DNA from: Silvibacterium dinghuense
Lineage (GTDB): Bacteria > Acidobacteriota > Terriglobia > Terriglobales > Acidobacteriaceae
Reading direction: 5' to 3'
Length of the DNA: 64,000 nucleotides
NCBI RefSeq assembly: GCF_004123295.1
Contig: NZ_SDMK01000001.1
Coordinates: 62,001 to 126,000, forward strand
Of this stretch, positions 1-64,000 are shown piece by piece; within the stretch, counting starts at the first letter, position 1; every line of letters starts with the position of its first letter. The position numbers were made by a program, and so were the translations under genes. Below the pieces are notes generated by a model. That model was not told where the DNA came from. It did no database searches and saw only the letters and a list, made by a program, of their open reading frames with translations.

Positions 1-574
1 AGGGCAGATGCTCGACCGTGACCGGGAAGGTACGGCCCTCGGAGTGCAGCAGCGGAGCGCCGTCGAGAAATTCGCTCAGCCCCTTAGTTTCGAGCGTCGC
101 CGACATGACCACGAGCTTCAGCTCCGGCCTGCGCTGCTGGAGCTGCCTCAGCATGGCCAGGGCAAGGTCTCCCTCGATATGCCGCTCATGGAATTCGTCC
201 AAGACCACCACATCCACGGCACGCAGCGTCGGATCGGAGAGCAGGCGCCGGGTAAGAATGCCTTCGGTCAGGAAGCGCAGCCGCGTCTTCGGCCCGCTCT
301 TTTCCTCGAACCGCACCTGGTAACCCACCGTCTCGCCGACCGGCTCCCCCATCTCGCGCGCAACCTGCCGCGCGGCCATGCGGGCGGCGATTCGCCTCGG
401 TTCGAGGACCAGCACCTCGCCGCGGGTGACAGAAAGCAGATGTGCAGGGATGCGGGTTGTTTTGCCCGCGCCGGGATGGGCCTGGACAATCAGGTTTGGA
501 TGCCGTTCCAATGAAGACACAATCGCAGGCAGGATCGCATCGACCGGCAGGGACAGAGATTTTCTTGTACTCAC
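1..574 (-). CDS. hrpB: ATP-dependent helicase HrpB, N-terminal part (cut by window edge)
   Basis: DExH-box superfamily 2 helicase of the HrpA/HrpB type; only about 191 N-terminal residues are inside the window. The reverse strand encodes motif I (HPGAGKTTRIP), the DEFHER box (motif II) and SATL (motif III), in the order and spacing of the RecA-like domain 1. The reading frame opens with GTG at 574 (GTG AGT ACA AGA), just ahead of LPVDAILP, where HrpB proteins usually begin; no ATG lies close by in frame. HrpB is thought to act on RNA, but its role in most bacteria is unclear. It is divergent from the fucose operon. Family assignment is secure; the start codon is likely but not certain. Confidence 0.9.
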   Translation of the reverse strand, partial: MSTRKSLSLPVDAILPAIVSSLERHPNLIVQAHPGAGKTTRIPAHLLSVTRGEVLVLEPRRIAARMAARQVAREMGEPVGETVGYQVRFEEKSGPKTRLRFLTEGILTRRLLSDPTLRAVDVVVLDEFHERHIEGDLALAMLRQLQQRRPELKLVVMSATLETKGLSEFLDGAPLLHSEGRTFPVTVEHLP

Positions 575-677
575 CAAACCTGATCGAACCACGCTGCCAC
601 GCCTCCGTCAATGGCGGCTCGGAAGGGCAGGCAGAGCGGCATGATGCCGTCCGCGATCGATCTTTGCAAAACGGCGA

Positions 678-710
678 GCATGTTCCACATGCAAAATGAT
701 ACGTTCGTAT
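678..710. promoter_or_regulatory. two candidate operator palindromes ahead of the fucose operon
   Basis: Between the divergent hrpB and fucose-operon starts lie GCATG-TTCCA-CATGC (678-692) and ATACG-TT-CGTAT (699-710), 6 bp apart and 29 bp before the ATG at 739. Both are perfect inverted repeats in their arms, a size typical of GntR or LacI-type sites. No regulator gene is adjacent, so the binding protein is unknown. Seen directly in the sequence; the regulatory role is inferred. Confidence 0.35.
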
Positions 711-738
711 ATGGGTTTACCTGGAAGCCCGGTAAAAG

Positions 739-1605
739 ATGCTGAAGATTGACTCCCACCATCACCTCTGGCGCTTCTCAGACGAATACGCCTGGATCAG
801 CGATGACATGGCTACGCTGCGCCGCGACTTCCTCGTAGAAGACCTGCGCGCAGAGATGCGGCAGGTGGGTATCTCCGGTGCAGTCGCCGTACAAGCCCGG
901 CAGACGCTCGAGGAGACCGCGTGGCTGCTCGAACTGGCGACGCCGGCATCGCCGGTTGCCGGCGTCGTCGGCTGGCTGCCGATCGCGGCAGAAGACTTTC
1001 CCTCTCAACTCGAGCGCTTTGCCGCGAACCCGCGTTTGCGCGGCCTCCGCCACGTGGTACAGGCAGAGCCGGACGGCTTTCTCGATGCGCCGGAATTCAA
1101 CCGCGGCATCGCATCGATCACCCATGCCGGGCTTGTCTACGACATCCTCATCTTCGCGCGCCAGCTGCCCGAAGCCATCCGCTTCGTGGATCGTCACCCG
1201 GATCAGGCTTTCGTCCTCGATCACATCGCCAAGCCCGATATCCGTGCAGGCGCCATCCAAAGCTGGACAAAAGACATCCGTGCACTGGCGCAGCGGCCGA
1301 ATGTGGCCTGCAAGCTCTCCGGCATGATCACAGAGACAGACTGGCGCTCATGGACCTCCGCCGAGCTGCAACCCTATTTCGACGTAGTGCTCGAAGCTTT
1401 TGGCCCGGACCGGCTGATGGCCGGCACCGACTGGCCCGTTCTGACGGTCGGCGCAAGCTATGCCGTGTGGTGGCAGACCCTCGAAGGCTGGATCAGCGCG
1501 CTCAGCCCAACCGAAAAGGCACAGATTCTCGGACGCACCGCGGCTCGCGTATACGGCCTCGATCTTTCTCAACTTTCTTTGTTATCGGCGACAGTCGGCG
1601 CATGA
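739..1605 (+). CDS. Amidohydrolase, probable L-fuconolactonase
   Basis: Metal-dependent hydrolase of the amidohydrolase-2 (COG3618) family, 288 residues, the usual length. The N-terminal DSHHHLW carries the HxH metal motif; HVVQ near residue 110, LDHIAKP near residue 160, and AGTDWPV near the C-terminus match the conserved His and Asp positions of lactonases acting on fuconolactone or rhamnonolactone. It would open L-fucono-1,4-lactone to L-fuconate. It is the first of four same-strand genes whose other members fit the rest of the non-phosphorylative L-fucose route, which is the main reason for the substrate call. The ribosome-binding site is weak. L-rhamnono- or galactonolactone remain alternative substrates. 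Confidence 0.8.
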   Translation: MLKIDSHHHLWRFSDEYAWISDDMATLRRDFLVEDLRAEMRQVGISGAVAVQARQTLEETAWLLELATPASPVAGVVGWLPIAAEDFPSQLERFAANPRLRGLRHVVQAEPDGFLDAPEFNRGIASITHAGLVYDILIFARQLPEAIRFVDRHPDQAFVLDHIAKPDIRAGAIQSWTKDIRALAQRPNVACKLSGMITETDWRSWTSAELQPYFDVVLEAFGPDRLMAGTDWPVLTVGASYAVWWQTLEGWISALSPTEKAQILGRTAARVYGLDLSQLSLLSATVGA

Positions 1606-1651
1606 ACTGCGGACCGTCCCTCACTATCCAAATCCCCAAGGAGATTCCAAG

Positions 1652-2500
1652 ATGAAGTTTGTCACCTATAAAGGAGCAGCCAACGGAAGCCGCGTGGGCG
1701 TTCTGTCTGAAGGTTCGGTATACGAACTGGCCGGCTTTGCAGATATGCACGCTGTCATCGCCGAGCCGGCGAAGGCGGAAGCCGCCGCCAAGGCCGCAAT
1801 CGCCGGAGGCAACGGCACCCCGGAGGCTCAGGCTCAGTTGCTGGCGCCCATCGCGCGGCCGCCGCGCATCTTCTGCATCGGCCTCAACTATGCGAGCCAC
1901 GCTTCCGAGTCGCAGATGAAGGTCCAGGCTGTCCCGACGGTGTTCATGAAGCTGGCCTCCTCGGTGACCGGTCCGGACACAGACGTCATCCTGCCTTACA
2001 ACAGCACGCAGCCCGACTACGAGGCCGAGCTGGCCGTCGTGATTGCGAAGTCCGGCTATCGCATCAAGGCCGCCGACTGGCAGGAGTACGTCTTCGGCTA
2101 CACCATCCTGAACGACGTGAGCGCCCGCGATATCCAGCTCGCCACCACGCAGTGGACGCTCGGCAAGAGCTTCCCCACCTTCACGCCGCTCGGCCCCAGC
2201 ATTGTGACCAAGGACGAGATCGCCGATCCACACGCACTCGACATCAGCCTGACGGTCGACGGCGAAACGCTGCAGAGCTCGAATACAAAGCACCTGATCT
2301 TCAAGATCCCGCAGCTGATCGAGTACATCTCCGCGCTCACGCCGCTCGAGGCAGGCGATATCATCAGCACCGGCACGCCTGAAGGCGTAGGCCTGGGCCG
2401 CACGCCGCAGCGCTGGCTGCGCGATGGCGAAGAGATGGTCGTCCGCATCGAAGGTCTCGGCGAGCTGCGCAACAAAACCCGTTCGGAGAAGCAGGCGTAA
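1652..2500 (+). CDS. Fumarylacetoacetate hydrolase family protein, probable 2,4-diketo-3-deoxy-L-fuconate hydrolase
   Basis: 282 residues with the FAH fold: RPPRIFCIGLNYASHASE opens the catalytic domain, PDYEAELAVVI supplies the metal-binding Glu pair, followed by YTILNDVSARD and GDIISTGTPEGVG. The frame stays open upstream to 1460, but ATG 1652 has a strong AAGGAG site 8 bases before it and starts the conserved MKFVTYKG. In the L-fucose pathway this family cleaves 2,4-diketo-3-deoxy-L-fuconate to pyruvate and L-lactate. The gene lies 46 bp after the lactonase and 2 bp before the dehydratase, so it is surely cotranscribed. The substrate rests on this context; the FAH family itself is broad. 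Confidence 0.85.
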   Translation: MKFVTYKGAANGSRVGVLSEGSVYELAGFADMHAVIAEPAKAEAAAKAAIAGGNGTPEAQAQLLAPIARPPRIFCIGLNYASHASESQMKVQAVPTVFMKLASSVTGPDTDVILPYNSTQPDYEAELAVVIAKSGYRIKAADWQEYVFGYTILNDVSARDIQLATTQWTLGKSFPTFTPLGPSIVTKDEIADPHALDISLTVDGETLQSSNTKHLIFKIPQLIEYISALTPLEAGDIISTGTPEGVGLGRTPQRWLRDGEEMVVRIEGLGELRNKTRSEKQA

Positions 2501-2502
2501 GC

Positions 2503-3825
2503 ATGAGCACGATTCGTATCACGGGCATTCGCACCATCGATCTCCGCTTCCCTACCTCGCGTTTCCATATCGGTTCGGACGCGGTCAACAAGGACCCCGA
2601 CTACTCGGCGGCCTACTGCATTCTCGAAACTGACAGCAATTTCGAGGGTCACGGTCTCACCTTCACGCTCGGTCGCGGCACCGACCTCTGCGTGCAGGCG
2701 GTCGAGTACCTCTCGCGCTTCGTCGTAGGCCGCACGCTCGAGTCCATACAACTTGATATGGCAAGCTTCTGCCGCGACCTCATCGGCGACACGCAATTCC
2801 GCTGGCTCGGGCCGGAAAAAGGCGTGGTGCACCTCGCCGCGGCAGCGCTGATCAACGCCGTGTGGGATCTGTGGGCCAAGGTTGAAGGCAAGCCGGTGTG
2901 GCTGCTGCTCGCCGACATGACCCCGGAGCAGATCGTCTCGCTCATCGACTTCCGCTACATCGATGATGCTCTCTCTCCGGCCGAAGCTCTCGAAATCCTC
3001 AAGCGCAATGAGCCGACGAAAGCAGACCGCGTGGCAAAACTGCGCGCGAATGGGCTGCAGGCCTACACCACCTCGGCAGGCTGGTTCGGCTTCAGCGATG
3101 AGAAGATCAAGCGTCTCTGCCAGGAGGGTCTGCGCGACGGCTGGACGCACTTCAAACTGAAGGTAGGCGGCGACGCAGCCGACGACCTGCGCCGCGGCAA
3201 GCTGGTGCGCGCCGAGATCGGCTGGGAAAATAAGCTGATGGTCGACGCCAACCAGAAGTGGGGCGTCCTCGAAGCCATCGAACGCACCACCGCGCTCAAG
3301 GAGCTCGACCCCTGGTGGATGGAAGAACCCACCAGCCCGGACGACATCCTCGGCCACGCCCGCATCCGCAAGGAGAGCGGCGTGCGCATCGCCACCGGCG
3401 AGCACTGCCACAGCAAGGTGATGTTCAAGCAACTTCTGCAGGCGGGTTCCATCGATGTCTGCCAGATCGACAGCTGCCGCGTCGCCGGCGTCAACGAGAA
3501 CCTGGCCATCATTCTGATGGCGGCCAAGTTCGGCGTGCCGGTGTGCCCGCACGCAGGCGGCGTAGGCCTCTGCGAGTATGTGCAGCATCTCTCGGCCTTC
3601 GACTACCTCTGGGCCTCGGCCACACTCGAAAACCGCGTGGTGGAGTACGTGGACCATCTCCACGAGCACTTCCTCACGCCGGTGCGCATCGAGCGCGGAC
3701 GCTATATGCTGCCGGAAGCCGCAGGCTACAGCATCGAAATCAAGCCCGAGTCGCTCGCCGAGTTTGCCTTCCCCAACGGGCAGGCATGGCTCGAAGAAGC
3801 AAAGGCAGCCGAAACCAGGGCATAA
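2503..3825 (+). CDS. L-fuconate dehydratase (enolase superfamily)
   Basis: 440 residues, as in characterised FucD enzymes. It belongs to the mandelate-racemase subgroup: the KLKVGGD segment carries the KxK general-base motif, the metal ligands sit in DANQKW, MEEPTSPDD and TGEHCHS, and CPHAGGVGLCE holds the catalytic His. The N-terminal RITGIRTIDLRFPTS and the GSDAVNKDPDYSAAY region are characteristic of L-fuconate dehydratases, which makes this the most specific member of the operon. The reaction is L-fuconate to 2-keto-3-deoxy-L-fuconate. It begins 2 bp after the FAH stop, consistent with translational coupling. Confidence 0.92.
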   Translation: MSTIRITGIRTIDLRFPTSRFHIGSDAVNKDPDYSAAYCILETDSNFEGHGLTFTLGRGTDLCVQAVEYLSRFVVGRTLESIQLDMASFCRDLIGDTQFRWLGPEKGVVHLAAAALINAVWDLWAKVEGKPVWLLLADMTPEQIVSLIDFRYIDDALSPAEALEILKRNEPTKADRVAKLRANGLQAYTTSAGWFGFSDEKIKRLCQEGLRDGWTHFKLKVGGDAADDLRRGKLVRAEIGWENKLMVDANQKWGVLEAIERTTALKELDPWWMEEPTSPDDILGHARIRKESGVRIATGEHCHSKVMFKQLLQAGSIDVCQIDSCRVAGVNENLAIILMAAKFGVPVCPHAGGVGLCEYVQHLSAFDYLWASATLENRVVEYVDHLHEHFLTPVRIERGRYMLPEAAGYSIEIKPESLAEFAFPNGQAWLEEAKAAETRA

Positions 3826-3888
3826 ACCCGAGGGTCGCTCCAAATCTGGAAGCGGCCCTCAAACACATACCGGAACACCGGAGGATTC

Positions 3889-4665
3889 ATGGCAGAGATC
3901 ACTCTCAAAGGAAAGCGGGCGCTGGTCACCGGCGCGGCAAGCGGCATCGGACGGGCCATTGCGACGAAATTCGCCGAGGCAGGCGCGGAGGTCTTCGTAC
4001 TTGACCTGAAGGCCGACGCAGCGGAGAAAGCCGCGGCAGAGATCGCAGCAGCCACAGGCAGCACCTGTCACGCGCTGGCAGCGGATGTGAGCGACGAGGC
4101 CGGCGTGGCGGCGGCCTTCGCCGCACTGCCGGGCAGCAAGCTGGATGTGCTGGTGAACAGCGCGGGCATCGCGCACGTCGGCTCGATCGAGACAACCTCG
4201 ACCGACGACTTCGACCGTCTCTACAAGGTGAATGTGCGCGGCACATTTTTCACCATGCAAGAGGCAGTGAAGCTCATGGCTGCGGCAAAATCAGGCGTGA
4301 TCCTGAACCTCGCCTCGATTGCGGCGACCTCCGGACTGAGCCAGCGTTTCGCCTACTCGATGACCAAGGGAGCAGTGCTGGCCATGACGCTCTCCGTCGC
4401 CAAGGATTGCCTGCCCCATGGCATCCGCTGCAACTGCATCTCTCCGGCACGCGTGCACACACCGTTTGTCGATGGCTTCCTGGCCAAGAACTATCCGGGC
4501 CGCGAAGCGGAGATGATGGCCACCCTCGCCGCCGCGCAGCCGATCGGCCGCATGGGCACGCCGGCCGAGATCGCCGACCTCGCGCTCTACCTCTGCTCCG
4601 ACGCAGCCAGCTTCATCACCGGCGTAGACATGCTGATCGACGGCGGCTACACCAACCTCCGGTAA
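3889..4665 (+). CDS. SDR oxidoreductase, probable 2-keto-3-deoxy-L-fuconate dehydrogenase
   Basis: Classical short-chain dehydrogenase of 258 residues. TGAASGIGRA near residue 14 is the NAD(P)-binding glycine motif; NSAG near residue 90, a Ser about residue 140 and YSMTK near residue 153 give the catalytic tetrad, and ITGVDMLIDGGY is the usual C-terminus. A GGAGG site lies 4 bases before ATG 3889. As last gene of the fucose operon it would oxidise 2-keto-3-deoxy-L-fuconate to the 2,4-diketo acid that the FAH protein then cleaves. The first pathway enzyme, L-fucose dehydrogenase, is not encoded nearby, so this SDR could instead have that role. Confidence 0.82.
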   Translation: MAEITLKGKRALVTGAASGIGRAIATKFAEAGAEVFVLDLKADAAEKAAAEIAAATGSTCHALAADVSDEAGVAAAFAALPGSKLDVLVNSAGIAHVGSIETTSTDDFDRLYKVNVRGTFFTMQEAVKLMAAAKSGVILNLASIAATSGLSQRFAYSMTKGAVLAMTLSVAKDCLPHGIRCNCISPARVHTPFVDGFLAKNYPGREAEMMATLAAAQPIGRMGTPAEIADLALYLCSDAASFITGVDMLIDGGYTNLR

Positions 4666-4683
4666 GCCTGAGCAAGCGGGTGC

Positions 4684-4709
4684 CCCACGTCTCGATCTTG
4701 AGACGTGGG
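4684..4709. repeat. Family A hairpin, copy A1
   Basis: Perfect inverted repeat CCCACGTCTC-gatctt-GAGACGTGGG, 18 bp after the SDR stop codon and preceded by GGGTGC. Arms match other family A hairpins in this window except at compensated positions. It may end the fucose operon transcript, although no T-run follows. Confidence 0.8.
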
Positions 4710-4744
4710 AGGCTCGGACCAAAACTCCACGAAGGAACGGGTGC

Positions 4745-4777
4745 CCCACCCATGACAGGCACCTGGTCATGGGTGGG
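4745..4777. repeat. Family A hairpin, copy A2 (CCCACCCATGAC type)
   Basis: Inverted repeat CCCACCCATGAC and GTCATGGGTGGG with a 9-base loop, again preceded by GGGTGC. Nearly the same arms recur at 29820-29850, where only the loop differs. The pair A1-A2 fills most of the 220 bp between the SDR and dsbD-like genes. Confidence 0.8.
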
Positions 4778-4885
4778 TCTCATGAGAGTCCAGAAGCAAG
4801 CCCCTCCCTGAAATCCCACACGGCACCACGGTTCCCACCCAACCACGTGTAACCAGAACCCCGGCTTCGCGCTCTAAAATGGTGT

Positions 4886-7054
4886 ATGCGCGGACGCCGC
4901 CTCTCTTCGATTCTGCTTGCCCTTTTCCTGCTCGTGACCGGGCGCGCCTTCGCTGCGCCGGATGCGGCTTCGGAGGCCGCGCCCAGCGCCTCTGTGCCTC
5001 ATCTCACCGTCCAGCTCGTGGTTCCACCCGCGCAGATCTATCCCGGCCAGCACTTCACCGCCGGGCTGTACTTCAAGCTCGAGCCCGGCTGGCACGTCTA
5101 CTGGATCAACGCCGGCGACTCGGGCGAGCCCCCCGAAATACATTGGGCGCTGCCGGATGGCGTGACTGCCGGCGATCTCCAGTTCCCGACGCCGAAGCGC
5201 CTGCCCCTCGGCCCGCTGATGGACTTCGGCTACGAGAACGAAGTCCTCTTCCCCATCCCGGTGACGGTGGCGCAGAGCTACAAGCCGGCCGGTCCGACGG
5301 CAACTCTCGGCGGCAAGGTGAGCTGGCTGGTCTGCCGTGAGGTGTGCATTCCCGGCAAGGCGGAGCTTGCCGTCACGCGCGCAGCCCTGGGCTCTGCGCC
5401 CTCGCAGCCGGGCCAGATTGCAGACGATGCGGCACTCCTTGCACGCTTCGCTTCGACCCTCCCCAAGCCTCTGCCCTCGGACGATCAGGCGAAGTTCGAG
5501 ACCACGCCGCAGGGTTTCAAACTCGCAGTCTCGACAGGGCAGAAGGAAAACTCGGCAGAGTTCTTCCCCTTTGACCAGACGGTGGTCTCGAACCCCGCAC
5601 CGCAGACCGTCACCCCGCGCAGAGATGGCGTCGAGCTGGCGCTGACCAAGGACGAGAACCTGACCTCGGCGCCAACGGAGCTGCATGGACTTCTCGTGCT
5701 GAGCGGCGGACGGGCTTATGAGATTCACGCCACTCCCGGCACGCTGGCTGCAGCCTCGGGGAGCCGCGCGGCGAGCAGCCTTGCCGGCATCGTGCTGCTC
5801 GCCTTCGTCGGTGGCATCATTTTGAACCTGATGCCGTGCGTCTTCCCGGTGCTCTTCATCAAGGGACTGGCTCTGGTGCAATCCTCAGGCGAGGAGCGCG
5901 GCCGGATGCGCCGCCACGGTCTCGTCTACACGCTCGGCATCCTCATTTCTTTCTGGGCAGTCGTTGCAGCACTGCTGGTCCTGCGTGGCGCCGGACACCA
6001 GCTTGGCTGGGGCTTCCAGTTCCAGTCGCCGATCTTCCTCGCGCTGATGGCCCTGCTGCTCTTCTTCCTCGGCCTCTCACTGGCCGGGCAGTTTGAGATT
6101 GGCCTCACACTGACGAGCGCGGGGGGCGGACTCGCCCAGAAGAGCGGATACGCGGGCAGCTTCTTTACCGGGGTACTCGCGGTTGTCGTCGCGACGCCCT
6201 GCTCGGCGCCATTCATGGGCGCGGCAGTGGGCTACGCGCTGGCGCAGCCACCGGTCATCACCTTTGCCGTCTTTAGTGCACTGGCGGTGGGACTGGCCGC
6301 ACCGTACCTCCTGCTGACCTTCATCCCCTCGTGGGCAAGGCTGTTACCGCGGCCGGGCGCGTGGATGGAAGTACTGAAGCAGGCCGTCTCGGTGCCGATC
6401 TTCGGCACGGTGATCTGGCTGGTGTGGGTCTTTACCCAGGTTTCCGGTGCGACCGCACTGCTCGCCTTGCTCGCCGCCTTCCTGCTGCTGGCCATCGCAG
6501 GCTGGATTCTAGGCCGTTGGCCGGCAAAGGCTCCGGCGACCATTGCAGCCATACTGGTCCTCGCGCTGGCAGTGGCTGTGCCAGTCTATGCAGCGGACAA
6601 GCTCGGTGCACCCATTTCGGCGGCAACAACCGGAACAGCAGCAAGCGCGACCAAGTGGGAGCCTTTCACGCCGCAGCTGGTGGCGCAGTACCGCGCACAG
6701 GGTAAGCCGGTCTTCGTGGACTTCACCGCCAGCTGGTGTCTGAGCTGCCAGGTGAACGAGCGGGTCGTCCTGGAGCGGGCCGATGTAGAGCAGAAGCTCG
6801 CCTCGAGCGGAGTGGCGCTGATCAAGGCCGACTGGACGCAGCACGACGACGCCATCACCCAGGCACTGGCCGCGCTGGGACGGAGCAGCATCCCCACCTA
6901 CGCCGTCTACCCCGCCGATCCGAGCCAGCCGCCGAAGGTACTGCCTGAAGTCCTGACACCGGGCATCGTCATCTCGGCCCTGGATTCCGTAGCCATGGCT
7001 AAACCGGATACGCAGAAGGCCGAGACAGCCGCTCCAGGCGAGAAGGTTTTCTAA
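4886..7054 (+). CDS. DsbD/ScsB-like protein-disulfide reductase
   Basis: 722-residue membrane protein that passes electrons from cytoplasmic thioredoxin to periplasmic thiol proteins. Order: signal peptide (about 1-24); periplasmic DsbD-alpha-like domain with the CREVC pair near residue 150; a CcdA-like membrane core from about 295 to 590 with paired cysteines in LMPCVFP (about 315) and ATPCSAPF (about 437); and a C-terminal thioredoxin domain with WCLSC near residue 618. All six cysteines expected for the relay are present. The thioredoxin-fold gene 84 bp downstream is a likely partner or target. No good Shine-Dalgarno was seen; ATG 4886 gives the best signal peptide. Confidence 0.92.
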   Translation: MRGRRLSSILLALFLLVTGRAFAAPDAASEAAPSASVPHLTVQLVVPPAQIYPGQHFTAGLYFKLEPGWHVYWINAGDSGEPPEIHWALPDGVTAGDLQFPTPKRLPLGPLMDFGYENEVLFPIPVTVAQSYKPAGPTATLGGKVSWLVCREVCIPGKAELAVTRAALGSAPSQPGQIADDAALLARFASTLPKPLPSDDQAKFETTPQGFKLAVSTGQKENSAEFFPFDQTVVSNPAPQTVTPRRDGVELALTKDENLTSAPTELHGLLVLSGGRAYEIHATPGTLAAASGSRAASSLAGIVLLAFVGGIILNLMPCVFPVLFIKGLALVQSSGEERGRMRRHGLVYTLGILISFWAVVAALLVLRGAGHQLGWGFQFQSPIFLALMALLLFFLGLSLAGQFEIGLTLTSAGGGLAQKSGYAGSFFTGVLAVVVATPCSAPFMGAAVGYALAQPPVITFAVFSALAVGLAAPYLLLTFIPSWARLLPRPGAWMEVLKQAVSVPIFGTVIWLVWVFTQVSGATALLALLAAFLLLAIAGWILGRWPAKAPATIAAILVLALAVAVPVYAADKLGAPISAATTGTAASATKWEPFTPQLVAQYRAQGKPVFVDFTASWCLSCQVNERVVLERADVEQKLASSGVALIKADWTQHDDAITQALAALGRSSIPTYAVYPADPSQPPKVLPEVLTPGIVISALDSVAMAKPDTQKAETAAPGEKVF

Positions 7055-7138
7055 AAGCAGTTTCCAGATGCGCGTCCTGCCGGGCCAGTTTTCGCGTCTA
7101 AACCGGCAGGACGATCCCATCTCTGCCAGGAGATCCCC

Positions 7139-7753
7139 ATGCGCCTGCTCTCCAGACTGTCTGTCGCCTCGCTTTCCTTCGCCATTTCCCTCTCCGCGTA
7201 CGCCGTCCGTGTCGGCGACCAGGCTCCCGCATTCACCGGCGTGGATTCCCACGGCAAGACACACTCACTCTCGGAATATCGCGGCAAATATGTGGTACTG
7301 GAATGGACGAACAACGGCTGCCCATATACGAAGAAGCATTACGAGAGCGGCAACATGCAGGCGCTTCAGAAACAGTGGACGACGAAAGGCGTCGTCTGGC
7401 TGACCGTGCTCTCGTCTGCGCAGGGCAACCAGGGTTATATGTCGCCTGCGGAAGAAAACGCCTACATGTCAAAAGTCCATGCCGATCCGACCGCCGCGCT
7501 CCTTGACCCCAGCGGCGCAATCGGCCACCTCTATGAGGCGAAGACGACGCCGGATATGTTCGTCATCGATCCGCAAGGCAAACTGATCTATGCCGGGGCC
7601 ATCGATGACCATCCGACGACCGATACCAGCGACGTCGCTGGCTCGAAGAACTACGTCTCGGCAGCGCTGACCGAATCCATGAACGGCCAGCCGGTGGCCA
7701 CCGGATACACCCGGCCCTACGGCTGCAGCGTAAAGTATGCTGGCGCAGAATAA
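7139..7753 (+). CDS. Secreted redoxin (AhpC/TSA-type thioredoxin-fold protein)
   Basis: 204 residues with a signal peptide ending about residue 21 (SLSAYA). The mature part begins VGDQAPAFTGVDSHGK, the usual opening of redoxins. The active region reads NNGCPYTKKHY: one Cys of a CxxT type rather than a thioredoxin CxxC, as in peroxiredoxin-like or thiol-transfer proteins of this group. A second Cys lies near the C-terminus (PYGCSVKY), conserved in many members. ATG 7139 is preceded by AGGAG. Location after the DsbD-like gene suggests that it is reduced in the periplasm by that protein. Exact activity is unknown. Confidence 0.85.
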   Translation: MRLLSRLSVASLSFAISLSAYAVRVGDQAPAFTGVDSHGKTHSLSEYRGKYVVLEWTNNGCPYTKKHYESGNMQALQKQWTTKGVVWLTVLSSAQGNQGYMSPAEENAYMSKVHADPTAALLDPSGAIGHLYEAKTTPDMFVIDPQGKLIYAGAIDDHPTTDTSDVAGSKNYVSAALTESMNGQPVATGYTRPYGCSVKYAGAE

Positions 7754-7780
7754 GAGCCGCAATCAATAACTACTATTAGT

Positions 7781-7795
7781 CAATAAGAATTATTG
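7781..7795. other. Short AT-rich palindrome downstream of the redoxin gene
   Basis: CAATAA-GAA-TTATTG lies in an unusually AT-rich patch (about 7758-7803) between the redoxin stop and the convergent AI-2E-like gene. It could contribute to termination, but there is no GC-rich stem. The base composition contrasts with the surrounding GC-rich sequence. Confidence 0.3.
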
Positions 7796-7881
7796 AATTT
7801 TATGCCTCACGTGACGAATGGAGTTGATAACCCCTTTTGTTTCTGCAAAGAATAGCTCCGTGTGGCTATGCCCACAGATGA

Positions 7882-8373
7882 CTACCTTGGCCCTGTTTGA
7901 GGCGGCGGCAATGGCTGAGGAGGCTTGCGGAAGGCGTAGATGATAGCCAGCAGCGGCGGTCCGAGTAGCACGCCCCAGAACGGGATGATGATGCCGAGGG
8001 CGATGGGCACGACAATCGACGCCCAGATGGGGATGCGGCTAACCCTCTTGAGCAGCAATGGCTGGAGCGCAAGCTGGTCAATGACCACGATCACCGCGTA
8101 GAGACCGAGAACCAGGCCAAGGCGGTACATGTCATGGCCGCTGAAGAGGATCATCAGCACCGGAAAGATGACCGTAATCACCCCACCGAAATTGGGGATG
8201 AAGGTCATCAGGCCGCCGATCAGCGCCCACACGGGAGCCCACGGCACCCCTAAAAGAAAAAGCCCAATCCACCAGAGCACCGCAACGCAGAGCGCTTCGA
8301 GCGTGACCGCCTTCCACCAGTTGAACAGGGCCGTTCCAGCGGTGCGAGCATGAGTGCGGAGGTCGTTTGGCAT
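7882..8373 (-). CDS. AI-2E family transporter, half-length (C-terminal half only)
   Basis: 163 residues matching the C-terminal half of AI-2E/PerM-type membrane proteins, which are normally about 330-400 residues. Several membrane segments are visible (EALCVAVLWWIGLFLLG, FGGVITVIFPVLMILF, LGLVLGLYAVIVVIDQL, IALGIIIPFWGVLLGPPLL), with the family features FIPNFGG and LQPLLLKR. Only about 50 bp separates its ATG from the gltB terminator, so the N-terminal half is missing rather than frameshifted. It may be a deletion remnant or a genuine short form. It is preceded by a GGTGAG sequence that could serve as a ribosome-binding site. Confidence 0.7.
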   Translation of the reverse strand: MPNDLRTHARTAGTALFNWWKAVTLEALCVAVLWWIGLFLLGVPWAPVWALIGGLMTFIPNFGGVITVIFPVLMILFSGHDMYRLGLVLGLYAVIVVIDQLALQPLLLKRVSRIPIWASIVVPIALGIIIPFWGVLLGPPLLAIIYAFRKPPQPLPPPQTGPR

Positions 8374-8422
8374 GGTCTGGACTCACCCATAAGATTGCTC
8401 GCAAGGCACCCAGGTTTGCCAC

Positions 8423-8455
8423 GAAAAAACGAGACCCGGCTTTAAGCCGGGTCTC
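8423..8455 (-). terminator. Rho-independent terminator of gltB
   Basis: On the minus strand a stem of about 11 bp (GAGACCCGGCT with AGCCGGGTCTC) is followed directly by six T residues, 21 bp after the gltB stop codon. This separates gltB from the AI-2E-like gene. Confidence 0.92.
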
Positions 8456-8475
8456 GCATGCTGGTATGGCGTTAG

Positions 8476-11400
8476 TTATGCCTGCGGCTTCGGGCTGAGG
8501 CGGATGAAACGCTTCGCCAGCTCCTCCCAGTTGCCGAGCAGCCAGGCTGCACGAGTGCTGGAAGTTTTGCCCAGATGGAGCTCGACCAGGCCACGGATAC
8601 TCTGCCGTGCCTCTTCATCGAGCCCATCCCAGGTCTCGGCGATGAGGAAATCAGCATGGTACTTGTTGCGGCTGAGGAAGTTCCCTGTCTCATCGAAGAC
8701 CCAGGCCAGGCCACCGGTCATGCCCGCACCGAAGTTGTAGCCGGTGTCGCCGAGGATGACCGCCAGACCGCCGGTCATGTACTCGCAACCGTGATCGCCG
8801 ACGCCTTCGACGATGGCCAGCGCGCCCGAGTTACGGACGGCGAAGCGCTCACCGGCACGGCCTGCGGCAAAGAGCGCGCCGCTGGTAGCACCGTAGAGGG
8901 CGACGTTGCCGAGGATGACATGCAGCTCGGACTGAAGCGCGGCACGGCCGGCTCCCTTGAGAATGACCTCGCCACCGGAGAGCCCCTTGGCCACGAAATC
9001 ATTGGCTGTGCCCTTCAGTACCAGCTCGACGCCAGGAACAGCGAAGGCTCCGAAGGATTGCCCGGCGACACCGGCCAGATTAAAGGTGACGCGGCCCGGC
9101 GTGAGGTGCCCGGCGGTGTGCTCGAGCGCAAGCTCACCGGAGAGACGGGCGCCGAGGGTGCGATCTTCATTGGAGACCAGGGCGTCATAGATATAGTGCT
9201 CGCCGGCCTTCCATGCCGCGAGCGCCGGAGCAGTCCAGGCCTCGTCGATGGGAGGATGCGCGGTCTTCTGGGTGTTCGCTTCCCCACCCCAGCGCGAGTG
9301 CTCCCTGACCGGAGCCGCCAGCATGGGCGCCAGATCGAGATTGCCGTCGTGGCGCACCTGCTCCAGCAGGTCGGTGCGGCCGATGGCGGACGCGATCGAA
9401 GGCAGGCCATACTGGGCGAGCAGCGCCTGCAGGTCTCGGGCCAGCTCCTCGAACATGCGGACCAGGTGCTCCGGACGTCCGCGGAACTTGGCGCGGAGTT
9501 CGGGGCGCTGAGTTGCAATGCCCGTGGGACAGGTGTTGAGGTGGCACTGGCGAGCCATGTCGCAACCAAGGGCGACGAGCACGGCCGTACCGAAGGCAAA
9601 CTCGTCGGCGCCAAGGAGAGCGGCGATGAGGATATCGCGGGCAGTACGCAGTCCGCCGTCGCAGCGCAGGCGGACACGATGCCGCATGCCGGTATCGAGC
9701 AGAACCTGCTGAGCTTCGGCAAGACCGATCTCCCACGGGTTACCGGTGTATTTGATGCTCGAAAGCGGCGAGGCTCCGGTGCCGCCATTGTGGCCGGCGA
9801 TGACGATGTAGTCAGCCCAGGCCTTGGCCACACCCGCAGCCACGGTGCCAACTCCGCACTCGGAGACCAGCTTGACGCCGACCGTGGCGCGCGGGTTCAC
9901 ACGCTTCAGGTCATAGATGAGTTGGGCGAGATCTTCGATCGAGTAGATGTCGTGGTGTGGCGGCGGGGAAATCAGAGTGACGCCGGGCTGCGCATGGCGC
10001 AGGCGGGCGATCAGCTCGGTGACCTTGTGGCCGGGAAGCTGTCCGCCTTCGCCGGGCTTGGCACCCTGGGCGACCTTGATCTCGATCTCTTCGGCATGCA
10101 TCAGGTACTCGGTGGTGACACCGAAGCGGCCCGAGGCCACCTGCTTGACCTTGTTATTCAGCAGGTAAGACGGGGTCGGCTTGCCGAGCAGGTCGAGATC
10201 GACATTCGGCTGGTAGACGGCAGGATCTTCGCCACCTTCGCCGGTATTCGACTTGGCACCGATCATGTTCATCGCCGCGGTCACGGTCTGATGCGCCTCG
10301 GGGCTCAGAGAACCGAGCGACATGGCCGAAGCGATGAAGCGCTTGTACATCGACGTCGGCGCTTCGATCTGCTCGAGCGGCAGCGGCGCGCCGGCAGGGC
10401 GAATCTCGAGGAGATCGCGCAGATTAGCAGGCTGGGGATCGACGGCCTGCGTCGAGAAGGCCTGCCAGGCCACGGCCGGCTCGGCCACGGCGGCGACACC
10501 GCGAGCACTGCCCACGACGGTCTGCAGCGCCTTGACGGTAGTCGGCTGCCAGCTATGCGGCTCAGCGACCTCCGCCTTGCGGAAGCGAACCCAGCCGTAA
10601 TCGGGGAGATCCTTGGTGGCGGTCAGGGTGGGCACGGGCGCACCGCCATCACCGGACTCAGCGGGATTCGCAGGCTGGCTCTGCTGCCAGGCCTGGCGGA
10701 TCTGCGCCTCGAGCTCTGCGAAGCCGATGCCGCCGAGCGGAGCGGCTACGCCGGTAAAGCAACGATCCACCACTTCCCGCGAGAGGCCGAGGGAGTCGAA
10801 GAGATGCGCGCTGCGGTAGCTGTCGACCACCGAAATGCCCATCTTGGACATGATCTTGGCCAGTCCGGCGTCGAAGGCGTGCAGCGTGTTGCTTTCCCCC
10901 TTCTCCGGATTCAGGTTGCGCGCAGTCTCAAGTGCAAGCCATGGGCAGACAGCACCAGCGCCCATGCCAAGCAGGACGGCGGCGTGGTGCAGATCGCGGC
11001 AGTCGCCGGCTTCGACAGCGAGACCGGCACGGGCACGATCACCCGAGGTAATCAGAGCCTGATGAACGGCACCGAGAGCCAAAGCCATAGGGATGGTCGG
11101 CCCGACGCGCTCTCCAGAACGCTCGACTACGCGATCGGTGAGCAGCAGGATGGCGGCTCCGCCGCGCACCAGTTCGATGGCCTTGGTGCAGAGCTCATCC
11201 AACGTCGCCTGGAGCGACTGCCCCGCCGGCAGGACGCACTCGAGCAGCGCGAGCGGCAGGTTGTTCGCCAGCGCATGCTCGCGGGCGCGGAGATCGTGCA
11301 TCTGCGCCAGCGAGAGAATCGGCGAGCGCAGCGAGAGGCCAGGCAGCGGCGCATGCTTGTCGAGCATGTGCGGCCAGGGTCCAAGCCGGGTGTGCAGCTG

Positions 11401-13062
11401 AACGACACGTGCCTCGCGAAGCGAATCGATCGGCGGATTGGTGACCTGCGCAAAACGCTGGCGGAAATAGGCGTAGACGGGCCGCGGCGCACGGGCAAGC
11501 GGCGCAATCGGCGTGTCGTCACCCATCGACCAGATAGCATCCTTGCCGTCCGTGGCCATGGGCTTGAGAATCATGTTCACGTCTTCGCGCGAGTAGCCGA
11601 AGCTCATGTGCAGACGGGTGAGCTCAGCCATTTCGATAGGCGGATCGGGAATGTGATCTTCGAGAGTGTGATCCTCGAGGAGGCTCTCGTACTCAGGAGC
11701 AGCACCGTCAAAGACGGTCTGCAGCTCTTCGTCTTCGTAGAGCTTCTTATCCTTGAGGTCGACGACCAGCATCTGGCCGGGGCCGAGACGGCCGCTGTGC
11801 ACGATGGTTTCCGGGTCGAGATCGACGAGACCGGCCTCGGAGCCGAGGACAACAAGCTGATCCTGCGTCACGAAGAATCGACAAGGACGAAGGCCATTGC
11901 GGTCGAGAATAGCGCCTACCAGCGGGCCATCGGAGAAGGCGATCGCAGCAGGACCATCCCAGGGCTCGGCGCTGTCCGCCGCATAGGAGAAGAACGCCGA
12001 CGGCTTCTCGAGCGCGGCGGGCGGGATGAGCATGCGCAGCGCTTCGGCGACGGTGCGGCCGTTGCGGGAGAGCATCTCCACCGTTTCGTCGAGCGACGTC
12101 GAGTCGGAGCCTTCGGGCGTATAGAGCGGCTCGAGCGCGTCGCCGAACTCCGCGGCGAAGCTGGCCGCACGGGCACGCATGCGAGCACGGTTGCCCCATA
12201 CAGTATTGATCTCACCGTTGTGCGCCATCATGCGCAGCGGCTGCGCGCGATCCCATGAGGGAGCGACGTTCGTCGCATAGCGCTGATGGAAGAGCGCATA
12301 CGGCGTGGTGAACTCGGGGTTGGTGAGATCGGGATAGAAATCGGCAAGCAGGCGGCCGATGCACATGGCCTTGTAAACCATGTTCGAGGTCGAGAACGAA
12401 CAGACGTAGGGGAGCTGATGCTGCGGATTGGCCGCGATCAGGGCATTCTCGACACGCTCGAAGTGCTTGCGGCTGAGATAGAGGCGGCGCGCGAAGGCGC
12501 GAACCTTGAACTCTGCATCCGTCGCATCGGTGATGAGTGCGTGCCGGATGATGGGCAGCGTCGAAAGGGCAATTTCGCCGAGGACTTCACGGCGGATGGG
12601 CACCTCACGCCAGGCGATCAGCTGCAGATCCTGCGTGGCGAGCGAAGCCTCGAAGGCGGCCTGCGCCGCGAGAAGCGAGGCCTCGTCCTGCTGAGGGAAG
12701 AAAATTACCCCCACAGCCAGGGGACGCTCGTCTGCAAGCGTCTTACCGACGGAGGCGAGCAGCAGCTCGCGCGGAATGCCGGTGGAAATACCGATACCGT
12801 CACCGGATTTGCCGTCGGCGGCGATGGCGCCACGGTGCTCGAGGCGGGCTAGCGCTGTAAGTGCTTTCTCCAGAATGTCGTGCGACGGAATATTGGTCAG
12901 GGTCGCGACAAACCCGACGCCGCAGGACTCACGCTCAAAGCGCGGGTCTATCAGCGTGGCAGCCGGCTGGGAAACGGCAGGAGCGGAGATAGACGGGAAG
13001 GTAGACGAGCTCTGTGGGCGCTCGAATGCCGAGGCAAAATCAGAATTATTTATGCAGCCCAT
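8476..13062 (-). CDS. gltB: Glutamate synthase large subunit
   Basis: 1528 residues, the normal size. It transfers the amide of glutamine to 2-oxoglutarate, giving two glutamates. The N-terminal class II glutaminase domain begins at the nucleophile Cys47 (RESCGVGFVA), so about 46 residues would be removed as a propeptide. The central and FMN domains follow; the cysteines of the 3Fe-4S cluster are in CDMARQCHLNTCPTG, and the GXXGXXXG-rich beta-helix forms the C-terminus. No small subunit gene (gltD) is in the window, so the NADPH-binding partner must lie elsewhere or electrons come from ferredoxin. It is transcribed divergently from argR. Confidence 0.97.
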   Translation of the reverse strand: MGCINNSDFASAFERPQSSSTFPSISAPAVSQPAATLIDPRFERESCGVGFVATLTNIPSHDILEKALTALARLEHRGAIAADGKSGDGIGISTGIPRELLLASVGKTLADERPLAVGVIFFPQQDEASLLAAQAAFEASLATQDLQLIAWREVPIRREVLGEIALSTLPIIRHALITDATDAEFKVRAFARRLYLSRKHFERVENALIAANPQHQLPYVCSFSTSNMVYKAMCIGRLLADFYPDLTNPEFTTPYALFHQRYATNVAPSWDRAQPLRMMAHNGEINTVWGNRARMRARAASFAAEFGDALEPLYTPEGSDSTSLDETVEMLSRNGRTVAEALRMLIPPAALEKPSAFFSYAADSAEPWDGPAAIAFSDGPLVGAILDRNGLRPCRFFVTQDQLVVLGSEAGLVDLDPETIVHSGRLGPGQMLVVDLKDKKLYEDEELQTVFDGAAPEYESLLEDHTLEDHIPDPPIEMAELTRLHMSFGYSREDVNMILKPMATDGKDAIWSMGDDTPIAPLARAPRPVYAYFRQRFAQVTNPPIDSLREARVVQLHTRLGPWPHMLDKHAPLPGLSLRSPILSLAQMHDLRAREHALANNLPLALLECVLPAGQSLQATLDELCTKAIELVRGGAAILLLTDRVVERSGERVGPTIPMALALGAVHQALITSGDRARAGLAVEAGDCRDLHHAAVLLGMGAGAVCPWLALETARNLNPEKGESNTLHAFDAGLAKIMSKMGISVVDSYRSAHLFDSLGLSREVVDRCFTGVAAPLGGIGFAELEAQIRQAWQQSQPANPAESGDGGAPVPTLTATKDLPDYGWVRFRKAEVAEPHSWQPTTVKALQTVVGSARGVAAVAEPAVAWQAFSTQAVDPQPANLRDLLEIRPAGAPLPLEQIEAPTSMYKRFIASAMSLGSLSPEAHQTVTAAMNMIGAKSNTGEGGEDPAVYQPNVDLDLLGKPTPSYLLNNKVKQVASGRFGVTTEYLMHAEEIEIKVAQGAKPGEGGQLPGHKVTELIARLRHAQPGVTLISPPPHHDIYSIEDLAQLIYDLKRVNPRATVGVKLVSECGVGTVAAGVAKAWADYIVIAGHNGGTGASPLSSIKYTGNPWEIGLAEAQQVLLDTGMRHRVRLRCDGGLRTARDILIAALLGADEFAFGTAVLVALGCDMARQCHLNTCPTGIATQRPELRAKFRGRPEHLVRMFEELARDLQALLAQYGLPSIASAIGRTDLLEQVRHDGNLDLAPMLAAPVREHSRWGGEANTQKTAHPPIDEAWTAPALAAWKAGEHYIYDALVSNEDRTLGARLSGELALEHTAGHLTPGRVTFNLAGVAGQSFGAFAVPGVELVLKGTANDFVAKGLSGGEVILKGAGRAALQSELHVILGNVALYGATSGALFAAGRAGERFAVRNSGALAIVEGVGDHGCEYMTGGLAVILGDTGYNFGAGMTGGLAWVFDETGNFLSRNKYHADFLIAETWDGLDEEARQSIRGLVELHLGKTSSTRAAWLLGNWEELAKRFIRLSPKPQA

Positions 13063-13180
13063 ATGCCACTATAAGTCCCTTCTGCGCTGATGGCATCACG
13101 AAAATGCAGGGTGGACAGGGCTCCCGCGCACTTCATAAAGAAATGCAATCGAATGCATCAGCAATTTTTATCCGGATGTC

Positions 13181-13209
13181 TTGACAGACGGCCTGCGTAT
13201 ATTTATACA
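13181..13209 (+). promoter_or_regulatory. Sigma-70-type promoter of argR
   Basis: TTGACA at 13181-13186 and TATACA at 13204-13209 are separated by 17 bp, a near-consensus housekeeping promoter. It lies 77 bp ahead of the argR ATG, and its -10 overlaps the ARG-box-like sequences. Confidence 0.75.
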
Positions 13210-13231
13210 TCAATATGTATTTTTATGCAGC
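13194..13231. promoter_or_regulatory. Tandem ARG-box-like operators over the argR promoter
   Basis: Two 18-bp near-palindromes, 13194-13211 (core GTATATTTATAC) and 13214-13231 (core TGTATTTTTATGCA), fit the ARG-box pattern WNTGAATWWWWATTCANW with a few mismatches each. They are 2 bp apart and cover the -10 region, as in autoregulated argR genes. The match is visible; binding by this ArgR is inferred. Confidence 0.6.
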
Positions 13232-13285
13232 GTGGCGCGGGGGACTTCTGACCCGCGATTTTCTATTTGGTTCAGGAAACGGAGC

Positions 13286-13753
13286 ATGGCAGTGACCAAG
13301 GTCGATCGGCACAACGCGATTCGGGAGCTGGTGGCGCAGATGGCCATCTCCAACCAGGACGAGCTGCGCCGCAAGCTGGTGCGGAGAGGTTTCGACGTCA
13401 CGCAGGCGACCGTGTCACGCGACATTCACGAACTGCGACTATACAAAGGACCGAATGGCTATGCCCTGCCGAATGGCAACGGCGTGGCGCTGGCGGAAGA
13501 CGAAGAAGACGACGGCGGGCTGACGGTCGAAGAGGTGCTTTCGACCTTTGGACTGAAGGTAAAGCAGGCGATGAACCAGCTGGTGGTGATTACGACCCAT
13601 GGCGGGGCGCAGCCGGTAGCAGCGGCGATCGACCATGAAGACTGGGACGAGGTGCTGGGCACAATCGCCGGTGACGACACCATCCTGATCATCTGCGAAG
13701 ACGAACGACGAGCCGCGGGGCTGCGGGTACAGCTTGCAGAGATGATCGGCTAG
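13286..13753 (+). CDS. argR: Arginine repressor ArgR
   Basis: 155 residues, the family length. The N-terminal winged helix includes RHNAIRELVAQ and the recognition segment VTQATVSRDIHELRLYK; the C-terminal domain, where arginine binds and hexamers form, includes GTIAGDDTILIICED. ATG 13286 follows a purine-rich AGGAAACGGAG stretch and starts the conserved helix; the longer open frame to 13181 has no family similarity. It heads the arginine cluster and probably controls it and itself through the ARG-box-like sites upstream. A family B repeat begins at its stop codon, before argC. Confidence 0.94.
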   Translation: MAVTKVDRHNAIRELVAQMAISNQDELRRKLVRRGFDVTQATVSRDIHELRLYKGPNGYALPNGNGVALAEDEEDDGGLTVEEVLSTFGLKVKQAMNQLVVITTHGGAQPVAAAIDHEDWDEVLGTIAGDDTILIICEDERRAAGLRVQLAEMIG

Positions 13754-13806
13754 CTGCTTCGCGCAGGGCGATCCGCCTTCGGCCTCCGCTCCCTTTGGTC
13801 GCGATT
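13753..13806 (+). repeat. Family B repeat, copy B1 (after argR)
   Basis: Starts at the last base of the argR TAG and reads GCTGCTTCGCGCAGGGCGAT, then CCGCCTTCGGCCTCCGCTCC, then CTTTGGTCGCGAT. Almost the same sequence, reverse-complemented, follows the kinase gene at 51005. Orientation is the same as the upstream gene. Confidence 0.85.
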
Positions 13807-13898
13807 CATGGTCCGACGTCGGATGGGCAGGGCGCGGGTCAATTTTTGAGATGAACGCTGTAAAGAGCGTCACCAACAAAAGAAACGAGGGAGATTCG

Positions 13899-14957
13899 GT
13901 GCAGACTGCAGTACTTGGAGTGAGCGGATATTCGGGTGCGGAGCTGGCGCGGCTGCTGCTGCACCATCCACGGCTGAAGAACACCCCTCCTGTATTCCTG
14001 GGACGTCCGGTCGCGGAAGGCGCAGCCGCAAAGGAAGAGCTGCTGACGGCGCTGCATCCGCAGCTTCGCGACGGCAATGGGTCGGCTGGCCTGAAGATCG
14101 AGCCTTTCTCCTGGGAGCTGCTGAAGGAACGCGGCGTGAAGGTGCTGTTCCTGGCGACGCCGCATGAGCAGTCGCGCGCCTATGCGCCGCTGGCGCTCGA
14201 GCACGGGATCAAGGTCATCGACCTGAGCGGGGCGTGGCGGCTGGAGGCTGCCGAGAATCGCGCGGTCTACAAGTTCGAAGATGACGGCACCGAAGTCGCC
14301 AAGGCGACACAGGCGAAAGCCGTGTATGGCAGCCCTGAGCTGCATCGCGAAGAGATTCGCAATGCGGAGCTGGTGGCGAATCCGGGCTGCTATGCAACGT
14401 CGGTGATCCTGGCGCTGAAGCCGCTGACCGAAGCGGGATGGGCAGATACGGAGCGCGGCATTGTGTGTGATGCGAAGTCGGGTGTCTCGGGCGCGGGCAA
14501 GGCGCCAACGGCGAAGACCCACTTTATGTATGCGGCCGATAATCTCTCCGCCTATGGCGTCTTCGGACATCGGCACACGGGCGAACTGCTGGAGCAGCTT
14601 GCTCTCAACAGCGACGAGATTGTCTTCCAGCCGCACTTGCTGCCGATTCCGCGCGGGATTCTGTCGACGATTTATGTCTCGCTGAAGGAAACGAAGACGG
14701 CGGCGGAGATCGCCGATCTGTACACGAAGTTTTATGCCGGCAGCCCGATGGTACGGCTCTTCGGCGCGGGGAATCTGCCACAGATCCAGTACGTGGTGAG
14801 AACGAATTACTGCGATATCGGCTTTGAGCTGGATAAGAGTGGGCGACGGCTGATTCTCGTCTCCTGCCTGGACAACCTGCTCAAAGGTGCATCCGGACAG
14901 GCGGTGCAGAATCTGAACCTTATATGCGGCTGGGGCGAGTCCGAAGGGTTGGAGTAA
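13899..14957 (+). CDS. argC: N-acetyl-gamma-glutamyl-phosphate reductase
   Basis: Third step of arginine synthesis: NADPH-dependent reduction of N-acetylglutamyl phosphate to the semialdehyde. The GVSGYSGAELARLL motif opens the Rossmann domain, the catalytic Cys lies in NPGCYATS, and HRHTGE is conserved near residue 225. The frame extends to ATG 13851, but GTG 13899 has a GAGGGAGA site 5 bases upstream and gives a 352-residue protein starting MQTAVLGVSG, the usual beginning. It lies 145 bp after argR and 58 bp before argB. Confidence 0.95.
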   Translation: MQTAVLGVSGYSGAELARLLLHHPRLKNTPPVFLGRPVAEGAAAKEELLTALHPQLRDGNGSAGLKIEPFSWELLKERGVKVLFLATPHEQSRAYAPLALEHGIKVIDLSGAWRLEAAENRAVYKFEDDGTEVAKATQAKAVYGSPELHREEIRNAELVANPGCYATSVILALKPLTEAGWADTERGIVCDAKSGVSGAGKAPTAKTHFMYAADNLSAYGVFGHRHTGELLEQLALNSDEIVFQPHLLPIPRGILSTIYVSLKETKTAAEIADLYTKFYAGSPMVRLFGAGNLPQIQYVVRTNYCDIGFELDKSGRRLILVSCLDNLLKGASGQAVQNLNLICGWGESEGLE

Positions 14958-15015
14958 GACTCCCGGCGCAGAGTGGAACAATCAAGTTTTCGCAAGAGAT
15001 GAAGGTGGGACGCAC

Positions 15016-15798
15016 ATGAAATTCGTAGTGAAGCTGGGCGGAGTGGCACTGGAAAATCTGGAACTGCGGCAGGCTTGCGCGCAGGCGATTGCCGACATGG
15101 TGAAGGACGGTCATCAGGTGGCGCTGGTGCATGGCGGCGGCGTACAGCTGACGCGCACGCTGAAGCAGCTGGGCAAGCAGAGCGAGTTCATCGCCGGCCT
15201 GCGCGTGACCGATGCCGAGACCCGCGATGCGGCGGTGATGGTACTGAGCGGCCAGGTGAACAAGGCGCTGGTGGCGGCGCTGGGCTCGCATGGGCAGGCA
15301 GCGGTGGGGCTCTCCGGCGGCGACGGGCTCATCTTCCGCGCGCGTAAGAAGCGGACGGCGCCGGACCTTGGATATGTAGGCGAGATTGCCTCGTCCGATC
15401 CGCGCTGGCTGGAGGCGATCTGGCAGATGGGCGCGGTGCCAGTGCTCTCGAGCATTGCGCTGGGCTTTGACGGCGAATACTACAACGTGAACGCGGACGA
15501 GATGGCTGCGGCCGCGGCGACCGCATGCAAGGCCGATGCGCTGGTGTTTCTGACTGACGTACCGGGCGTGCGTGGCGCCGACGGCGAAGTGATGCGCTGG
15601 CTCAGCGTGAGCCAGATCGCCGCACTGACGCGCGATGCAGTCATCAGCGGCGGCATGCTGCCAAAGCTCGGCGCCTGCCGCGAGGCTCTGCTGCAGGGCG
15701 TGAAACGCGTGCGCATTCTTCCCGCGGAAGCAGCGGCGGTGCTGCCCGATCTTTGCAATACGCGTGTAACGCAGGGGACGGAAGTGCTCGTGGCCTAA
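15016..15798 (+). CDS. argB: Acetylglutamate kinase
   Basis: 260 residues of the amino-acid kinase fold. KLGGVAL and VHGGGVQLTR form the phosphate-binding glycine loops; FLTDVPGVR and the NVNADEMAAAAA segment bind acetylglutamate and ATP. It phosphorylates N-acetylglutamate. The protein lacks the N-terminal helix found in arginine-inhibited hexameric NAGKs, so it resembles the dimeric, arginine-insensitive type; this would fit control through transcription rather than feedback. ATG 15016 follows a GAAGGTGGG sequence. Confidence 0.94.
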   Translation: MKFVVKLGGVALENLELRQACAQAIADMVKDGHQVALVHGGGVQLTRTLKQLGKQSEFIAGLRVTDAETRDAAVMVLSGQVNKALVAALGSHGQAAVGLSGGDGLIFRARKKRTAPDLGYVGEIASSDPRWLEAIWQMGAVPVLSSIALGFDGEYYNVNADEMAAAAATACKADALVFLTDVPGVRGADGEVMRWLSVSQIAALTRDAVISGGMLPKLGACREALLQGVKRVRILPAEAAAVLPDLCNTRVTQGTEVLVA

Positions 15799-15899
15799 GA
15801 CGCCACAAGCATCACGTATGCACGAAGAGTCATCACCTTATAGAGAGATTTCACTCGGTCGACCCGCAATGGCCTGACCTCACCGGATGGAGAGCTGAG

Positions 15900-17153
15900 A
15901 TGACATTAGAGGAAATCCAGGCAGCGGAAGCGAAGCTACTGCTTTCGACCTACGAACGGAACCCGATTCATTTTGTATCGGGTGAGGGCGTGTATCTTGT
16001 CGATGAAAAGGGCAATCGCTACCTGGACCTGCTGAGCGGGATCGGCGTAAATGCTCTGGGCTATGGCCATACGACGATAGAGAAGGCCATCCTCGAGCAG
16101 AGCCGCAAACTGATTCACACCTCGAACCTGTTCTTCCATGAAGGACAGGCGGAGCTGGCGCTGCGACTGACCCAGGCGAGCGGCCTGGATCGCGCCTTTT
16201 TCTCGAACAGTGGCACCGAGGCCATGGAAGCCGCGCTGAAGCTGGCCCGCGCACATGCCGGGCTCCTGCGCAGCGAGGGACGGACGATCGGCACGAAGTT
16301 CCTGGCACTCGAGCACAGCTTCCACGGACGCACGATGGGCGCGGTGGCGACAACGCATAAGGCGAAGTACCGCGAGCCATTCGCTCCGGTCATGGGCGAC
16401 GTCGAGTTTGTAGCGTTCAACAGCGTCTCCGACCTGAACGAGAAGTTTTCGACCGATGTCTGCGCAATTGTGCTCGAGGTGATCCAGGGCGAAGGCGGTA
16501 TCCGGATGGTCTCGCGCGAGTTCTTTGAAGTGGCGCGTGCGCTGACGCAGTCGACCGGCGCGCTGCTGATCGTGGACGAGATCCAGGCTGGTTTTGGCCG
16601 CACCGGCAAGTGGTTTGCGTACCAGAATTACGACGTTCTGCCGGACGTGACGACAGTGGCAAAGCCGCTGGCGGGCGGTCTGCCACTGGGCGCGATGCTG
16701 TGCACGGAAGAAGCGGCGCGGGCGATCCATCCCGGCATGCACGGAACGACTTTCGGTGGCGGTCCGCTGGCCTGCGCGGTAGCCATTGCGGTTTTCGACG
16801 AGATGGAAAAGACGCGGCTGCTCGAACATGTAACCGAAGTCGGCACATATTTTACCCGCAGGCTGCATGAGCTCCAGGCAAAGCATCCGGCCATCGTCGA
16901 GGTTCGCGGCAAGGGACTGATGCTGGCCGCTGAGCTGGACTCCGCGGAGCTCGCGAAGGATGTGCTGAACGCGATGCTGGAACGCAGGATCTTGATCAAC
17001 CGCACCAGCGAGACGGTATTGCGCTTCCTGCCGCCATACATCCTCAAGCGCGAGCATGTGGATGCGGCCGCAGATGCGCTAGACGAAATTCTGACAGAGC
17101 GTGCTCCGCAGACCGCGGGCGCCGCAAACGAGGGAGGAACCAACATTGGCTAG
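15900..17153 (+). CDS. argD: Acetylornithine aminotransferase
   Basis: 417-residue class III PLP aminotransferase converting N-acetylglutamate semialdehyde to N-acetylornithine. [16 protein letters not shown] contains the Asp that holds PLP, and the Schiff-base Lys is in [30 protein letters not shown] and FHGRTMG are family landmarks. The open frame runs back to 15753, but ATG 15900 has GGAGAG just upstream and starts the conserved [10 protein letters not shown]. It lies 101 bp after argB and overlaps argF by 8 bases. Confidence 0.94.
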
Positions 17154-18162
17154 CAACGCATTGGATTTGAAGGAAGCGGTGGCGGGCTCGGTTCCCTCAC
17201 CTGTCGAGTCATTGGCTGGACGCGATCTGTGCTCGATCGCGGACTTTTCGACGATAGAAGTGGAGGCGGTTCTGAAGCTGGCGCATGACGTGAAGGCGCG
17301 GCCGATGGACTATCGCTGGGCGCTCGACGCCAAGCAGATGGTGATGTTCTTCGAGAAGGCTTCGCTGCGCACGCGGCTCACCTTCGAGACGGCCATCAAC
17401 ACGCTGGGCGGCTCGGCCATCTTCGTCGATCAGACGCAGTCGCCGCTGGGCGAGCGCGAATCGCTGGCCGACATGTCGCGGAACCTGGAGCGCTGGGTAT
17501 CGCTGATCGTGCTGCGGACCTATGCGCACGAGACCATCACGGAGATGGCCTCCTACGCGGCCTGCCCGGTCATTAACGCGTTAAGCGATCTCGAACACCC
17601 TTGCCAGGCGCTGGCGGATTTCCTGACGCTCGAGCAGAAGTTCGGCACGGCGAAGGGCCTGCGCTTCAGCTACGTGGGCGACGGCAACAACGTCTGCCAC
17701 TCGCTGATGCTGACAGCTGCGCAGCTGGGCGCGCATTGCGTGGTCGGCTCTCCGAAGAACTATGCGCCGAAGGCCGATATCGTGGCGCAGGCGCGGGCGA
17801 TTGCCAATGCGACCGGCGGCAGCATTGAGCTGGTCAGCGATCCGGTGGCGGCGGTAACAGGCGCCGACGCGGTTTATACCGACGTGTGCACGAGCATGGG
17901 CATGGAGCATGAAGTAACCAAGCGCGCACCGATCTTCAAGCCTTACCAGGTGAACGAAGCGCTGATGGCGCATGCCGCGCCGCACGCGGTTTTCATGCAC
18001 TGCCTGCCCGCGCATCGCAACGCAGAGGTGACGGATGCGGTGCTGGATGGTCCGCAGTCGGTCGTGTTTGACCAGGCGGAGAACCGCATGCACGCGCAGA
18101 AGGCGCTGATGCTTCTGCTGCTCGGTGGCGCACAGAATGTTCGGAAAGAGGCGACCAAGTGA
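17146..18162 (+). CDS. argF: Ornithine carbamoyltransferase (TTG start)
   Basis: 338 residues. The carbamoyl-phosphate motif is SLRTR (in FEKASLRTRLTFE), a known variant of STRTR; HPCQALAD and the HCLPAHR motif near the C-terminus mark ornithine as substrate. The reading frame continues upstream, but TTG 17146 sits 7 bases after GGGAGGA inside the end of argD, and codons before it show no similarity to the family. It overlaps the argD stop by 8 bases and the argH start by 4, so coupled translation is likely. Confidence 0.93.
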   Translation: MASNALDLKEAVAGSVPSPVESLAGRDLCSIADFSTIEVEAVLKLAHDVKARPMDYRWALDAKQMVMFFEKASLRTRLTFETAINTLGGSAIFVDQTQSPLGERESLADMSRNLERWVSLIVLRTYAHETITEMASYAACPVINALSDLEHPCQALADFLTLEQKFGTAKGLRFSYVGDGNNVCHSLMLTAAQLGAHCVVGSPKNYAPKADIVAQARAIANATGGSIELVSDPVAAVTGADAVYTDVCTSMGMEHEVTKRAPIFKPYQVNEALMAHAAPHAVFMHCLPAHRNAEVTDAVLDGPQSVVFDQAENRMHAQKALMLLLLGGAQNVRKEATK

Positions 18163-19589
18163 AGATGTGGTCGGGGCGTTTTCGCGAGCCCCTGAATGCA
18201 ACGTTCGATCATTGGCAGCGCTCGTTCCGCTTCGATCAGGCGCTGCTGGCCGATGAGTGCGCGGCGAGCAAGGCTCACGCGCATGCGCTGGCGGCTGCCG
18301 GCATCCTGACCGCGGCGGAGTTTGCCACGATCACGACCGGGCTCAACGAGCTGGTGACAAAGTACGGAGAAGAATCCGCGGCGCAGAAGATCGATTTCGA
18401 CGCCGAGGATATTCATCACTTCGTCGAGTTGAAGCTGGTGGAAGCGATCGGCGACCTGGGCCTGAAGCTGCACACCGGGCGCAGCCGCAACGAGCAGATC
18501 GCAACCGACCTGCGGCTCTTTGTGCGGCGGCAGATCAGCGTGATTCTTGCCGATCTCGCGGCCTGGGCGGGTGCGCTGGTAGAGCAGGCCGAAAAGGCCG
18601 GCGACGCGGTGATGCCCTCCTACACGCACCTGCAGCGCGCAGAGCCTGTGTTGGTGGCGCACTGGCTGCTCGCATACGTGGAGATGATCCTGCGCGATGC
18701 AACGCGCCTCGAAGATTGTGCACGACGCTTGAACTACTGCCCGCTCGGGTCGGGTCCGATTGCGGGCGCGACGCTGGCGCTCGACCGCACCATCGCTTCG
18801 CGCGAACTGGGCTTCACGGCTCCGACGGCGAACAGCATGGATGCAACGAGCGATCGCGACTTTGTGCTGGAGTTTCTGCAGGCTCTGACCATGATTGGTC
18901 TGCATGCGAGCCGCTTCAGCGAAGAGATCACGCTGTTTGCCACGGCGGAGTTCGGCTTTGTCGAGCTACCTGAGGCTTTCTCGACCGGATCGAGCGCGAT
19001 GCCGCAGAAGAAGAACCCCGACCTGACGGAGCTGATCCGCGCCAAGGTGGGACGGCTGAACGGCGCGGCGCAGACGGTAACGCTGCTGGTGAAGGGCCTG
19101 CCGCTGGCCTACAACAAAGACATGCAGGAGACGCAGGAGCCGGTCTTCGAAGCTTCGCGCACGGCGCACATGCTCACTTCCCTGCTGGGTGCATTCACCG
19201 CGGCGCTGACGTTCCGCACCGATCGGATGAAGATCGCATGCGAGATCGGCTACCTGAATGCGATGGCTGCGGCGACGTACCTGGTCTACAAGGGCGTTCC
19301 TTTCCGCAAGGCACACGAGAAGATCGGCAATGCGGTGCGGTATGGTCTCGATCATGGCAAGGAGCTGGGCGAGCTGACGCTCGAGGAGCTGAAGCAGTTT
19401 GGACCTGAGTTCGAGGCAGACTTCTTCGAAGCAGCTTCGCTCGAGGCCACGCTCGACTGCCATGACGTGATCGGCGGCACGGCGCGGGCACGCGTGAAGG
19501 CTGCGCTCAAGGATGCAGCGGCGCGCGTAGAAGCATTGGCGGCAAGCGGTGCGGCGAAGGAGGAGGAGCTGAGCCATGCGGGTGCGTAA
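18159..19589 (+). CDS. argH: Argininosuccinate lyase
   Basis: 476-residue member of the fumarase/aspartase superfamily that splits argininosuccinate to arginine and fumarate. MWSGRF opens the protein, SRNEQIATD and HLQRAEPV line the active site, and GSSAMPQKKNPD is the superfamily signature. GTG 18159 overlaps the argF TGA (GTGA). The partner synthetase argG is not in this window. The last 14 bases overlap the next gene. Confidence 0.96.
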   Translation: MKMWSGRFREPLNATFDHWQRSFRFDQALLADECAASKAHAHALAAAGILTAAEFATITTGLNELVTKYGEESAAQKIDFDAEDIHHFVELKLVEAIGDLGLKLHTGRSRNEQIATDLRLFVRRQISVILADLAAWAGALVEQAEKAGDAVMPSYTHLQRAEPVLVAHWLLAYVEMILRDATRLEDCARRLNYCPLGSGPIAGATLALDRTIASRELGFTAPTANSMDATSDRDFVLEFLQALTMIGLHASRFSEEITLFATAEFGFVELPEAFSTGSSAMPQKKNPDLTELIRAKVGRLNGAAQTVTLLVKGLPLAYNKDMQETQEPVFEASRTAHMLTSLLGAFTAALTFRTDRMKIACEIGYLNAMAAATYLVYKGVPFRKAHEKIGNAVRYGLDHGKELGELTLEELKQFGPEFEADFFEAASLEATLDCHDVIGGTARARVKAALKDAAARVEALAASGAAKEEELSHAGA

Positions 19590-20097
19590 GGCTCGGCTTC
19601 ATGACGCAACCAATATCTACGAGCTGGTGAACAGCCTTTCGGGCGATGGCACCCTGCTGCGGCGCGTTTTCGCAGAGATTTGCGAAAACGTGCGTGATTT
19701 CACAGTAGCGGAAACAGACTCGGGGGTCTTCCTTGGGTGCGGCGCGCTGCATCTTTACGGGCCGCATCTTGCCGAGGTGCGGTCCATCGTCGTGAAGCCC
19801 GAGGCCAAGGGCCAGGGCGCGGGCGGCCGCTTGCTGCAAGCGCTGCTGGATGAGGCCGAGGATCACGGCGTGGGCTGCGTGTGCCTCTTCACGCGCATTC
19901 CGGATTTCTTCTTCCGCTATGGCTTTCGCGAAGTGGAAGACCGGGCGGCGCTGCCGGACAAGATCTTCAAGGACTGCCAGAACTGCCCGCGGCTCTATCG
20001 CTGCGACGAAGTGGCAATGGCGCGCGGGAACCTGCCTCGGGTTTCGATCCTGGGACCACGCGTGCAGGCGGAACAGCTGGTACGACTGACTGGATAA
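19576..20097 (+). CDS. argA: Short-form N-acetylglutamate synthase (GNAT family)
   Basis: 173-residue GNAT protein. VRSIVVKPEAKGQGAGGRLL is the acetyl-CoA site, and FYRYGF-like FFRYGF plus the cysteine-rich tail KDCQNCPRLYRCDE are typical of the short, kinase-less N-acetylglutamate synthases of several phyla. It overlaps the end of argH by 14 bases, which supports a place in arginine synthesis. It would supply N-acetylglutamate for the first step, alongside the distant argJ at 40024. A GNAT of other specificity cannot be excluded, but the cysteine tail and context make that unlikely. Confidence 0.85.
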   Translation: MRVRKARLHDATNIYELVNSLSGDGTLLRRVFAEICENVRDFTVAETDSGVFLGCGALHLYGPHLAEVRSIVVKPEAKGQGAGGRLLQALLDEAEDHGVGCVCLFTRIPDFFFRYGFREVEDRAALPDKIFKDCQNCPRLYRCDEVAMARGNLPRVSILGPRVQAEQLVRLTG

Positions 20098-20169
20098 GCT
20101 GCTGCGCGCAGAGCGGGACTGGCCGTCCAGGCGAATCGCCTTCGGCACTGGCTCCCGCTGGTCGCGTAT
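20098..20169 (+). repeat. Family B repeat, copy B2 (after argA)
   Basis: Begins directly after the TAA of argA: GCTGCTGCGCGCAGAGCG, then an inserted GGGACTGGCCGTCC hairpin-like piece shared with copy B3, then CGCCTTCGGCACTGGCTCCC and GCTGGTCGCGTAT. It is more diverged than B1 and B5 but in the same orientation relative to its upstream gene. Confidence 0.75.
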
Positions 20170-20270
20170 GCGGTATGAACCTTCCCCCCAAGCAGAGCTT
20201 GGGGGGCACTCGTGTCTTCTCTGTACGCCATCCACTACACCCCATCCCCTATTCCCTGTACCCTGCATGT

Positions 20271-21017
20271 ATGAACTGGAAGCTCGAACTTGCCCTGGCC
20301 TCGTGTGCGCTGCTTGGACTGCGGCATGGGTTTGATTACGACCACCTGGCGGCAATCTCCGATATCACGGCGGTGCAGAAGAGCTGGAAGCAGGGCATGC
20401 GGCTGGGCGTGACGTATGCTCTTGGCCATGCCATGACCGTTGTCGTGCTGGGGGCGCTGGTGGTGATGCTGCGCATTCCGCTGCCGACCCGGCTGGATGA
20501 CTGGACAGAGCGGCTGATCGGAGCGACGTTGATTGTACTGGGTATCGGGGTGGTGGCAAATCTGGCCCGCCGCTCGCATTCGCATCGCGCCATCCAGAGC
20601 CGGTGGGCGCTGCTGATCGGCGGTGCGCAGTACGCGTGGTGGCGGCTGCAGCGGATCTTCGACAGCCACGCGGCAAAGCCCGCACCCTTCGCATGGAATT
20701 ACAACGGCAGCTCAGTGTTCGCCATCGGCGTGCTGCATGGACTTGGCGCGGAGACTCCGAGCCAGCTGATGCTTTTCCTGCTGGCGGCGAGCCTGGGCGG
20801 AACGCTGCATGGCTTTCTCGGACTGATTGCCTTTGCCGCGGGGCTGGTGACGATGAATACGCTGATGACGGCGGGACTGGGCGGCATCTTCGGCGCCGGA
20901 ATGCACCGTCCGACGGTGTATCGCTGGACCGCAATCGCGGGCGCGGTCTACAGCCTGGGCATCGGCATCATCTTTCTGCTTGGATCTTCGAACCGGCTTC
21001 CTCCCCTGGGGGGATAA
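20271..21017 (+). CDS. Nickel/cobalt transporter (NicO/NiCoT-like)
   Basis: 248-residue membrane protein. RHGFDYDHLAAI in the second helix matches the HX4DH metal signature of the NiCoT/UreH family, and LHGLGAETPSQ is the second conserved His motif, equivalent to HGxxxE in related proteins. About six membrane helices are visible. The frame is open well upstream; ATG 20271 starts a credible first helix, although no Shine-Dalgarno is clear, and ATG 20176 is an alternative. Whether nickel, cobalt or another metal is moved cannot be read from the sequence; no urease or hydrogenase gene is nearby. Confidence 0.82.
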   Translation: MNWKLELALASCALLGLRHGFDYDHLAAISDITAVQKSWKQGMRLGVTYALGHAMTVVVLGALVVMLRIPLPTRLDDWTERLIGATLIVLGIGVVANLARRSHSHRAIQSRWALLIGGAQYAWWRLQRIFDSHAAKPAPFAWNYNGSSVFAIGVLHGLGAETPSQLMLFLLAASLGGTLHGFLGLIAFAAGLVTMNTLMTAGLGGIFGAGMHRPTVYRWTAIAGAVYSLGIGIIFLLGSSNRLPPLGG

Positions 21018-21115
21018 AAGCCATACAACAGCATTCGCAGCAAATCTTTCTGTCCCCACACAACGACGTTGCATGCGCCTGAATCCAATGCGCACAGAGA
21101 AGGAGCAGGAAACGG

Positions 21116-21670
21116 ATGCATTGGACAGGGGCGTTTGTCCTTCTGTTGTTCGCTGTACTCGTAACAGGAATACTGCTGACTCTGCTGCACCTGACGCGGC
21201 TGGGGAAGCTGGTCCACGAAGGTATTCCTGACCGGCCAAGGCGGCGGATGTTTCTCGCAGCGTTAAGCTTTTTTGTCACGTTCGCGGGCGTGCGCCTGCT
21301 GGTTCGGTGTATCACTCACCACGTCGGCCCATTCGGCTGGGTGATGATGGGCGGACGGCATATCCACCACCTGGTGTGGGGCATCTTCATCCTGCTGGCA
21401 GTGGGCTATGCGTGGATGGCCGAATGGGGCAGCGGCACGAGCGCAGTTTCCATCTTCTGGAGCCGGTTCTTTGCGATCCTGTACGGTGTCGGCGCGGCGC
21501 TGACACTGGATGAATTCGCGCTATGGCTGAACCTTGCCAATGATTACTGGTCGCCGCAGGGGCGCGAGAGCATCGATGCGGTGATCCTCTTCGGTGCGCT
21601 GCTTGCGGCCGGGGCATGGGGCGCTCCGCTGTTCCGGCGCAGACAGAAGAAGGGATCGGCTCCCCAATAA
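21116..21670 (+). CDS. Conserved integral membrane protein, function unknown
   Basis: 184 residues with about five membrane helices. The most striking segment is GGRHIHHLVWGIF, a His-rich motif in a helix seen in conserved hypothetical membrane proteins of several phyla, and LTLDEFALWLNLANDYW, which has acidic residues in another helix. These could form a metal or heme site, but that is a guess. AAGGAG precedes ATG 21116 by about 10 bases. It lies 98 bp after the Ni/Co transporter gene on the same strand and may be cotranscribed. Confidence 0.75.
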   Translation: MHWTGAFVLLLFAVLVTGILLTLLHLTRLGKLVHEGIPDRPRRRMFLAALSFFVTFAGVRLLVRCITHHVGPFGWVMMGGRHIHHLVWGIFILLAVGYAWMAEWGSGTSAVSIFWSRFFAILYGVGAALTLDEFALWLNLANDYWSPQGRESIDAVILFGALLAAGAWGAPLFRRRQKKGSAPQ

Positions 21671-21741
21671 ATCACCGATCAACACGAGAAGATCGCGGAT
21701 GAAATCGGCAAGAATACCGCGTCTTGTGCGATAACAGCAGG

Positions 21742-22656
21742 GTGGAGCTGAAACACCTACGATCGTTCGTCGCAGTGGCCGAAGAGTTGAGCTTCGTGCG
21801 TGCGGCCGGTATGCTGCATCTCTCGCAGGCAGCGCTGACCGAGCAGATTCAAAAGCTGGAACAGGAACTGGGCGTGCAACTGTTCCTGCGCGACAAGCGA
21901 AGCGTGGCCCTGACCGAGCCCGGAGCGATCTTTCTGACAGAGGCACGGGCTACGCTGGTACGGGCACAGCAAGCCGTAGAGCGCGTTCAGAAGGCCGCAC
22001 GCGGCGAGACCGGACGGCTGCGTATCGGCTTTGTAAGTTCGGCTGCGCTCGAGATCGTGCCAGGGATTGCGCTCGCATTCCGGCATAAATTCCCAGACAT
22101 CACATTGGATCTGACCAACATGCGCACCAGCATGCAGGTGAAGCGGCTGCTGGCCGGCACTCTGGATGCAGGCTTCGTGCGGCTGCCACTGGCGCAGCCG
22201 CAGCTCCTCACGACAATCGTGCATCGCGAGCCCTTTGTTCTGGCGCTGCCGGAGGATCATCGTCTTGCACAGTCGAAGAGTATCCAGCTCGGAGATTTTC
22301 GCGACGAGAAGTTCGTCAGCTATGGGCGGCGATGGGCACCGGGTTTCTTCGACGCGATGATGCAGATGTGTACGCGCGAAGGCTTCAGCCCGGAGATCGT
22401 ACAGGAGACGGGCGAGATGTACACGACGATGGCGCTGGTCGCCGCCGGCGTAGGCGTGGCCATCCTGCCTCGATCGGTGGCGCTGGCGCCGTCGCAGGGC
22501 GTGGCGGTGAAGCCGCTTCCCAAGTCTGTCGGCACCTCGGAGATCGCCATGGCAGTGCGCCGGAGCGGATGGACTGCGTTGATCGAGCATTTTGTCGAAA
22601 CAGTGGATGAAGTGCTCCGGGAGGACAATCGCATGCCCAATTTGGTGAACCGGTAG
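21742..22656 (+). CDS. LysR-family transcriptional regulator
   Basis: 304 residues. The N-terminal helix-turn-helix reads ELKHLRSFVAVAEELSF followed by LSQAALTEQIQKLE; the rest is the periplasmic-binding-protein-like effector domain (GRLRIGFVSSAALEIVPG). GTG 21742 begins the canonical MELKHLRSF; TTG 21724 would add six residues without similarity. The nearest target is the bicupin gene 142 bp downstream, which has a T-N11-A palindrome before it. LysR regulators more often act on divergent genes, so this tandem arrangement is only suggestive. The inducer is unknown. Confidence 0.88.
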   Translation: MELKHLRSFVAVAEELSFVRAAGMLHLSQAALTEQIQKLEQELGVQLFLRDKRSVALTEPGAIFLTEARATLVRAQQAVERVQKAARGETGRLRIGFVSSAALEIVPGIALAFRHKFPDITLDLTNMRTSMQVKRLLAGTLDAGFVRLPLAQPQLLTTIVHREPFVLALPEDHRLAQSKSIQLGDFRDEKFVSYGRRWAPGFFDAMMQMCTREGFSPEIVQETGEMYTTMALVAAGVGVAILPRSVALAPSQGVAVKPLPKSVGTSEIAMAVRRSGWTALIEHFVETVDEVLREDNRMPNLVNR

Positions 22657-22669
22657 CGGTCTGCGCCAT

Positions 22670-22686
22670 ATTCGGACAATCCGAAT
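22670..22686. promoter_or_regulatory. Candidate LysR operator before the bicupin gene
   Basis: ATTCGG-ACAAT-CCGAAT is a perfect 6-bp-arm palindrome with the T-N11-A core of LysR sites, 13 bp after the regulator stop codon and 112 bp before the bicupin ATG. Seen in sequence; the pairing with the LysR protein is inferred. Confidence 0.5.
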
Positions 22687-22798
22687 ACTGGCTTCGGAAG
22701 ATACGACTGGACCATTGAGCCCCATTCCTTCTCCAATAGCTGTGTGAGGACGCATCGCCTGCGAGCATGCAGAGCGCGTCCAGCGCAAGGAGAAGACA

Positions 22799-24061
22799 AT
22801 GAAAGAGCTGACGGCAGAGAAGGACGGATTGGAAGGCGTATCACGACGGAGCTTTCTTGGTGTAGGCTCGGCCGCATTGGCAACCGCCGCAGTGGCGGGA
22901 TTCACGGCGCATGCGCAGGAAGCATCGGCAGGGCAGAAGCCAGGCGGCCCGACCAGCGATCCTGGGCCGGAGAATCGCGGCCTGCTGGAACTGAACTCAA
23001 ACGTGAACATGCCGCCTGTGACCGACCACGGCGATACCGGCCCGCTCTGGTACTCCTTCGACCTGGCGCGCAAGCGCATGGAAAAAGGCGGCTGGACACA
23101 CCAGGTAACGCAGCGCGAACTGGCCCCATCGAAGGATCTGGCCGGGGTGAACATGCGCCTGACAGCAGGCAGCTTTCGCGAGCTGCACTGGCACACTGCG
23201 AATGAATGGGCCTTCATGGAATACGGCAATGCGCGCGTTACGGTGCTGAACCCGGACGGGACCATGTTCATCGACGATGTGAGCGAGGGCGACCTATGGT
23301 TCTTCCCGGCTGGCTACCCGCACTCGATCCAGGGCCTGGGACCGGATGGCTGTCAGTTCCTGCTGGTCTTCGACGAAGGCAACTTCTCCGAGGACAATAC
23401 CTTCCTGCTCTCAGAGACCGTGGCACACACCCCGCCCGAGGTGCTGATGAAGAATTCGAATCTGACCATGGAGGAGATCGCGCGGTTACCCAAGGAACAG
23501 CTCTACATCTTCCCGGCCGAGCTGCCGAATTCGCTGGCCTCGGACCGCGCCTCTATTGGCGGCGCAAGCGTACGGGCTCCGCAGCAGTACACCTTCAAGA
23601 TGACGGCGATGGAGCCGACGGTAAAGGGGCGCGGCGGCGAAGTGCGCGTGGTGGACTCGAAGAACTTCCCGGCAAGCTCGACCATCGCGGCCGGCCTGGT
23701 GCGTCTGAAGCCGGGCGCGATCCGCGAATTACACTGGCATCCGAATGCTTCGGAGTGGCAGTTCTGGCTGGCTGGCAAAGGCCGCATGACAGTGATGATG
23801 CCTGAGGGTAGGGCCCGCACCGTGGACTTCCGCGCCAACGACGTGGGCTTTGTGCCGGCCGTTGCGGCACATTACATCGAAAACACCGGCGATACCGACG
23901 TGCTGTTCCTGGAAATGTTCAAGACCAGCCAGTTCCAGGATGTTTCGCTGAACAACTGGATCCGGCGCATGCCTCCGGAGATGGCGCAGGCACACCTGAA
24001 TCTAAGCGAAGCAACACTGCGAAAGATTCCGGCAGAGAAGCAGGAGATCATCGCCGGTTAA
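22799..24061 (+). CDS. Secreted bicupin, oxalate decarboxylase family
   Basis: 420 residues. A Tat-type leader (SRRSFLGVGSAAL) and mature N-terminus point to export. Two cupin domains each carry the Mn-binding motif: RELHWHTANEWAF and RELHWHPNASEWQFW. The N-terminal domain has a lid loop SEDN at the place of the SENS lid of Bacillus OxdC; the lid Glu, the proposed proton donor for decarboxylation, is kept. Likely reaction: oxalate to formate and CO2, in the periplasm. AAGGAG precedes ATG 22799. No formate dehydrogenase or oxalate transporter is adjacent. Confidence 0.88.
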   Translation: MKELTAEKDGLEGVSRRSFLGVGSAALATAAVAGFTAHAQEASAGQKPGGPTSDPGPENRGLLELNSNVNMPPVTDHGDTGPLWYSFDLARKRMEKGGWTHQVTQRELAPSKDLAGVNMRLTAGSFRELHWHTANEWAFMEYGNARVTVLNPDGTMFIDDVSEGDLWFFPAGYPHSIQGLGPDGCQFLLVFDEGNFSEDNTFLLSETVAHTPPEVLMKNSNLTMEEIARLPKEQLYIFPAELPNSLASDRASIGGASVRAPQQYTFKMTAMEPTVKGRGGEVRVVDSKNFPASSTIAAGLVRLKPGAIRELHWHPNASEWQFWLAGKGRMTVMMPEGRARTVDFRANDVGFVPAVAAHYIENTGDTDVLFLEMFKTSQFQDVSLNNWIRRMPPEMAQAHLNLSEATLRKIPAEKQEIIAG

Positions 24062-24083
24062 ACAGGTCAGATCGCGAACGGCG

Positions 24084-24117
24084 AAGCTCGGCGGAGAAAT
24101 CCGCCGAGCTTTGTTTT
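24084..24117 (+). terminator. Rho-independent terminator of the bicupin gene
   Basis: A 12-bp stem (AAGCTCGGCGGA with TCCGCCGAGCTT, GAAA loop) followed by TTGTTTT, 22 bp after the stop codon. Confidence 0.9.
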
Positions 24118-24123
24118 ATGAAC

Positions 24124-24618
24124 TTACTTCGAGGGAACCGTACCACCATAAACAGCGGGCTCGCCGAGGCTGCCAGCCCTGGGCAGATGGCGAATGTAGA
24201 GAACCATCTTCCACATATCGTCATCGGCGAAGACACCTTCGGACGGCGGCATGCCGGAGGGCCCGATGCCGTGCTGGATGATCCACTTGAGCTGGCCGTC
24301 CGTGTAACTCTGCACCTCGGAGGAAGCGAGCGATGGGACCGGCGGGTCGATCATTGCAGCAAAGGGAACACCCGTGTTCTGGCCATCGAGACCGTGACAG
24401 ACCATGCAGTACTGGGTGAAGGCCTGCTTGCCGTCATCGATGTTCGAAGCCGTAGCCGGAAAGGGATTGCGATCGTGCTTTCCTCCGACGGTGATGTGGT
24501 GCTTGACCCAGTTCACGGTGTGGGTCTGCGCAGGACCGGGCTTCCCTGCCTTGCAACCGGCGAGGGCGGCGAGGGCAAGAAGCGCGGCAACATGGGCGAA
24601 AGAGGGGCGCGAGGTCAT
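24124..24618 (-). CDS. Lipoprotein c-type cytochrome, one heme
   Basis: 164 residues. A lipobox (LAALAGC) ends the signal peptide near residue 22, so the protein is probably anchored to a membrane on its periplasmic side. CMVCH near residue 71 is the single heme c site, and GMPP about 50 residues later gives the axial Met. It lies 15 bp after the CuA-protein gene on the same strand, so the two proteins are probably made together and may exchange electrons. No heme-copper oxidase subunit I is encoded nearby. Confidence 0.88.
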   Translation of the reverse strand: MTSRPSFAHVAALLALAALAGCKAGKPGPAQTHTVNWVKHHITVGGKHDRNPFPATASNIDDGKQAFTQYCMVCHGLDGQNTGVPFAAMIDPPVPSLASSEVQSYTDGQLKWIIQHGIGPSGMPPSEGVFADDDMWKMVLYIRHLPRAGSLGEPAVYGGTVPSK

Positions 24619-24633
24619 GCGTCCGTAGCAGGA

Positions 24634-24993
24634 TTACTTGTCGACGACGTGGACGGTGAGCAGCATCTTGCCGTGGCCCGAGCCACAGAAGACACCGCAC
24701 TTGCCTGTGAAGTCGCCGGTCTGCCCGGGGGTGATGGTCTGCTCGGCCTTTTCACTGCCCATGGCCTTGATGTTCACACCGAGGCCATCGATTTTGAGGC
24801 TGTGCGCAACGTCATCGGAGTACATGACGAGCGTGACCGGCTCGCCCTTCTTGAGGGTGAGCTGATCCGGGACGAAGGCATAGCGCTTGGCATGCACTTC
24901 GATGGTGCGGGGTTCCGCACGAAGAAAGGGCGTGAAGGCGAAGGCCGCGGCAAGAACAACGGCGGAGAAGGCTTTGACAGCGTTACGATTCAT
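24634..24993 (-). CDS. Small secreted CuA-type cupredoxin
   Basis: 119 residues with a signal peptide (about 1-26). The mature part is a single cupredoxin domain with CGVFCGSGHGKM: Cys-x3-Cys-x3-His-x2-Met, exactly the dinuclear CuA motif of cytochrome oxidase subunit II and N2O reductase. An upstream His in DVAHSLKID completes the ligand set. The transmembrane helices of a normal subunit II are absent. ATG 24993 was chosen because it starts the signal peptide; the frame stays open to 25188 without similarity. Together with the cytochrome c downstream it looks like a soluble electron-transfer pair, or a shuttle to nitrous-oxide or oxygen reductases encoded elsewhere. Confidence 0.85.
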   Translation of the reverse strand: MNRNAVKAFSAVVLAAAFAFTPFLRAEPRTIEVHAKRYAFVPDQLTLKKGEPVTLVMYSDDVAHSLKIDGLGVNIKAMGSEKAEQTITPGQTGDFTGKCGVFCGSGHGKMLLTVHVVDK

Positions 24994-25127
24994 GGATTCT
25001 GAACTCAAGGTCTTCCTTGCTCCAGCATAGATGGGACGAAGCGATTCCGGAAACGAAAACCGTGCCAGCCGGGAAGGAGTGACCACGCGATGAAGATTTC
25101 GCAACCTGCAACGCGGCCTATCGCCCT

Positions 25128-26474
25128 CTAGATCAGCGATATCCCCATGGCCAGCAGCAGCGCGGTGACGGAGATGAGCGTCTCGCAAACAGACCAGGTC
25201 TTGATGGTGTCGACGACACTCATATCGAAGTACTCCTTCACCAGCCAGAAGCCGCCGTCATTCACGTGCGAAAAGATGACGGAACCCGCTCCGGTGGCGA
25301 CGGCCAGCAACTCCGGCCGGACACCGGCAGCATGCGCAGCGATGGGGGCGACAATGCCGGCGGCCGTGGTCATGGCGACCGTCGACGAACCGGTGGCGAT
25401 GCGCAGAAGCGCAGCGAGAAGCCAGGCCAGCAGTAATAGCGGCACGTGGCTACCAAGCGCCACTCCGACAATGGCGTGCGAAACTCCGCTGTCCTGAAGG
25501 ATGCGGCCGAAGCCACCGCCCGCGCCGACGAGCAGCGTGATGGTCGCAGTGGGAGCGAGACACTCGTTGGTAAAGCGAAGGATGGTCTCACGTGTGAAGC
25601 CGCCCACGCGTCCGAGGGTAAAGAAACTGACGAGAACGCCGATGAGCAGGGCGATGTCGTCGTTGCCAATGAAATGAAGAGCCTGGTTTACGCCGCTGCC
25701 TGGCGCAGTAAAAGCATCCGCCCCACTGCCGACAAGCATGAGCAGCACAGGCGCGAGAATGGTGAACAGCGTAAGTGAAAACGATGGCAGACGGCGGCCG
25801 GGGTCGCGTTCGGCGAACTGCGCAGCCATGGGATTCTCATGCGAGAGACGGATGCGCGGCGCAATGATCATTGTCCAGAGCGGACCAGCGATGATGGCCG
25901 CAGGAATGCCGATAGCAAGCGCGAAAAAGATGGTGCGGCCAATATCGGCGTGATACGCGGTCGCGGCGAGCATGGCGGCCGGGTGCGGCGGCACGAGCGC
26001 GTGATCGACCGAGATGCCTGCAACCATGGGCAACGCGACAAAGACGAGCGAGCGGCCGGTGCGCCGGGCAACGGTATAGGCAATGGGAATGAGCAGAACG
26101 AAGCCGACCTCAAAAAACGCAGGCAGACCGACGATGAGGGCGATGACCATCATGGCCCAGTGCACGCGCTTTTCGCCAAAGAGACGGATGAGAGTGAAGG
26201 CGATCTGATCGGAGCCGCCGGACTCGGCCATCATTTTGCCGAGCATGGTGCCGAGCGCTACCACGACGGCGATATGTCCGAGCGTGTTGCCGACGCCGAC
26301 CTCGAAGGAGTGCACGATGTCCACCGCGGGCATGTGCACCGCGAGCGCGAGGCCGAGCGAGGCGAGCAGCAACGTGATGAAGGGGTTGAGCCGGAAGACG
26401 GCGATGAGCACGACGAGCGCCACCACGGCGACGAGCGCCGAGAGAAGCAAAAAGAGGCTATGCGGATCGATCAT
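25128..26474 (-). CDS. GntP-family permease (gluconate or D-serine type)
   Basis: 448 residues with 11-13 membrane helices. GLPAFFEVGFVLLIPI, ALPMVAGISVDHALVPPHPA and FSHVNDGGFWLVKEYFD are conserved in GntP, DsdX and related symporters. The family moves gluconate, or D-serine in DsdX. Given that the three neighbouring genes all point to D-amino acids, import of D-serine or similar compounds seems more likely than gluconate, but sequence alone does not decide. It follows the ridA-like gene by 48 bp. The ribosome-binding site is weak. Confidence 0.87.
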   Translation of the reverse strand: MIDPHSLFLLLSALVAVVALVVLIAVFRLNPFITLLLASLGLALAVHMPAVDIVHSFEVGVGNTLGHIAVVVALGTMLGKMMAESGGSDQIAFTLIRLFGEKRVHWAMMVIALIVGLPAFFEVGFVLLIPIAYTVARRTGRSLVFVALPMVAGISVDHALVPPHPAAMLAATAYHADIGRTIFFALAIGIPAAIIAGPLWTMIIAPRIRLSHENPMAAQFAERDPGRRLPSFSLTLFTILAPVLLMLVGSGADAFTAPGSGVNQALHFIGNDDIALLIGVLVSFFTLGRVGGFTRETILRFTNECLAPTATITLLVGAGGGFGRILQDSGVSHAIVGVALGSHVPLLLLAWLLAALLRIATGSSTVAMTTAAGIVAPIAAHAAGVRPELLAVATGAGSVIFSHVNDGGFWLVKEYFDMSVVDTIKTWSVCETLISVTALLLAMGISLI

Positions 26475-26522
26475 CGGGGGCGTCGTGTCTCCGGCAGAAG
26501 TGAAGCGCTATGGCGAAATTGT

Positions 26523-26915
26523 CTACCTGGCAGGTGCCTTGTAGGCGACGCAGTCGATTTCAACCTTGCAGTCGACCACCATGCTGGAGACGACGCAGGC
26601 GCGCGCGGGTGGATGCTCGCCAAAGTATTCGCGGAAGACCCCGTTGAAGGACTGGAAGTCGCGGGGATCATCGAGCCAGACGCCACAACGGACGACATGC
26701 TCGGCGGAGTAGCCTGCCTCATTGAGGATGGCAAAGAGATTTTTGATGGCCTGGTGCGACTGGGCGATGATGCCTCCGAAGATGACTTCGCCGTTGACCA
26801 TAGGAACCTGTCCGGAGACGTAAAGCCAGCCATCGGCTTCTACTGCGCGGGCAAAGGGCAGATGTTGACCGCCGGTGCCCTTGCCTCCTTCTACTCCATA
26901 CCGCTTCATACTCAT
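26523..26915 (-). CDS. RidA-family protein (enamine/imine deaminase type)
   Basis: 130 residues of the YjgF/YER057c/RidA fold. The conserved Arg lies in PARACVVSS, followed by KVEIDCVAYK, so the deaminase-type active site appears intact. RidA proteins remove reactive enamine intermediates released by PLP enzymes such as serine/threonine dehydratases, which fits the D-amino-acid dehydratase-like gene across the divergent promoter. ATG 26915 follows AGGAG by 5 bases; an upstream GTG (26921) overlaps that site. Starts 17 bp after the deacylase gene ends. Confidence 0.87.
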   Translation of the reverse strand: MSMKRYGVEGGKGTGGQHLPFARAVEADGWLYVSGQVPMVNGEVIFGGIIAQSHQAIKNLFAILNEAGYSAEHVVRCGVWLDDPRDFQSFNGVFREYFGEHPPARACVVSSMVVDCKVEIDCVAYKAPAR

Positions 26916-26932
26916 CTTCACTCCTGATTGGG

Positions 26933-28411
26933 TTACTGAATCCAGTGGGTGCGGCCGCGGGGAAGATAGCGGCCGGCACGCGCGCCGGTGGGCTCCTGCG
27001 CAGTATACGTGAGCACGCCGTTGACCCAGACATGCGAAATGCCCTGTGCGGCCTGGATGGGATCGGAATATGTCGCAGTATCGGTGACAGATTCAGGATC
27101 AAAGAGGACCAAATCCGCAAAGGCGCCTTCCGCGATCACACCTCGGCCTTCAAGGCCGAAACGCGCGGCAGGCATGGCGGTCATTTTATGAATCGCGGTG
27201 GCAAGCGGGAGCAGCTTCTCCTCCCTGCTATAGCGGCCGAGCACGCGGGGAAAGGTTCCCCAGAGGCGTGGATGCGGGCGTGGGTCGAGGGGCAAACCAT
27301 CGGAGCCGATCATGGTGGCAGGATGGGCGAGGATGCGGCGCATGTCGTCCTCGGAGATGCTGTGGTAGATAGCGCCGGCGGGCTGGAGGCGGCGCGCAGC
27401 TTCAAGCTGCGTAAGGCCCCAGCCTTCTGCGATGCGCGCGAGGGACTGGCCTGCAACCTCAGGGTGCGGGGTGCTCCAGGTGATGGTGATGGCGACGCGC
27501 TCGTCGATCTGACGAAGATCGAGGGTGCTGGAGCCGGCAGCATAGGGATAGCAATCGCAACCGATAGCCAGCGTTTCACGCGCAGCTTCGAGCACAGCGA
27601 GGACTTCCGCACTGCGTCCCCAGTTAGCAATCCCCGCGCACTTGAGATGCGAGACGATGACTGGAACCTGCGACTCGCCGCCGATGGTAAAGGCTTCGCG
27701 GAGCGCGTCGAGAATCGTCTCCGTCTCGCTGCGCAGGTGCGTGGTGTAGACGGCGCGGTGCGCAGCGAGCGGCTGGGCAAGAGCGATGACTTCCTCCGTG
27801 GTGGCATGGATCGCAGAGAGATAGGCGAGGCCGGTGCTGAGGCCGAGAGCTCCGTCCGCGAGTGCCTCTTCGAGCTGTGCGCGCATGGCAGCAACTTCAC
27901 TGGAGCTGGCGGCGCGATCGAGGCGGTCCATGTGATTGCTGCGCAGCGCGGTGTGACCGATGAGCGCGGCTACGTTGACGGCGGGCTGCGCGTCGGAGAT
28001 GGCCGCGATGTAGTCGTGGAAGGCGGGATAGCGGAAATCGGCTGCTTCCCCAAGAAGGTTCATCGGGTCGGGCGGCTCAGCCTTCAGCGTAACGGGCGAC
28101 GCGGAGATGCCGCAGTTGCCGACAATGACCGTGGTGACGCCTTGCGAAATTTTGGGCAGCATCTGCGGACTGCGCAGGACGGCGGTATCGTCGTGCGTGT
28201 GTACGTCGATGAAGCCGGGAGCAAGAGCGAGGCCGCGGGCATCGAGCTCAGCCGTGGTCTGGACATCGAGGCGGGAACCGATGGCAAGAATGCGATCGCC
28301 CTCGATGGCGAGGTCGGCAAGATCGCCGTTGAAAATGCCAGCCCGGCCATCGCTCTCATGGAGGCCGTCATAGATGCGGGCGTTACGGATAAGGAGATCG
28401 CAGTTTTTCAT
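26933..28411 (-). CDS. N-acyl-D-amino-acid deacylase (D-aminoacylase)
   Basis: 492 residues of the amidohydrolase superfamily, D-aminoacylase group. The HxH motif is in GFIDVHTHDD, the metal-bridging Cys in VGNCGIS, further ligands around GHTALR and VSHLKC, and IGSDGLPLDPRPHPR is typical of the family. It releases free D-amino acids from N-acylated forms. Clustering with ridA, a GntP permease and a divergent D-threonine aldolase/D-serine dehydratase homologue supports D-amino-acid scavenging, for instance from peptidoglycan or modified peptides. No signal peptide is visible, so it is cytoplasmic. Confidence 0.92.
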   Translation of the reverse strand: MKNCDLLIRNARIYDGLHESDGRAGIFNGDLADLAIEGDRILAIGSRLDVQTTAELDARGLALAPGFIDVHTHDDTAVLRSPQMLPKISQGVTTVIVGNCGISASPVTLKAEPPDPMNLLGEAADFRYPAFHDYIAAISDAQPAVNVAALIGHTALRSNHMDRLDRAASSSEVAAMRAQLEEALADGALGLSTGLAYLSAIHATTEEVIALAQPLAAHRAVYTTHLRSETETILDALREAFTIGGESQVPVIVSHLKCAGIANWGRSAEVLAVLEAARETLAIGCDCYPYAAGSSTLDLRQIDERVAITITWSTPHPEVAGQSLARIAEGWGLTQLEAARRLQPAGAIYHSISEDDMRRILAHPATMIGSDGLPLDPRPHPRLWGTFPRVLGRYSREEKLLPLATAIHKMTAMPAARFGLEGRGVIAEGAFADLVLFDPESVTDTATYSDPIQAAQGISHVWVNGVLTYTAQEPTGARAGRYLPRGRTHWIQ

Positions 28412-28471
28412 ACATGCTTGCTCCCATATAGCCTATAACCGTCATCGTACTTCCCCGCAGGAGCCCTTGCT

Positions 28472-29743
28472 TTGGAACATTCCTCGTCACTCGCTTCGCC
28501 GCTGATTTCACCACTCAACAAAGGACTGGGCACGCTGGCCGAACCGCTGCCTGCAGCCGCGATGGCGGCTCTGCACTGGAACATTCTTCGCGAGGACGTG
28601 AGCCTGCCGTGCGCGGTGCTCTACGAGGAGCGACTGGAGCACAACCTCAAGTGGATGCAGCGTTTCATCGAGGAGTATGGCGTGAAGCTGGCTCCGCATG
28701 GGAAGACGACGATGACGCCGAAGCTCTTTGCGCGGCAGATTGCAGGCGGAGCGTGGGGTATCACGCTGGCAACGGCGCAACAGGCACTGGCAGCATATGA
28801 GCACGGTATACGGCGGGTGCTGATGATGAACCAGCTTGTCGGCAGACAAAATATGGAGGCTGTGTCACGGCTGCTCGAAGATCCTGCGTTCGATTTCTAC
28901 TGCCTGGTGGATTCAGCGGCACAGATCGAGCAGCTTGGGACGTTTTTCCATGCAAAACGGCAGCGGGTGCAGGTGCTGCTGGAAGTGGGTATAGAAGGCG
29001 GCCGGGCCGGGGTGCGCAACGCAGCGCAGATCGTCGAGGTGCTCGCGGCTCTCGCACGGTGGAAGGACACTCTGGCGCTACGCGGCGTGGAGCTGTTCGA
29101 AGGATTACTGAAGGAAGAGAGTGCGGTGCGCAGCTTTCTGGAGCGTGCGACTGCAGTAATGCGGCAACTGCTCGCGGAGAAACATCTTGCTCCCGGTAAG
29201 GCGATCCTGACCGGTGCGGGTTCGGCGTGGTATGACGTGGTAGCAGAGGTCTTCACAGGCGCGGGTTTTGGCGAGGCGGTGGAAATTGTGCTGCGCCCGG
29301 GCTGCTACCTGACGCACGACGTGGGCGCGTATCGCGAGGCGCAGGAGCGCATCCTGGCGACTAACCCGATCGCGCAGAAGCTGCGCGCCGGACTGTTGCC
29401 GGCGCAGCATGTGTGGTCCTATGTGCAGTCTGTGCCGGAGGCGGAACGAGCTATTTTAGGCATGGGCAAGCGCGATGCAGCCTTCGATGCGGGGCTGCCG
29501 GAGCCGGCACTGCACTATCGTCCAGGTGAGGATGCTCCGCGAACGACGCCTGCGCACTGGAAACTGGCGAAGATGATGGACCAGCACGCATATCTCGATA
29601 TTCAGGCAGGCGATGACATACGGCCTGGAGACATGATCGCCTGCGATGTGGCGCATCCGTGCCTGACTTTCGACAAATGGCGGACGCTGCTGGTGGTGAA
29701 TACGCACTATGACGTCATCGATGTGGTGGAGACGTACTTCTAG
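28472..29743 (+). CDS. D-threonine aldolase / D-serine dehydratase-like PLP enzyme
   Basis: 423 residues of the alanine-racemase-N fold. The PLP Lys is in KLAPHGKTTMTPKL, and the metal-binding His and Cys are in CDVAHPCLTFDKW, as in zinc-dependent D-serine dehydratases and D-threonine aldolases. TTG 28472 is preceded at 8 bases by GCAGGAG; a later ATG at 28562 would remove about 30 residues. It diverges from the deacylase operon across 60 bp. It probably degrades D-serine or D-threonine (or 3-hydroxy-D-aspartate) delivered by the deacylase and permease; which one cannot be told. Confidence 0.85.
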   Translation: MEHSSSLASPLISPLNKGLGTLAEPLPAAAMAALHWNILREDVSLPCAVLYEERLEHNLKWMQRFIEEYGVKLAPHGKTTMTPKLFARQIAGGAWGITLATAQQALAAYEHGIRRVLMMNQLVGRQNMEAVSRLLEDPAFDFYCLVDSAAQIEQLGTFFHAKRQRVQVLLEVGIEGGRAGVRNAAQIVEVLAALARWKDTLALRGVELFEGLLKEESAVRSFLERATAVMRQLLAEKHLAPGKAILTGAGSAWYDVVAEVFTGAGFGEAVEIVLRPGCYLTHDVGAYREAQERILATNPIAQKLRAGLLPAQHVWSYVQSVPEAERAILGMGKRDAAFDAGLPEPALHYRPGEDAPRTTPAHWKLAKMMDQHAYLDIQAGDDIRPGDMIACDVAHPCLTFDKWRTLLVVNTHYDVIDVVETYF

Positions 29744-29748
29744 AGCAG

Positions 29749-29864
29749 TGACAAATCGGGCGCCCGAGATCTCCGAATCGAGACCTGAGCACCCGGACTT
29801 CTTAAAGATTCATGTGAGACCCACCCATGACAAAATCTGTCATGGGTGGGGCACCCGATTTGTT
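29749..29864. repeat. Family A hairpins, copy A3, inside a long-range inverted repeat
   Basis: Between two convergent genes. A perfect hairpin CCCACCCATGACA-aaatc-TGTCATGGGTGGG occupies 29820-29850; its arms match copy A2. A degenerate first hairpin (29759-29795, with GAGATCTC and GAGACCTGAG) precedes it. The outer ends, ACAAATCGGGCGCCC at 29750 and GGGCACCCGATTTGT near 29849-29863, also form an inverted repeat with one mismatch. The element may terminate both genes, though it has no T-run. Confidence 0.75.
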
Positions 29865-29874
29865 ACGGTGACGA

Positions 29875-32800
29875 TTACGATTTTCCGGCCTTGAGCTGGT
29901 CGAGAAGAACCGAGACTGCTTTTTCGAGTTGCGAGTCGTGGTCTTCAAGGGTTTCTCCGGGCTGGCGGACGACCTCAACATCGACCGGGCGGGGATGGCC
30001 TTCCATCGTCTGCCCGCGTAGATCCTGTACGCGAATCTCAGGCAAACGTACGGCGGAACCGTCGATAAGGCCGGTACCGCCGGTGAAGATGATCCAGCCC
30101 GCTGTCGGCGTACCGACGACCTTGCCGAGGTGCAACGCGCGGTAGCCTTCGGTGAAGTCCTCAGCGTCGGAGAGCGAACTTTCATTGGTAAGAAGAACAG
30201 TGGGCAACCCCAGGGCACGCTGACCAAGCATCTGGCGCGAGGGCGTGGTCGGCTCACCGCGGGTTGTCATGAGGAGATAGTTTTTCCGCGAGAGAACGTC
30301 GATCGCGTAGCCGTTGACGTAGCCGCCGTTGTTGTTGCGCACGTCGACGACAACGCCTTCCCTGCCCTCGTTCTGCGCATCGAGATCGATGTAGAGCTGC
30401 TTGAGCGAGTGGTCGCCCATGTCTGCGATGTGGACGTAGCCGAGCTTGCCGCCGCTGAGCTTTTCCACCATGGCGCGATTGTGTTCCACCCAGCCGCGAT
30501 AGAGCAAACCGGACTCCGTCGCAGAGTCAACCGGTTGCACGACGGCATCGCGCTCTTTGCCGTCGGTTGCAGAGATGCGCAGAACGACACGGCGGCCGAC
30601 CTGATCCTCAAGGAGCTGGTTCAGGTTGGTGTGCCCATCGATGGGCGTGCCATTCACGGCGACGAGCTTCTCACCGACATGCATGGAGCCTTCGACTGCG
30701 GCAGGACCGAGGGGGACGATCTCGCGAATGACCAGCCCCTTGCCGGCTTCATAATCGGCGCGGTCGAAGCGCAGACCGAGGCGGCCGGTCTTCACCGGGT
30801 GCGCCGCGCCGCCGGAGATGCCGGAGTGCGAGGCATCGAGCTCACCGATCATGAGGTTGATATCGCGACGCATCTCGTCGGGCGTGCGGCTGCCGGCGAT
30901 GTAGGGCGCGAAGGTGTCGTGGAGCTCGCTCCAGTTGCGGCCGTGGAAATCCTGGTCATAGAAGCGGCGGTTGAGCACGCTCCATGCCTCGTTGAAGGCG
31001 ACAACCTTATCGGTATTGAAGTCGATATCCATGGTGGCCGTGGCCTGGATGGGCTTGGCCTGGCCGCTTTCGAGCGTGATGCGGCGAGGCTGGCCGTCTT
31101 CGAGGATGAGCAGCTCCTTCGAATCCGGCGAGAAGGTGATGCTTCCCTTGTCCTCGGCGTTTGCGGTGAGCTGCTTGGGGACCGGAGGTTCCTTGGGATT
31201 CTCCTCAAGCGAGTAGGAATAGAGATTGGAGTGATTCTCCGAGCGCGCAGAGAAGACCAGGGTCTTGCCGTCGGGGCTGATGTGCGGCTCCATGGCATTC
31301 AGACCAAGAGGCAGCAGGGTAAGGCGATCACGGATGCCGTCGAAGTCGATGTTGAAGGGCTTGTTCTTGTCGGCTTCTTTCTTGTCCTTCTCCGCGTCTT
31401 TGTCTGCTTCCTTATCGCCGGTTTTGGCTTCTTCCGGCGTGGTGGTGGCGGGCTTGGTCTTTGTGTCGTCCTGTTTGGGAGCAGGCTGACCGGGCGCGTG
31501 GAAGAGATCGCGGAGCTCGTCTTCGCGATACTTCGGCACGTGCGGGGTGAGATCGACGCGTGCGATCTCGAAGTCTTCACTGCGCTGTGCAGTCTCGAAG
31601 AGCAGGTATTTGCCATCGGGCGCCCAGACGATATTGAAGGCGCTTTCTCCATTAGCGAGGAACGACACAAAATGCGCTTCCCCGCCTGCGGCAGGAATCA
31701 CCTTGATATTGCGGAAGGCATCGACGCCGACGGTGGTGTAGGCGATCCACTGGCTATTGGCGGACCACTCGATCGTGGGTTCTTCCATCAGATCGTTTGC
31801 GAGCACCTTATCGCTCATGCCCTCGAGGGCGATGAGACGCAATTCGCGCTCGTTGCGGGTGTAGACGATGCTCTTACCGTCGGGTGACCAGCGAGGATTT
31901 TCATTCTCATCCGTGCCGCTGGTGAGCGGGCGTTCCTTATTCGTCTTGAAGTCGTACTCGTAGAGGTTGTGATGCCCGCCTCGTTCGGAAACATAGACGA
32001 GGCGCATGGAATCGGAAGACCAGTGCAGATCGCTTTCGCGCTCGGGCGTCGCGGTCACGCGGAAGCCATCGCCTCCATCTTTGGCGGGGATGACAAAGAC
32101 ATCGCCGTGTGCAACGAGGGCCATCTTCTTGCCGTCGGGCGAGAGCTCCATCTCGTCGAAGTGATTCTCAGTCGTATGGCGGATGTCGGGCGACGAAGGC
32201 ACACCGCGCAGAGTGATGGGCACCTCGGCCGCTTTGCCGGAGGCGATGTCATACTTCCAGATGGTGAGATTCCGCTCGAAGACGATGGCCTTGCCATCGA
32301 CACAGATGGAGGGGTAGAGAACGCGGCCATGCTCGAAGTGGGTGAGTTGCTTCGGCTCACCACCCAAGGTGAGAGACCAGAGATTCTCGGCACCGCTCTT
32401 GTCGCTCATGAAATAGAGCGTGTGTCCGTCCTGCGACCACATGGGCCAGGCGTGCTTGGCATCGGCAGGGATAAGCACTTTTGCAGGTGTAGAGTCGGCG
32501 AGAGGCTTGAGCCAGAGCTCGGTCTCGTCGATGTGAGCGTGGCCGCTGCGCCACCATTGTGCGTAGCTGATGCCCTTGGCAATGAGGGCGACGTTTTCGC
32601 CGTCGGGTGACGGGGCACTCTCGAACTCGGACAGGTAGCGCTCGCGGCTGACCTCAAGCGGTGTGCCTCCGGCCGCACTCACGCGGAAGATATCGGGCAG
32701 ATGCGCGATATCGTTCGCCGCGGAGGTGAAGTAAATCCACTTACCGTCGCGGGACCAGCCATCGAGCTGATCGGGAAGATCGCTGAAGGTGAGGCGGCGG

Positions 32801-33126
32801 AGTTCGCCGGTGGCGAGGGTGAGGATATAGATATCTCCGCTGCCGGTGCGGGTGGAAATGAAGGCAAGCTGCGTGCCGTCGGGCGAATACATGGGGCGCG
32901 ACTCGGTGGCGGGGTCGGTCACCAGCAGGTGCGCGATGCCGCCCTCGGCCGGCACGGTCCAGATATCGCCGCCGGAGGCAAAAGCAATCTCCTTGCCGTC
33001 GGGCGAGAGCGCAGGCTCGGCAAGCGATGGCCGCGAGGCTGGCGCAGCATGGGCGAGGAAGCAGGTGGAAGCAAAGCAGAGAGAGGCAAGGAACGGGCCG
33101 CGAAGGCGGTGCGAGAGCGCAGTCAT
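29875..33126 (-). CDS. Tricorn-type protease, secreted
   Basis: 1083 residues from ATG 33126, where a signal peptide starts (RGPFLASLCFASTCFLAHA). Order: TolB-like beta-propeller repeats (PDGxxIAF) to about residue 620; an acidic/Lys-rich linker with repeated EAD/KEAD; a C1 helical region with the charge-relay pair SH near residue 764; a PDZ domain; then the S41-like C2 domain with nucleophile Ser in SLSDAEDF (about 984) and Glu in TMEGHPRP. These match the Ser-His-Ser-Glu set of archaeal tricorn, but the leader suggests periplasmic action on peptides. The open frame reaches 33240 without similarity. Convergent with the D-amino-acid gene. Confidence 0.9.
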   Translation of the reverse strand: MTALSHRLRGPFLASLCFASTCFLAHAAPASRPSLAEPALSPDGKEIAFASGGDIWTVPAEGGIAHLLVTDPATESRPMYSPDGTQLAFISTRTGSGDIYILTLATGELRRLTFSDLPDQLDGWSRDGKWIYFTSAANDIAHLPDIFRVSAAGGTPLEVSRERYLSEFESAPSPDGENVALIAKGISYAQWWRSGHAHIDETELWLKPLADSTPAKVLIPADAKHAWPMWSQDGHTLYFMSDKSGAENLWSLTLGGEPKQLTHFEHGRVLYPSICVDGKAIVFERNLTIWKYDIASGKAAEVPITLRGVPSSPDIRHTTENHFDEMELSPDGKKMALVAHGDVFVIPAKDGGDGFRVTATPERESDLHWSSDSMRLVYVSERGGHHNLYEYDFKTNKERPLTSGTDENENPRWSPDGKSIVYTRNERELRLIALEGMSDKVLANDLMEEPTIEWSANSQWIAYTTVGVDAFRNIKVIPAAGGEAHFVSFLANGESAFNIVWAPDGKYLLFETAQRSEDFEIARVDLTPHVPKYREDELRDLFHAPGQPAPKQDDTKTKPATTTPEEAKTGDKEADKDAEKDKKEADKNKPFNIDFDGIRDRLTLLPLGLNAMEPHISPDGKTLVFSARSENHSNLYSYSLEENPKEPPVPKQLTANAEDKGSITFSPDSKELLILEDGQPRRITLESGQAKPIQATATMDIDFNTDKVVAFNEAWSVLNRRFYDQDFHGRNWSELHDTFAPYIAGSRTPDEMRRDINLMIGELDASHSGISGGAAHPVKTGRLGLRFDRADYEAGKGLVIREIVPLGPAAVEGSMHVGEKLVAVNGTPIDGHTNLNQLLEDQVGRRVVLRISATDGKERDAVVQPVDSATESGLLYRGWVEHNRAMVEKLSGGKLGYVHIADMGDHSLKQLYIDLDAQNEGREGVVVDVRNNNGGYVNGYAIDVLSRKNYLLMTTRGEPTTPSRQMLGQRALGLPTVLLTNESSLSDAEDFTEGYRALHLGKVVGTPTAGWIIFTGGTGLIDGSAVRLPEIRVQDLRGQTMEGHPRPVDVEVVRQPGETLEDHDSQLEKAVSVLLDQLKAGKS

Positions 33127-33327
33127 CGGAAGAGTCAGTTGCTCCGTGCGAGGTATGGGAATGAGGATAAACGACAGAAGTGCCGCTGTCCGGAAAGAGT
33201 TACCGGCATGAAATGATAGAAAACGGACGGTGCGGCACACAGAAAGCAGAAGATGTGCGTCCCCAGTACGGGGGAGAGCGTCCTATGAGAACAATATCCT
33301 CAGAATTTGCAGGTTGGAGTGAAACCC

Positions 33328-35094
33328 GTGATCGGTGAAAGACATTCTGGAAAGCGCGGAATCCTGCGCTCTACCCCTTTGCTGCTGTTATTGCCGGGAT
33401 TGCTTCTACCCGGATGCGGGCGGCACACAGCCGTGGAGATAGGGCAGGGAGCGGACAGCTTTCTCTCGGCGGGAGCGGCAAAGACCGGTAACCCGCAGGT
33501 GGCGCGCTACACGGTGACACCGCGCACCGCTGCCGATATCACAGTCGAGTTCGGGCCTACGACAGGTTATGGCTCGAAGACCTGGACCGTGCATGCGAAT
33601 GCGGATCAGCCGGTGGAGATGCTGGTCGCGGGAATGCGCGGGGATGCGACCTATCACATGCGTGCGGTGGTGCATTTCAACGACGGCACCACGGTAAACG
33701 ATACAGACCAGAGCTTTGCCACCGGGCATTATCCGGAGCACCTGCGGCCGCACATCACCGTGGAGAGCCATGGGAATCCGCAGCCAGGCGTGGAGCTGCT
33801 GAATCCGTCGATCGGTTCGGGCTTCCAGGCAACGGTGGTCGACCTCCAGGGCAATCTGCTCTGGGCCTATGAGTACAAGGACCGGCAATCCGTGGCCAAG
33901 GTGCAGTTCCATCGCTATGAGCAGTCGGCCGCCTTCACCCTGAAGGGTTGGGGTTGGTGGCTGGAAAAGCATGTGGGCATGCATCCGGCCGGAGATCCAA
34001 AGCTGTGGGATGCGAAGCTGTGGAAGTCTCCGCCGCCGATGCGCCGCTTCGCGACGATCATCAACCCGATCAAGCCGCTGCCCAACGGGAATTTTCTGCT
34101 GGTGATCGGCCTCGCCTCGCACGCGCTGGTCGATGGTCCTGATGGCACGCCCCCGCCGGGGACGCTGAGCACGCTGCGCGAGATCAATCTTGCAGGCGAG
34201 ACCGTGTATGACCTACCGGTAGCGGAGCTGAACAAGAGGCTCGCCACCATTGGCTACAAAGGTCCGCAGATCGAGATGGTGCATCACGACGTAGAGGTGC
34301 TGCCGAACGGGCACATGATCGTGATTGCGAACGGAACGAAGGTCTACCGCGATCTGCCCGGGCGGCCAGGCGCGACGCGCGTGGTGGGCGACGTGCTGGT
34401 GGATCTCGATCAGAACTTCCAGCCGGTGTGGACGTGGAGCACCTTCGATCATCTCGACATTACGCGGCACCCGATGGACTTTCCTGACTGGACGCATACG
34501 AATGCGGTGGTCTACACCAAGGACGACGGCAACCTGCTGGTCTCCATGCGCTCGCAGCACTGGGTGATCAAGGTGGATTATCGCAATGGCCACGGTACGG
34601 GCAACGTGATCTGGCACCTTGGACATGGCGGCGACTTCCAGCTGATCGGCGGCCATGATCCCGAAGACTGGCAGTATGGAGAGCACCAGCCGGCTATCTT
34701 CAGCACGAACAATGCCGGTGTCTTCGACATGGGCGTAATGGACAACGGCAACGAGCGGCTGCTCGCGGATGGGAAGGTCTGCGGCACCAAGGGCGCTGGC
34801 CCGTGCTACACGACGGTACCGATCTACCACATCGACGAGGCCGCAAAGACCGCAACACTTGTCTTCCACGATGTGTTTCCGCCGAAGCAGTTCTCTCTGT
34901 GGGGCGGCGGCATTCAGTCTCTCGCGAATGGCGATGTGGAGATCGATCTGTGCAACCAGGGGATGGCGTCGAATGTGCTCGAGGTGACGCGGGAGGAGCA
35001 TCCGCAGACGGTGTGGCAGTTGCACCTGGAGCGCTCGAACTCGTATCGCTCCGAGCGGCTGCCGAGCCTCTATCCCGGCGTGCAGTGGAACTAG
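33328..35094 (+). CDS. Aryl-sulfate sulfotransferase-like lipoprotein (ASST)
   Basis: 588 residues. The signal peptide ends in a lipobox (LLLPGC, Cys about residue 30), so the protein is likely a periplasmic lipoprotein. A Fn3-like N-terminal part is followed by a six-bladed propeller. Residues matching E. coli AssT are visible: His in MVHHDVEVLPNG (about 320), His in WTHTNAV (about 390), Arg in SMRSQ (about 408), and the candidate sulfo-histidine in GEHQPAIF (about 453). ASST enzymes move sulfate between phenolic compounds without PAPS. GTG 33328 follows GGAG by 8 bases; TTG 33307 and GTG 33319 are alternatives. Substrate unknown. Confidence 0.85.
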   Translation: MIGERHSGKRGILRSTPLLLLLPGLLLPGCGRHTAVEIGQGADSFLSAGAAKTGNPQVARYTVTPRTAADITVEFGPTTGYGSKTWTVHANADQPVEMLVAGMRGDATYHMRAVVHFNDGTTVNDTDQSFATGHYPEHLRPHITVESHGNPQPGVELLNPSIGSGFQATVVDLQGNLLWAYEYKDRQSVAKVQFHRYEQSAAFTLKGWGWWLEKHVGMHPAGDPKLWDAKLWKSPPPMRRFATIINPIKPLPNGNFLLVIGLASHALVDGPDGTPPPGTLSTLREINLAGETVYDLPVAELNKRLATIGYKGPQIEMVHHDVEVLPNGHMIVIANGTKVYRDLPGRPGATRVVGDVLVDLDQNFQPVWTWSTFDHLDITRHPMDFPDWTHTNAVVYTKDDGNLLVSMRSQHWVIKVDYRNGHGTGNVIWHLGHGGDFQLIGGHDPEDWQYGEHQPAIFSTNNAGVFDMGVMDNGNERLLADGKVCGTKGAGPCYTTVPIYHIDEAAKTATLVFHDVFPPKQFSLWGGGIQSLANGDVEIDLCNQGMASNVLEVTREEHPQTVWQLHLERSNSYRSERLPSLYPGVQWN

Positions 35095-35108
35095 CCATCC
35101 AGGTACCC

Positions 35109-35218
35109 GCCTTCGGCTGCTTCGCGCAGGGCGAACGGCCTTCGGCTCCCGCTCCCGTTGGTCGCGGGACTGACCGTCCCGGCATTCGCCTTCGGCCTCC
35201 GCTCCCGTTGGTCGCGAT
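35109..35218 (+). repeat. Family B repeat, copy B3 (tandem, after ASST gene)
   Basis: Two units in tandem begin 14 bp after the stop: first CGCCTTCGGCTGCTTCGCGC-AGGGCGAACGGCCTTCGGC-CCCGCTCCCGTTGGTCGCG, then GGGACTGACCGTCCC (5-bp stem) and CGCCTTCGGCCTCCGCTCCC-GTTGGTCGCGAT. Direction follows the upstream gene. Confidence 0.85.
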
Positions 35219-35237
35219 GACAAGCAACCAGTAAAAC

Positions 35238-35281
35238 AAAAGTCCCACATCTCGGAAGTGAGATGTGGGACTTCTGCTTTT
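35238..35281. terminator. Bidirectional terminator, family A hairpin copy A4
   Basis: AAAAGTCCCACATCTC-ggaagt-GAGATGTGGGACT then TTCTGCTTTT: a perfect 13-bp stem with A-tract before and T-tract after, between the two convergent propeller genes. Its CCCACATCTC arm is the family A arm with one compensated base pair. Confidence 0.8.
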
Positions 35282-35294
35282 CCAGCGTGATAGC

Positions 35295-36425
35295 TTAGTG
35301 GGCCGCGGTTGCCGTAAGTGCCGCGTTGCGGAAGGCAGCTTCGTGCTGTGCAGGCACAACCGCCAGCTCGCCCATGCGCCAGGTATCGACGTACGGCACC
35401 TTGCGGACGATGGTCCACTCCGCGGAGCCGCCGGCAGGCGGGGCGAACTCGACGATGACGGTGTTATCGACATCATTGAGAACGACGTTGCCGTTGGGCA
35501 GGCGGGTGCAGTCTTGAATCCAGCCGCCATCGTAGGGGATGACGCCGGTGCGCTTGAGGTTATCGTCGAGCAGGACCAGTTCCTTGCCGAGGCTGTTGGC
35601 GAGAATCCAGCCGCCGGGAATCTTCTCCAGGCTGTGTGCCCGTGCCAGTCCATCAATGACGACTTCGCCCTTCTGCTCGGATGGCGGCAGGCTGCGGTCG
35701 ATCTGCACGACCACGCCCTGATGGAAAAGCATCGCCAGCACATAGCGCTCATTCTCAGGGTCGCGGATGGTTGCGCAGTTGACATGCGTGCTCTGGTACT
35801 TGGTGTGATAGTAGCGATCGCGGTGCTCGCCGCCGCGTCCGCTCTCGCGGCGCTCGCCGGAGGGTGTCACATCGTAGCCATGCTCGGCGGCCCACCACTC
35901 CCAGATCACATTGCCCTGAAGATCGACTTCGACGACGAGGTCGGTACCGCAGGAGGCGGCCAGCAGACCGCGCTTTGTGCGCTCGAGGCTGTGGAGATCG
36001 TTGAAATAGGGATGCGAGATGCGCTGCAGCAGCTTGCCCGGCTCACGATCGGCGTCGATGCGGAAGATGTTCCCTGCTTCGAAGTCGTTCATGTAAAGAA
36101 TGCCGTCGGCAAAGCAGTAGCCTGCCGGATTACCGAGGAGATTGCCCCAATCCGACTGCCAGATGATTTCCTGCGTGTCCCAGTCATAGACCACGAAGGT
36201 GCCGGGATAGTCGGAGGTGGCATCCATGGTCGGACCGAGCTGATCGGCGGGAAGAAAGCGGTATTCCTCCTTGACCCAGGTGAGAGGCGCCGGCGGAGCG
36301 CTGGCGGTAACAGGGATGGCGTTTGCCACTTTCTGGCCGGGGACTGCGGGCAGCCCACCTTCCAGCTTCCAGCGCGCGCGAAGGCGGGCGTTCTGCGTCG
36401 TGTAGACAGATGCTGCTAAAAGCAT
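35295..36425 (-). CDS. Arylsulfotransferase-type beta-propeller protein, cytoplasmic
   Basis: 376 residues, no clear signal peptide. Repeated propeller blades such as GGWILANSLGKELVLLD and DCTRLPNGNVVLND resemble the ASST_2 group. Conserved-looking histidines occur in NDLHSLERT, QSTHVNCAT and RAHSLEKI, the second like the HxN segment of AssT. The active His of AssT (next to the last blade) is not obvious, so enzyme activity is uncertain. It converges on the ASST lipoprotein gene, which may be a distant paralogue. Function unknown; alternatives are an NHL-type binding propeller. Confidence 0.6.
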   Translation of the reverse strand: MLLAASVYTTQNARLRARWKLEGGLPAVPGQKVANAIPVTASAPPAPLTWVKEEYRFLPADQLGPTMDATSDYPGTFVVYDWDTQEIIWQSDWGNLLGNPAGYCFADGILYMNDFEAGNIFRIDADREPGKLLQRISHPYFNDLHSLERTKRGLLAASCGTDLVVEVDLQGNVIWEWWAAEHGYDVTPSGERRESGRGGEHRDRYYHTKYQSTHVNCATIRDPENERYVLAMLFHQGVVVQIDRSLPPSEQKGEVVIDGLARAHSLEKIPGGWILANSLGKELVLLDDNLKRTGVIPYDGGWIQDCTRLPNGNVVLNDVDNTVIVEFAPPAGGSAEWTIVRKVPYVDTWRMGELAVVPAQHEAAFRNAALTATAAH

Positions 36426-36588
36426 GGAATCAGGCTACAGGATGACGCTACTTTCCGCTAAGGAACAAAGGGCGAAAAGTAAACCATGCCGCTGCGTTAT
36501 AGAAGGTGCAACTTTTCCCTTCCATATTTCGTCTGGCTTTCCGGGTGGCCTGTAAGCCTTTCGGCTCCGAAAGCCATCACAGTACGAT

Positions 36589-37488
36589 GTGCACCCATTG
36601 ATCGACCTTCACTCGCATACGGATTTTTCGGACGGAACCTTCGCTCCCGCGGCTCTGGTACAACATGCGGCGGAGAGCGGAATCACCCTGCTCGCAGTTA
36701 CCGACCACGACACGGTCGACAGCTACCTCCCTGCGCTCGAAGAGGCGCAACGGCTGGGGATACAGCTGCTCTGCGGTGTGGAACTGAGTACGCATGCCGA
36801 ACCAAGCGAACGCTCGGTACACCTTCTCGGGTATTTCTCTACCCTGCCGCCGCAATCCTTTTGCAACTGGCTTCGGAAATTGCAGGAAGGCCGGCGCGAG
36901 CGCAATATCGAGCTCCTTGCCAGGCTGCGGTCCCTGGGGCTGGAGCTGACGTGGGACGAAGTGCAGCGCCTGGCACAGCGACAGGTCGGCCGGCCGCACT
37001 TTGCGCAGGCACTGGTAGCACGCGGCTATGTTTCCTCGCTCCGCGAAGCCTTCGACCGCTACCTCGGCGAAGGAGCAGCAGCATGGGTGGAGCGGGACGA
37101 ACCGCCGCTCACGGAGACGCTGGCCGCGCTGAGAGAAGCAGAAGGGGTGAGCTCTCTCGCACATCCGGTGCGCATAGCAAACGATGCAGAGGCACTCGGA
37201 GAATTCATTGCCCAGTACGCTACGCTCGGACTCGATGCTGTGGAGTGCTTTCACCCGGAAATCTCACCGGAGCTCAGCCAGTACCTGGTACAGACGGCAT
37301 CGGAACTTGGATTGGGAATCACCGGAGGGTCGGACTTTCACGGTGCGAATAAGCCGGGGATTGCGATCGGGACGGGAAAAAATCAAAGCCTGTGCGTGCC
37401 CAAGGCGGTGGAAGAGTGGATCATCGCAAAACTGGGCGCAGTTGCGGCAAAAGATGAGCGGTGTCGAAGCTCACGGAATGAAGGGTAG
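36589..37488 (+). CDS. PHP-domain phosphoesterase (TrpH/RNase AM-like)
   Basis: 299 residues. LIDLHSHTDFSDGT, VTDHDTVDSY, CGVELS, HLLGYF, AHPVR and GSDFHG are the successive metal-binding motifs of the PHP family, arranged as in E. coli YciV/TrpH (RNase AM, a 5'-3' exonuclease that acts on short oligonucleotides and 3',5'-bisphosphate nucleotides). The latter activity matters because the next gene makes PAPS, whose use leaves 3',5'-bisphosphoadenosine (PAP). GTG 36589 is the only start before the first motif. It overlaps the next gene by 11 bases. Confidence 0.86.
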   Translation: MHPLIDLHSHTDFSDGTFAPAALVQHAAESGITLLAVTDHDTVDSYLPALEEAQRLGIQLLCGVELSTHAEPSERSVHLLGYFSTLPPQSFCNWLRKLQEGRRERNIELLARLRSLGLELTWDEVQRLAQRQVGRPHFAQALVARGYVSSLREAFDRYLGEGAAAWVERDEPPLTETLAALREAEGVSSLAHPVRIANDAEALGEFIAQYATLGLDAVECFHPEISPELSQYLVQTASELGLGITGGSDFHGANKPGIAIGTGKNQSLCVPKAVEEWIIAKLGAVAAKDERCRSSRNEG

Positions 37489-39037
37489 GGGAAATTTGAC
37501 GCATATCGATCAGCAGAACGACATACGCGATGCCGTCTCCCGGAATGAGCGAAGAGCAGCATTCCTGGATGAGGCATCGAACCTCCCCTCGCTGCAGTTA
37601 TCCGATGAAACCATGGCATGGTTCGAACTGCTGGCCGGCGGCGCACTCGCTCCGCTGAGCCGCTTCATGGGCAGCGCTGACGCAACAAGCGTAGAGCGGG
37701 AGATGCGGCTGGCGAACGGCACGTTCTTCCCTGTTCCTGTGATTCTTCCGGTGAACGACGCCGCAACCTACCGTACAGGCCAGCGCGTGGCCCTGCGCAG
37801 CCGGCAGAATCATCTGCTCGCGCTGTTCACCATCGAGGAGGTGTTTGAATATACCGCCGGCGGACACAGCACCTGGGCCATCAGCGGTCCCATGGACGTG
37901 CTGCAGGCACCGTTTTCCCTCCTGTTCCCGCACCTGAGAGAATCTCCCGCCAAGCTGCGCTCCGGGCTCCATAGCCTGGACAGCGAACGCGTGCTGGTAG
38001 CAGACGAATGGAATCCGCTGGATGGAGCGCAGACCTCGTGGCTGCGCAAGATGGCCGCGTCTCTCGATGGACGCCTGCTGATCAACCTGATGATGTCCCA
38101 GGAACGGCTAGACGATTTCGAATTGTTCCAGAGACTGCGCCGATGTGAGTCCGAGTATCACGAGATGCTGGGTCCCCGGGCGTTTCTGAACCTTGTCAGC
38201 GTGCCGAAAATGCAGCCGGGAGCGCGATGTCTTCTTCTCCGCGCACTGATTCATCGTAACTATGGTGCGGATGTATATCTGCTCACAGCCGATGCGATGA
38301 CAGGCTTCTCAGGCGAAGAGTTTGCGCAGTGGGAAGCAGGGATCGAAGCACTCGGCCTCACTACCCTCTCTCCCGAAACACGCTGGGGAGCATCGAACGC
38401 GAGCAGACGGACCCTGGCTTCGCTGAGCACGCGCGAGGCCGAGCGCGGCTTCTGTCTCTGGTTTACAGGACTCCCCGGAGCAGGAAAATCGACGATTGCA
38501 GAGCAGGTCGTGGTGCGGTTGATGGAGAACAATCGCAGAGTCACGCTGCTTGACGGCGACGTGGTGCGGACGCATCTCTCAAAAGGCCTGGGCTTCTCGC
38601 GCGCGGACCGCGACACGAACGTACAGCGAATCGGGTTTGTAGCCGCCGAGATCGTGCGGCATGGCGGCGTGGCAGTATGCGCCGCAGTAAGCCCCTATGG
38701 CGAGTCGCGCGACCGGGTGCGGGAGATGATGAAGCCCGGAGCCTTTGTCGAAATCTTTGTCGACACACCGGTTTCCATCTGCGAACAGCGCGACGTAAAG
38801 GGCTTCTACACCAAGGCACGCAAGGGAACGATGAGCTCGTTTACCGGCGTGGACGATCCCTACGAGGCTCCAGAACACGCAGAGATTGTGCTGAAAACGA
38901 ATCAGGCAACGCCGGCCGAAGAGGCTGAAAAGGTGATGCGCTATCTCCTCTCGCATGGGCACCTGGAAATTCCTGAGACCAAGGAAGAGAAGGACCCTGC
39001 CCCACGAAAAAAACGGCTGACCGGACAAACGGTCTGA
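37478..39037 (+). CDS. cysC: APS kinase fused to a decayed ATP-sulfurylase-like domain
   Basis: 519 residues. The C-terminal part (about 326-505) is adenylylsulfate kinase: P-loop GLPGAGKST (331-339), DGDVVRTHLSKGLGFSRADRD, and FYTKARKG. It would phosphorylate APS to PAPS. The N-terminal 310 residues have the PUA-like and catalytic folds of ATP sulfurylase, but where functional enzymes have QTRNPLHRAH this one has DEWNPLDGAQ (about 176-185): the Gln, Arg and both His are gone and only Asn-Pro remains. Sulfurylase activity is therefore unlikely. ATG 37478 overlaps the PHP gene; TTG 37496 is an alternative with a better ribosome site. Confidence 0.85.
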   Translation: MKGRGNLTHIDQQNDIRDAVSRNERRAAFLDEASNLPSLQLSDETMAWFELLAGGALAPLSRFMGSADATSVEREMRLANGTFFPVPVILPVNDAATYRTGQRVALRSRQNHLLALFTIEEVFEYTAGGHSTWAISGPMDVLQAPFSLLFPHLRESPAKLRSGLHSLDSERVLVADEWNPLDGAQTSWLRKMAASLDGRLLINLMMSQERLDDFELFQRLRRCESEYHEMLGPRAFLNLVSVPKMQPGARCLLLRALIHRNYGADVYLLTADAMTGFSGEEFAQWEAGIEALGLTTLSPETRWGASNASRRTLASLSTREAERGFCLWFTGLPGAGKSTIAEQVVVRLMENNRRVTLLDGDVVRTHLSKGLGFSRADRDTNVQRIGFVAAEIVRHGGVAVCAAVSPYGESRDRVREMMKPGAFVEIFVDTPVSICEQRDVKGFYTKARKGTMSSFTGVDDPYEAPEHAEIVLKTNQATPAEEAEKVMRYLLSHGHLEIPETKEEKDPAPRKKRLTGQTV

Positions 39038-39054
39038 ACAGAATCTAGGCGACC

Positions 39055-39097
39055 AAAAGCAGCAAAGCCCGCATCCTGTGCGGGCTTTGCTGCTTTT
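39055..39097. terminator. Bidirectional rho-independent terminator
   Basis: AAAAGCAGCAAAGCCCGCA-tcc-TGTGCGGGCTTTGCTGCTTTT: a near-perfect 19-bp stem with flanking A and T runs between the convergent cysC-like and ABC ATPase genes. Confidence 0.95.
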
Positions 39098-39102
39098 GAT
39101 CG

Positions 39103-39885
39103 CTACCAGTGATGAAAATATCCGTCGCGCTCCACCAGCGTGACATCGACACCGAAAAGATTGCGCAGTCGCTCTTCGGTGAGAAGATCCTGCTTGGTAC
39201 CGTCGGCGAAGATGCGTCCATCCCGCATCATGATGACCCTGTTCACTTCAGGCAGGATATCGGCCAGGTGATGCGTGACCATGATGATACCCGTGCCCTG
39301 CTGGACAACCAGGCGCAGGGCCTCGCGAAGCTCGCGCTGCGCGGAGATATCGAGTGCATTGGACGGCTCGTCGAGCAGCAGGGTTCCCGGCTCATGGACA
39401 AGGGCGCGGGCAATCATGATGCGTCGCTGCTGGCCCGCAGACATCTCGCCGACAAGCTTCTCGCGAAGATAGCCCGCACCCATCAGATCGAGCGCGGCTT
39501 CGGCCTTGTCCCACATCTCGGGAAGCACCGTGAGATTGGGCCAGAGCGAAGAGGCGGAGAAGAAGCCCGCTACGACAGCTTCAAGACCGGAAGTCACAGC
39601 CGTACGCTCGCCCGGCAGATGCGCTTCCACCACGCCGAGGTGTGTACGAAGCTGCGAGACATCCCAGCGGCTGCGCCCCAGGAGCTCGACCTTTGTCTCC
39701 GGATCGGCAATCGGGTAGCACTCGCGGGTGATGGTCTTGATGAGCGTGGATTTGCCACAGCCGTTCGGCCCGAGGATGGCAACATGCTCGCCTTCATGGA
39801 TGGTGAGGCTCACATCGTGCAGGACCACATTCTCACCGCGTGCCACGTTGACATGCTGCATCTCGAGAAACGTTGAAGTCTTCAA
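39103..39885 (-). CDS. Stand-alone ABC transporter ATPase
   Basis: 260 residues. Walker A GPNGCGKSTL, signature MSAGQQRRI, Walker B LLLDEPSNALD, and switch His in MVTHHLADI are all intact. The spacing between Walker A and the signature and the C-terminal GRIFADGTKQDLL resemble ModF/YlmA-type ATPases of iron or molybdate transport, but no permease or binding protein is adjacent, so the partner is unknown. The frame opens with TTG 39885; ATG 39861 would be eight residues shorter. Divergent from argJ. Confidence 0.87.
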   Translation of the reverse strand: MKTSTFLEMQHVNVARGENVVLHDVSLTIHEGEHVAILGPNGCGKSTLIKTITRECYPIADPETKVELLGRSRWDVSQLRTHLGVVEAHLPGERTAVTSGLEAVVAGFFSASSLWPNLTVLPEMWDKAEAALDLMGAGYLREKLVGEMSAGQQRRIMIARALVHEPGTLLLDEPSNALDISAQRELREALRLVVQQGTGIIMVTHHLADILPEVNRVIMMRDGRIFADGTKQDLLTEERLRNLFGVDVTLVERDGYFHHW

Positions 39886-40023
39886 CCGCCTGTCCTTTCA
39901 TTCCAGTGCCGCCCCATACGGAGAAGACCGCGAGGGTTCGGGCTATGAGCAAAGGCCGGGGCAGACCTTTGGCTCTCCTTCATCTTTAGCTCCCCTTTAG
40001 AGTTGATAAAGTAAAACCAGACC

Positions 40024-41244
40024 ATGATTCAAACATCGCTCGTCCCCGCCGGTGCGCTGCCGGGCGGGTTCCGTTTTTCCGCAGTCACCGCAGGGCTCAA
40101 GCCGAGCGGCAAGCCGGACTTTGCCGTTGCTGTTGCGGATGAGGCTGCAAGCGCAGCCGCCATGTTCACCGGAAACAAGGTAAAGGCTGCTCCGCTGCAG
40201 GTCGGCTCAAAGCACCTCGAACACAGTGGCGGAAAGATCCGCGTGGTAGCTGTGAACGCGGGTAATGCCAACTGCGCGACCGGTAAAGCTGGCCTGCGGG
40301 CTGCCGAAGCGGTCTGCACCGCTGCGGCAAAGACCTTCGGCACGACTGAGAATGAGGTCTTCCCCTCTTCCACCGGTATTATCGGTGTACCGCTGCCCTA
40401 TGAGAAGTTAATCGCGACTCTGCCGGAAGTAGAGCGAACGCTCGCGGCTACGCCGGAGGCCTTCTCCTCCTTTGCGACGGCGATCCTGACAACGGACACA
40501 CGGCCAAAGGTGGCCCAGGCCACGATCCACGTGGACGGACGCGAGGTGCGCATCCTTGGCGCGGCCAAGGGCGCGGGCATGATCCATCCGCAACTGGTGC
40601 CGCACGCGACGATGCTGGTGTATCTCTTCACCGATGCGGCGGTTGCGCCGGCAGCGCTGAAGGCGCTGCTCGAGGGATCGGTGGAGCTGAGCTTCAACCG
40701 CATCTCGATCGATGGCGACACCTCCACCAACGACACCGTGCTGCTGCTGGCCTCCAGCGTGAGCGGCGCGAGCGTGGACGAGCACCACGAGGGATTCCGC
40801 TCGGCACTGCGCGAAATCTGCACGTCGCTTGCCAAACAAATTGTGGATGATGGCGAAGGCGTAACGCATGTCGTCGAGCTGCAGATAAACGGCGGAGCCA
40901 GCGATGCCGACGCCTTGCGCGTGGCCAAGGCGATTGCACATTCTCCGCTGAACAAGACCGCGTGGGCGGGCAGCGATCCGAACTGGGGAAGGCTCATGGC
41001 CGCAGCAGGTTACTCCGGCGCGGAGCTCGACCCGGCACGGATAAACATCTGGCTCGGCGAGCAGAAGATCTGCGAAAACGGTGGCCGTGTTGCCGATTTC
41101 GATAAGAGCAGAGCCCATCAGTACCTCACGCAACGGAATGTGACGATTCGTCTGGATCTCGGCCTCGGCTCGGGCAGCTGTGTTTTCTGGACGACCGATC
41201 TGACGACGGAATACGTGCACATTAACGCAGATTATTCGACCTAA
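40024..41244 (+). CDS. argJ: Glutamate N-acetyltransferase / amino-acid acetyltransferase
   Basis: 406 residues. ArgJ precursors cleave themselves before a Thr; here the site reads PHATMLVY inside KGAGMIHPQLVPH, giving alpha and beta chains. AGNANCATG and FPSSTGIIG are the oxyanion and substrate segments, and the C-terminus YVHINADYST is the usual one. It transfers acetyl from N-acetylornithine to glutamate, recycling the group, and may also use acetyl-CoA. It is 20 kb from the other arg genes, no ARG-box-like sequence was noticed upstream, and no good ribosome-binding site is visible. With the short argA at 19576, the strain has two acetyl-glutamate routes. Confidence 0.95.
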   Translation: MIQTSLVPAGALPGGFRFSAVTAGLKPSGKPDFAVAVADEAASAAAMFTGNKVKAAPLQVGSKHLEHSGGKIRVVAVNAGNANCATGKAGLRAAEAVCTAAAKTFGTTENEVFPSSTGIIGVPLPYEKLIATLPEVERTLAATPEAFSSFATAILTTDTRPKVAQATIHVDGREVRILGAAKGAGMIHPQLVPHATMLVYLFTDAAVAPAALKALLEGSVELSFNRISIDGDTSTNDTVLLLASSVSGASVDEHHEGFRSALREICTSLAKQIVDDGEGVTHVVELQINGGASDADALRVAKAIAHSPLNKTAWAGSDPNWGRLMAAAGYSGAELDPARINIWLGEQKICENGGRVADFDKSRAHQYLTQRNVTIRLDLGLGSGSCVFWTTDLTTEYVHINADYST

Positions 41245-41262
41245 AAACGCGACCGATAGACC

Positions 41263-41326
41263 GCGCGAAAGTGCATCAAAATGTGTGCAGGTTGCTAGAC
41301 CCCGCATAAACACTGCACTTTCGCGC
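41263..41326. repeat. Long stem-loop downstream of argJ
   Basis: GCGCGAAAGTGCA (41263-41275) and TGCACTTTCGCGC (41314-41326) are perfect 13-bp arms separated by 38 bases, 18 bp after the argJ stop. No T-run follows. It could be a processing or pausing hairpin, or a pair of protein sites. Not seen elsewhere in the window. Confidence 0.65.
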
Positions 41327-41459
41327 TATTTTCCCCGGTCTTGCACAGGCTTTTTCACATTTCTGTTGAAATCCTTTCGCCTCCGCGTGGGAAAGTTTGC
41401 GCGCGCCGGCGAAAAAACTTCCGCTACAATCGCACAGACGAGGCACCTGTCCGCACCCC

Positions 41460-42251
41460 ATGTCATCATCCAGGCAGAAATCTGCAGCGGCGATTGCCGG
41501 CAAGAACGGGCATTCGCTGATCAGCGACGAAAAGTTCCGCGCGTTGTACGATGCGCTTCTCGAAGGCCAGCTGCTGCATGAACAGCTGCGCACGCAGGGG
41601 CTGAGAAACGACTCCCTGCATCGCGAGGCCGGTCCAGCTGCGCTGGTACTCGACTTGCGTAAAGAAGACACGCTGCTGATGCCCTCTCCGGTGCACTTCG
41701 CACATCGGCTCAAGGGTACGAAGCTCCCTGCGCTGCTGCAGCAAGATACAACCGCAAGCAATGCGGAAGACAGGCTCGCCGATGCGATCCGCGCGGCAGT
41801 CCTGCACCAGGTGCGCGGAGACAATGGGATCGTGCTCGTCTTCTTCGAGCTCGATCAGGCAGAGAGCCTCGCGCGCTTCCATGCCCTGTTCACCGCCGCA
41901 GTCGGTGGACGTTTGCCGATCGTCTTCGTGCTGGAAAGCCCGGCTGGGTTTGCGGATTCCGCAGCCTTCCGTGAAGCGCATCGCGAGATGGCCTACATCA
42001 CGGTGGATGCACATGACCTGGTCGCGGTGTATCGCGTGGCGCAGGAGTCGATCGTGCGGGTGCGTGAATCCGCGACACCGGCGCTTATCGAACTGGTCAC
42101 CGTCGAAGGCCTCTCCGACCCGGCAGAGAAGTTCCATATCTATCTGCAACGCAAGGGATTGCCTGCCAGCCGCTGGAAGATGACAGCAAAGAGAAGATTT
42201 GAAAAGGAATGGCACTCTGCTTGTCTTCCCCAAGGCAATCCTCTAGCCTGA
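41460..42251 (+). CDS. Pyruvate dehydrogenase E1-alpha-like protein lacking the ThDP motif
   Basis: 263 residues. FRALYDALLEGQLLHEQLRTQG matches the first helix of E1-alpha subunits, LPIVFVLESPAGF matches the PVVFVxENN strand, VDAHDLVAVYRVAQESIVRVR matches the DVxAVYxAxxxA segment, and FHIYLQRKGL the C-terminal helix. The central GDGxxNxG thiamine-diphosphate site is missing: the region reads GDNGIVLVFFELDQAESLARF. The protein is also about 80-100 residues shorter than E1-alpha. It is probably a non-catalytic homologue or a regulator. ATG 41460 is the likely start; there is no strong ribosome site. No E1-beta or E2 gene is near. Confidence 0.6.
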   Translation: MSSSRQKSAAAIAGKNGHSLISDEKFRALYDALLEGQLLHEQLRTQGLRNDSLHREAGPAALVLDLRKEDTLLMPSPVHFAHRLKGTKLPALLQQDTTASNAEDRLADAIRAAVLHQVRGDNGIVLVFFELDQAESLARFHALFTAAVGGRLPIVFVLESPAGFADSAAFREAHREMAYITVDAHDLVAVYRVAQESIVRVRESATPALIELVTVEGLSDPAEKFHIYLQRKGLPASRWKMTAKRRFEKEWHSACLPQGNPLA

Positions 42252-42324
42252 GGGCTGGGCTTCGTCACCTGCAGGTTTCACAGTCGTGCATCGAAACGGC
42301 TACCCCCAATCGTTCGAGGTGTAA

Positions 42325-44082
42325 TTGAGAGTATTTCTGTCATCAGGCCTGCTCCTCCTGCTGGGCATCCCCGTTTCCTCCGCAGCCGCGCAGACGACCG
42401 ATACCGCGACTGCCTCAGCATCTACACCGCAGGGTGTGCCCTCCAACTATCAACCAGCCATGCCGGTCACCTATATCAGCTCACTGGGCTCAACCTATGT
42501 GCCCATGGACAGCTGGATTTATCCGGCGCTGGACCGGCTGCATGGAATGGGCTACCTGGACACGGCTTATCTTGGCATGCGGCCGTGGACCCGGCTGAGC
42601 ATCGCGCACATGCTGCAGGAGACGAGCAACAAGATCGATTCGCATCCGGACGATGAGGCAGCACTGGAGATCTTTCTGGCTCTGCGCAAGGAGTTCGAAG
42701 CGGACGAAGAAGGCGGGAACGGCCAGCGTGTCGCGCATATGGAGCTCGAGAGCACCTATACGGACTTCCGCGGCATTGCCGGAACCCCGTTGCGTGACAG
42801 CTTCAACCTCGGACAGACCATCGTGAACGATTACGGGCGTCCATACCAGGAAGGCTTCAACAACTACAGTGGCTTCAGCGCACGGGCCGAGGCAGGACGC
42901 TTCTCACTCTACTTCCGCGGCGAGTATCAGCATGCACCCGGTGCCGCGGGATATTCGCAGGCACTGGCGGAGTACCTCTCCGAGCGTGCCACTGTCCCCT
43001 TCGCAACCAACCCCGTTCAGGACACGATCCCCGAAGGACCGATTGCCGAAGCGAATCCATTTCGCGTGATGGAAGCGTCTCTCTCCTATCACCTGCTGGG
43101 ACATGAAATCTCGTTTGGCAAGAACGACCACTGGCTAAGCCCCGCCAGCGGCGGCGCAATGTCGTGGAGCACCAACGCCGAAAACATCTACACCTTCGAT
43201 ATCAACCGCGTGGAGCCACTGCGTATTCCTGGACTCTCGCGGATCACAGGTCCGTTCCGCTATGAGTTCTTTGTCGGTAGCCTGAAGGGCCACACGGCCC
43301 CGAATGATCCATGGACGCACATGGAGAAGATCAGCTTCAAGCCAACGAAAAATCTCGAGCTCGGCTTCGAGCGCACGGTGATCTGGGGCGGTAAAGGGCA
43401 CGAACCGATTACCATCCACACATTCCTGAAGAGCTTCTTCAGCGTCCAGAATGTGACGTACCAGGAGAAGTTCTCCCGCGACGACCCAGGCGCGCGCTTC
43501 GGCAGCTTCGACTTCAACTATCGCCTGCCCTTCGTCCGCAACTGGCTCACGCTGTACTCCGATTCGGAAGCGCATGACGATGTGAACCCCATCAGCGCGC
43601 CGCGCCGCTCCGGCATCCGACCGGGACTTTATCTCTCTCATACGCCGGGACTGCCCCAGCTCGATCTGCGCGTGGAGGCAGCGGACACGATGCCGGTCAG
43701 CGATGCCAACTCACCCGGCTTCTTCCTTTACAACGAGAGCGTCCAGAAGCAAGGCACGACAAACAAAGGCTTCATGTTCAGCGACTGGATTGGACGTGGT
43801 GCAAAGGGCGGTCAAGCATGGCTGACCTATCACCTCTCACCGAATGAGAACATTCAGTTCGCCTATCGCAATGCAAAAGTCGACCAGGCATTCATTGCCG
43901 GCGGCACCACGCAGAATCTCTACACCATCTCAGCCGTGAAGCGGGTGATGAAGGACATCGAGATCCGTGGCTCCGTTCAGCACGAAGAGTGGAAGGCCCC
44001 GATCTACAAGACCGGTCAGCAGGGCGACACGACGGTCGAAGCGCAGTTCACCTGGTTTCCGAAGCTGGAAAAGAAGTTCTAA
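42325..44082 (+). CDS. Wzi-like outer-membrane capsule assembly protein
   Basis: 585 residues. After a signal peptide ending near AAAQ (about residue 22) the N-terminal part (SLGSTYVPMDSWIYPALDRLHGMG, then RPWTR) is typical of Acidobacterial Wzi homologues, and the rest alternates hydrophobic and polar residues as a beta-barrel, ending in WFPKLEKKF with a terminal Phe, the usual outer-membrane insertion signal. Wzi binds and organises capsular polysaccharide. No capsule or exopolysaccharide genes are adjacent. TTG 42325 follows GAGGT by 5 bases; no ATG is suitable. Confidence 0.82.
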   Translation: MRVFLSSGLLLLLGIPVSSAAAQTTDTATASASTPQGVPSNYQPAMPVTYISSLGSTYVPMDSWIYPALDRLHGMGYLDTAYLGMRPWTRLSIAHMLQETSNKIDSHPDDEAALEIFLALRKEFEADEEGGNGQRVAHMELESTYTDFRGIAGTPLRDSFNLGQTIVNDYGRPYQEGFNNYSGFSARAEAGRFSLYFRGEYQHAPGAAGYSQALAEYLSERATVPFATNPVQDTIPEGPIAEANPFRVMEASLSYHLLGHEISFGKNDHWLSPASGGAMSWSTNAENIYTFDINRVEPLRIPGLSRITGPFRYEFFVGSLKGHTAPNDPWTHMEKISFKPTKNLELGFERTVIWGGKGHEPITIHTFLKSFFSVQNVTYQEKFSRDDPGARFGSFDFNYRLPFVRNWLTLYSDSEAHDDVNPISAPRRSGIRPGLYLSHTPGLPQLDLRVEAADTMPVSDANSPGFFLYNESVQKQGTTNKGFMFSDWIGRGAKGGQAWLTYHLSPNENIQFAYRNAKVDQAFIAGGTTQNLYTISAVKRVMKDIEIRGSVQHEEWKAPIYKTGQQGDTTVEAQFTWFPKLEKKF

Positions 44083-44096
44083 CCATTGCATGGAGC

Positions 44097-44131
44097 AGAC
44101 GCCTTCGGCACCCGCTCCCTTTGGTCGCGAT
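44097..44131 (+). repeat. Family B repeat, copy B4 (after wzi-like gene)
   Basis: CAGACGCCTTCGGCACCCGC-TCCCTTTGGTCGCGAT, 14 bp after the stop. It is the 3' half of the family B unit; the GCTTCGCGCAGGG half is replaced by ATGGAGCAGAC. Orientation follows the upstream gene. Confidence 0.75.
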
Positions 44132-44146
44132 CTGGCACGCTTCGAA

Positions 44147-44233
44147 CCCATGTCTCAATGGCGAGACATGGGGCACCCGGGGTTTGTGGGAGAAGGATGT
44201 GGGTGCCCCCACCTCTCGTTTTTGAGAGGTGGG
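44147..44233. repeat. Family A hairpins, copies A5a and A5b
   Basis: CCCATGTCTC-aatggc-GAGACATGGG (44147-44172), then GGGCACCCGG and GGGTGCC flanks, then CCCACCTCTC-gttttt-GAGAGGTGGG (44208-44233). Both stems are perfect; relative to other copies the differing bases are compensated on the other arm. They lie between convergent wzi-like and gpmI genes, 16 bp after repeat B4. Confidence 0.85.
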
Positions 44234-44243
44234 TTCGCAGGAT

Positions 44244-45854
44244 CTAGCCGATCCGCTGGCGGAGATCGGAGCCGGTCATTTCGATGGGCTCGTTGAGATT
44301 GAGCATGCCCAGCACGGTCGGCGAAATATCGCGCAGCGAGCCATTCGGGCTCAGCGTGTACTGGTTGGCATCCTCCGCCACGTAGATAAAGGGCACAGGG
44401 TTGGTAGTGTGCGCGGTATGCGGGCCACCGGTCACGGGGTCGACCATCATCTCAGCATTACCGTGATCGGCAGTGATGAGCATCGATCCGCCATATTGCT
44501 TCAGCGCGCGGTAGATCTCACCGAGGCAAGCATCGACGGTCTCTACGCCTTTGATCGTCGGCTCGAGCTTGCCTGAGTGACCGACCATGTCCGCGTTCGC
44601 AAAGTTGACGACTAATAGCTCAAAGGTGCGGTCCTGCAAGGCTTTGACCACACCCTCGGCAATGCCGGCCGCCGACATCTCGGGCAGCAAGTCGTAGGTC
44701 GCAACCTTCTTCGACGGAATGAGCAGACGATCTTCGCCGGGGAATGGCGTCTCGATGCCGCCGTTGAAGAAGTAGGTGACGTGCGCGTACTTTTCCGTCT
44801 CGGCGATGCGCAGGTTGCGCATCTGCGCCTTGGACATCAGGTTTGCGAGCAGGTTGTCCATCGACTCGGGCAGAATGATGAGCGGCAGCGTGTAGTTCTT
44901 GTCGTACTGCGTCATGCAGAGGTACGTCAGATCTTTCGGCACCTCGCTGCGCGGGATGGTCGTGTCCAGCTCTTCTGCTTTCGCGAGATCGAGACCGTCC
45001 TTCTTCGTCAGACCGCTGTTACGCGTGAGCACACGCGTGATCTGGCGGGCGCGATCGGCGCGGTAGTTGAACATGATGCAGACATCTTCATCGCGGATGG
45101 GGCCGTTCGGATGACCGTGCGCATCGGTGACTACGAAGGGAATGATGAACTCGTCCGTAATGCCGTTGTTGTAAAGCTCCTTCACGCGCGCGACCGGATC
45201 GGCATAGGCGCCGCCCTCGGCGTGGCCCTTCACCATCGCGTCGAAGGCCAGCTTTTCGCGCTCCCAGCGGAAGTCGCGGTCCATCGCATAGTAGCGCCCG
45301 GAGATCGAAGCGATCTTGCCGATCTGCAACTCACGCATCTTCTGCTCGAGAGCCGCAAGATAGCCGGCGCCAGAGGTGGGCAGCGTATCGCGGCCGTCCA
45401 TGAAAGCATGCACGTAGACCTTCTCGAGACCAAGACGCTTCGCGGCTTCAAGCAGCGCGTAGAGATGGCGTTGATGCGCATGCACGCCGCCGTCGGAGAC
45501 CAGGCCGAGCAGGTGCAGCGCATGTCCGCCTGCGGCGGCTTTCTTCATGGCGGAGACGATCGCCGGATCGGAGTAGAAATCACCACTGGCGATCAGCCCA
45601 TCGATGCGGGAGATATCCATGCGCACGACGCGACCCGCGCCGATATTCAGGTGACCGACCTCACTGTTGCCCATCTGCCCGTCAGGCAGGCCGACGAAGT
45701 GATCGGAGGCGTGCAGCAGCGTGTTCGGGAACTCAGCCAGCAGCTTGTCATAAGTCGGCTTGCGAGCCAGCGCGATGGCGTTGTTCTCCACCTGCGGACG
45801 ATAACCCCATCCGTCGAGGATGGTCAGCACGATAGGCGTTTTAGGGGTCGACAC
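44244..45854 (-). CDS. gpmI: 2,3-bisphosphoglycerate-independent phosphoglycerate mutase
   Basis: 536 residues of the alkaline phosphatase superfamily; interconverts 3- and 2-phosphoglycerate with two Mn ions. ILDGWGYR contains the first metal Asp, [15 protein letters not shown] the nucleophile Ser (in NSEVGH), and ADHGNAEMM the second metal His set; the inserted phosphotransferase domain ([18 protein letters not shown]) is intact. GTG 45854 has AGGAG 6 bases upstream. It closes a minus-strand run eno-DUF2059-gpmI, so two consecutive glycolytic steps are probably cotranscribed. Confidence 0.96.
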
Positions 45855-45873
45855 TCTTGCTCCTGAAAAGCTT

Positions 45874-45892
45874 GGGCCGCTGTGCGCGGCCC
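45874..45892. other. Small GC stem-loop ahead of gpmI
   Basis: GGGCCGC-TGTGC-GCGGCCC between the DUF2059 gene and gpmI, 20-38 bases before the gpmI GTG. The minus strand continues AAGCTTTTC, so weak termination or a pause is possible; it may lower gpmI expression relative to eno. Confidence 0.4.
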
Positions 45893-45906
45893 GTGGTTGA
45901 GTCTAC

Positions 45907-46533
45907 TTACTGCTGAGGCTTTGCTGCGGGAGCGGTCGAGGTCGTGGAGGAGCCACTTCCAGAGCCAGTCCCTGTCGAGCTGCCGGACTTGGGCGCATGC
46001 TCGGCCTGATACTGCTTCAGAGCAGCCTCGATCTCCGGCTTGTGGCGCTCGAAGACCTGCTGCGCGGTCTTCTGTCCTAGCTCTGCACCGATACGCTCGC
46101 TCTGCATCATGATCGCGGGCATGGTGTGGATCATATTTTTGCCGGCAGGCGTCTTGTAAAACGCAATGATCGCGTCCGCATCTGTGGTCGAGATGTGCTG
46201 TTTGTAGAGTGCGATGATCGGCGTCTGGAGATCGACCTTCGAGAGCGACTGGACGAGATCGTCGATCACATCCTTGGGGGCAAACGGGATGCGCTGCTGG
46301 AAGTATGCGGTCATGCCCGTCACGAGCTGCTCCTGCATCTTCGAGGCGCCGGTAAGCTCCATCAGCTCGTGGGCCTGGGCATCGGTAATCGGATTCGCCG
46401 GAGGCGCGGGCTGCTGCGGGGCAGCCTGTGAGGCGGGCTTGGTAGGGGTGGAGGCGGAGGTGGAAGCCTGCTGCGCAATCGCAGAAGCAGCCACCAGGAG
46501 ACAGCAACCAAACAGCGTGACTTGCCTGCGCAT
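45907..46533 (-). CDS. Secreted DUF2059 protein
   Basis: 208 residues. Signal peptide (LFGCCLLVAASAIAQ), a Thr/Pro/Gln-rich spacer, then the helical DUF2059 domain (about 50-160) with LMELTGASKMQEQL and the DADAIIAFYKTPAGKNM core; the tail is rich in Ser, Thr and Gly and is probably disordered. The function of DUF2059 is unknown; members are periplasmic. GGAG lies 5 bases before ATG 46533. Its position between enolase and phosphoglycerate mutase is odd for an exported protein, and may only reflect chance operon formation. Confidence 0.8.
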   Translation of the reverse strand: MRRQVTLFGCCLLVAASAIAQQASTSASTPTKPASQAAPQQPAPPANPITDAQAHELMELTGASKMQEQLVTGMTAYFQQRIPFAPKDVIDDLVQSLSKVDLQTPIIALYKQHISTTDADAIIAFYKTPAGKNMIHTMPAIMMQSERIGAELGQKTAQQVFERHKPEIEAALKQYQAEHAPKSGSSTGTGSGSGSSTTSTAPAAKPQQ

Positions 46534-46610
46534 GGAGACTCCGAAATGGGGAAATGGGGGAAAGAGGTGCGGCGCGCAAAGAGAGACCCCGCGCGCCGCA
46601 GATGCAATGC

Positions 46611-49385
<2,775 letters not shown>

Positions 49386-49406
49386 ACTTCGCCTCAGAAT
49401 CCACTC

Positions 49407-49437
49407 ACGGGATGCCTGCGGGCATCCCGTTTTGTTT
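49407..49437 (+). terminator. Rho-independent terminator
   Basis: ACGGGATGCC-TGCG-GGCATCCCGT followed by TTTGTTT, 22 bp after the glycine-zipper protein gene. Confidence 0.9.
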
Positions 49438-49494
49438 GCTCTGCCACGAAACGAGCCAGCGGAATACAATCACGGCGTCTCTCGCAGAGCTCCC

Positions 49495-50319
49495 ATGCAG
49501 GCACTCTCCAGCCCACCTCCGCCGCTCGACCGCCTCATCTCCTGCTTCTGGTACTGGGAGACGACGCCCGGTTCTGCGCCTTCGCATGAGTTCGAACGGC
49601 TGATGCCAACCGGCGAGGCATCGCTGGTCGTGCAACTCAATCAGGAGCCGATCCGCGTCTACGACTGGCAGGACACCACACACTTCGGCAGTTTCGGGCA
49701 TGCCGTACTGGCCGGACCACGCTCCGAACCCTTCGTCATTGAAACCAGCCAGCAGGAACGGGTCTTCGGCATCCAGTTCCATCCGGGTGGCACATTTCCC
49801 TTCTTTCGCGAACCGGGACGGGAGTTCTCCAATCGCGACGTATGCCTCTCCGATCTCTGGGGGCGCGGCGCAGACAGGTTGCGCGAGCGTCTGCTGGCCT
49901 GCGCATCTGTGCAGGCGATGTTCGCCGCCGCATCCGCTACGTTGCTCGAACAGCTTGTCCGGCCTCTCGCACTGCATCCCGCCGTGACGTATGCCGCCGC
50001 GCGCATGACCGCCGCGCCGCCGCGCGCTACCGTGGCTGCGCTCGCCGATGAGGTGGGATGGAGCCAGCGCCGGTTACTCGATATCTTTACCGAGCAGATC
50101 GGCCTGAGTCCGAAGAGCTTCTGCCGCGTGCGGCGCTTCCAGCGCGTGCTGCACGAAGTGCAGCGCACACGCTGCATGGACTGGCCGCAGATGGCGCTGG
50201 CATGCGGCTACTACGACCAGCCGCATTTTATCCATGATTTCCGCGCATTCTCAGGCTTTACACCAACCGAGTACAGCGCTCGCAAGACGCCGCACCTGAA
50301 CCACGTTCCCCTGCTGTAA
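49495..50319 (+). CDS. AraC-family transcriptional regulator
   Basis: 274 residues. The C-terminal AraC DNA-binding domain has two helix-turn-helix units: VAALADEVGWSQRRLLDIFTE, and WPQMALACGYYDQPHFIHDF with FSGFTPTEY after it. The N-terminal part (LISCFWYWE, FGIQFHPGG, FFREPGREF) is of the DUF6597-like group found in regulators near glyoxalase-type genes. ATG 49495 begins the conserved region; upstream codons to 49432 are probably not translated. The VOC gene 107 bp downstream is the likely target. Confidence 0.86.
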   Translation: MQALSSPPPPLDRLISCFWYWETTPGSAPSHEFERLMPTGEASLVVQLNQEPIRVYDWQDTTHFGSFGHAVLAGPRSEPFVIETSQQERVFGIQFHPGGTFPFFREPGREFSNRDVCLSDLWGRGADRLRERLLACASVQAMFAAASATLLEQLVRPLALHPAVTYAAARMTAAPPRATVAALADEVGWSQRRLLDIFTEQIGLSPKSFCRVRRFQRVLHEVQRTRCMDWPQMALACGYYDQPHFIHDFRAFSGFTPTEYSARKTPHLNHVPLL

Positions 50320-50426
50320 TGCCCGATGAATCGACAACGGCAGGCGAGTGCCGATTTTTCCAATCCCGCAGCGCACCTCCCACGCAAAACTGGCAGCGTT
50401 GACTACGAAGACCCAAGGAGCAACCC

Positions 50427-50870
50427 ATGGCCAAGACTATTCCTGACGGATACCACTCGATCCAGCCCTATCTCATCTTCAAAGGGGCGGCGGCGGCTAT
50501 CGATTTCTACCAACGCGCATTCGGAGTGACAGAGCGGCTGCGCATGCCTCGGCCGGATGGACTCATCGCGCACGCCGAACTTGAATTCGGTGATTCCTGC
50601 ATCATGCTGGCCGATGAGCACCCGGAGATCGGGGCACTGAGCCCGGAGTACTACGGCGGATCACCCGTAAGCCTCATGTTCTATGTAGACGATTGCGACG
50701 CGGTCTACCGGCAGGCACTGGCCGCAGGGGCGACCTCCACGCGTGAGCCGGCAGACCAGCCTTATGGCGACCGCATGGCCGGCGTGAAAGACCCGTTCGG
50801 CTACTCCTGGTACCTGGGGACGCATATCAAAGACCTGACGAAGAACGAGCTCGAAGCGCTGAAGATGTAG
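50427..50870 (+). CDS. VOC-family protein (PhnB/glyoxalase-like)
   Basis: 147 residues, two beta-alpha-beta-beta-beta units of the vicinal oxygen chelate fold. IQPYLIFKGAAAAIDFYQRAFG is the family opening, HAELEFGDSCIMLADE the first metal-side strand, and GDRMAGVKDPFGYSWYLGTH the second. PhnB-like members have no settled activity; some bind antibiotics or act on small reactive molecules. AAGGAG precedes ATG 50427. Next to an AraC regulator, it may be part of an inducible stress response. Confidence 0.85.
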   Translation: MAKTIPDGYHSIQPYLIFKGAAAAIDFYQRAFGVTERLRMPRPDGLIAHAELEFGDSCIMLADEHPEIGALSPEYYGGSPVSLMFYVDDCDAVYRQALAAGATSTREPADQPYGDRMAGVKDPFGYSWYLGTHIKDLTKNELEALKM

Positions 50871-50893
50871 CGGCCCGAGCTGGTGCGTTCTCT

Positions 50894-50922
50894 CCCGAGT
50901 CTGAGAATCGAGACGTGGGGCA
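50894..50922. repeat. Family A hairpin, copy A6 (degenerate)
   Basis: CCCGAGTCTGAGAATCGAGACGTGGGGCAC: the right arm GAGACGTGGG is identical to A1, but the left arm is CCCGAGTCT, so pairing is interrupted in the middle. Followed by GGCACGGG instead of GGGCACCC. Lies 24 bp after the VOC stop and 29 bp before repeat B5. Confidence 0.6.
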
Positions 50923-50950
50923 CGGGCCATGCTTTTCTCGCGAAAAGAAC

Positions 50951-51005
50951 GGATCGCGACCAAAGGGAGCGGAGGCCGAAGGCGATCCGCCCTGCGCGCA
51001 GCAGC
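50951..51005 (-). repeat. Family B repeat, copy B5 (after kinase gene)
   Basis: On the minus strand it begins at the last base of the kinase TAG: GCTGCTGCGCGCAGGGCGGA, then TCGCCTTCGGCCTCCGCTCC, then CTTTGGTCGCGATCC. It is almost identical to B1 over 50 bp although the genes are unrelated and 37 kb apart. Confidence 0.88.
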
Positions 51006-53446
51006 TAGTTCTGGCGGAGCTGGCCCAGCAGCCGCTTCCAGTTCTTCTGATTGCGGCGGTACGTCTTCTTGAGGTCGTCGAGGATGCGCTCGAAGTCGCC
51101 GTGACCGTGCAGGCGGTTCCAGGCTGGATTTTTGGCGAACCACGGGTAATTCTCATTGCCGAGATAGATGGCGCGGCGCAGCCAGTGCAGCGCCTCGCTC
51201 TCGTCTCCATCGACAGCGAAGTAGGTAGCGAGGCGGTAAGCCATCTCGCTGTCGGCCTCGGCGGCGGCCATCGAGTCTTCCTCGATCAACCTGGCGGCGC
51301 GGTCTCGCTCTCCGACCATGGCATAGCACATGGCCAGCGTGGGGAAAGCCATGCGCATGCTCTCGTCGTCGCGGATGACCTCTTCCAATAGCTCGATGGC
51401 TCCGCGCAGCTCGCCCTTGCGCATGCGCTGGTATGCGACCGAGGTTCGCAGCAGCGGATGCTTCGGCTCAAGGGTAAGCCCCTTGTCGAGCTCTTCCTGT
51501 GCCAGCTCGAGCTGGTTCTGATACTGGTAAACGCGCGCGCGGTGGTTGTAGATCATGGGCGCGTTCGAGGGGTTCAGACTCAATGAGCGGTTGAACTGGT
51601 CGAGCGCCTCCTCGTACATGCCGTCGAGCCGCAGGGTCATGCCGGCGACCATGTGCACGTTCCAGTCATTGGAGGCGGACTGGAGCAGATTCTCGATGCC
51701 GTGACGCGCCGACTCCTTCTCGCCGCGCGAGAGCAGCATGTAGACGCGATAGAGATTGGCCTCGACCGAGCCGGGATCGATTTCGAGGGCGCGGTCGAAG
51801 GCGCGGCGCGCAGCCATCACGTGCAGGCGTCCGCCGAAGCCGTGGCGCACATACTGCAGATGTGTGATGCCGAGGCCGGTAAACGCTGGCGCAAAGTCGT
51901 TATCGCGTTCGGTGACACTTTCAAAAAGCTCACGGGCGCGGTCGAGATCAACCTTGCTGCCGGTACGCTGCATGAAGGACGAGAGCATGGCGCGAGCCTG
52001 CAGATACTCTTCCGAAAGATCTTCGGCAAGAGGCTGATTGCGGGCGCCGGTGCGCTCGGCCGAGGCGCTGAGCTGGCCGAGACCCTGGAGCGAACTGAAG
52101 ACCTCGTTGCAGATCTCTGTCTGCACGGCGATGAGATCGAAGGACGGAACGCTGATGGCGCCGCCGGCGCGGACGCTCTCACCAGGAACATTGAGCAGCT
52201 GCCAATTAAGGTCGAATCCCTGATCGGAACGGAAGAAATTGCCGGCAAGCACCCATTCGACGAGCAGCTTGTGGCCGATAGCGAGCGGGTCCATCTGCGA
52301 TACGGGCAGGTGCATGAGGGCGCTCGAAGGACGGACGACAAGCGAGGACATGCGGGCCAGACGCGCAGCGATGGCATCAGCAAGAGCATAGCCATAGAGC
52401 GGCGCGACCTGCGCAGGGCCGAAGTTCTGGAAAGGAAGAACGAGAATGGTATTCTCCTTCTCCTTCTGGTCGGCGGACTCGCGGAAACGCTCGGCCAGCA
52501 TCGAAAGCAGACCGGTGGCGCGCTTCTCCGCTTCGGCAGTCGAGGGCGGCAGATTCGCCGCGGCATCGCCGGGAATGATGCCGGTCTCGATCTGGAGCGC
52601 CTTCATGATGGTTTTGAGACCTTCGCGGACGTCGGCAGCACTGGCATAGCGCTCGGCAGGAATCTTCTGCAGGCAGCGGAAGATGAGTGAACTGAGCTCG
52701 GTCGGCGCTTCGAGAGGCGCGGGATCGGCGAACTGGATGGCGCGGATGCTCTGGAACTCGTCTCCGTCCGGGCGGGCAAAGGGATGGCGGCCGCTGGCCA
52801 GCTCATAAAGGATGACACCGAGGGCCCAGAGGTCGCTCTGCACGCTGCTGTGGCCGGTAACAAACTGCTCCGGAGCCATGTAAGCGATGGTGCCGCCGCG
52901 CGCGGTATAGGTTGCGGCGACCGGGCCCACCTTGCGGCGCGAGGGCTTGGCCGGGTCGAATTCCGCCTCTTCAGGATTGAGACGGCGGGCGAGGCCGAAA
53001 TCGAGGATCTTGGCCAGGCCGCCGTCGGTCAGCATGACGTTGGCGGGCTTGAGGTCGCGGTGAAAGATGCCGAGCGAATGGGCAGCCGAGAGACCGTCGG
53101 CGATCTGGATGCCGACAGAGAGAACGAGCTGGAGGCTCGAGGGGCCGCGGGCGATAAGCTTGTCCAGCGACTGGCCGGGCACATACTGCATGACGATGAA
53201 GGCTTCCTCGCCTTCTTCACCTACCTCGTAGATAGCGCAGACGTTAGGGTGCTCGATGGCCGAGGCCATGCGGGCCTCTCGGAGCACGGTGGTGCGCATC
53301 TGCTCGAGGGTAAGGGAGCCCCGCTTGAGGACCTTGAGCACGACTGGCCGCATCAGGAGGGTGTCATTTGCCAGGTAAACGACGCCGCTGCCGCCGGCGC
53401 CGATACGCCGCACCAGCTGGTAGTGCTCAATCATCCGATTTTTCAT
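51005..53446 (-). CDS. Ser/Thr protein kinase with TolB-like and TPR regions, no membrane helix
   Basis: 813 residues from ATG 53446. Kinase domain about 8-275: glycine loop IGAGGSGVVY, Lys38 in VVLKV, HRDLKPAN (129-136), DFG (149-151), APE in YMAPEQF; all catalytic residues are present. Then a TolB/FlgO-like domain (about 325-450) beginning ILVLPFQNFG, and TPR repeats to the end (LDRARELFESVTERDNDFAPA, ALEIDPGSVEANLYRVYM and others). No transmembrane helix, unlike the kinase at 58116. It probably senses through the TPR part in the cytoplasm. The frame extends to 53695 without similarity. Divergent from the retropepsin-like gene. Confidence 0.9.
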   Translation of the reverse strand: MKNRMIEHYQLVRRIGAGGSGVVYLANDTLLMRPVVLKVLKRGSLTLEQMRTTVLREARMASAIEHPNVCAIYEVGEEGEEAFIVMQYVPGQSLDKLIARGPSSLQLVLSVGIQIADGLSAAHSLGIFHRDLKPANVMLTDGGLAKILDFGLARRLNPEEAEFDPAKPSRRKVGPVAATYTARGGTIAYMAPEQFVTGHSSVQSDLWALGVILYELASGRHPFARPDGDEFQSIRAIQFADPAPLEAPTELSSLIFRCLQKIPAERYASAADVREGLKTIMKALQIETGIIPGDAAANLPPSTAEAEKRATGLLSMLAERFRESADQKEKENTILVLPFQNFGPAQVAPLYGYALADAIAARLARMSSLVVRPSSALMHLPVSQMDPLAIGHKLLVEWVLAGNFFRSDQGFDLNWQLLNVPGESVRAGGAISVPSFDLIAVQTEICNEVFSSLQGLGQLSASAERTGARNQPLAEDLSEEYLQARAMLSSFMQRTGSKVDLDRARELFESVTERDNDFAPAFTGLGITHLQYVRHGFGGRLHVMAARRAFDRALEIDPGSVEANLYRVYMLLSRGEKESARHGIENLLQSASNDWNVHMVAGMTLRLDGMYEEALDQFNRSLSLNPSNAPMIYNHRARVYQYQNQLELAQEELDKGLTLEPKHPLLRTSVAYQRMRKGELRGAIELLEEVIRDDESMRMAFPTLAMCYAMVGERDRAARLIEEDSMAAAEADSEMAYRLATYFAVDGDESEALHWLRRAIYLGNENYPWFAKNPAWNRLHGHGDFERILDDLKKTYRRNQKNWKRLLGQLRQN

Positions 53447-53560
53447 GCTGTTTCCAGTGTATCGGCAGGGGGATAAAGGACTTGTAATTCCATCCGGCAG
53501 ACGGTGGAAAAGCGCCAGGAAAGAGTACCGTTCCGGGTTCCAGCAACGCCGGATGAGATT

Positions 53561-54763
53561 ATGCTGGCTGTGATGCCGCGGTACTTCCCTTCTCTTGCCT
53601 GTTTTCTGCTCACTGGCCTGCTCCTGACGTCTTCCGCATCTCCGGAACTCCGGGCCCAGGCTGTCCAGAATCCTGACGTGCTGGTCGCAGCGCACGACTG
53701 GCCGGGACTGGCCGCGATGCTGCAGTCCTCAAGCCATGAAGCTCCGGAGGGGCGATTCTACCGCGGGCTGCTGCTGGAACACGAGGGCCAGTTCGAAGCG
53801 AGCCGGGCGGAGCTGACCCCACTGCTCGCAGAGCTGGCGCAAGGTTCGGATCGCAGGCGCGAGGCGCTGGCTCGGATGGCGCTGGCAGAAGATGCGGCGC
53901 GGCTCTTCGACTCCAAGGCGGCGGGTGAGGAATTTGCCGCGGTGCGGCAATGCTGCGCGGCAGTGCTCACAGAAGTTGAACGAACGCGGGCGGAGAGCGG
54001 CGCGGCGATCTATCCGCTGCTGGCTGGAACTCCAGCCATGACGCTCGAGAAGACAGCAGGCCTTTCGGTCCCGCTGGGCCGCACCGGGAGCGGGCTGCGC
54101 GAGGCGACAGTTTATGTGGACGGGCATGCGAGCCGGTGGCTTTTTGCCCCGGCTGCACCGCTGGCAGTGCTCTCGCATGCGCAGGCCAAGACAATCGGCC
54201 TCAAAACACTGGGGGCAGTTCCTATCACCGGACGCGGCGACAAGCCGATGGCAGCAGAGGTCGCAGTCATTCCGCAATTACGCTTCGGCGGAGCACTTTT
54301 CCGCACGGTACCGGTGTTGCTTTGCAGTGACGAGGCACTGCCAGATGGAGTAGACGGTGTGCTTCCGCTGCCGCTGCTGGCCATGCTGGGAACAATAACG
54401 GCGACGGACGACGATCATCTCAGAGTGCGCGACACGGGTATTCCGGCAGACGGCGCGGCACTTTTTGAAGAGGATGGACAGCTGCTGGCGGAGACAACGG
54501 ATGGGATGCTGTTCGCAATCGATCCGGTGAAGCTCACTTCTGCACTAAGCCCCCGGCTGAAACCTGCCGCAGGCGCAAAAGACGGCAACCTGACGCTCCA
54601 CTTCGGACCGGTTGAGGCAGATTTTCTGCAACTAGGATTCAGCAAAAATGAGAGCCCTACTTCGTTCGCAGGCACACTGGGCGACGATGCGCTCGATCAG
54701 CTGGCAGGCTACAGCTTCGATTTTCACGCGATGCGGTTCACAGTACAGGTCCATCCCCAATGA
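53561..54763 (+). CDS. Secreted retropepsin-fold protein lacking the catalytic Asp
   Basis: 400 residues with a signal peptide (LACFLLTGLLLTSSASPELRA) and about 130 residues of helical repeat, then two stretches like pepsin/retropepsin halves. The first, VYVDGHASRWLFAPAAPLAV followed by LSHAQAKTIGL, corresponds to the xxDTGAxxxVLS turn of retropepsins, but the DTG is replaced by FAPAA, so proteolysis is unlikely. VIPQLRFGGALFRTVPVLLCSD and DGVDGVLPLPLLAML match the flap and second-half region. ATG 53561 gives the best signal peptide. Divergent from a Ser/Thr kinase; both may share a promoter region. Function unknown. Confidence 0.6.
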   Translation: MLAVMPRYFPSLACFLLTGLLLTSSASPELRAQAVQNPDVLVAAHDWPGLAAMLQSSSHEAPEGRFYRGLLLEHEGQFEASRAELTPLLAELAQGSDRRREALARMALAEDAARLFDSKAAGEEFAAVRQCCAAVLTEVERTRAESGAAIYPLLAGTPAMTLEKTAGLSVPLGRTGSGLREATVYVDGHASRWLFAPAAPLAVLSHAQAKTIGLKTLGAVPITGRGDKPMAAEVAVIPQLRFGGALFRTVPVLLCSDEALPDGVDGVLPLPLLAMLGTITATDDDHLRVRDTGIPADGAALFEEDGQLLAETTDGMLFAIDPVKLTSALSPRLKPAAGAKDGNLTLHFGPVEADFLQLGFSKNESPTSFAGTLGDDALDQLAGYSFDFHAMRFTVQVHPQ

Positions 54764-54777
54764 GGGACAGATGTTCT

Positions 54778-55398
54778 TCAATGGCTGGGCTTGAGCCCGT
54801 CGAGAACCTGGAAAAAGAGCGGGACATTTCTCTGTGAACCCGCGTAGTTGGCCAGCCAGCCGTCCTTCTCCGAGACACAGGCAATCGCTGCTCCGGCATG
54901 AAGACCGTCCTGGGCCTGACGGGGTGTGGCTTGCAGGCACTGCGCGGTCGCGGGCAGGTTCGCGGGAACCGCGAGACTGAAATCCGAAGCCGGATGGGAC
55001 TCGCGGAAGAGCTCCTCCCACTGTGCCGCCTGTTGCGTAGAGGTGCTGTGCGCATCCGGGAGCAGCAGGTTGATGTACATCAGCTCCGGCCCCCGGGCTT
55101 CGATGTTCAATGTCTTTGGAGGTTTTTCAAGCGTAACTCCCTGCGGATTGGCAGGATAATCTTCCTTGACCGCACTCAGATCCGCAGTCCATCCCCAGGG
55201 GACGCTCACGCGGAGACCGCGATAGTCCACAGCCTGACCATGCATGATGTGCCAGCCCAGCGACATGAGCACCGGCGCATAGTAGATGGCGGCAAACACG
55301 ATGGGGATACAGATCAGCAGAAAGATGCGGCCGGCGCGGGGAAACCGGGGCGCCATGGTACGGTCGAGTTCACTGAGTGTTTCGCTTCCTACAGACAT
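54778..55398 (-). CDS. Hypothetical protein with one N-terminal membrane helix
   Basis: 206 residues. A single helix at about 24-47 (IFLLICIPIVFAAIYYAPVL) is followed by a soluble domain with GLRVSVPWGWTADL near residue 65, ARGPELMYINLLLPD about 100, and two Cys in TAQCLQATP and AIACVSEKD that may form a disulfide. It resembles no family I can name. ATG 55398 is preferred; the frame opens at a TTG two codons earlier. It converges with the retropepsin-like gene 14 bp away. Confidence 0.6.
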   Translation of the reverse strand: MSVGSETLSELDRTMAPRFPRAGRIFLLICIPIVFAAIYYAPVLMSLGWHIMHGQAVDYRGLRVSVPWGWTADLSAVKEDYPANPQGVTLEKPPKTLNIEARGPELMYINLLLPDAHSTSTQQAAQWEELFRESHPASDFSLAVPANLPATAQCLQATPRQAQDGLHAGAAIACVSEKDGWLANYAGSQRNVPLFFQVLDGLKPSH

Positions 55399-55536
55399 GG
55401 GCAAACGATCCCGGGCATAAAACCCAGCACTGATTTTTGCATGAATGCCATAGAACGAAATGGCCTAAATGTGGCATAGAAATCTCTTCCGCCTCAGGAA
55501 GAGACAGCTGCATCCTATGTTCCCAAAGGAGAATCG

Positions 55537-55716
55537 ATGCCGAACGAAGTCCTCTCCCCACACAAGACCTGCGCTCACCAGAGCTGCCGGTGCCTGGTAG
55601 AAGATGACCGGCTCTACTGCGGGCCATGGTGCGAAGGGGCAAAGCGGCACATCGAGGCGGTAGCCTGCGAGTGCGGTCATCCTGCCTGCCAGGACACGAT
55701 GACCGAGCTCGAGTAG
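55537..55716 (+). CDS. Small bacterial metallothionein-like protein
   Basis: 59 residues, shorter than most gene finders keep. Eight cysteines: C12, C17, C19, C28, C32, C44, C46 and C51, with His14, His38 and His48. The spacing CAHQSCRC, then YCGPWC, then ACECGHPAC is that of SmtA/BmtA-type metallothioneins (in Synechococcus SmtA: CxCxxCxC, YCSEAC, CGHxxCxC), which bind Zn or Cd in a four-metal cluster. The last CxC is reduced to one Cys here. AAAGGAG lies 5 bases before ATG 55537. The flanking genes are on the minus strand, so it has its own promoter. Metal identity unknown. Confidence 0.85.
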   Translation: MPNEVLSPHKTCAHQSCRCLVEDDRLYCGPWCEGAKRHIEAVACECGHPACQDTMTELE

Positions 55717-55740
55717 CTGTTCCTGCCGATAGATATTGAA

Positions 55741-56004
55741 TTAGTGGCCGTGTCCCCGGCCCTGATTGAGCGGGCGAGCGGTGCCATCGACCGGCTCCGC
55801 CTGCTGGTGCGCATCGGCACGCCGCCCCAGCAGGAACATGGTTAGCCCGAAAACCAGCATCACCACACCCCAGATCAGATTGATATCCATGCCGGACGAG
55901 CGCTGGTAGATAGCCGAACCCCGGGTAACAAGACCGAAGATGGTCAGGATGGCACCGACGATGGTGAACATCAGGCCCATAGGGATGCGCAGATCGAGAT
56001 TCAT
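55741..56004 (-). CDS. Small membrane protein paired with a sodium:solute symporter
   Basis: 87 residues with two helices (LMFTIVGAILTIFGLV and LIWGVVMLVFGLTMFLLG) and a short polar tail rich in His near the end (GRGHGH). It lies 30 bp after the symporter gene on the same strand. Small two-helix proteins often accompany SSS transporters, so it may be an accessory subunit; this is an inference from position. AGGACATAT precedes ATG 56004 by 9 bases. Confidence 0.7.
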   Translation of the reverse strand: MNLDLRIPMGLMFTIVGAILTIFGLVTRGSAIYQRSSGMDINLIWGVVMLVFGLTMFLLGRRADAHQQAEPVDGTARPLNQGRGHGH

Positions 56005-56034
56005 CGTATATGTCCTCGCTTTCCTTTCCGGTCT

Positions 56035-57834
56035 TTACTTAAATATCAGGTTGAGCGCGATCAGCATGGCAATGAGGCCGACGGCAATCACCTTGGGACG
56101 CGCATACCAGGCCATGTGATGCTCCACCGGCTTGGGTGTGAGCGAGTAGACCAGACCGACCAATTGCGACTCGGGATGCGGCTTGGTCACCAGGCTGAGG
56201 AGCGCGGTGAGCACGAAGTTGGTGGAGAAGGCCCAGATTGCAGTCCAGAAATTCTGCGCCATTTCGCTCGGATAGAGATGCATGACCGTGATCCAGCCGC
56301 CATGGATGCCGGGGTGGGCGTCCGCCGGCAGGGTGAGGCCGTGATGAATGATCGCTGCCACCGTGCCGCTGACCAGGCCGATGAAGGCCGCGTGTCCTGT
56401 GGTGCGCTTCCAGAACATGCCCAGCAGGAAGGTCGCGAAGAGCGGCGCGTTCACGAAGGAGAAGACCAGCTGCAGGGTATCCATGATGTTGTTGAAGCCC
56501 ATGGCAGCGTAGGCCGTCATCATCGACAACAATATGCCTCCGACCGTCGCCCAGCGGCCCATCTTGAGATAGTGCGCATCGCTCGCATTCTTCTTGATGT
56601 AGGACTGGTAGAGATCGTAGGTCCAGACGGTGTTGAAGGCTGTGACGTTGCCCGCCATGCCGGACATGAAGCTGGCCAGCAGCGCGGTGAGGCCGAGGCC
56701 CAGAATACCCGTCGGGAAGTAATGCAGCAGCATGTTGGGGATGGCGAGATCGTAGTCGAGCAGCGGCTGGCCGTGCTCGTCATACATCACCTTGCCGTTC
56801 ACCGGGTCAACCTTCGCAGGAATCAGGCCCTTGCCCATGGCTGCCGGATCGCCGGCATGCGCACCCGCGCTCATGGCCGTAGCATGGCTGGTGATTGCCG
56901 GGGTCGCAATCGCGATCAGGCCGGGCAGGATGACGAGGAACGGAAACAGCATCTTCGGGATTGCGGCGATGAGCGGCACGCGGCGCGCCGACTCTTCGGT
57001 GTCCGTAGCCATGGCGGTCTGGATCACAAGAAAGTCCGTGCACCAGTAGCCGAACGAAAGCACGAAGGCCAGCCCCATGGACAATCCAAACCATTCGACA
57101 CCCAACGGATTGGTATGGGCATTCGTCATGCCACGCCAGGAATGCGTATAGGCCGCGGGGAGCGCAGCCTTCAGGCCGTTCCAGCCGCCTACATTCTTGA
57201 GGCCCACCCAGACCAGCGGCGCGAAGCCGGCAACGATGAGGAAGAACTGCAACACCTCGTTGTAAATGGCGCTGGTGAGACCGCCGAGGAAGATGTAGCC
57301 GAGCACAATGATCGCCGAAAGGACGATGGCGAAGTGGAAGATCCAGCCCAACGGCAGTCCCAGGTGGATAAAGAGTCCATCGAAGACATGCAGGGTCTGG
57401 ATGAGGCGGGCCATCGCGTACATCGAGATACCGGAAGAGAAAACGGTCATCACCGCGAACGAACAGGCGTTGTAGGCGCGGGTCTTTTCATCGAAGCGCA
57501 GGCGGAGAAACTCGGGTACCGAGCGCGCCTTGGAGCCATAGTAGAACGGCATCATGAAGACGCCGACGAAGATCATCGCGGGGATGGCGCCGATCCAGTA
57601 AAAGTGGCTGGTGGCGATGCCGTACTTCGCGCCCGAGGCGCCCATGCCGATGACTTCCTGCGCGCCAAGATTGGCCGAGATAAAGGCGAGGCCGCAGATC
57701 CAGGCTGGCAGGCTGCGCCCGGCCTGGAAGAAGTCTTTGCTGGTCTTCATGAACCGCTTGAGCGCAAAGCCAATGCCAAGCACGAACACGAAGTACAGCA
57801 GCATGATGAGCCAGTCGATAAGTGTCAGGTTCAC
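56035..57834 (-). CDS. Sodium:solute symporter (SSS family)
   Basis: 599 residues with about 13 helices. It has the LeuT-fold core: SANLGAQEVIGMGASGAKYG in the second helix, GWIFHFAIVLSAIIVLGYIFLGGLTSAIYNEVLQF in the middle, and LTALLASFMSGMAGNVTAFNTVWTYDLY, the SSS signature. The closest type is the SGLT-like sugar or myo-inositol group, but the substrate cannot be fixed from sequence. GTG 57834 has GAGAG about 6 bases upstream; the GTG at 57852 lies six codons earlier. A palindrome lies upstream at 57877-57896. Confidence 0.87.
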   Translation of the reverse strand: MNLTLIDWLIMLLYFVFVLGIGFALKRFMKTSKDFFQAGRSLPAWICGLAFISANLGAQEVIGMGASGAKYGIATSHFYWIGAIPAMIFVGVFMMPFYYGSKARSVPEFLRLRFDEKTRAYNACSFAVMTVFSSGISMYAMARLIQTLHVFDGLFIHLGLPLGWIFHFAIVLSAIIVLGYIFLGGLTSAIYNEVLQFFLIVAGFAPLVWVGLKNVGGWNGLKAALPAAYTHSWRGMTNAHTNPLGVEWFGLSMGLAFVLSFGYWCTDFLVIQTAMATDTEESARRVPLIAAIPKMLFPFLVILPGLIAIATPAITSHATAMSAGAHAGDPAAMGKGLIPAKVDPVNGKVMYDEHGQPLLDYDLAIPNMLLHYFPTGILGLGLTALLASFMSGMAGNVTAFNTVWTYDLYQSYIKKNASDAHYLKMGRWATVGGILLSMMTAYAAMGFNNIMDTLQLVFSFVNAPLFATFLLGMFWKRTTGHAAFIGLVSGTVAAIIHHGLTLPADAHPGIHGGWITVMHLYPSEMAQNFWTAIWAFSTNFVLTALLSLVTKPHPESQLVGLVYSLTPKPVEHHMAWYARPKVIAVGLIAMLIALNLIFK

Positions 57835-57876
57835 GTCTACTCTCAACCCCACGGAATTTGAACGGCGCCGGTCGAA

Positions 57877-57896
57877 GATCGGTCAGTGATCCGATC
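57877..57896. promoter_or_regulatory. Candidate operator ahead of the symporter gene
   Basis: GATCGG-TCAGTGAT-CCGATC: 6-bp perfect arms, 43 bp upstream of the symporter GTG. The remaining 220 bp up to the kinase stop show nothing clear. No regulator gene is adjacent. Confidence 0.3.
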
Positions 57897-58115
57897 AGGG
57901 CTTGCCGGCGCTCTGCCCAGTCTCATTGCATGGTACTGCCGCAACCCGCGGCGGCCGGACACAGACGTGGCGGAAACAGGATCGAGAGGGATCTACCTGT
58001 CAGGAGCGACGCGATGCCGGAGGTGCGGGAGTTGGAACAGTGCCTTTCGCGTCAATGTACACGTTTTCATCATGCCTGGGCAATGCACAATCACAGCGCA
58101 ACGGCATAACAGGCT

Positions 58116-61010
58116 CTAACGCTTCAAAGCATCGGCCTCTGAGCGAGCACTCATCAGGGGTGGAAGCCAGGCATCCCCGTTCTTCCATGCCTCCAGAAAG
58201 TCGGCATATTCCTTCTCTGCAGCAGCCTTGTCACCTCCCAGAGCTTCCGCGCGGGCAAGACCAAGCATGCTGAGCGCATAGGCGACGTTCATGCCCGGCT
58301 GCTGCGAAAGGACAAAGGCACTCCGGCTGGCGAGCGGAATGCGGAAAGCGGATTCAGCCTCGATGCCTTCTTTCTGATCGAGATGGGCAAGGCCGCGCAG
58401 GTAGCTGGAGATGCCGAGCGTCTCGTAGCCTTCGGCGGCACTCAGAGCATGCAGGGCGGCATCCGGATGGTGCCGTTCGAGTTCAATTACGGCGGCAATA
58501 TCCGGCAGATAGACATGGTTGATGAGCGTGTCCTGCGGATAGCTTGCTGCGAGCGATGTCTCGATGGACTGCGCCTTCGCCGCATCGCCGCAGAGGGCAT
58601 AAGCGATGGCGGCGGTTCCCTGCATGAAGCGATCCCGGTCGCGGTGCATGGCGAGATTGAGCGCATCCGCAGAACCGTCGCAATGCCGGGCAAGCGCGGC
58701 GTCGAGCGTGCGCTGGGCCATCATCATGGCGGTGGCATTCTGCATGCCCTGCTGCTCCATCTGGCGGACGGCACGCTGCCAGTCGTCGCCAGCCCTGGAA
58801 AAGCGTCCTTCCGACTCATCGAGCAGGGCGGCCTGCGAGTTCACCAGAAAACCGTCCGTGCGATCCCGCGCCCATTCGAGCTGGCGCTCGACCTCTACGC
58901 GGTCGCCGGTCAGCCACGCGGTGAAGATCCATGTCCCGCGAATCGACCCGTCATCGGCGAGACCGAGCGAAGCAGCCTTCTCATAAAGTGCCCTGGCCTC
59001 GCTGAAGCGGTTGAGGGCAGTGAGAGCCAGCAGCGCGTTCACATAGCCGGAACCCTTCTGCGGGTTCATGGCAATGGCCTTCTGCGCCTGCTCGTATGCC
59101 TCCTGATATTTACCCAGGGTCAGATAAGCACCGGAGAGATCGGTCGGCGCGAGCGGCTCCTGCGGATAATTCTGAGCATAAAGGCGCAGGGCGTCGATGG
59201 CCTCGGGCAGATCGCCGGTGACATTCAGCGAGTCCTGAATGCGGATGTAGAGCTGTTCCCGCTCGCTGACCCCGCTGGAGAGCGTAAAGGCATGGGCAAT
59301 CGCGGTATCGCCCTCGGAGGGGCTGCCGATGGCCACCTGCGCGACGCCCATGCGGGCATAGGCCATGGCAAATTGGGGATCGAGCTCGAGAGCACGCTGA
59401 TACTGGCGGATGCTCTGAGCAAAGTTCGCATGCGCCAGCTCGCGCTCGCCGGCGGAGTAGGCGCGGAAAGCATCGGCCGATGCCGTCGTCGCCGGCTTCA
59501 CCTCATTCGCGGCGGCTGGAGGCGCCGAGGCCAGGCTCTCTTCCATGTGAGCGCGCAGCTCTTCGGCAGCTTCGCGCAGGGCGCTGAGCACATGCCGTTT
59601 GCTGTCGGCCTGCGCCTGGGCGCGGGCGAACACATCGCCCGTCGCAGCGTGCTGAGCTTCCAGGGTCACGAGATAATCGCTGCCGATAGCCGAGATCGTA
59701 CCGTTCACCACCGCGGCATCGCCTTCGCGCTCTGCAATGTCGCGCGCCACAGCCGGTGTGATGTGCGCATCGGAGGGCTGCACGAGATAGGCGAGCATAT
59801 CGTGGAGGCGGGCATCGCCGACGACGGTGAGCTGCGGGGAGCGGCCAAGCTCGAAGCTGAGCGTCTGACGGAGCGTTCCCTCAAAAGCCGCGTCCCCGGT
59901 GTGGTTGGTGAACTCGGAGATGACGACAGCGGCTGGCTGAGCCACCTTCGCGACCGGGCGATTGCTCCACCAGTGATATCCACCCCAGCCCATTCCAATC
60001 ACCGCCAGGAGAATCCATGCAAGCAGAGCGATCCGGCGGCCACGCCGCGATCCTCCGGGCTGAGGGAAGCCATCGGCGACCCGGACCGGCCTGGTAAAAC
60101 GCGTTGCGGCGGTAGCCCCGGAGAAGACGGCCTGCATCTTTTGCAGGTCCGCACGGAGATCGGCAGCCGAAGCGTAGCGTTTCTCGCGATCCTTGGCCAG
60201 CGCCTTGAAGATCACTCGCTCAAGCTCGCGAGGAAAGCGTGGCTGCCGGCTGCGGATGGGTTCGGGATCCTGCGTCAGCAGAGCTGCAAAAATTTCCGCC
60301 ACAGAGTTGCCGTAGAACGGCGTGTTGCCGGTCGCCATTTCGAAGAGCACCACACCGGCGGAGAACACGTCGGCGCGGGCATCCACGACCTCACCGCGCG
60401 CCTGCTCGGGAGACATGTAGGCAAAGGTACCGAGCGTGGTGCCATGGTCGGTAAGAGTCACCGTCGCCCCCGGCACCATCTCCTCCATGGTGTCAGAAGT
60501 CGCCAAAGCCAGAGCGGTGCGTTTGGCAATGCCGAAATCCAGCACCTTGAGTACGCCGTTGCCGTGCTGGAGCCGAGTCACGAAAAGATTGCTCGCCTTG
60601 ATGTCGCGGTGAAGAATGCCTCGGCTATGTGCTTCGATGAGTCCCGAACAAAGCTGAACGCCGTAATCGAGAAGGCTCTCTACCGAGATGGGATGGCCAT
60701 TGATGAGCTGCTTGAGCGTCTTCCCCTCGAGCAGCTCCATGACCAGGTAAGGCTGGCCATCCTGTTCGCCAACGTCATAGATCGTGCAGATATTGGGGTG
60801 GTTCAGAGCGGAGGAAGCGCGGGCTTCGCGCAGGAAGCGTTCCTGGGACGCAGCAGTCGACGTGCCTTCTCCCAGGAAGTTGTCGGCAACGACCTTGAGG
60901 GCCACGTCACGGTTCAGGCGTCGATCGCGGGCGCGATAGACGAGCCCCATGCCACCATGCCCAATCTGCTCAACGATTTCGTACGGACCAAATCTGTGAT
61001 GTGTATGCAT
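58116..61010 (-). CDS. Membrane-bound Ser/Thr kinase with periplasmic TolB-like and TPR parts
   Basis: 964 residues from ATG 61010. PknB-type kinase domain about 8-275: IGHGGMGLVY, Lys39 in VALKV, HRDIKASN (134-141), DFG (158-160). A single membrane helix at 327-347 follows, then a TolB-like domain (about 365-510, AVVISEFTNHTGDAAFEGTLRQ) and TPR-type repeats (about 530-950, for example ALELDPQFAMAYARMGVAQ). The kinase side should be cytoplasmic, the repeats outside. The frame extends to 61085 without similarity. Compared with the kinase at 51005 it has the same module order plus the membrane helix, so the two may be paralogues. Signal unknown. Confidence 0.9.
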   Translation of the reverse strand: MHTHHRFGPYEIVEQIGHGGMGLVYRARDRRLNRDVALKVVADNFLGEGTSTAASQERFLREARASSALNHPNICTIYDVGEQDGQPYLVMELLEGKTLKQLINGHPISVESLLDYGVQLCSGLIEAHSRGILHRDIKASNLFVTRLQHGNGVLKVLDFGIAKRTALALATSDTMEEMVPGATVTLTDHGTTLGTFAYMSPEQARGEVVDARADVFSAGVVLFEMATGNTPFYGNSVAEIFAALLTQDPEPIRSRQPRFPRELERVIFKALAKDREKRYASAADLRADLQKMQAVFSGATAATRFTRPVRVADGFPQPGGSRRGRRIALLAWILLAVIGMGWGGYHWWSNRPVAKVAQPAAVVISEFTNHTGDAAFEGTLRQTLSFELGRSPQLTVVGDARLHDMLAYLVQPSDAHITPAVARDIAEREGDAAVVNGTISAIGSDYLVTLEAQHAATGDVFARAQAQADSKRHVLSALREAAEELRAHMEESLASAPPAAANEVKPATTASADAFRAYSAGERELAHANFAQSIRQYQRALELDPQFAMAYARMGVAQVAIGSPSEGDTAIAHAFTLSSGVSEREQLYIRIQDSLNVTGDLPEAIDALRLYAQNYPQEPLAPTDLSGAYLTLGKYQEAYEQAQKAIAMNPQKGSGYVNALLALTALNRFSEARALYEKAASLGLADDGSIRGTWIFTAWLTGDRVEVERQLEWARDRTDGFLVNSQAALLDESEGRFSRAGDDWQRAVRQMEQQGMQNATAMMMAQRTLDAALARHCDGSADALNLAMHRDRDRFMQGTAAIAYALCGDAAKAQSIETSLAASYPQDTLINHVYLPDIAAVIELERHHPDAALHALSAAEGYETLGISSYLRGLAHLDQKEGIEAESAFRIPLASRSAFVLSQQPGMNVAYALSMLGLARAEALGGDKAAAEKEYADFLEAWKNGDAWLPPLMSARSEADALKR

Positions 61011-61119
61011 ACTCCGCGGGGAGTGTGTAGATGGTGCGAATGTTTTGGCCGGGGACCTTTTCCATCTTAGACCGCAAGCGGGCATACGGATAGCCGCATT
61101 TCGCTACACTTGCCCCATC

Positions 61120-61743
61120 ATGACCTCTGCCGCCATCATGGCCGTCGCCCCGGCCACACTCACAGGAAAACACGTACAGCTGGAACCGATGACCATGGAG
61201 CATTTCGAGGCGCTCTCCGAGGTGGCTTTCGATCCAGCCATCTGGCGCTGGATGCCACTGCGGGTAGAGAACCCGGCGGATCTGCGCTCCTGGATGAATC
61301 AGGCCATAGAGCAGGCTGCCGCAGGCAAGGCGCTGCCCTGGGTGACGCGCTCGCTCGCCGATGGCCGGCTGGTGGGTTCCACCCGCTTCCTGGATATCGA
61401 CACGCGCAACCGGGGGCTTGAGATCGGCTCGACCTGGATCTCCGCGCAGTATCAGAGAACGGGCATCAATGTAGAGGCCAAACTGCTGCAGCTGACTCAT
61501 GCCTTCGAGACCATGGGGGCGATCCGCGTGGCGCTGAAGACGCACCACGAGAATCAGCGTTCGCAGACCGCGATCGCGGCGCTGGGAGCGACGCGCGAAG
61601 GTGTCTTCCGCAATCACATGATCCAGCCCGACGGAAGCATCCGGCATACAGTGTGGTTTTCGATCACCCGGGAGGACTGGCCCGAGGTGAAGCAGCGGCT
61701 TGAAGCCAGACTCGCGGGCGGCAGGGCAGTCGCTGCATCCTGA
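61120..61743 (+). CDS. GNAT acetyltransferase, RimJ/RimL type
   Basis: 207 residues. [15 protein letters not shown] opens the GNAT_3 domain, [19 protein letters not shown] forms the central strand, and [24 protein letters not shown] is the region where N-terminal protein acetylases bind acetyl-CoA (a variant of RxxGxG). ATG 61120 fits; ATG 61138 would be six residues shorter, and no ribosome site is clear for either. Substrate unknown; many relatives acetylate protein N-termini or antibiotics. 44 bp before recR, same strand, perhaps cotranscribed. Confidence 0.82.
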
Positions 61744-61787
61744 CCCGGACTCTGCTACAAACAGAACGGGAGTGCATCAGAACTAAC

Positions 61788-62384
61788 GTGTCTCGTTTTG
61801 CCGAACCCCTCACCCGTCTCATCGAAGAGCTGCGCAAACTGCCGGGCATCGGCAACAAGAGCGCCCAGCGGCTTGCCTTTCATATTCTCCGCGCCAGCGC
61901 CGAAGACGCCGAACTGCTGGCTGCCGCGGTGCGCGATGTAAAGGCCCAGCTTCAGCTCTGCTCGGTGTGCAATAACATCACCGATGTCGATCCCTGCCTA
62001 TATTGCAGCAGCCCCGCGCGCAACCAGCACCTGGTGTGCGTGATCGAGGAACCGACCAATATCTCGACGGTCGAGAAGACGCGCTACAGCGGCGTCTATC
62101 ATGTGCTGCACGGCACCCTGTCTCCCCTGCATGGTGTCGGACCGGAACAGCTGCGCATTGCCGGACTTGAAGCCCGGGTAGCCGCAGGCGGCATCGAAGA
62201 GGTTATCCTGGCCACCTCGCCGACTGTGGAAGGCGAGGCTACGGCACATTATCTTGCCGATCTGCTGCGAAGCAGCGGCGTCAGGATCAGCAGGATTGCC
62301 ACCGGAGTGCCGGCAGGCAGCGATATCGAATATGCGGATGAGGTATCGATGTCGCGGGCGATGGATGGACGGCGAGAGATGTAA
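61788..62384 (+). CDS. recR: Recombination protein RecR
   Basis: 198 residues. RecR loads RecA with RecF and RecO in recombinational repair. [17 protein letters not shown] is the helix-hairpin-helix, [16 protein letters not shown] (Cys about 57-72) the C4 zinc finger, [11 protein letters not shown] and [18 protein letters not shown] the Toprim domain, and [16 protein letters not shown] the C-terminus. It starts with GTG 61788. recR is usually next to dnaX and a YbaB gene; neither is here. Confidence 0.96.
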
Positions 62385-62409
62385 AAACGAGCAGCCAGTC
62401 GCAAAAACG

Positions 62410-62487
62410 GCCAGCAGTCAGTGAAACTCAGCCGGATGGAAATACTGACCGCTTCATCACTGGCCGTCTTTATCACTGACTGTTGGC
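62410..62487. repeat. Long inverted repeat after recR
   Basis: GCCAGCAGTCAGTGA (62410-62424) and TCACTGACTGTTGGC (62473-62487) pair over 15 bp with one mismatch and a 48-base loop. A second pairing, ACGGCCAG with CTGGCCGT, overlaps the same arms, so alternative folds are possible. No T-run. It lies between recR and the convergent response regulator. Confidence 0.55.
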
Positions 62488-62536
62488 ATGCTGCCGGGCC
62501 GCGACCGAAGGCACAGGGCGCCTGGACGGGCAGTCC

Positions 62537-62908
62537 TTAAGCGCGCAGGCGGGCGAGCAGATCCTGAGGATGGACGGGCTTGGCGAGAATCTCGAACTCG
62601 TGACCCTGCACGCGGGCGCGGTCGAGCAGATCGGCAGTCGCAGCCTGTCCGGAGAAGAGCAGGATCTTGCATGAGGGCAGGAAGCTGCGAATCTTGATTG
62701 CGGCATCGATGCCATTCAGATCGGTCATGATGACGTCGCTGATGAGCATGTCCGGGGCCCATTCTCTGGCTGCGTCGACAGCCTTCTCGCCGCTGTACAC
62801 AGCGCGAGCTTCAAAACCGCTCTGATTGAGAATGATGGCCAGGGTATCGGCAATCACACGTTCGTCGTCAGCTACCAGTACCTTGGGTCTTGCCAGGGTT
62901 TCGGGCAT
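62537..62908 (-). CDS. Single-domain response regulator
   Basis: 123 residues, only the CheY-like receiver. KVLVADDERVIADTL has the acidic pair, the phospho-acceptor Asp is in DMLISDVIMTDLNG, LLFSGQ gives the Thr/Ser position and LAKPVHP the conserved Lys. No output domain, so it must act through protein contacts or as part of a phosphorelay. No histidine kinase is adjacent. A palindrome (62946-62964) lies 37 bp upstream. Confidence 0.9.
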   Translation of the reverse strand: MPETLARPKVLVADDERVIADTLAIILNQSGFEARAVYSGEKAVDAAREWAPDMLISDVIMTDLNGIDAAIKIRSFLPSCKILLFSGQAATADLLDRARVQGHEFEILAKPVHPQDLLARLRA

Positions 62909-63297
62909 TCGCTCTTTTTCTTCGCTTTCTTGGCTTGAATGAATCGGAAGATGTTTGATCTTCCCTCAAAATCGCGGATTGACTTCGAGCAACGTGCGCA
63001 CGAATCCAACACAATCCTATACACACACCCGCCCGTCCCCCAGTGTTTTTTCAAACCGGAAAACAGGCTCCTCTGATGATACCCTGTCCCCAGGAGGATG
63101 CTTCATCTTCCTGCAATCAAAACAACTTACTAATAAGCCAGAAATAAAACCACAACCCCCGGAAACGCTGCCTCGCCGGCACAACGACGGTCTCTCAAAT
63201 ACCTCATTGTCTGTTTCCGTTGTTTCTCTCCGGTCTCATCCCAGTCTGCGGACTGGCCCGGCTCCCGGGACTACTTTCTTGGAAATGGAATTCAGCG
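62909..63297. other. Divergent intergenic region with one palindrome
   Basis: 389 bp between the response regulator (minus) and the ABC ATPase (plus). It contains GGAAGAT-GTTTG-ATCTTCC (62946-62964) and a patch of lower GC content (about 63115-63160). No gene or repeat of families A or B was found; an open frame across it (62955-63443) is not coding. The promoters of both genes must lie here but none was recognised with confidence. Confidence 0.5.
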
Positions 63298-64000
63298 ATG
63301 GCCGAACCGATCATTCGCGCGCAACAGGTGGAAAAGTTTTATTCCCAGCCCAGCGAGAACCGCATTCAGGTGATCTCGCCAACGGACCTGTCCATCGTTC
63401 CCGGGGAGATTGTGGCGCTGCTCGGGCCATCAGGCTCCGGTAAATCGACGCTGCTGCGCATGCTCGCCGGGCTCTCGCAGCCCTCAGCCGGCGAGGTCTA
63501 CTGGCACGGCAAGCCAATCTCGACGGTGCAGATCAACGTGTCCATCGTCTTCCAGAGTTTCGCGCTCTTTCCCTGGCTGACGGTGCTTGAAAACGTCGAG
63601 GCGCCACTGAAGGCGCGCGGCATGGCCGCAGCCGAGCGGCGCGAGCGCAGCCTCAAAATCCTGGACACGGTCGGTCTCGACGGCTTCCAGGCAGCGTATC
63701 CCAAGGAACTCTCCGGCGGCATGCGGCAGCGTGTCGGCTTTGCCCGTGCGCTGGTCGTGGAGCCTGAAGTCCTCTTCATGGACGAGCCATTTTCAGCGCT
63801 CGACGTGCTGACGGCCGAAAACCTGCGCAGCGAACTGCTCGAACTGTGGCAGAAGAAGACGATCCCCACGCAGGCAATCTTCATCGTCACCCACAACATC
63901 GAGGAAGCGGTACTGCTGGCCGACCGCATCATCGTGCTGGGACGCAACCCGGGACACGTGCGCACCGACTTCAAGGTGACGAACCTCGTGCATCCCCGCG
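63298..64000 (+). CDS. ABC transporter ATPase, NitT/TauT type (cut by window edge)
   Basis: The first 234 residues are present. Walker A GPSGSGKSTLLRML, Q-loop VFQSFALFPW, signature LSGGMRQRVGFARAL, Walker B VLFMDEPFSALD and switch VTHNIEEAVLLADR are all intact. SFALFPWLTVLENVEAPL is typical of the nitrate/sulfonate/bicarbonate importer group (SsuB/TauB/NrtD). The end of the gene and the permease lie beyond the window; the substrate cannot be told. ATG 63298 starts MAEPIIRAQQVEKFY. Confidence 0.92.
   Translation, partial: MAEPIIRAQQVEKFYSQPSENRIQVISPTDLSIVPGEIVALLGPSGSGKSTLLRMLAGLSQPSAGEVYWHGKPISTVQINVSIVFQSFALFPWLTVLENVEAPLKARGMAAAERRERSLKILDTVGLDGFQAAYPKELSGGMRQRVGFARALVVEPEVLFMDEPFSALDVLTAENLRSELLELWQKKTIPTQAIFIVTHNIEEAVLLADRIIVLGRNPGHVRTDFKVTNLVHPR

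Follow-up and report, generated by a model that had tools for sequence, protein, structure and literature searches.

The window analyzed here is a 64-kb stretch of DNA (G000:C1:62001-126000) from a genome of 5.1 Mb that is 99.93% complete. Its minus strand encodes a small secreted protein with the ligands of a CuA copper center and, downstream on the same strand, a lipoprotein cytochrome c, with 15 bases between the stop codon of the CuA gene and the ATG of the cytochrome gene. These genes, their cofactor sites, and the two flanking genes are as follows.

24637..24993, minus strand: free-standing secreted CuA cupredoxin of 119 aa (stop codon at 24634-24636)
24802..24804, minus strand: CuA ligand His64, in DDVAHSL (coordinate assigned by hand)
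24664..24699, minus strand: CuA ligand loop C99-GVF-C103-GSG-H107-GK-M110 (from alignment A1)
24124..24618, stop codon included, minus strand: lipoprotein monoheme cytochrome c of 164 aa
24553..24555, minus strand: lipobox cysteine Cys22, in LAGC-KAG (read from the sequence)
24394..24408, minus strand: heme-binding motif CMVCH, residues 71-75 (C71, C74, and H75 invariant in 13/13 rows of alignment A2)
24250..24252, minus strand: Met123, in PSGMP, which probably serves as the distal heme ligand (invariant in 13/13 rows of A2)
22799..24061, plus strand: oxalate decarboxylase-family bicupin, transcribed toward the pair (convergent); a neighbor outside the system
25128..26474, minus strand: GntP-family permease, upstream neighbor at 134 bases from the CuA start, probably outside the system

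The CuA protein, the cytochrome, and their neighbors

The CuA protein has a hydrophobic, signal-like N-terminal segment and no C-terminal helix. After residue 35, the highest Kyte-Doolittle mean over 19 residues was 1.09, indicating that the membrane helices of oxidase subunit II are missing. The sequence matched the Pfam families COX2 (E=3.1e-8; 34.0 bits for a cut-off of 22) and Cupredoxin_1 (E=2.2e-8; 34.5 bits for a cut-off of 27), and its score against the CoxB equivalog (54.1 bits) was below the cut-off of 147.7 bits. The closest sequences in the PDB were CuA domains of oxidase subunit II (2lln and 7o37, E=2e-7; 2cua, E=2.4e-7). The alignment of 21 CuA rows, window protein included (A1), revealed that H64, C99, C103, and H107 are invariant (21/21), and that M110 is kept in 20 of the 21 rows and changed to isoleucine in L043.

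The AlphaFold model had a mean pLDDT of 82.6, with residues 31-100 and 111-119 at 90-96 and the block 101-110, which holds three of the CuA ligands, at only 76. Superposition on 2cua, the soluble CuA domain from Thermus ba3, gave 1.4 A for 94 residues (Z 14.0). Similar fold scores were obtained for the copper-less bo3 subunit II (Z 15.4), a Cupredoxin_1 protein of B. anthracis (14.8), and nitrosocyanin (13.8), so the fold search alone cannot tell CuA from other cupredoxins, which the ligands do separate. A binuclear CuA center would be expected to form in the 119-aa protein.

The 164-aa cytochrome matched Cytochrome_CBB3 above the cut-off (E=1.8e-12). A lysine after the lipobox cysteine is expected, by the general rule, to sort a lipoprotein to the outer membrane, where this cytochrome probably sits. 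Identity to the window protein ranged from 52 to 75% across the 12 other rows of A2, the highest value being that of L044. Searched against the PDB, profile A2 found ActE (6f0k_E, E=2.7e-11), as well as 6btm_E and 6lod_E. It matched CcoP chains equally well (8snh_G, E=1e-11), so the relation to ActE is a hint only. Among the cytochromes of the same genome that were compared, the closest was also ActE-like (E=1e-8, 24% identity). The plasmid collection gave no cytochrome match at E<=1e-20. Outside the family, the stretch G309:C40:33321-33767, inside a 408-aa open frame, matched the lipocytochrome strongly (E=2.6e-66), possibly reflecting a fusion or a transfer.

The earlier note on this DNA had described a 119-residue secreted CuA protein without the helices of subunit II, with which both open reading frames, the ligands, and the hydropathy agree. 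It had also placed a lipoprotein cytochrome c 15 bp after the CuA gene, which is borne out by the coordinates, the lipobox, and the heme motif.

The convergent bicupin matched TIGR03404 (E=1.3e-144) and has a TAT-like start; a gene for a LysR-type regulator (21724-22656) adjoins it. Neither the oxalate decarboxylase nor the GntP neighbor was recognized, by eye, in the gene lists of relatives, and a link of the pair with them was rejected. Between the convergent bicupin and cytochrome genes, positions 24081-24118 hold a GC-rich inverted repeat followed by a T-rich stretch, which looks like a terminator by eye, yet is absent from the list of the terminator scan.

Conservation of the pair and the genes around it

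We searched 120 genomes sampled from the same family; the two nearest named relatives were Acidobacteriaceae and Edaphobacter MAGs. Strong cytochrome matches (profile A2 at E<=1e-50) were counted as paired when a CuA match lay on the same strand within 300 bases. Of 46 such matches, 27, in 25 genomes, had a CuA gene immediately upstream. The matched stretches of these paired loci were 4-84 bases apart, and the CuA gene was always the upstream one. Among the 27 best-scoring cytochromes, 26 were paired, the exception being G025, where the two genes stand apart. The possibility that the cytochrome belongs to a different operon, raised by the earlier note, was examined at the 27 loci, and the CuA gene was found directly upstream on the same strand.

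No CuA gene adjoined the other 19 of the 46 strong matches. We retrieved 8 of these 19 loci, 6 of them with readable gene lists, and in 5 of the 6 (L063, L065, L067, L069, and L070) the unpaired cytochrome stood amid similar genes, four of these being judged by resemblance. In L063, the neighbors were a lipid A acyltransferase and a Ysc84 protein. In L064, the cytochrome comes after a thioredoxin-type protein.

A COX1-like ORF was found in none of the 15 pair loci (the window and 14 relatives, 11.5-64 kb each), the full 64 kb of the window included. COX1 was present in 18 other loci, all chosen for oxidase genes or COX2-type matches. Genes of relatives came from a simple codon-usage caller. 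At the window pair it placed an ORF on the opposite strand, and it overlooked two CuA genes (L040 and L050) as well as the small cytochrome of L076 (see below), all three of which were recovered otherwise. Phylum-wide searches, which scored part of the first-pass candidates in each genome, gave strong cytochrome matches in at least 27 of 396 genomes, 26 of them of the same family.

The pair is thus a real, conserved, free-standing couple of a CuA protein and a cytochrome. At the level of sequence, secretion and lipid signals, a full CuA ligand set, a heme site, and tight pairing with no COX1 nearby are established.

Two further genes recur around many pairs: one for a protein of ~340 aa (A3, a probable barrel) and one for a monoheme cytochrome of ~100 aa (A4). 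A3 was found in 42 of the 120 family genomes and A4 in 43, one of which (G128) is a weak match to a different protein. The small cytochrome, which carries a near-fixed HMRVRA stretch, was encoded just downstream of A3 at 43 of 45 A3 places; in G129 the two were 2.4 kb apart, and one place was a fragment. All 20 barrels of the first type had a CuA match (E<=1e-35) on the same contig within ~11 kb, 15 of them within 2.5 kb. The 23 retrieved loci of the second type all showed the order barrel, small cytochrome, protein with the CuA motif (CxxxCxxxHxxM after an upstream histidine), the small cytochrome of L076 being seen in the DNA only. The fragments G143 and G083:C301 were left out of the second-type loci, and the count of barrels with CuA took 44 of the 45 places, without G083:C301. 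In the phylum-wide searches, barrel matches were found in at least 28 of 396 genomes, of which 26 belong to the family of the window genome and 2 to a distant family.

A3 is probably an outer-membrane beta-barrel. It matched OMP_b-brl weakly (E=0.0083) and Porin_O_P in 2 of 10 rows (best E=0.024). An hhalign comparison with relatives of Porin_O_P was also weak (E=0.0017, probability 15%; the control against the cytochrome profile gave E=0.86). Structure prediction from two A3 sequences reached a pLDDT of 26, and the sequence search of solved structures gave no relative. The Porin_O_P comparisons bear on Cyc2 (see below), whose barrel is 16-stranded and Porin_O/P-like.

Profile searches found neither the A3 barrel nor the A4 small cytochrome in the window genome. 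The two were absent from 9 of the 25 pair genomes, this one included, suggesting that the pair persists without the barrel; not all of these assemblies are complete (G084, for example, stands at 70%). In one genome with a second-type locus (G009, L078:3520-8178), the only one where this was noticed, two further genes come after barrel, small cytochrome, and CuA gene: one for a 4Fe-4S protein and one for a membrane protein of the NrfD type that carries Ig-like domains. 4Fe-4S and NrfD proteins together are known from quinone-linked complexes, and this arrangement possibly links the module to the quinone pool. In many second-type loci, a small secreted cysteine-containing protein is encoded after the CuA gene (e.g., L077:6454-6828 and L076:8761-9135); that of L077 matched DUF5818 weakly, just below the cut-off (E=6.9e-6).

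The earlier note on the whole was right in what it observed and partly right in its interpretation, which was too narrow in that it missed this family-wide module of the relatives.

Free CuA genes also occur in other contexts. Of the 46 best CuA matches, 15 had neither an adjoining cytochrome nor a barrel within 2.5 kb. The window genome itself encodes a second stand-alone CuA-like protein (G000:C1:1517886-1518221; L043:9872-10237, minus strand), in which the ligand methionine is replaced by isoleucine. Its gene lies downstream of those for a pentaheme protein with c554-type and TPR domains and a secreted protein of ~160 aa; the CuA genes of L055, L056, and L072 likewise come after a pentaheme protein and a ~160-aa protein. 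In L057, L058, and L081, the pair stands behind a phosphoesterase-like gene (calcineurin-like; checked with Pfam in L057), and genes of the sigma-70 type lie near the pair in L057 and L081. The pair of L044, the nearest relative, comes after genes for a DUF1501 protein and for a protein of the PSCyt1/PSCyt2/PSD1 kind, whose cytochrome domains are of the planctomycete type. A degenerate CuA-like ORF (G001:C1:1800027, L059) was located roughly 7-10 kb from oxidase genes (COX3/COX4-like by eye), and lower-scoring stand-alone CuA matches in G015 and G033 were 20-26 kb from a COX2 gene. CuA-type domains without an oxidase were also seen in an Omnitrophota MAG, behind another domain (L041:5404-6270), and on a contig labelled Woesearchaeota, with a lipoprotein-like start (L042:350-730).

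Oxidases of the same genome and ancestry of the CuA protein

Three COX1 genes are present in the genome. Each is accompanied by a CuA subunit II of its own, and all lie away from the pair, which is therefore an extra. A lost oxidase subunit II is ruled out as the identity of the window protein, each COX1 having its own COX2. The first oxidase operon (L060) includes a cytochrome b protein. The second (L061, around 2.27-2.28 Mb of G000:C1) encodes an NrfD protein and an ActE-like monoheme cytochrome and resembles alternative complex III. In the third (L062), subunit II lacks a heme motif, which is present in 2 of the 3 subunits II (caa3-like). Three Sco-family genes were found, one of them beside the L061 oxidase and none near the pair.

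There were five COX2-family matches in the genome: three beside COX1, the window protein, and the stand-alone match at C1:1517892. All five are accounted for, which makes a NosZ CuA domain unlikely in this genome. The nos_propeller profile search gave no match even in the control genomes and is therefore uninformative here. The earlier note had presented the pair as lacking an oxidase, which holds for the neighborhood and fails for the genome, given the three COX1 and three COX2 genes elsewhere. Its view of an electron-transfer pair detached from any heme-copper enzyme gains support from the conserved pairing and from the 15 pair loci without COX1. Its two suggested destinations for the electrons lose ground: no COX2-family match is left to supply the CuA domain of a distant NosZ, and the three oxidases of the genome already have CuA subunits.

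The tree comprised 59 CuA-domain rows. Nine COX2 loci were tried (L029-L031 and L033-L038), five of which gave a row; duplicates of the three COX2 of the genome were dropped, lower-scoring CuA matches were omitted except L080, and the bootstrap was unsettled. The 8 COX2 rows formed one group (98/96) that excluded the window row, so the CuA protein did not arise by recent copying of an oxidase subunit within the genome. The 23 second-type rows also formed one group (100/99). The window row paired with L044 (92/76) within the starred set of 16 stand-alone rows. The COX2 group joined, on a long branch, beside the stand-alone L057, L058, and L081 (87/99), and COX2 and stand-alone CuA proteins may derive from one another.

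Possible roles and comparison with known systems

The pair may form an envelope electron relay, in which the CuA protein is the soluble carrier and the cytochrome is anchored, and which is separate at the gene level from the oxidases, a reading that we place just on the probable side. The soluble periplasmic CuA carrier and the lipid-anchored cytochrome c, probably in the outer membrane, would presumably react with each other and exchange electrons. The presence of CuA beside or near a probable barrel and a ~100-aa cytochrome in many relatives suggests, as the most likely original role, a passage of electrons at the outer membrane or across it. In the window genome, left with the CuA-lipocytochrome part, the pair would serve another outer-membrane or periplasmic redox partner. 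Since the closest relative compared within the genome is an ActE-like subunit, the relay may also exchange electrons with the inner-membrane chain at the level of alternative complex III.

More tentatively, the pair could belong to an electron conduit of Acidobacteriaceae-like bacteria that would connect the surface of the cell with the inner-membrane chain. The conduit would consist of the outer-membrane barrel, a small cytochrome c that might plug it, the CuA protein, and the anchored cytochrome c. We regard this fuller arrangement as possible and somewhat doubtful.

Alternatively, the pair could be a donor branch, taking up electrons at the outer membrane or within the periplasm to deliver them to a caa3-type oxidase of the same genome of which it is not a part. 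The caa3-like character of two of the subunits II, the operon with NrfD and an ActE-like cytochrome, the resemblance of the pair's own cytochrome to ActE, and the three Sco-family genes would fit such a branch. However, the oxidases already have CuA, two of them also a cytochrome c, and COX1 accompanies none of the 15 pairs. Moreover, available sections of a survey of acidobacterial genomes report a type A oxidase in all the genomes surveyed (PMC5900883), whereas the pair occurs in 25 of 120 family genomes. We consider this role unlikely.

A role in copper or metal handling, with the CuA fold as a periplasmic copper carrier or reservoir and the cytochrome as its redox partner, seems to us rather more unlikely. 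This claim of the earlier note draws some strength from cation-transport genes near the free CuA of several relatives: a cation-efflux gene on the stretches of L046, L058, and, weakly, L043, a heavy-metal-type P-ATPase with an HMA domain in L041, and an RND pump with a P-type ATPase in L072. Yet, among these five stretches only L058 has the pair, ~2.3 kb from the efflux gene, and the transporters were picked by eye among striking genes, so that they come without a background rate. No transporter lies beside the window pair, and the steady partner is the cytochrome.

Finally, it is very improbable that the pair is a shrinking remnant, left with little function after the barrel part was lost from a module of barrel, small cytochrome, CuA, and cytochrome: the window genome and the locus of its nearest relative L044 are indeed barrel-less (the genome of the latter, G006, has the full module elsewhere), but neither ORF is damaged, every cofactor ligand is kept, the cytochrome shares 75% identity with that of L044, and the pair persists without the barrel in 9 of 25 pair genomes.

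In textbooks, CuA centers belong to cytochrome oxidase and N2O reductase. With the oxidase subunit II (Thermus ba3/caa3; COX2, PF00116), the window protein has in common the cupredoxin fold and the H...CxxxCxxxHxxM ligands, whereas it lacks both the membrane helices and the adjoining subunit I. In caa3-type subunits II, the cytochrome c domain comes after CuA. This is also the order of the two genes of the window, and two COX2 of the same genome have both motifs. The CuA domain of nitrous-oxide reductase is similar in fold and ligand type, but there it is joined to a CuZ propeller, while the window ORF of 119 aa is cupredoxin only. ActE of alternative complex III is matched by the profile of the window cytochrome, in a relation that is broad; the window cytochrome is encoded away from the operon resembling alternative complex III, which has its own such cytochrome.

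PmoD/AmoD is described, in the available part of the source, as a free-standing periplasmic cupredoxin that forms CuA (PMC6189053). The same part gives PmoD a CuA site at the homodimer interface, a Cx7MxHxnC motif, and a C-terminal membrane helix (PMC6189053). The window protein, in contrast, has the classical CxxxCxxxHxxM set in one chain and no C-terminal helix. In the cyc2-cyc1-cup part of the rus operon, an outer-membrane porin, cytochromes, and a cupredoxin are encoded together, according to excerpts of its description (PMC10654088). To the extent of these excerpts, the module of the relatives resembles cyc2-cyc1-cup in arrangement, not in membership. Cyc2 combines cytochrome and porin in one protein, with the motif AXPXFAR[Q/K][T/Y] upstream of CXXCH (PMC8406198, from excerpts). 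Membership of the module in Cyc2, as so defined, was rejected: barrel and cytochrome are separate genes, and AXPXFAR[Q/K][T/Y] was absent, by eye, from 7 rows of A4. It further differs from rus-type systems in that the cupredoxin of the relatives has CuA ligands, no COX1 follows in the 15 pair loci, and the window genome is barrel-less.

The acidobacterial survey, in the sections available, reports mtrA/mtrB-like candidates in several genomes and N-oxide respiration as uncommon, and the words "CuA" and "cupredoxin" do not occur in its main text (PMC5900883). In the literature searched on free-standing CuA, on acidobacterial CuA, cupredoxins, and cytochromes, and on barrels with a monoheme cytochrome c and a cupredoxin, we found no description of the pair or the module.

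If the conduit exists, CuA would replace the blue copper protein in a route like that of Cyc2, Cyc1, and rusticyanin, and would have, in addition to its part in PmoD, another natural job beyond terminal oxidases and N2O reductase. A match to the COX2 domain alone is insufficient to annotate an oxidase subunit. Free CuA proteins that, as a family, go with cytochromes and a probable outer-membrane barrel rather than with an oxidase would show that CuA can work as an electron carrier of the envelope, and would offer a testable lead to the way in which such bacteria exchange electrons with their surroundings.
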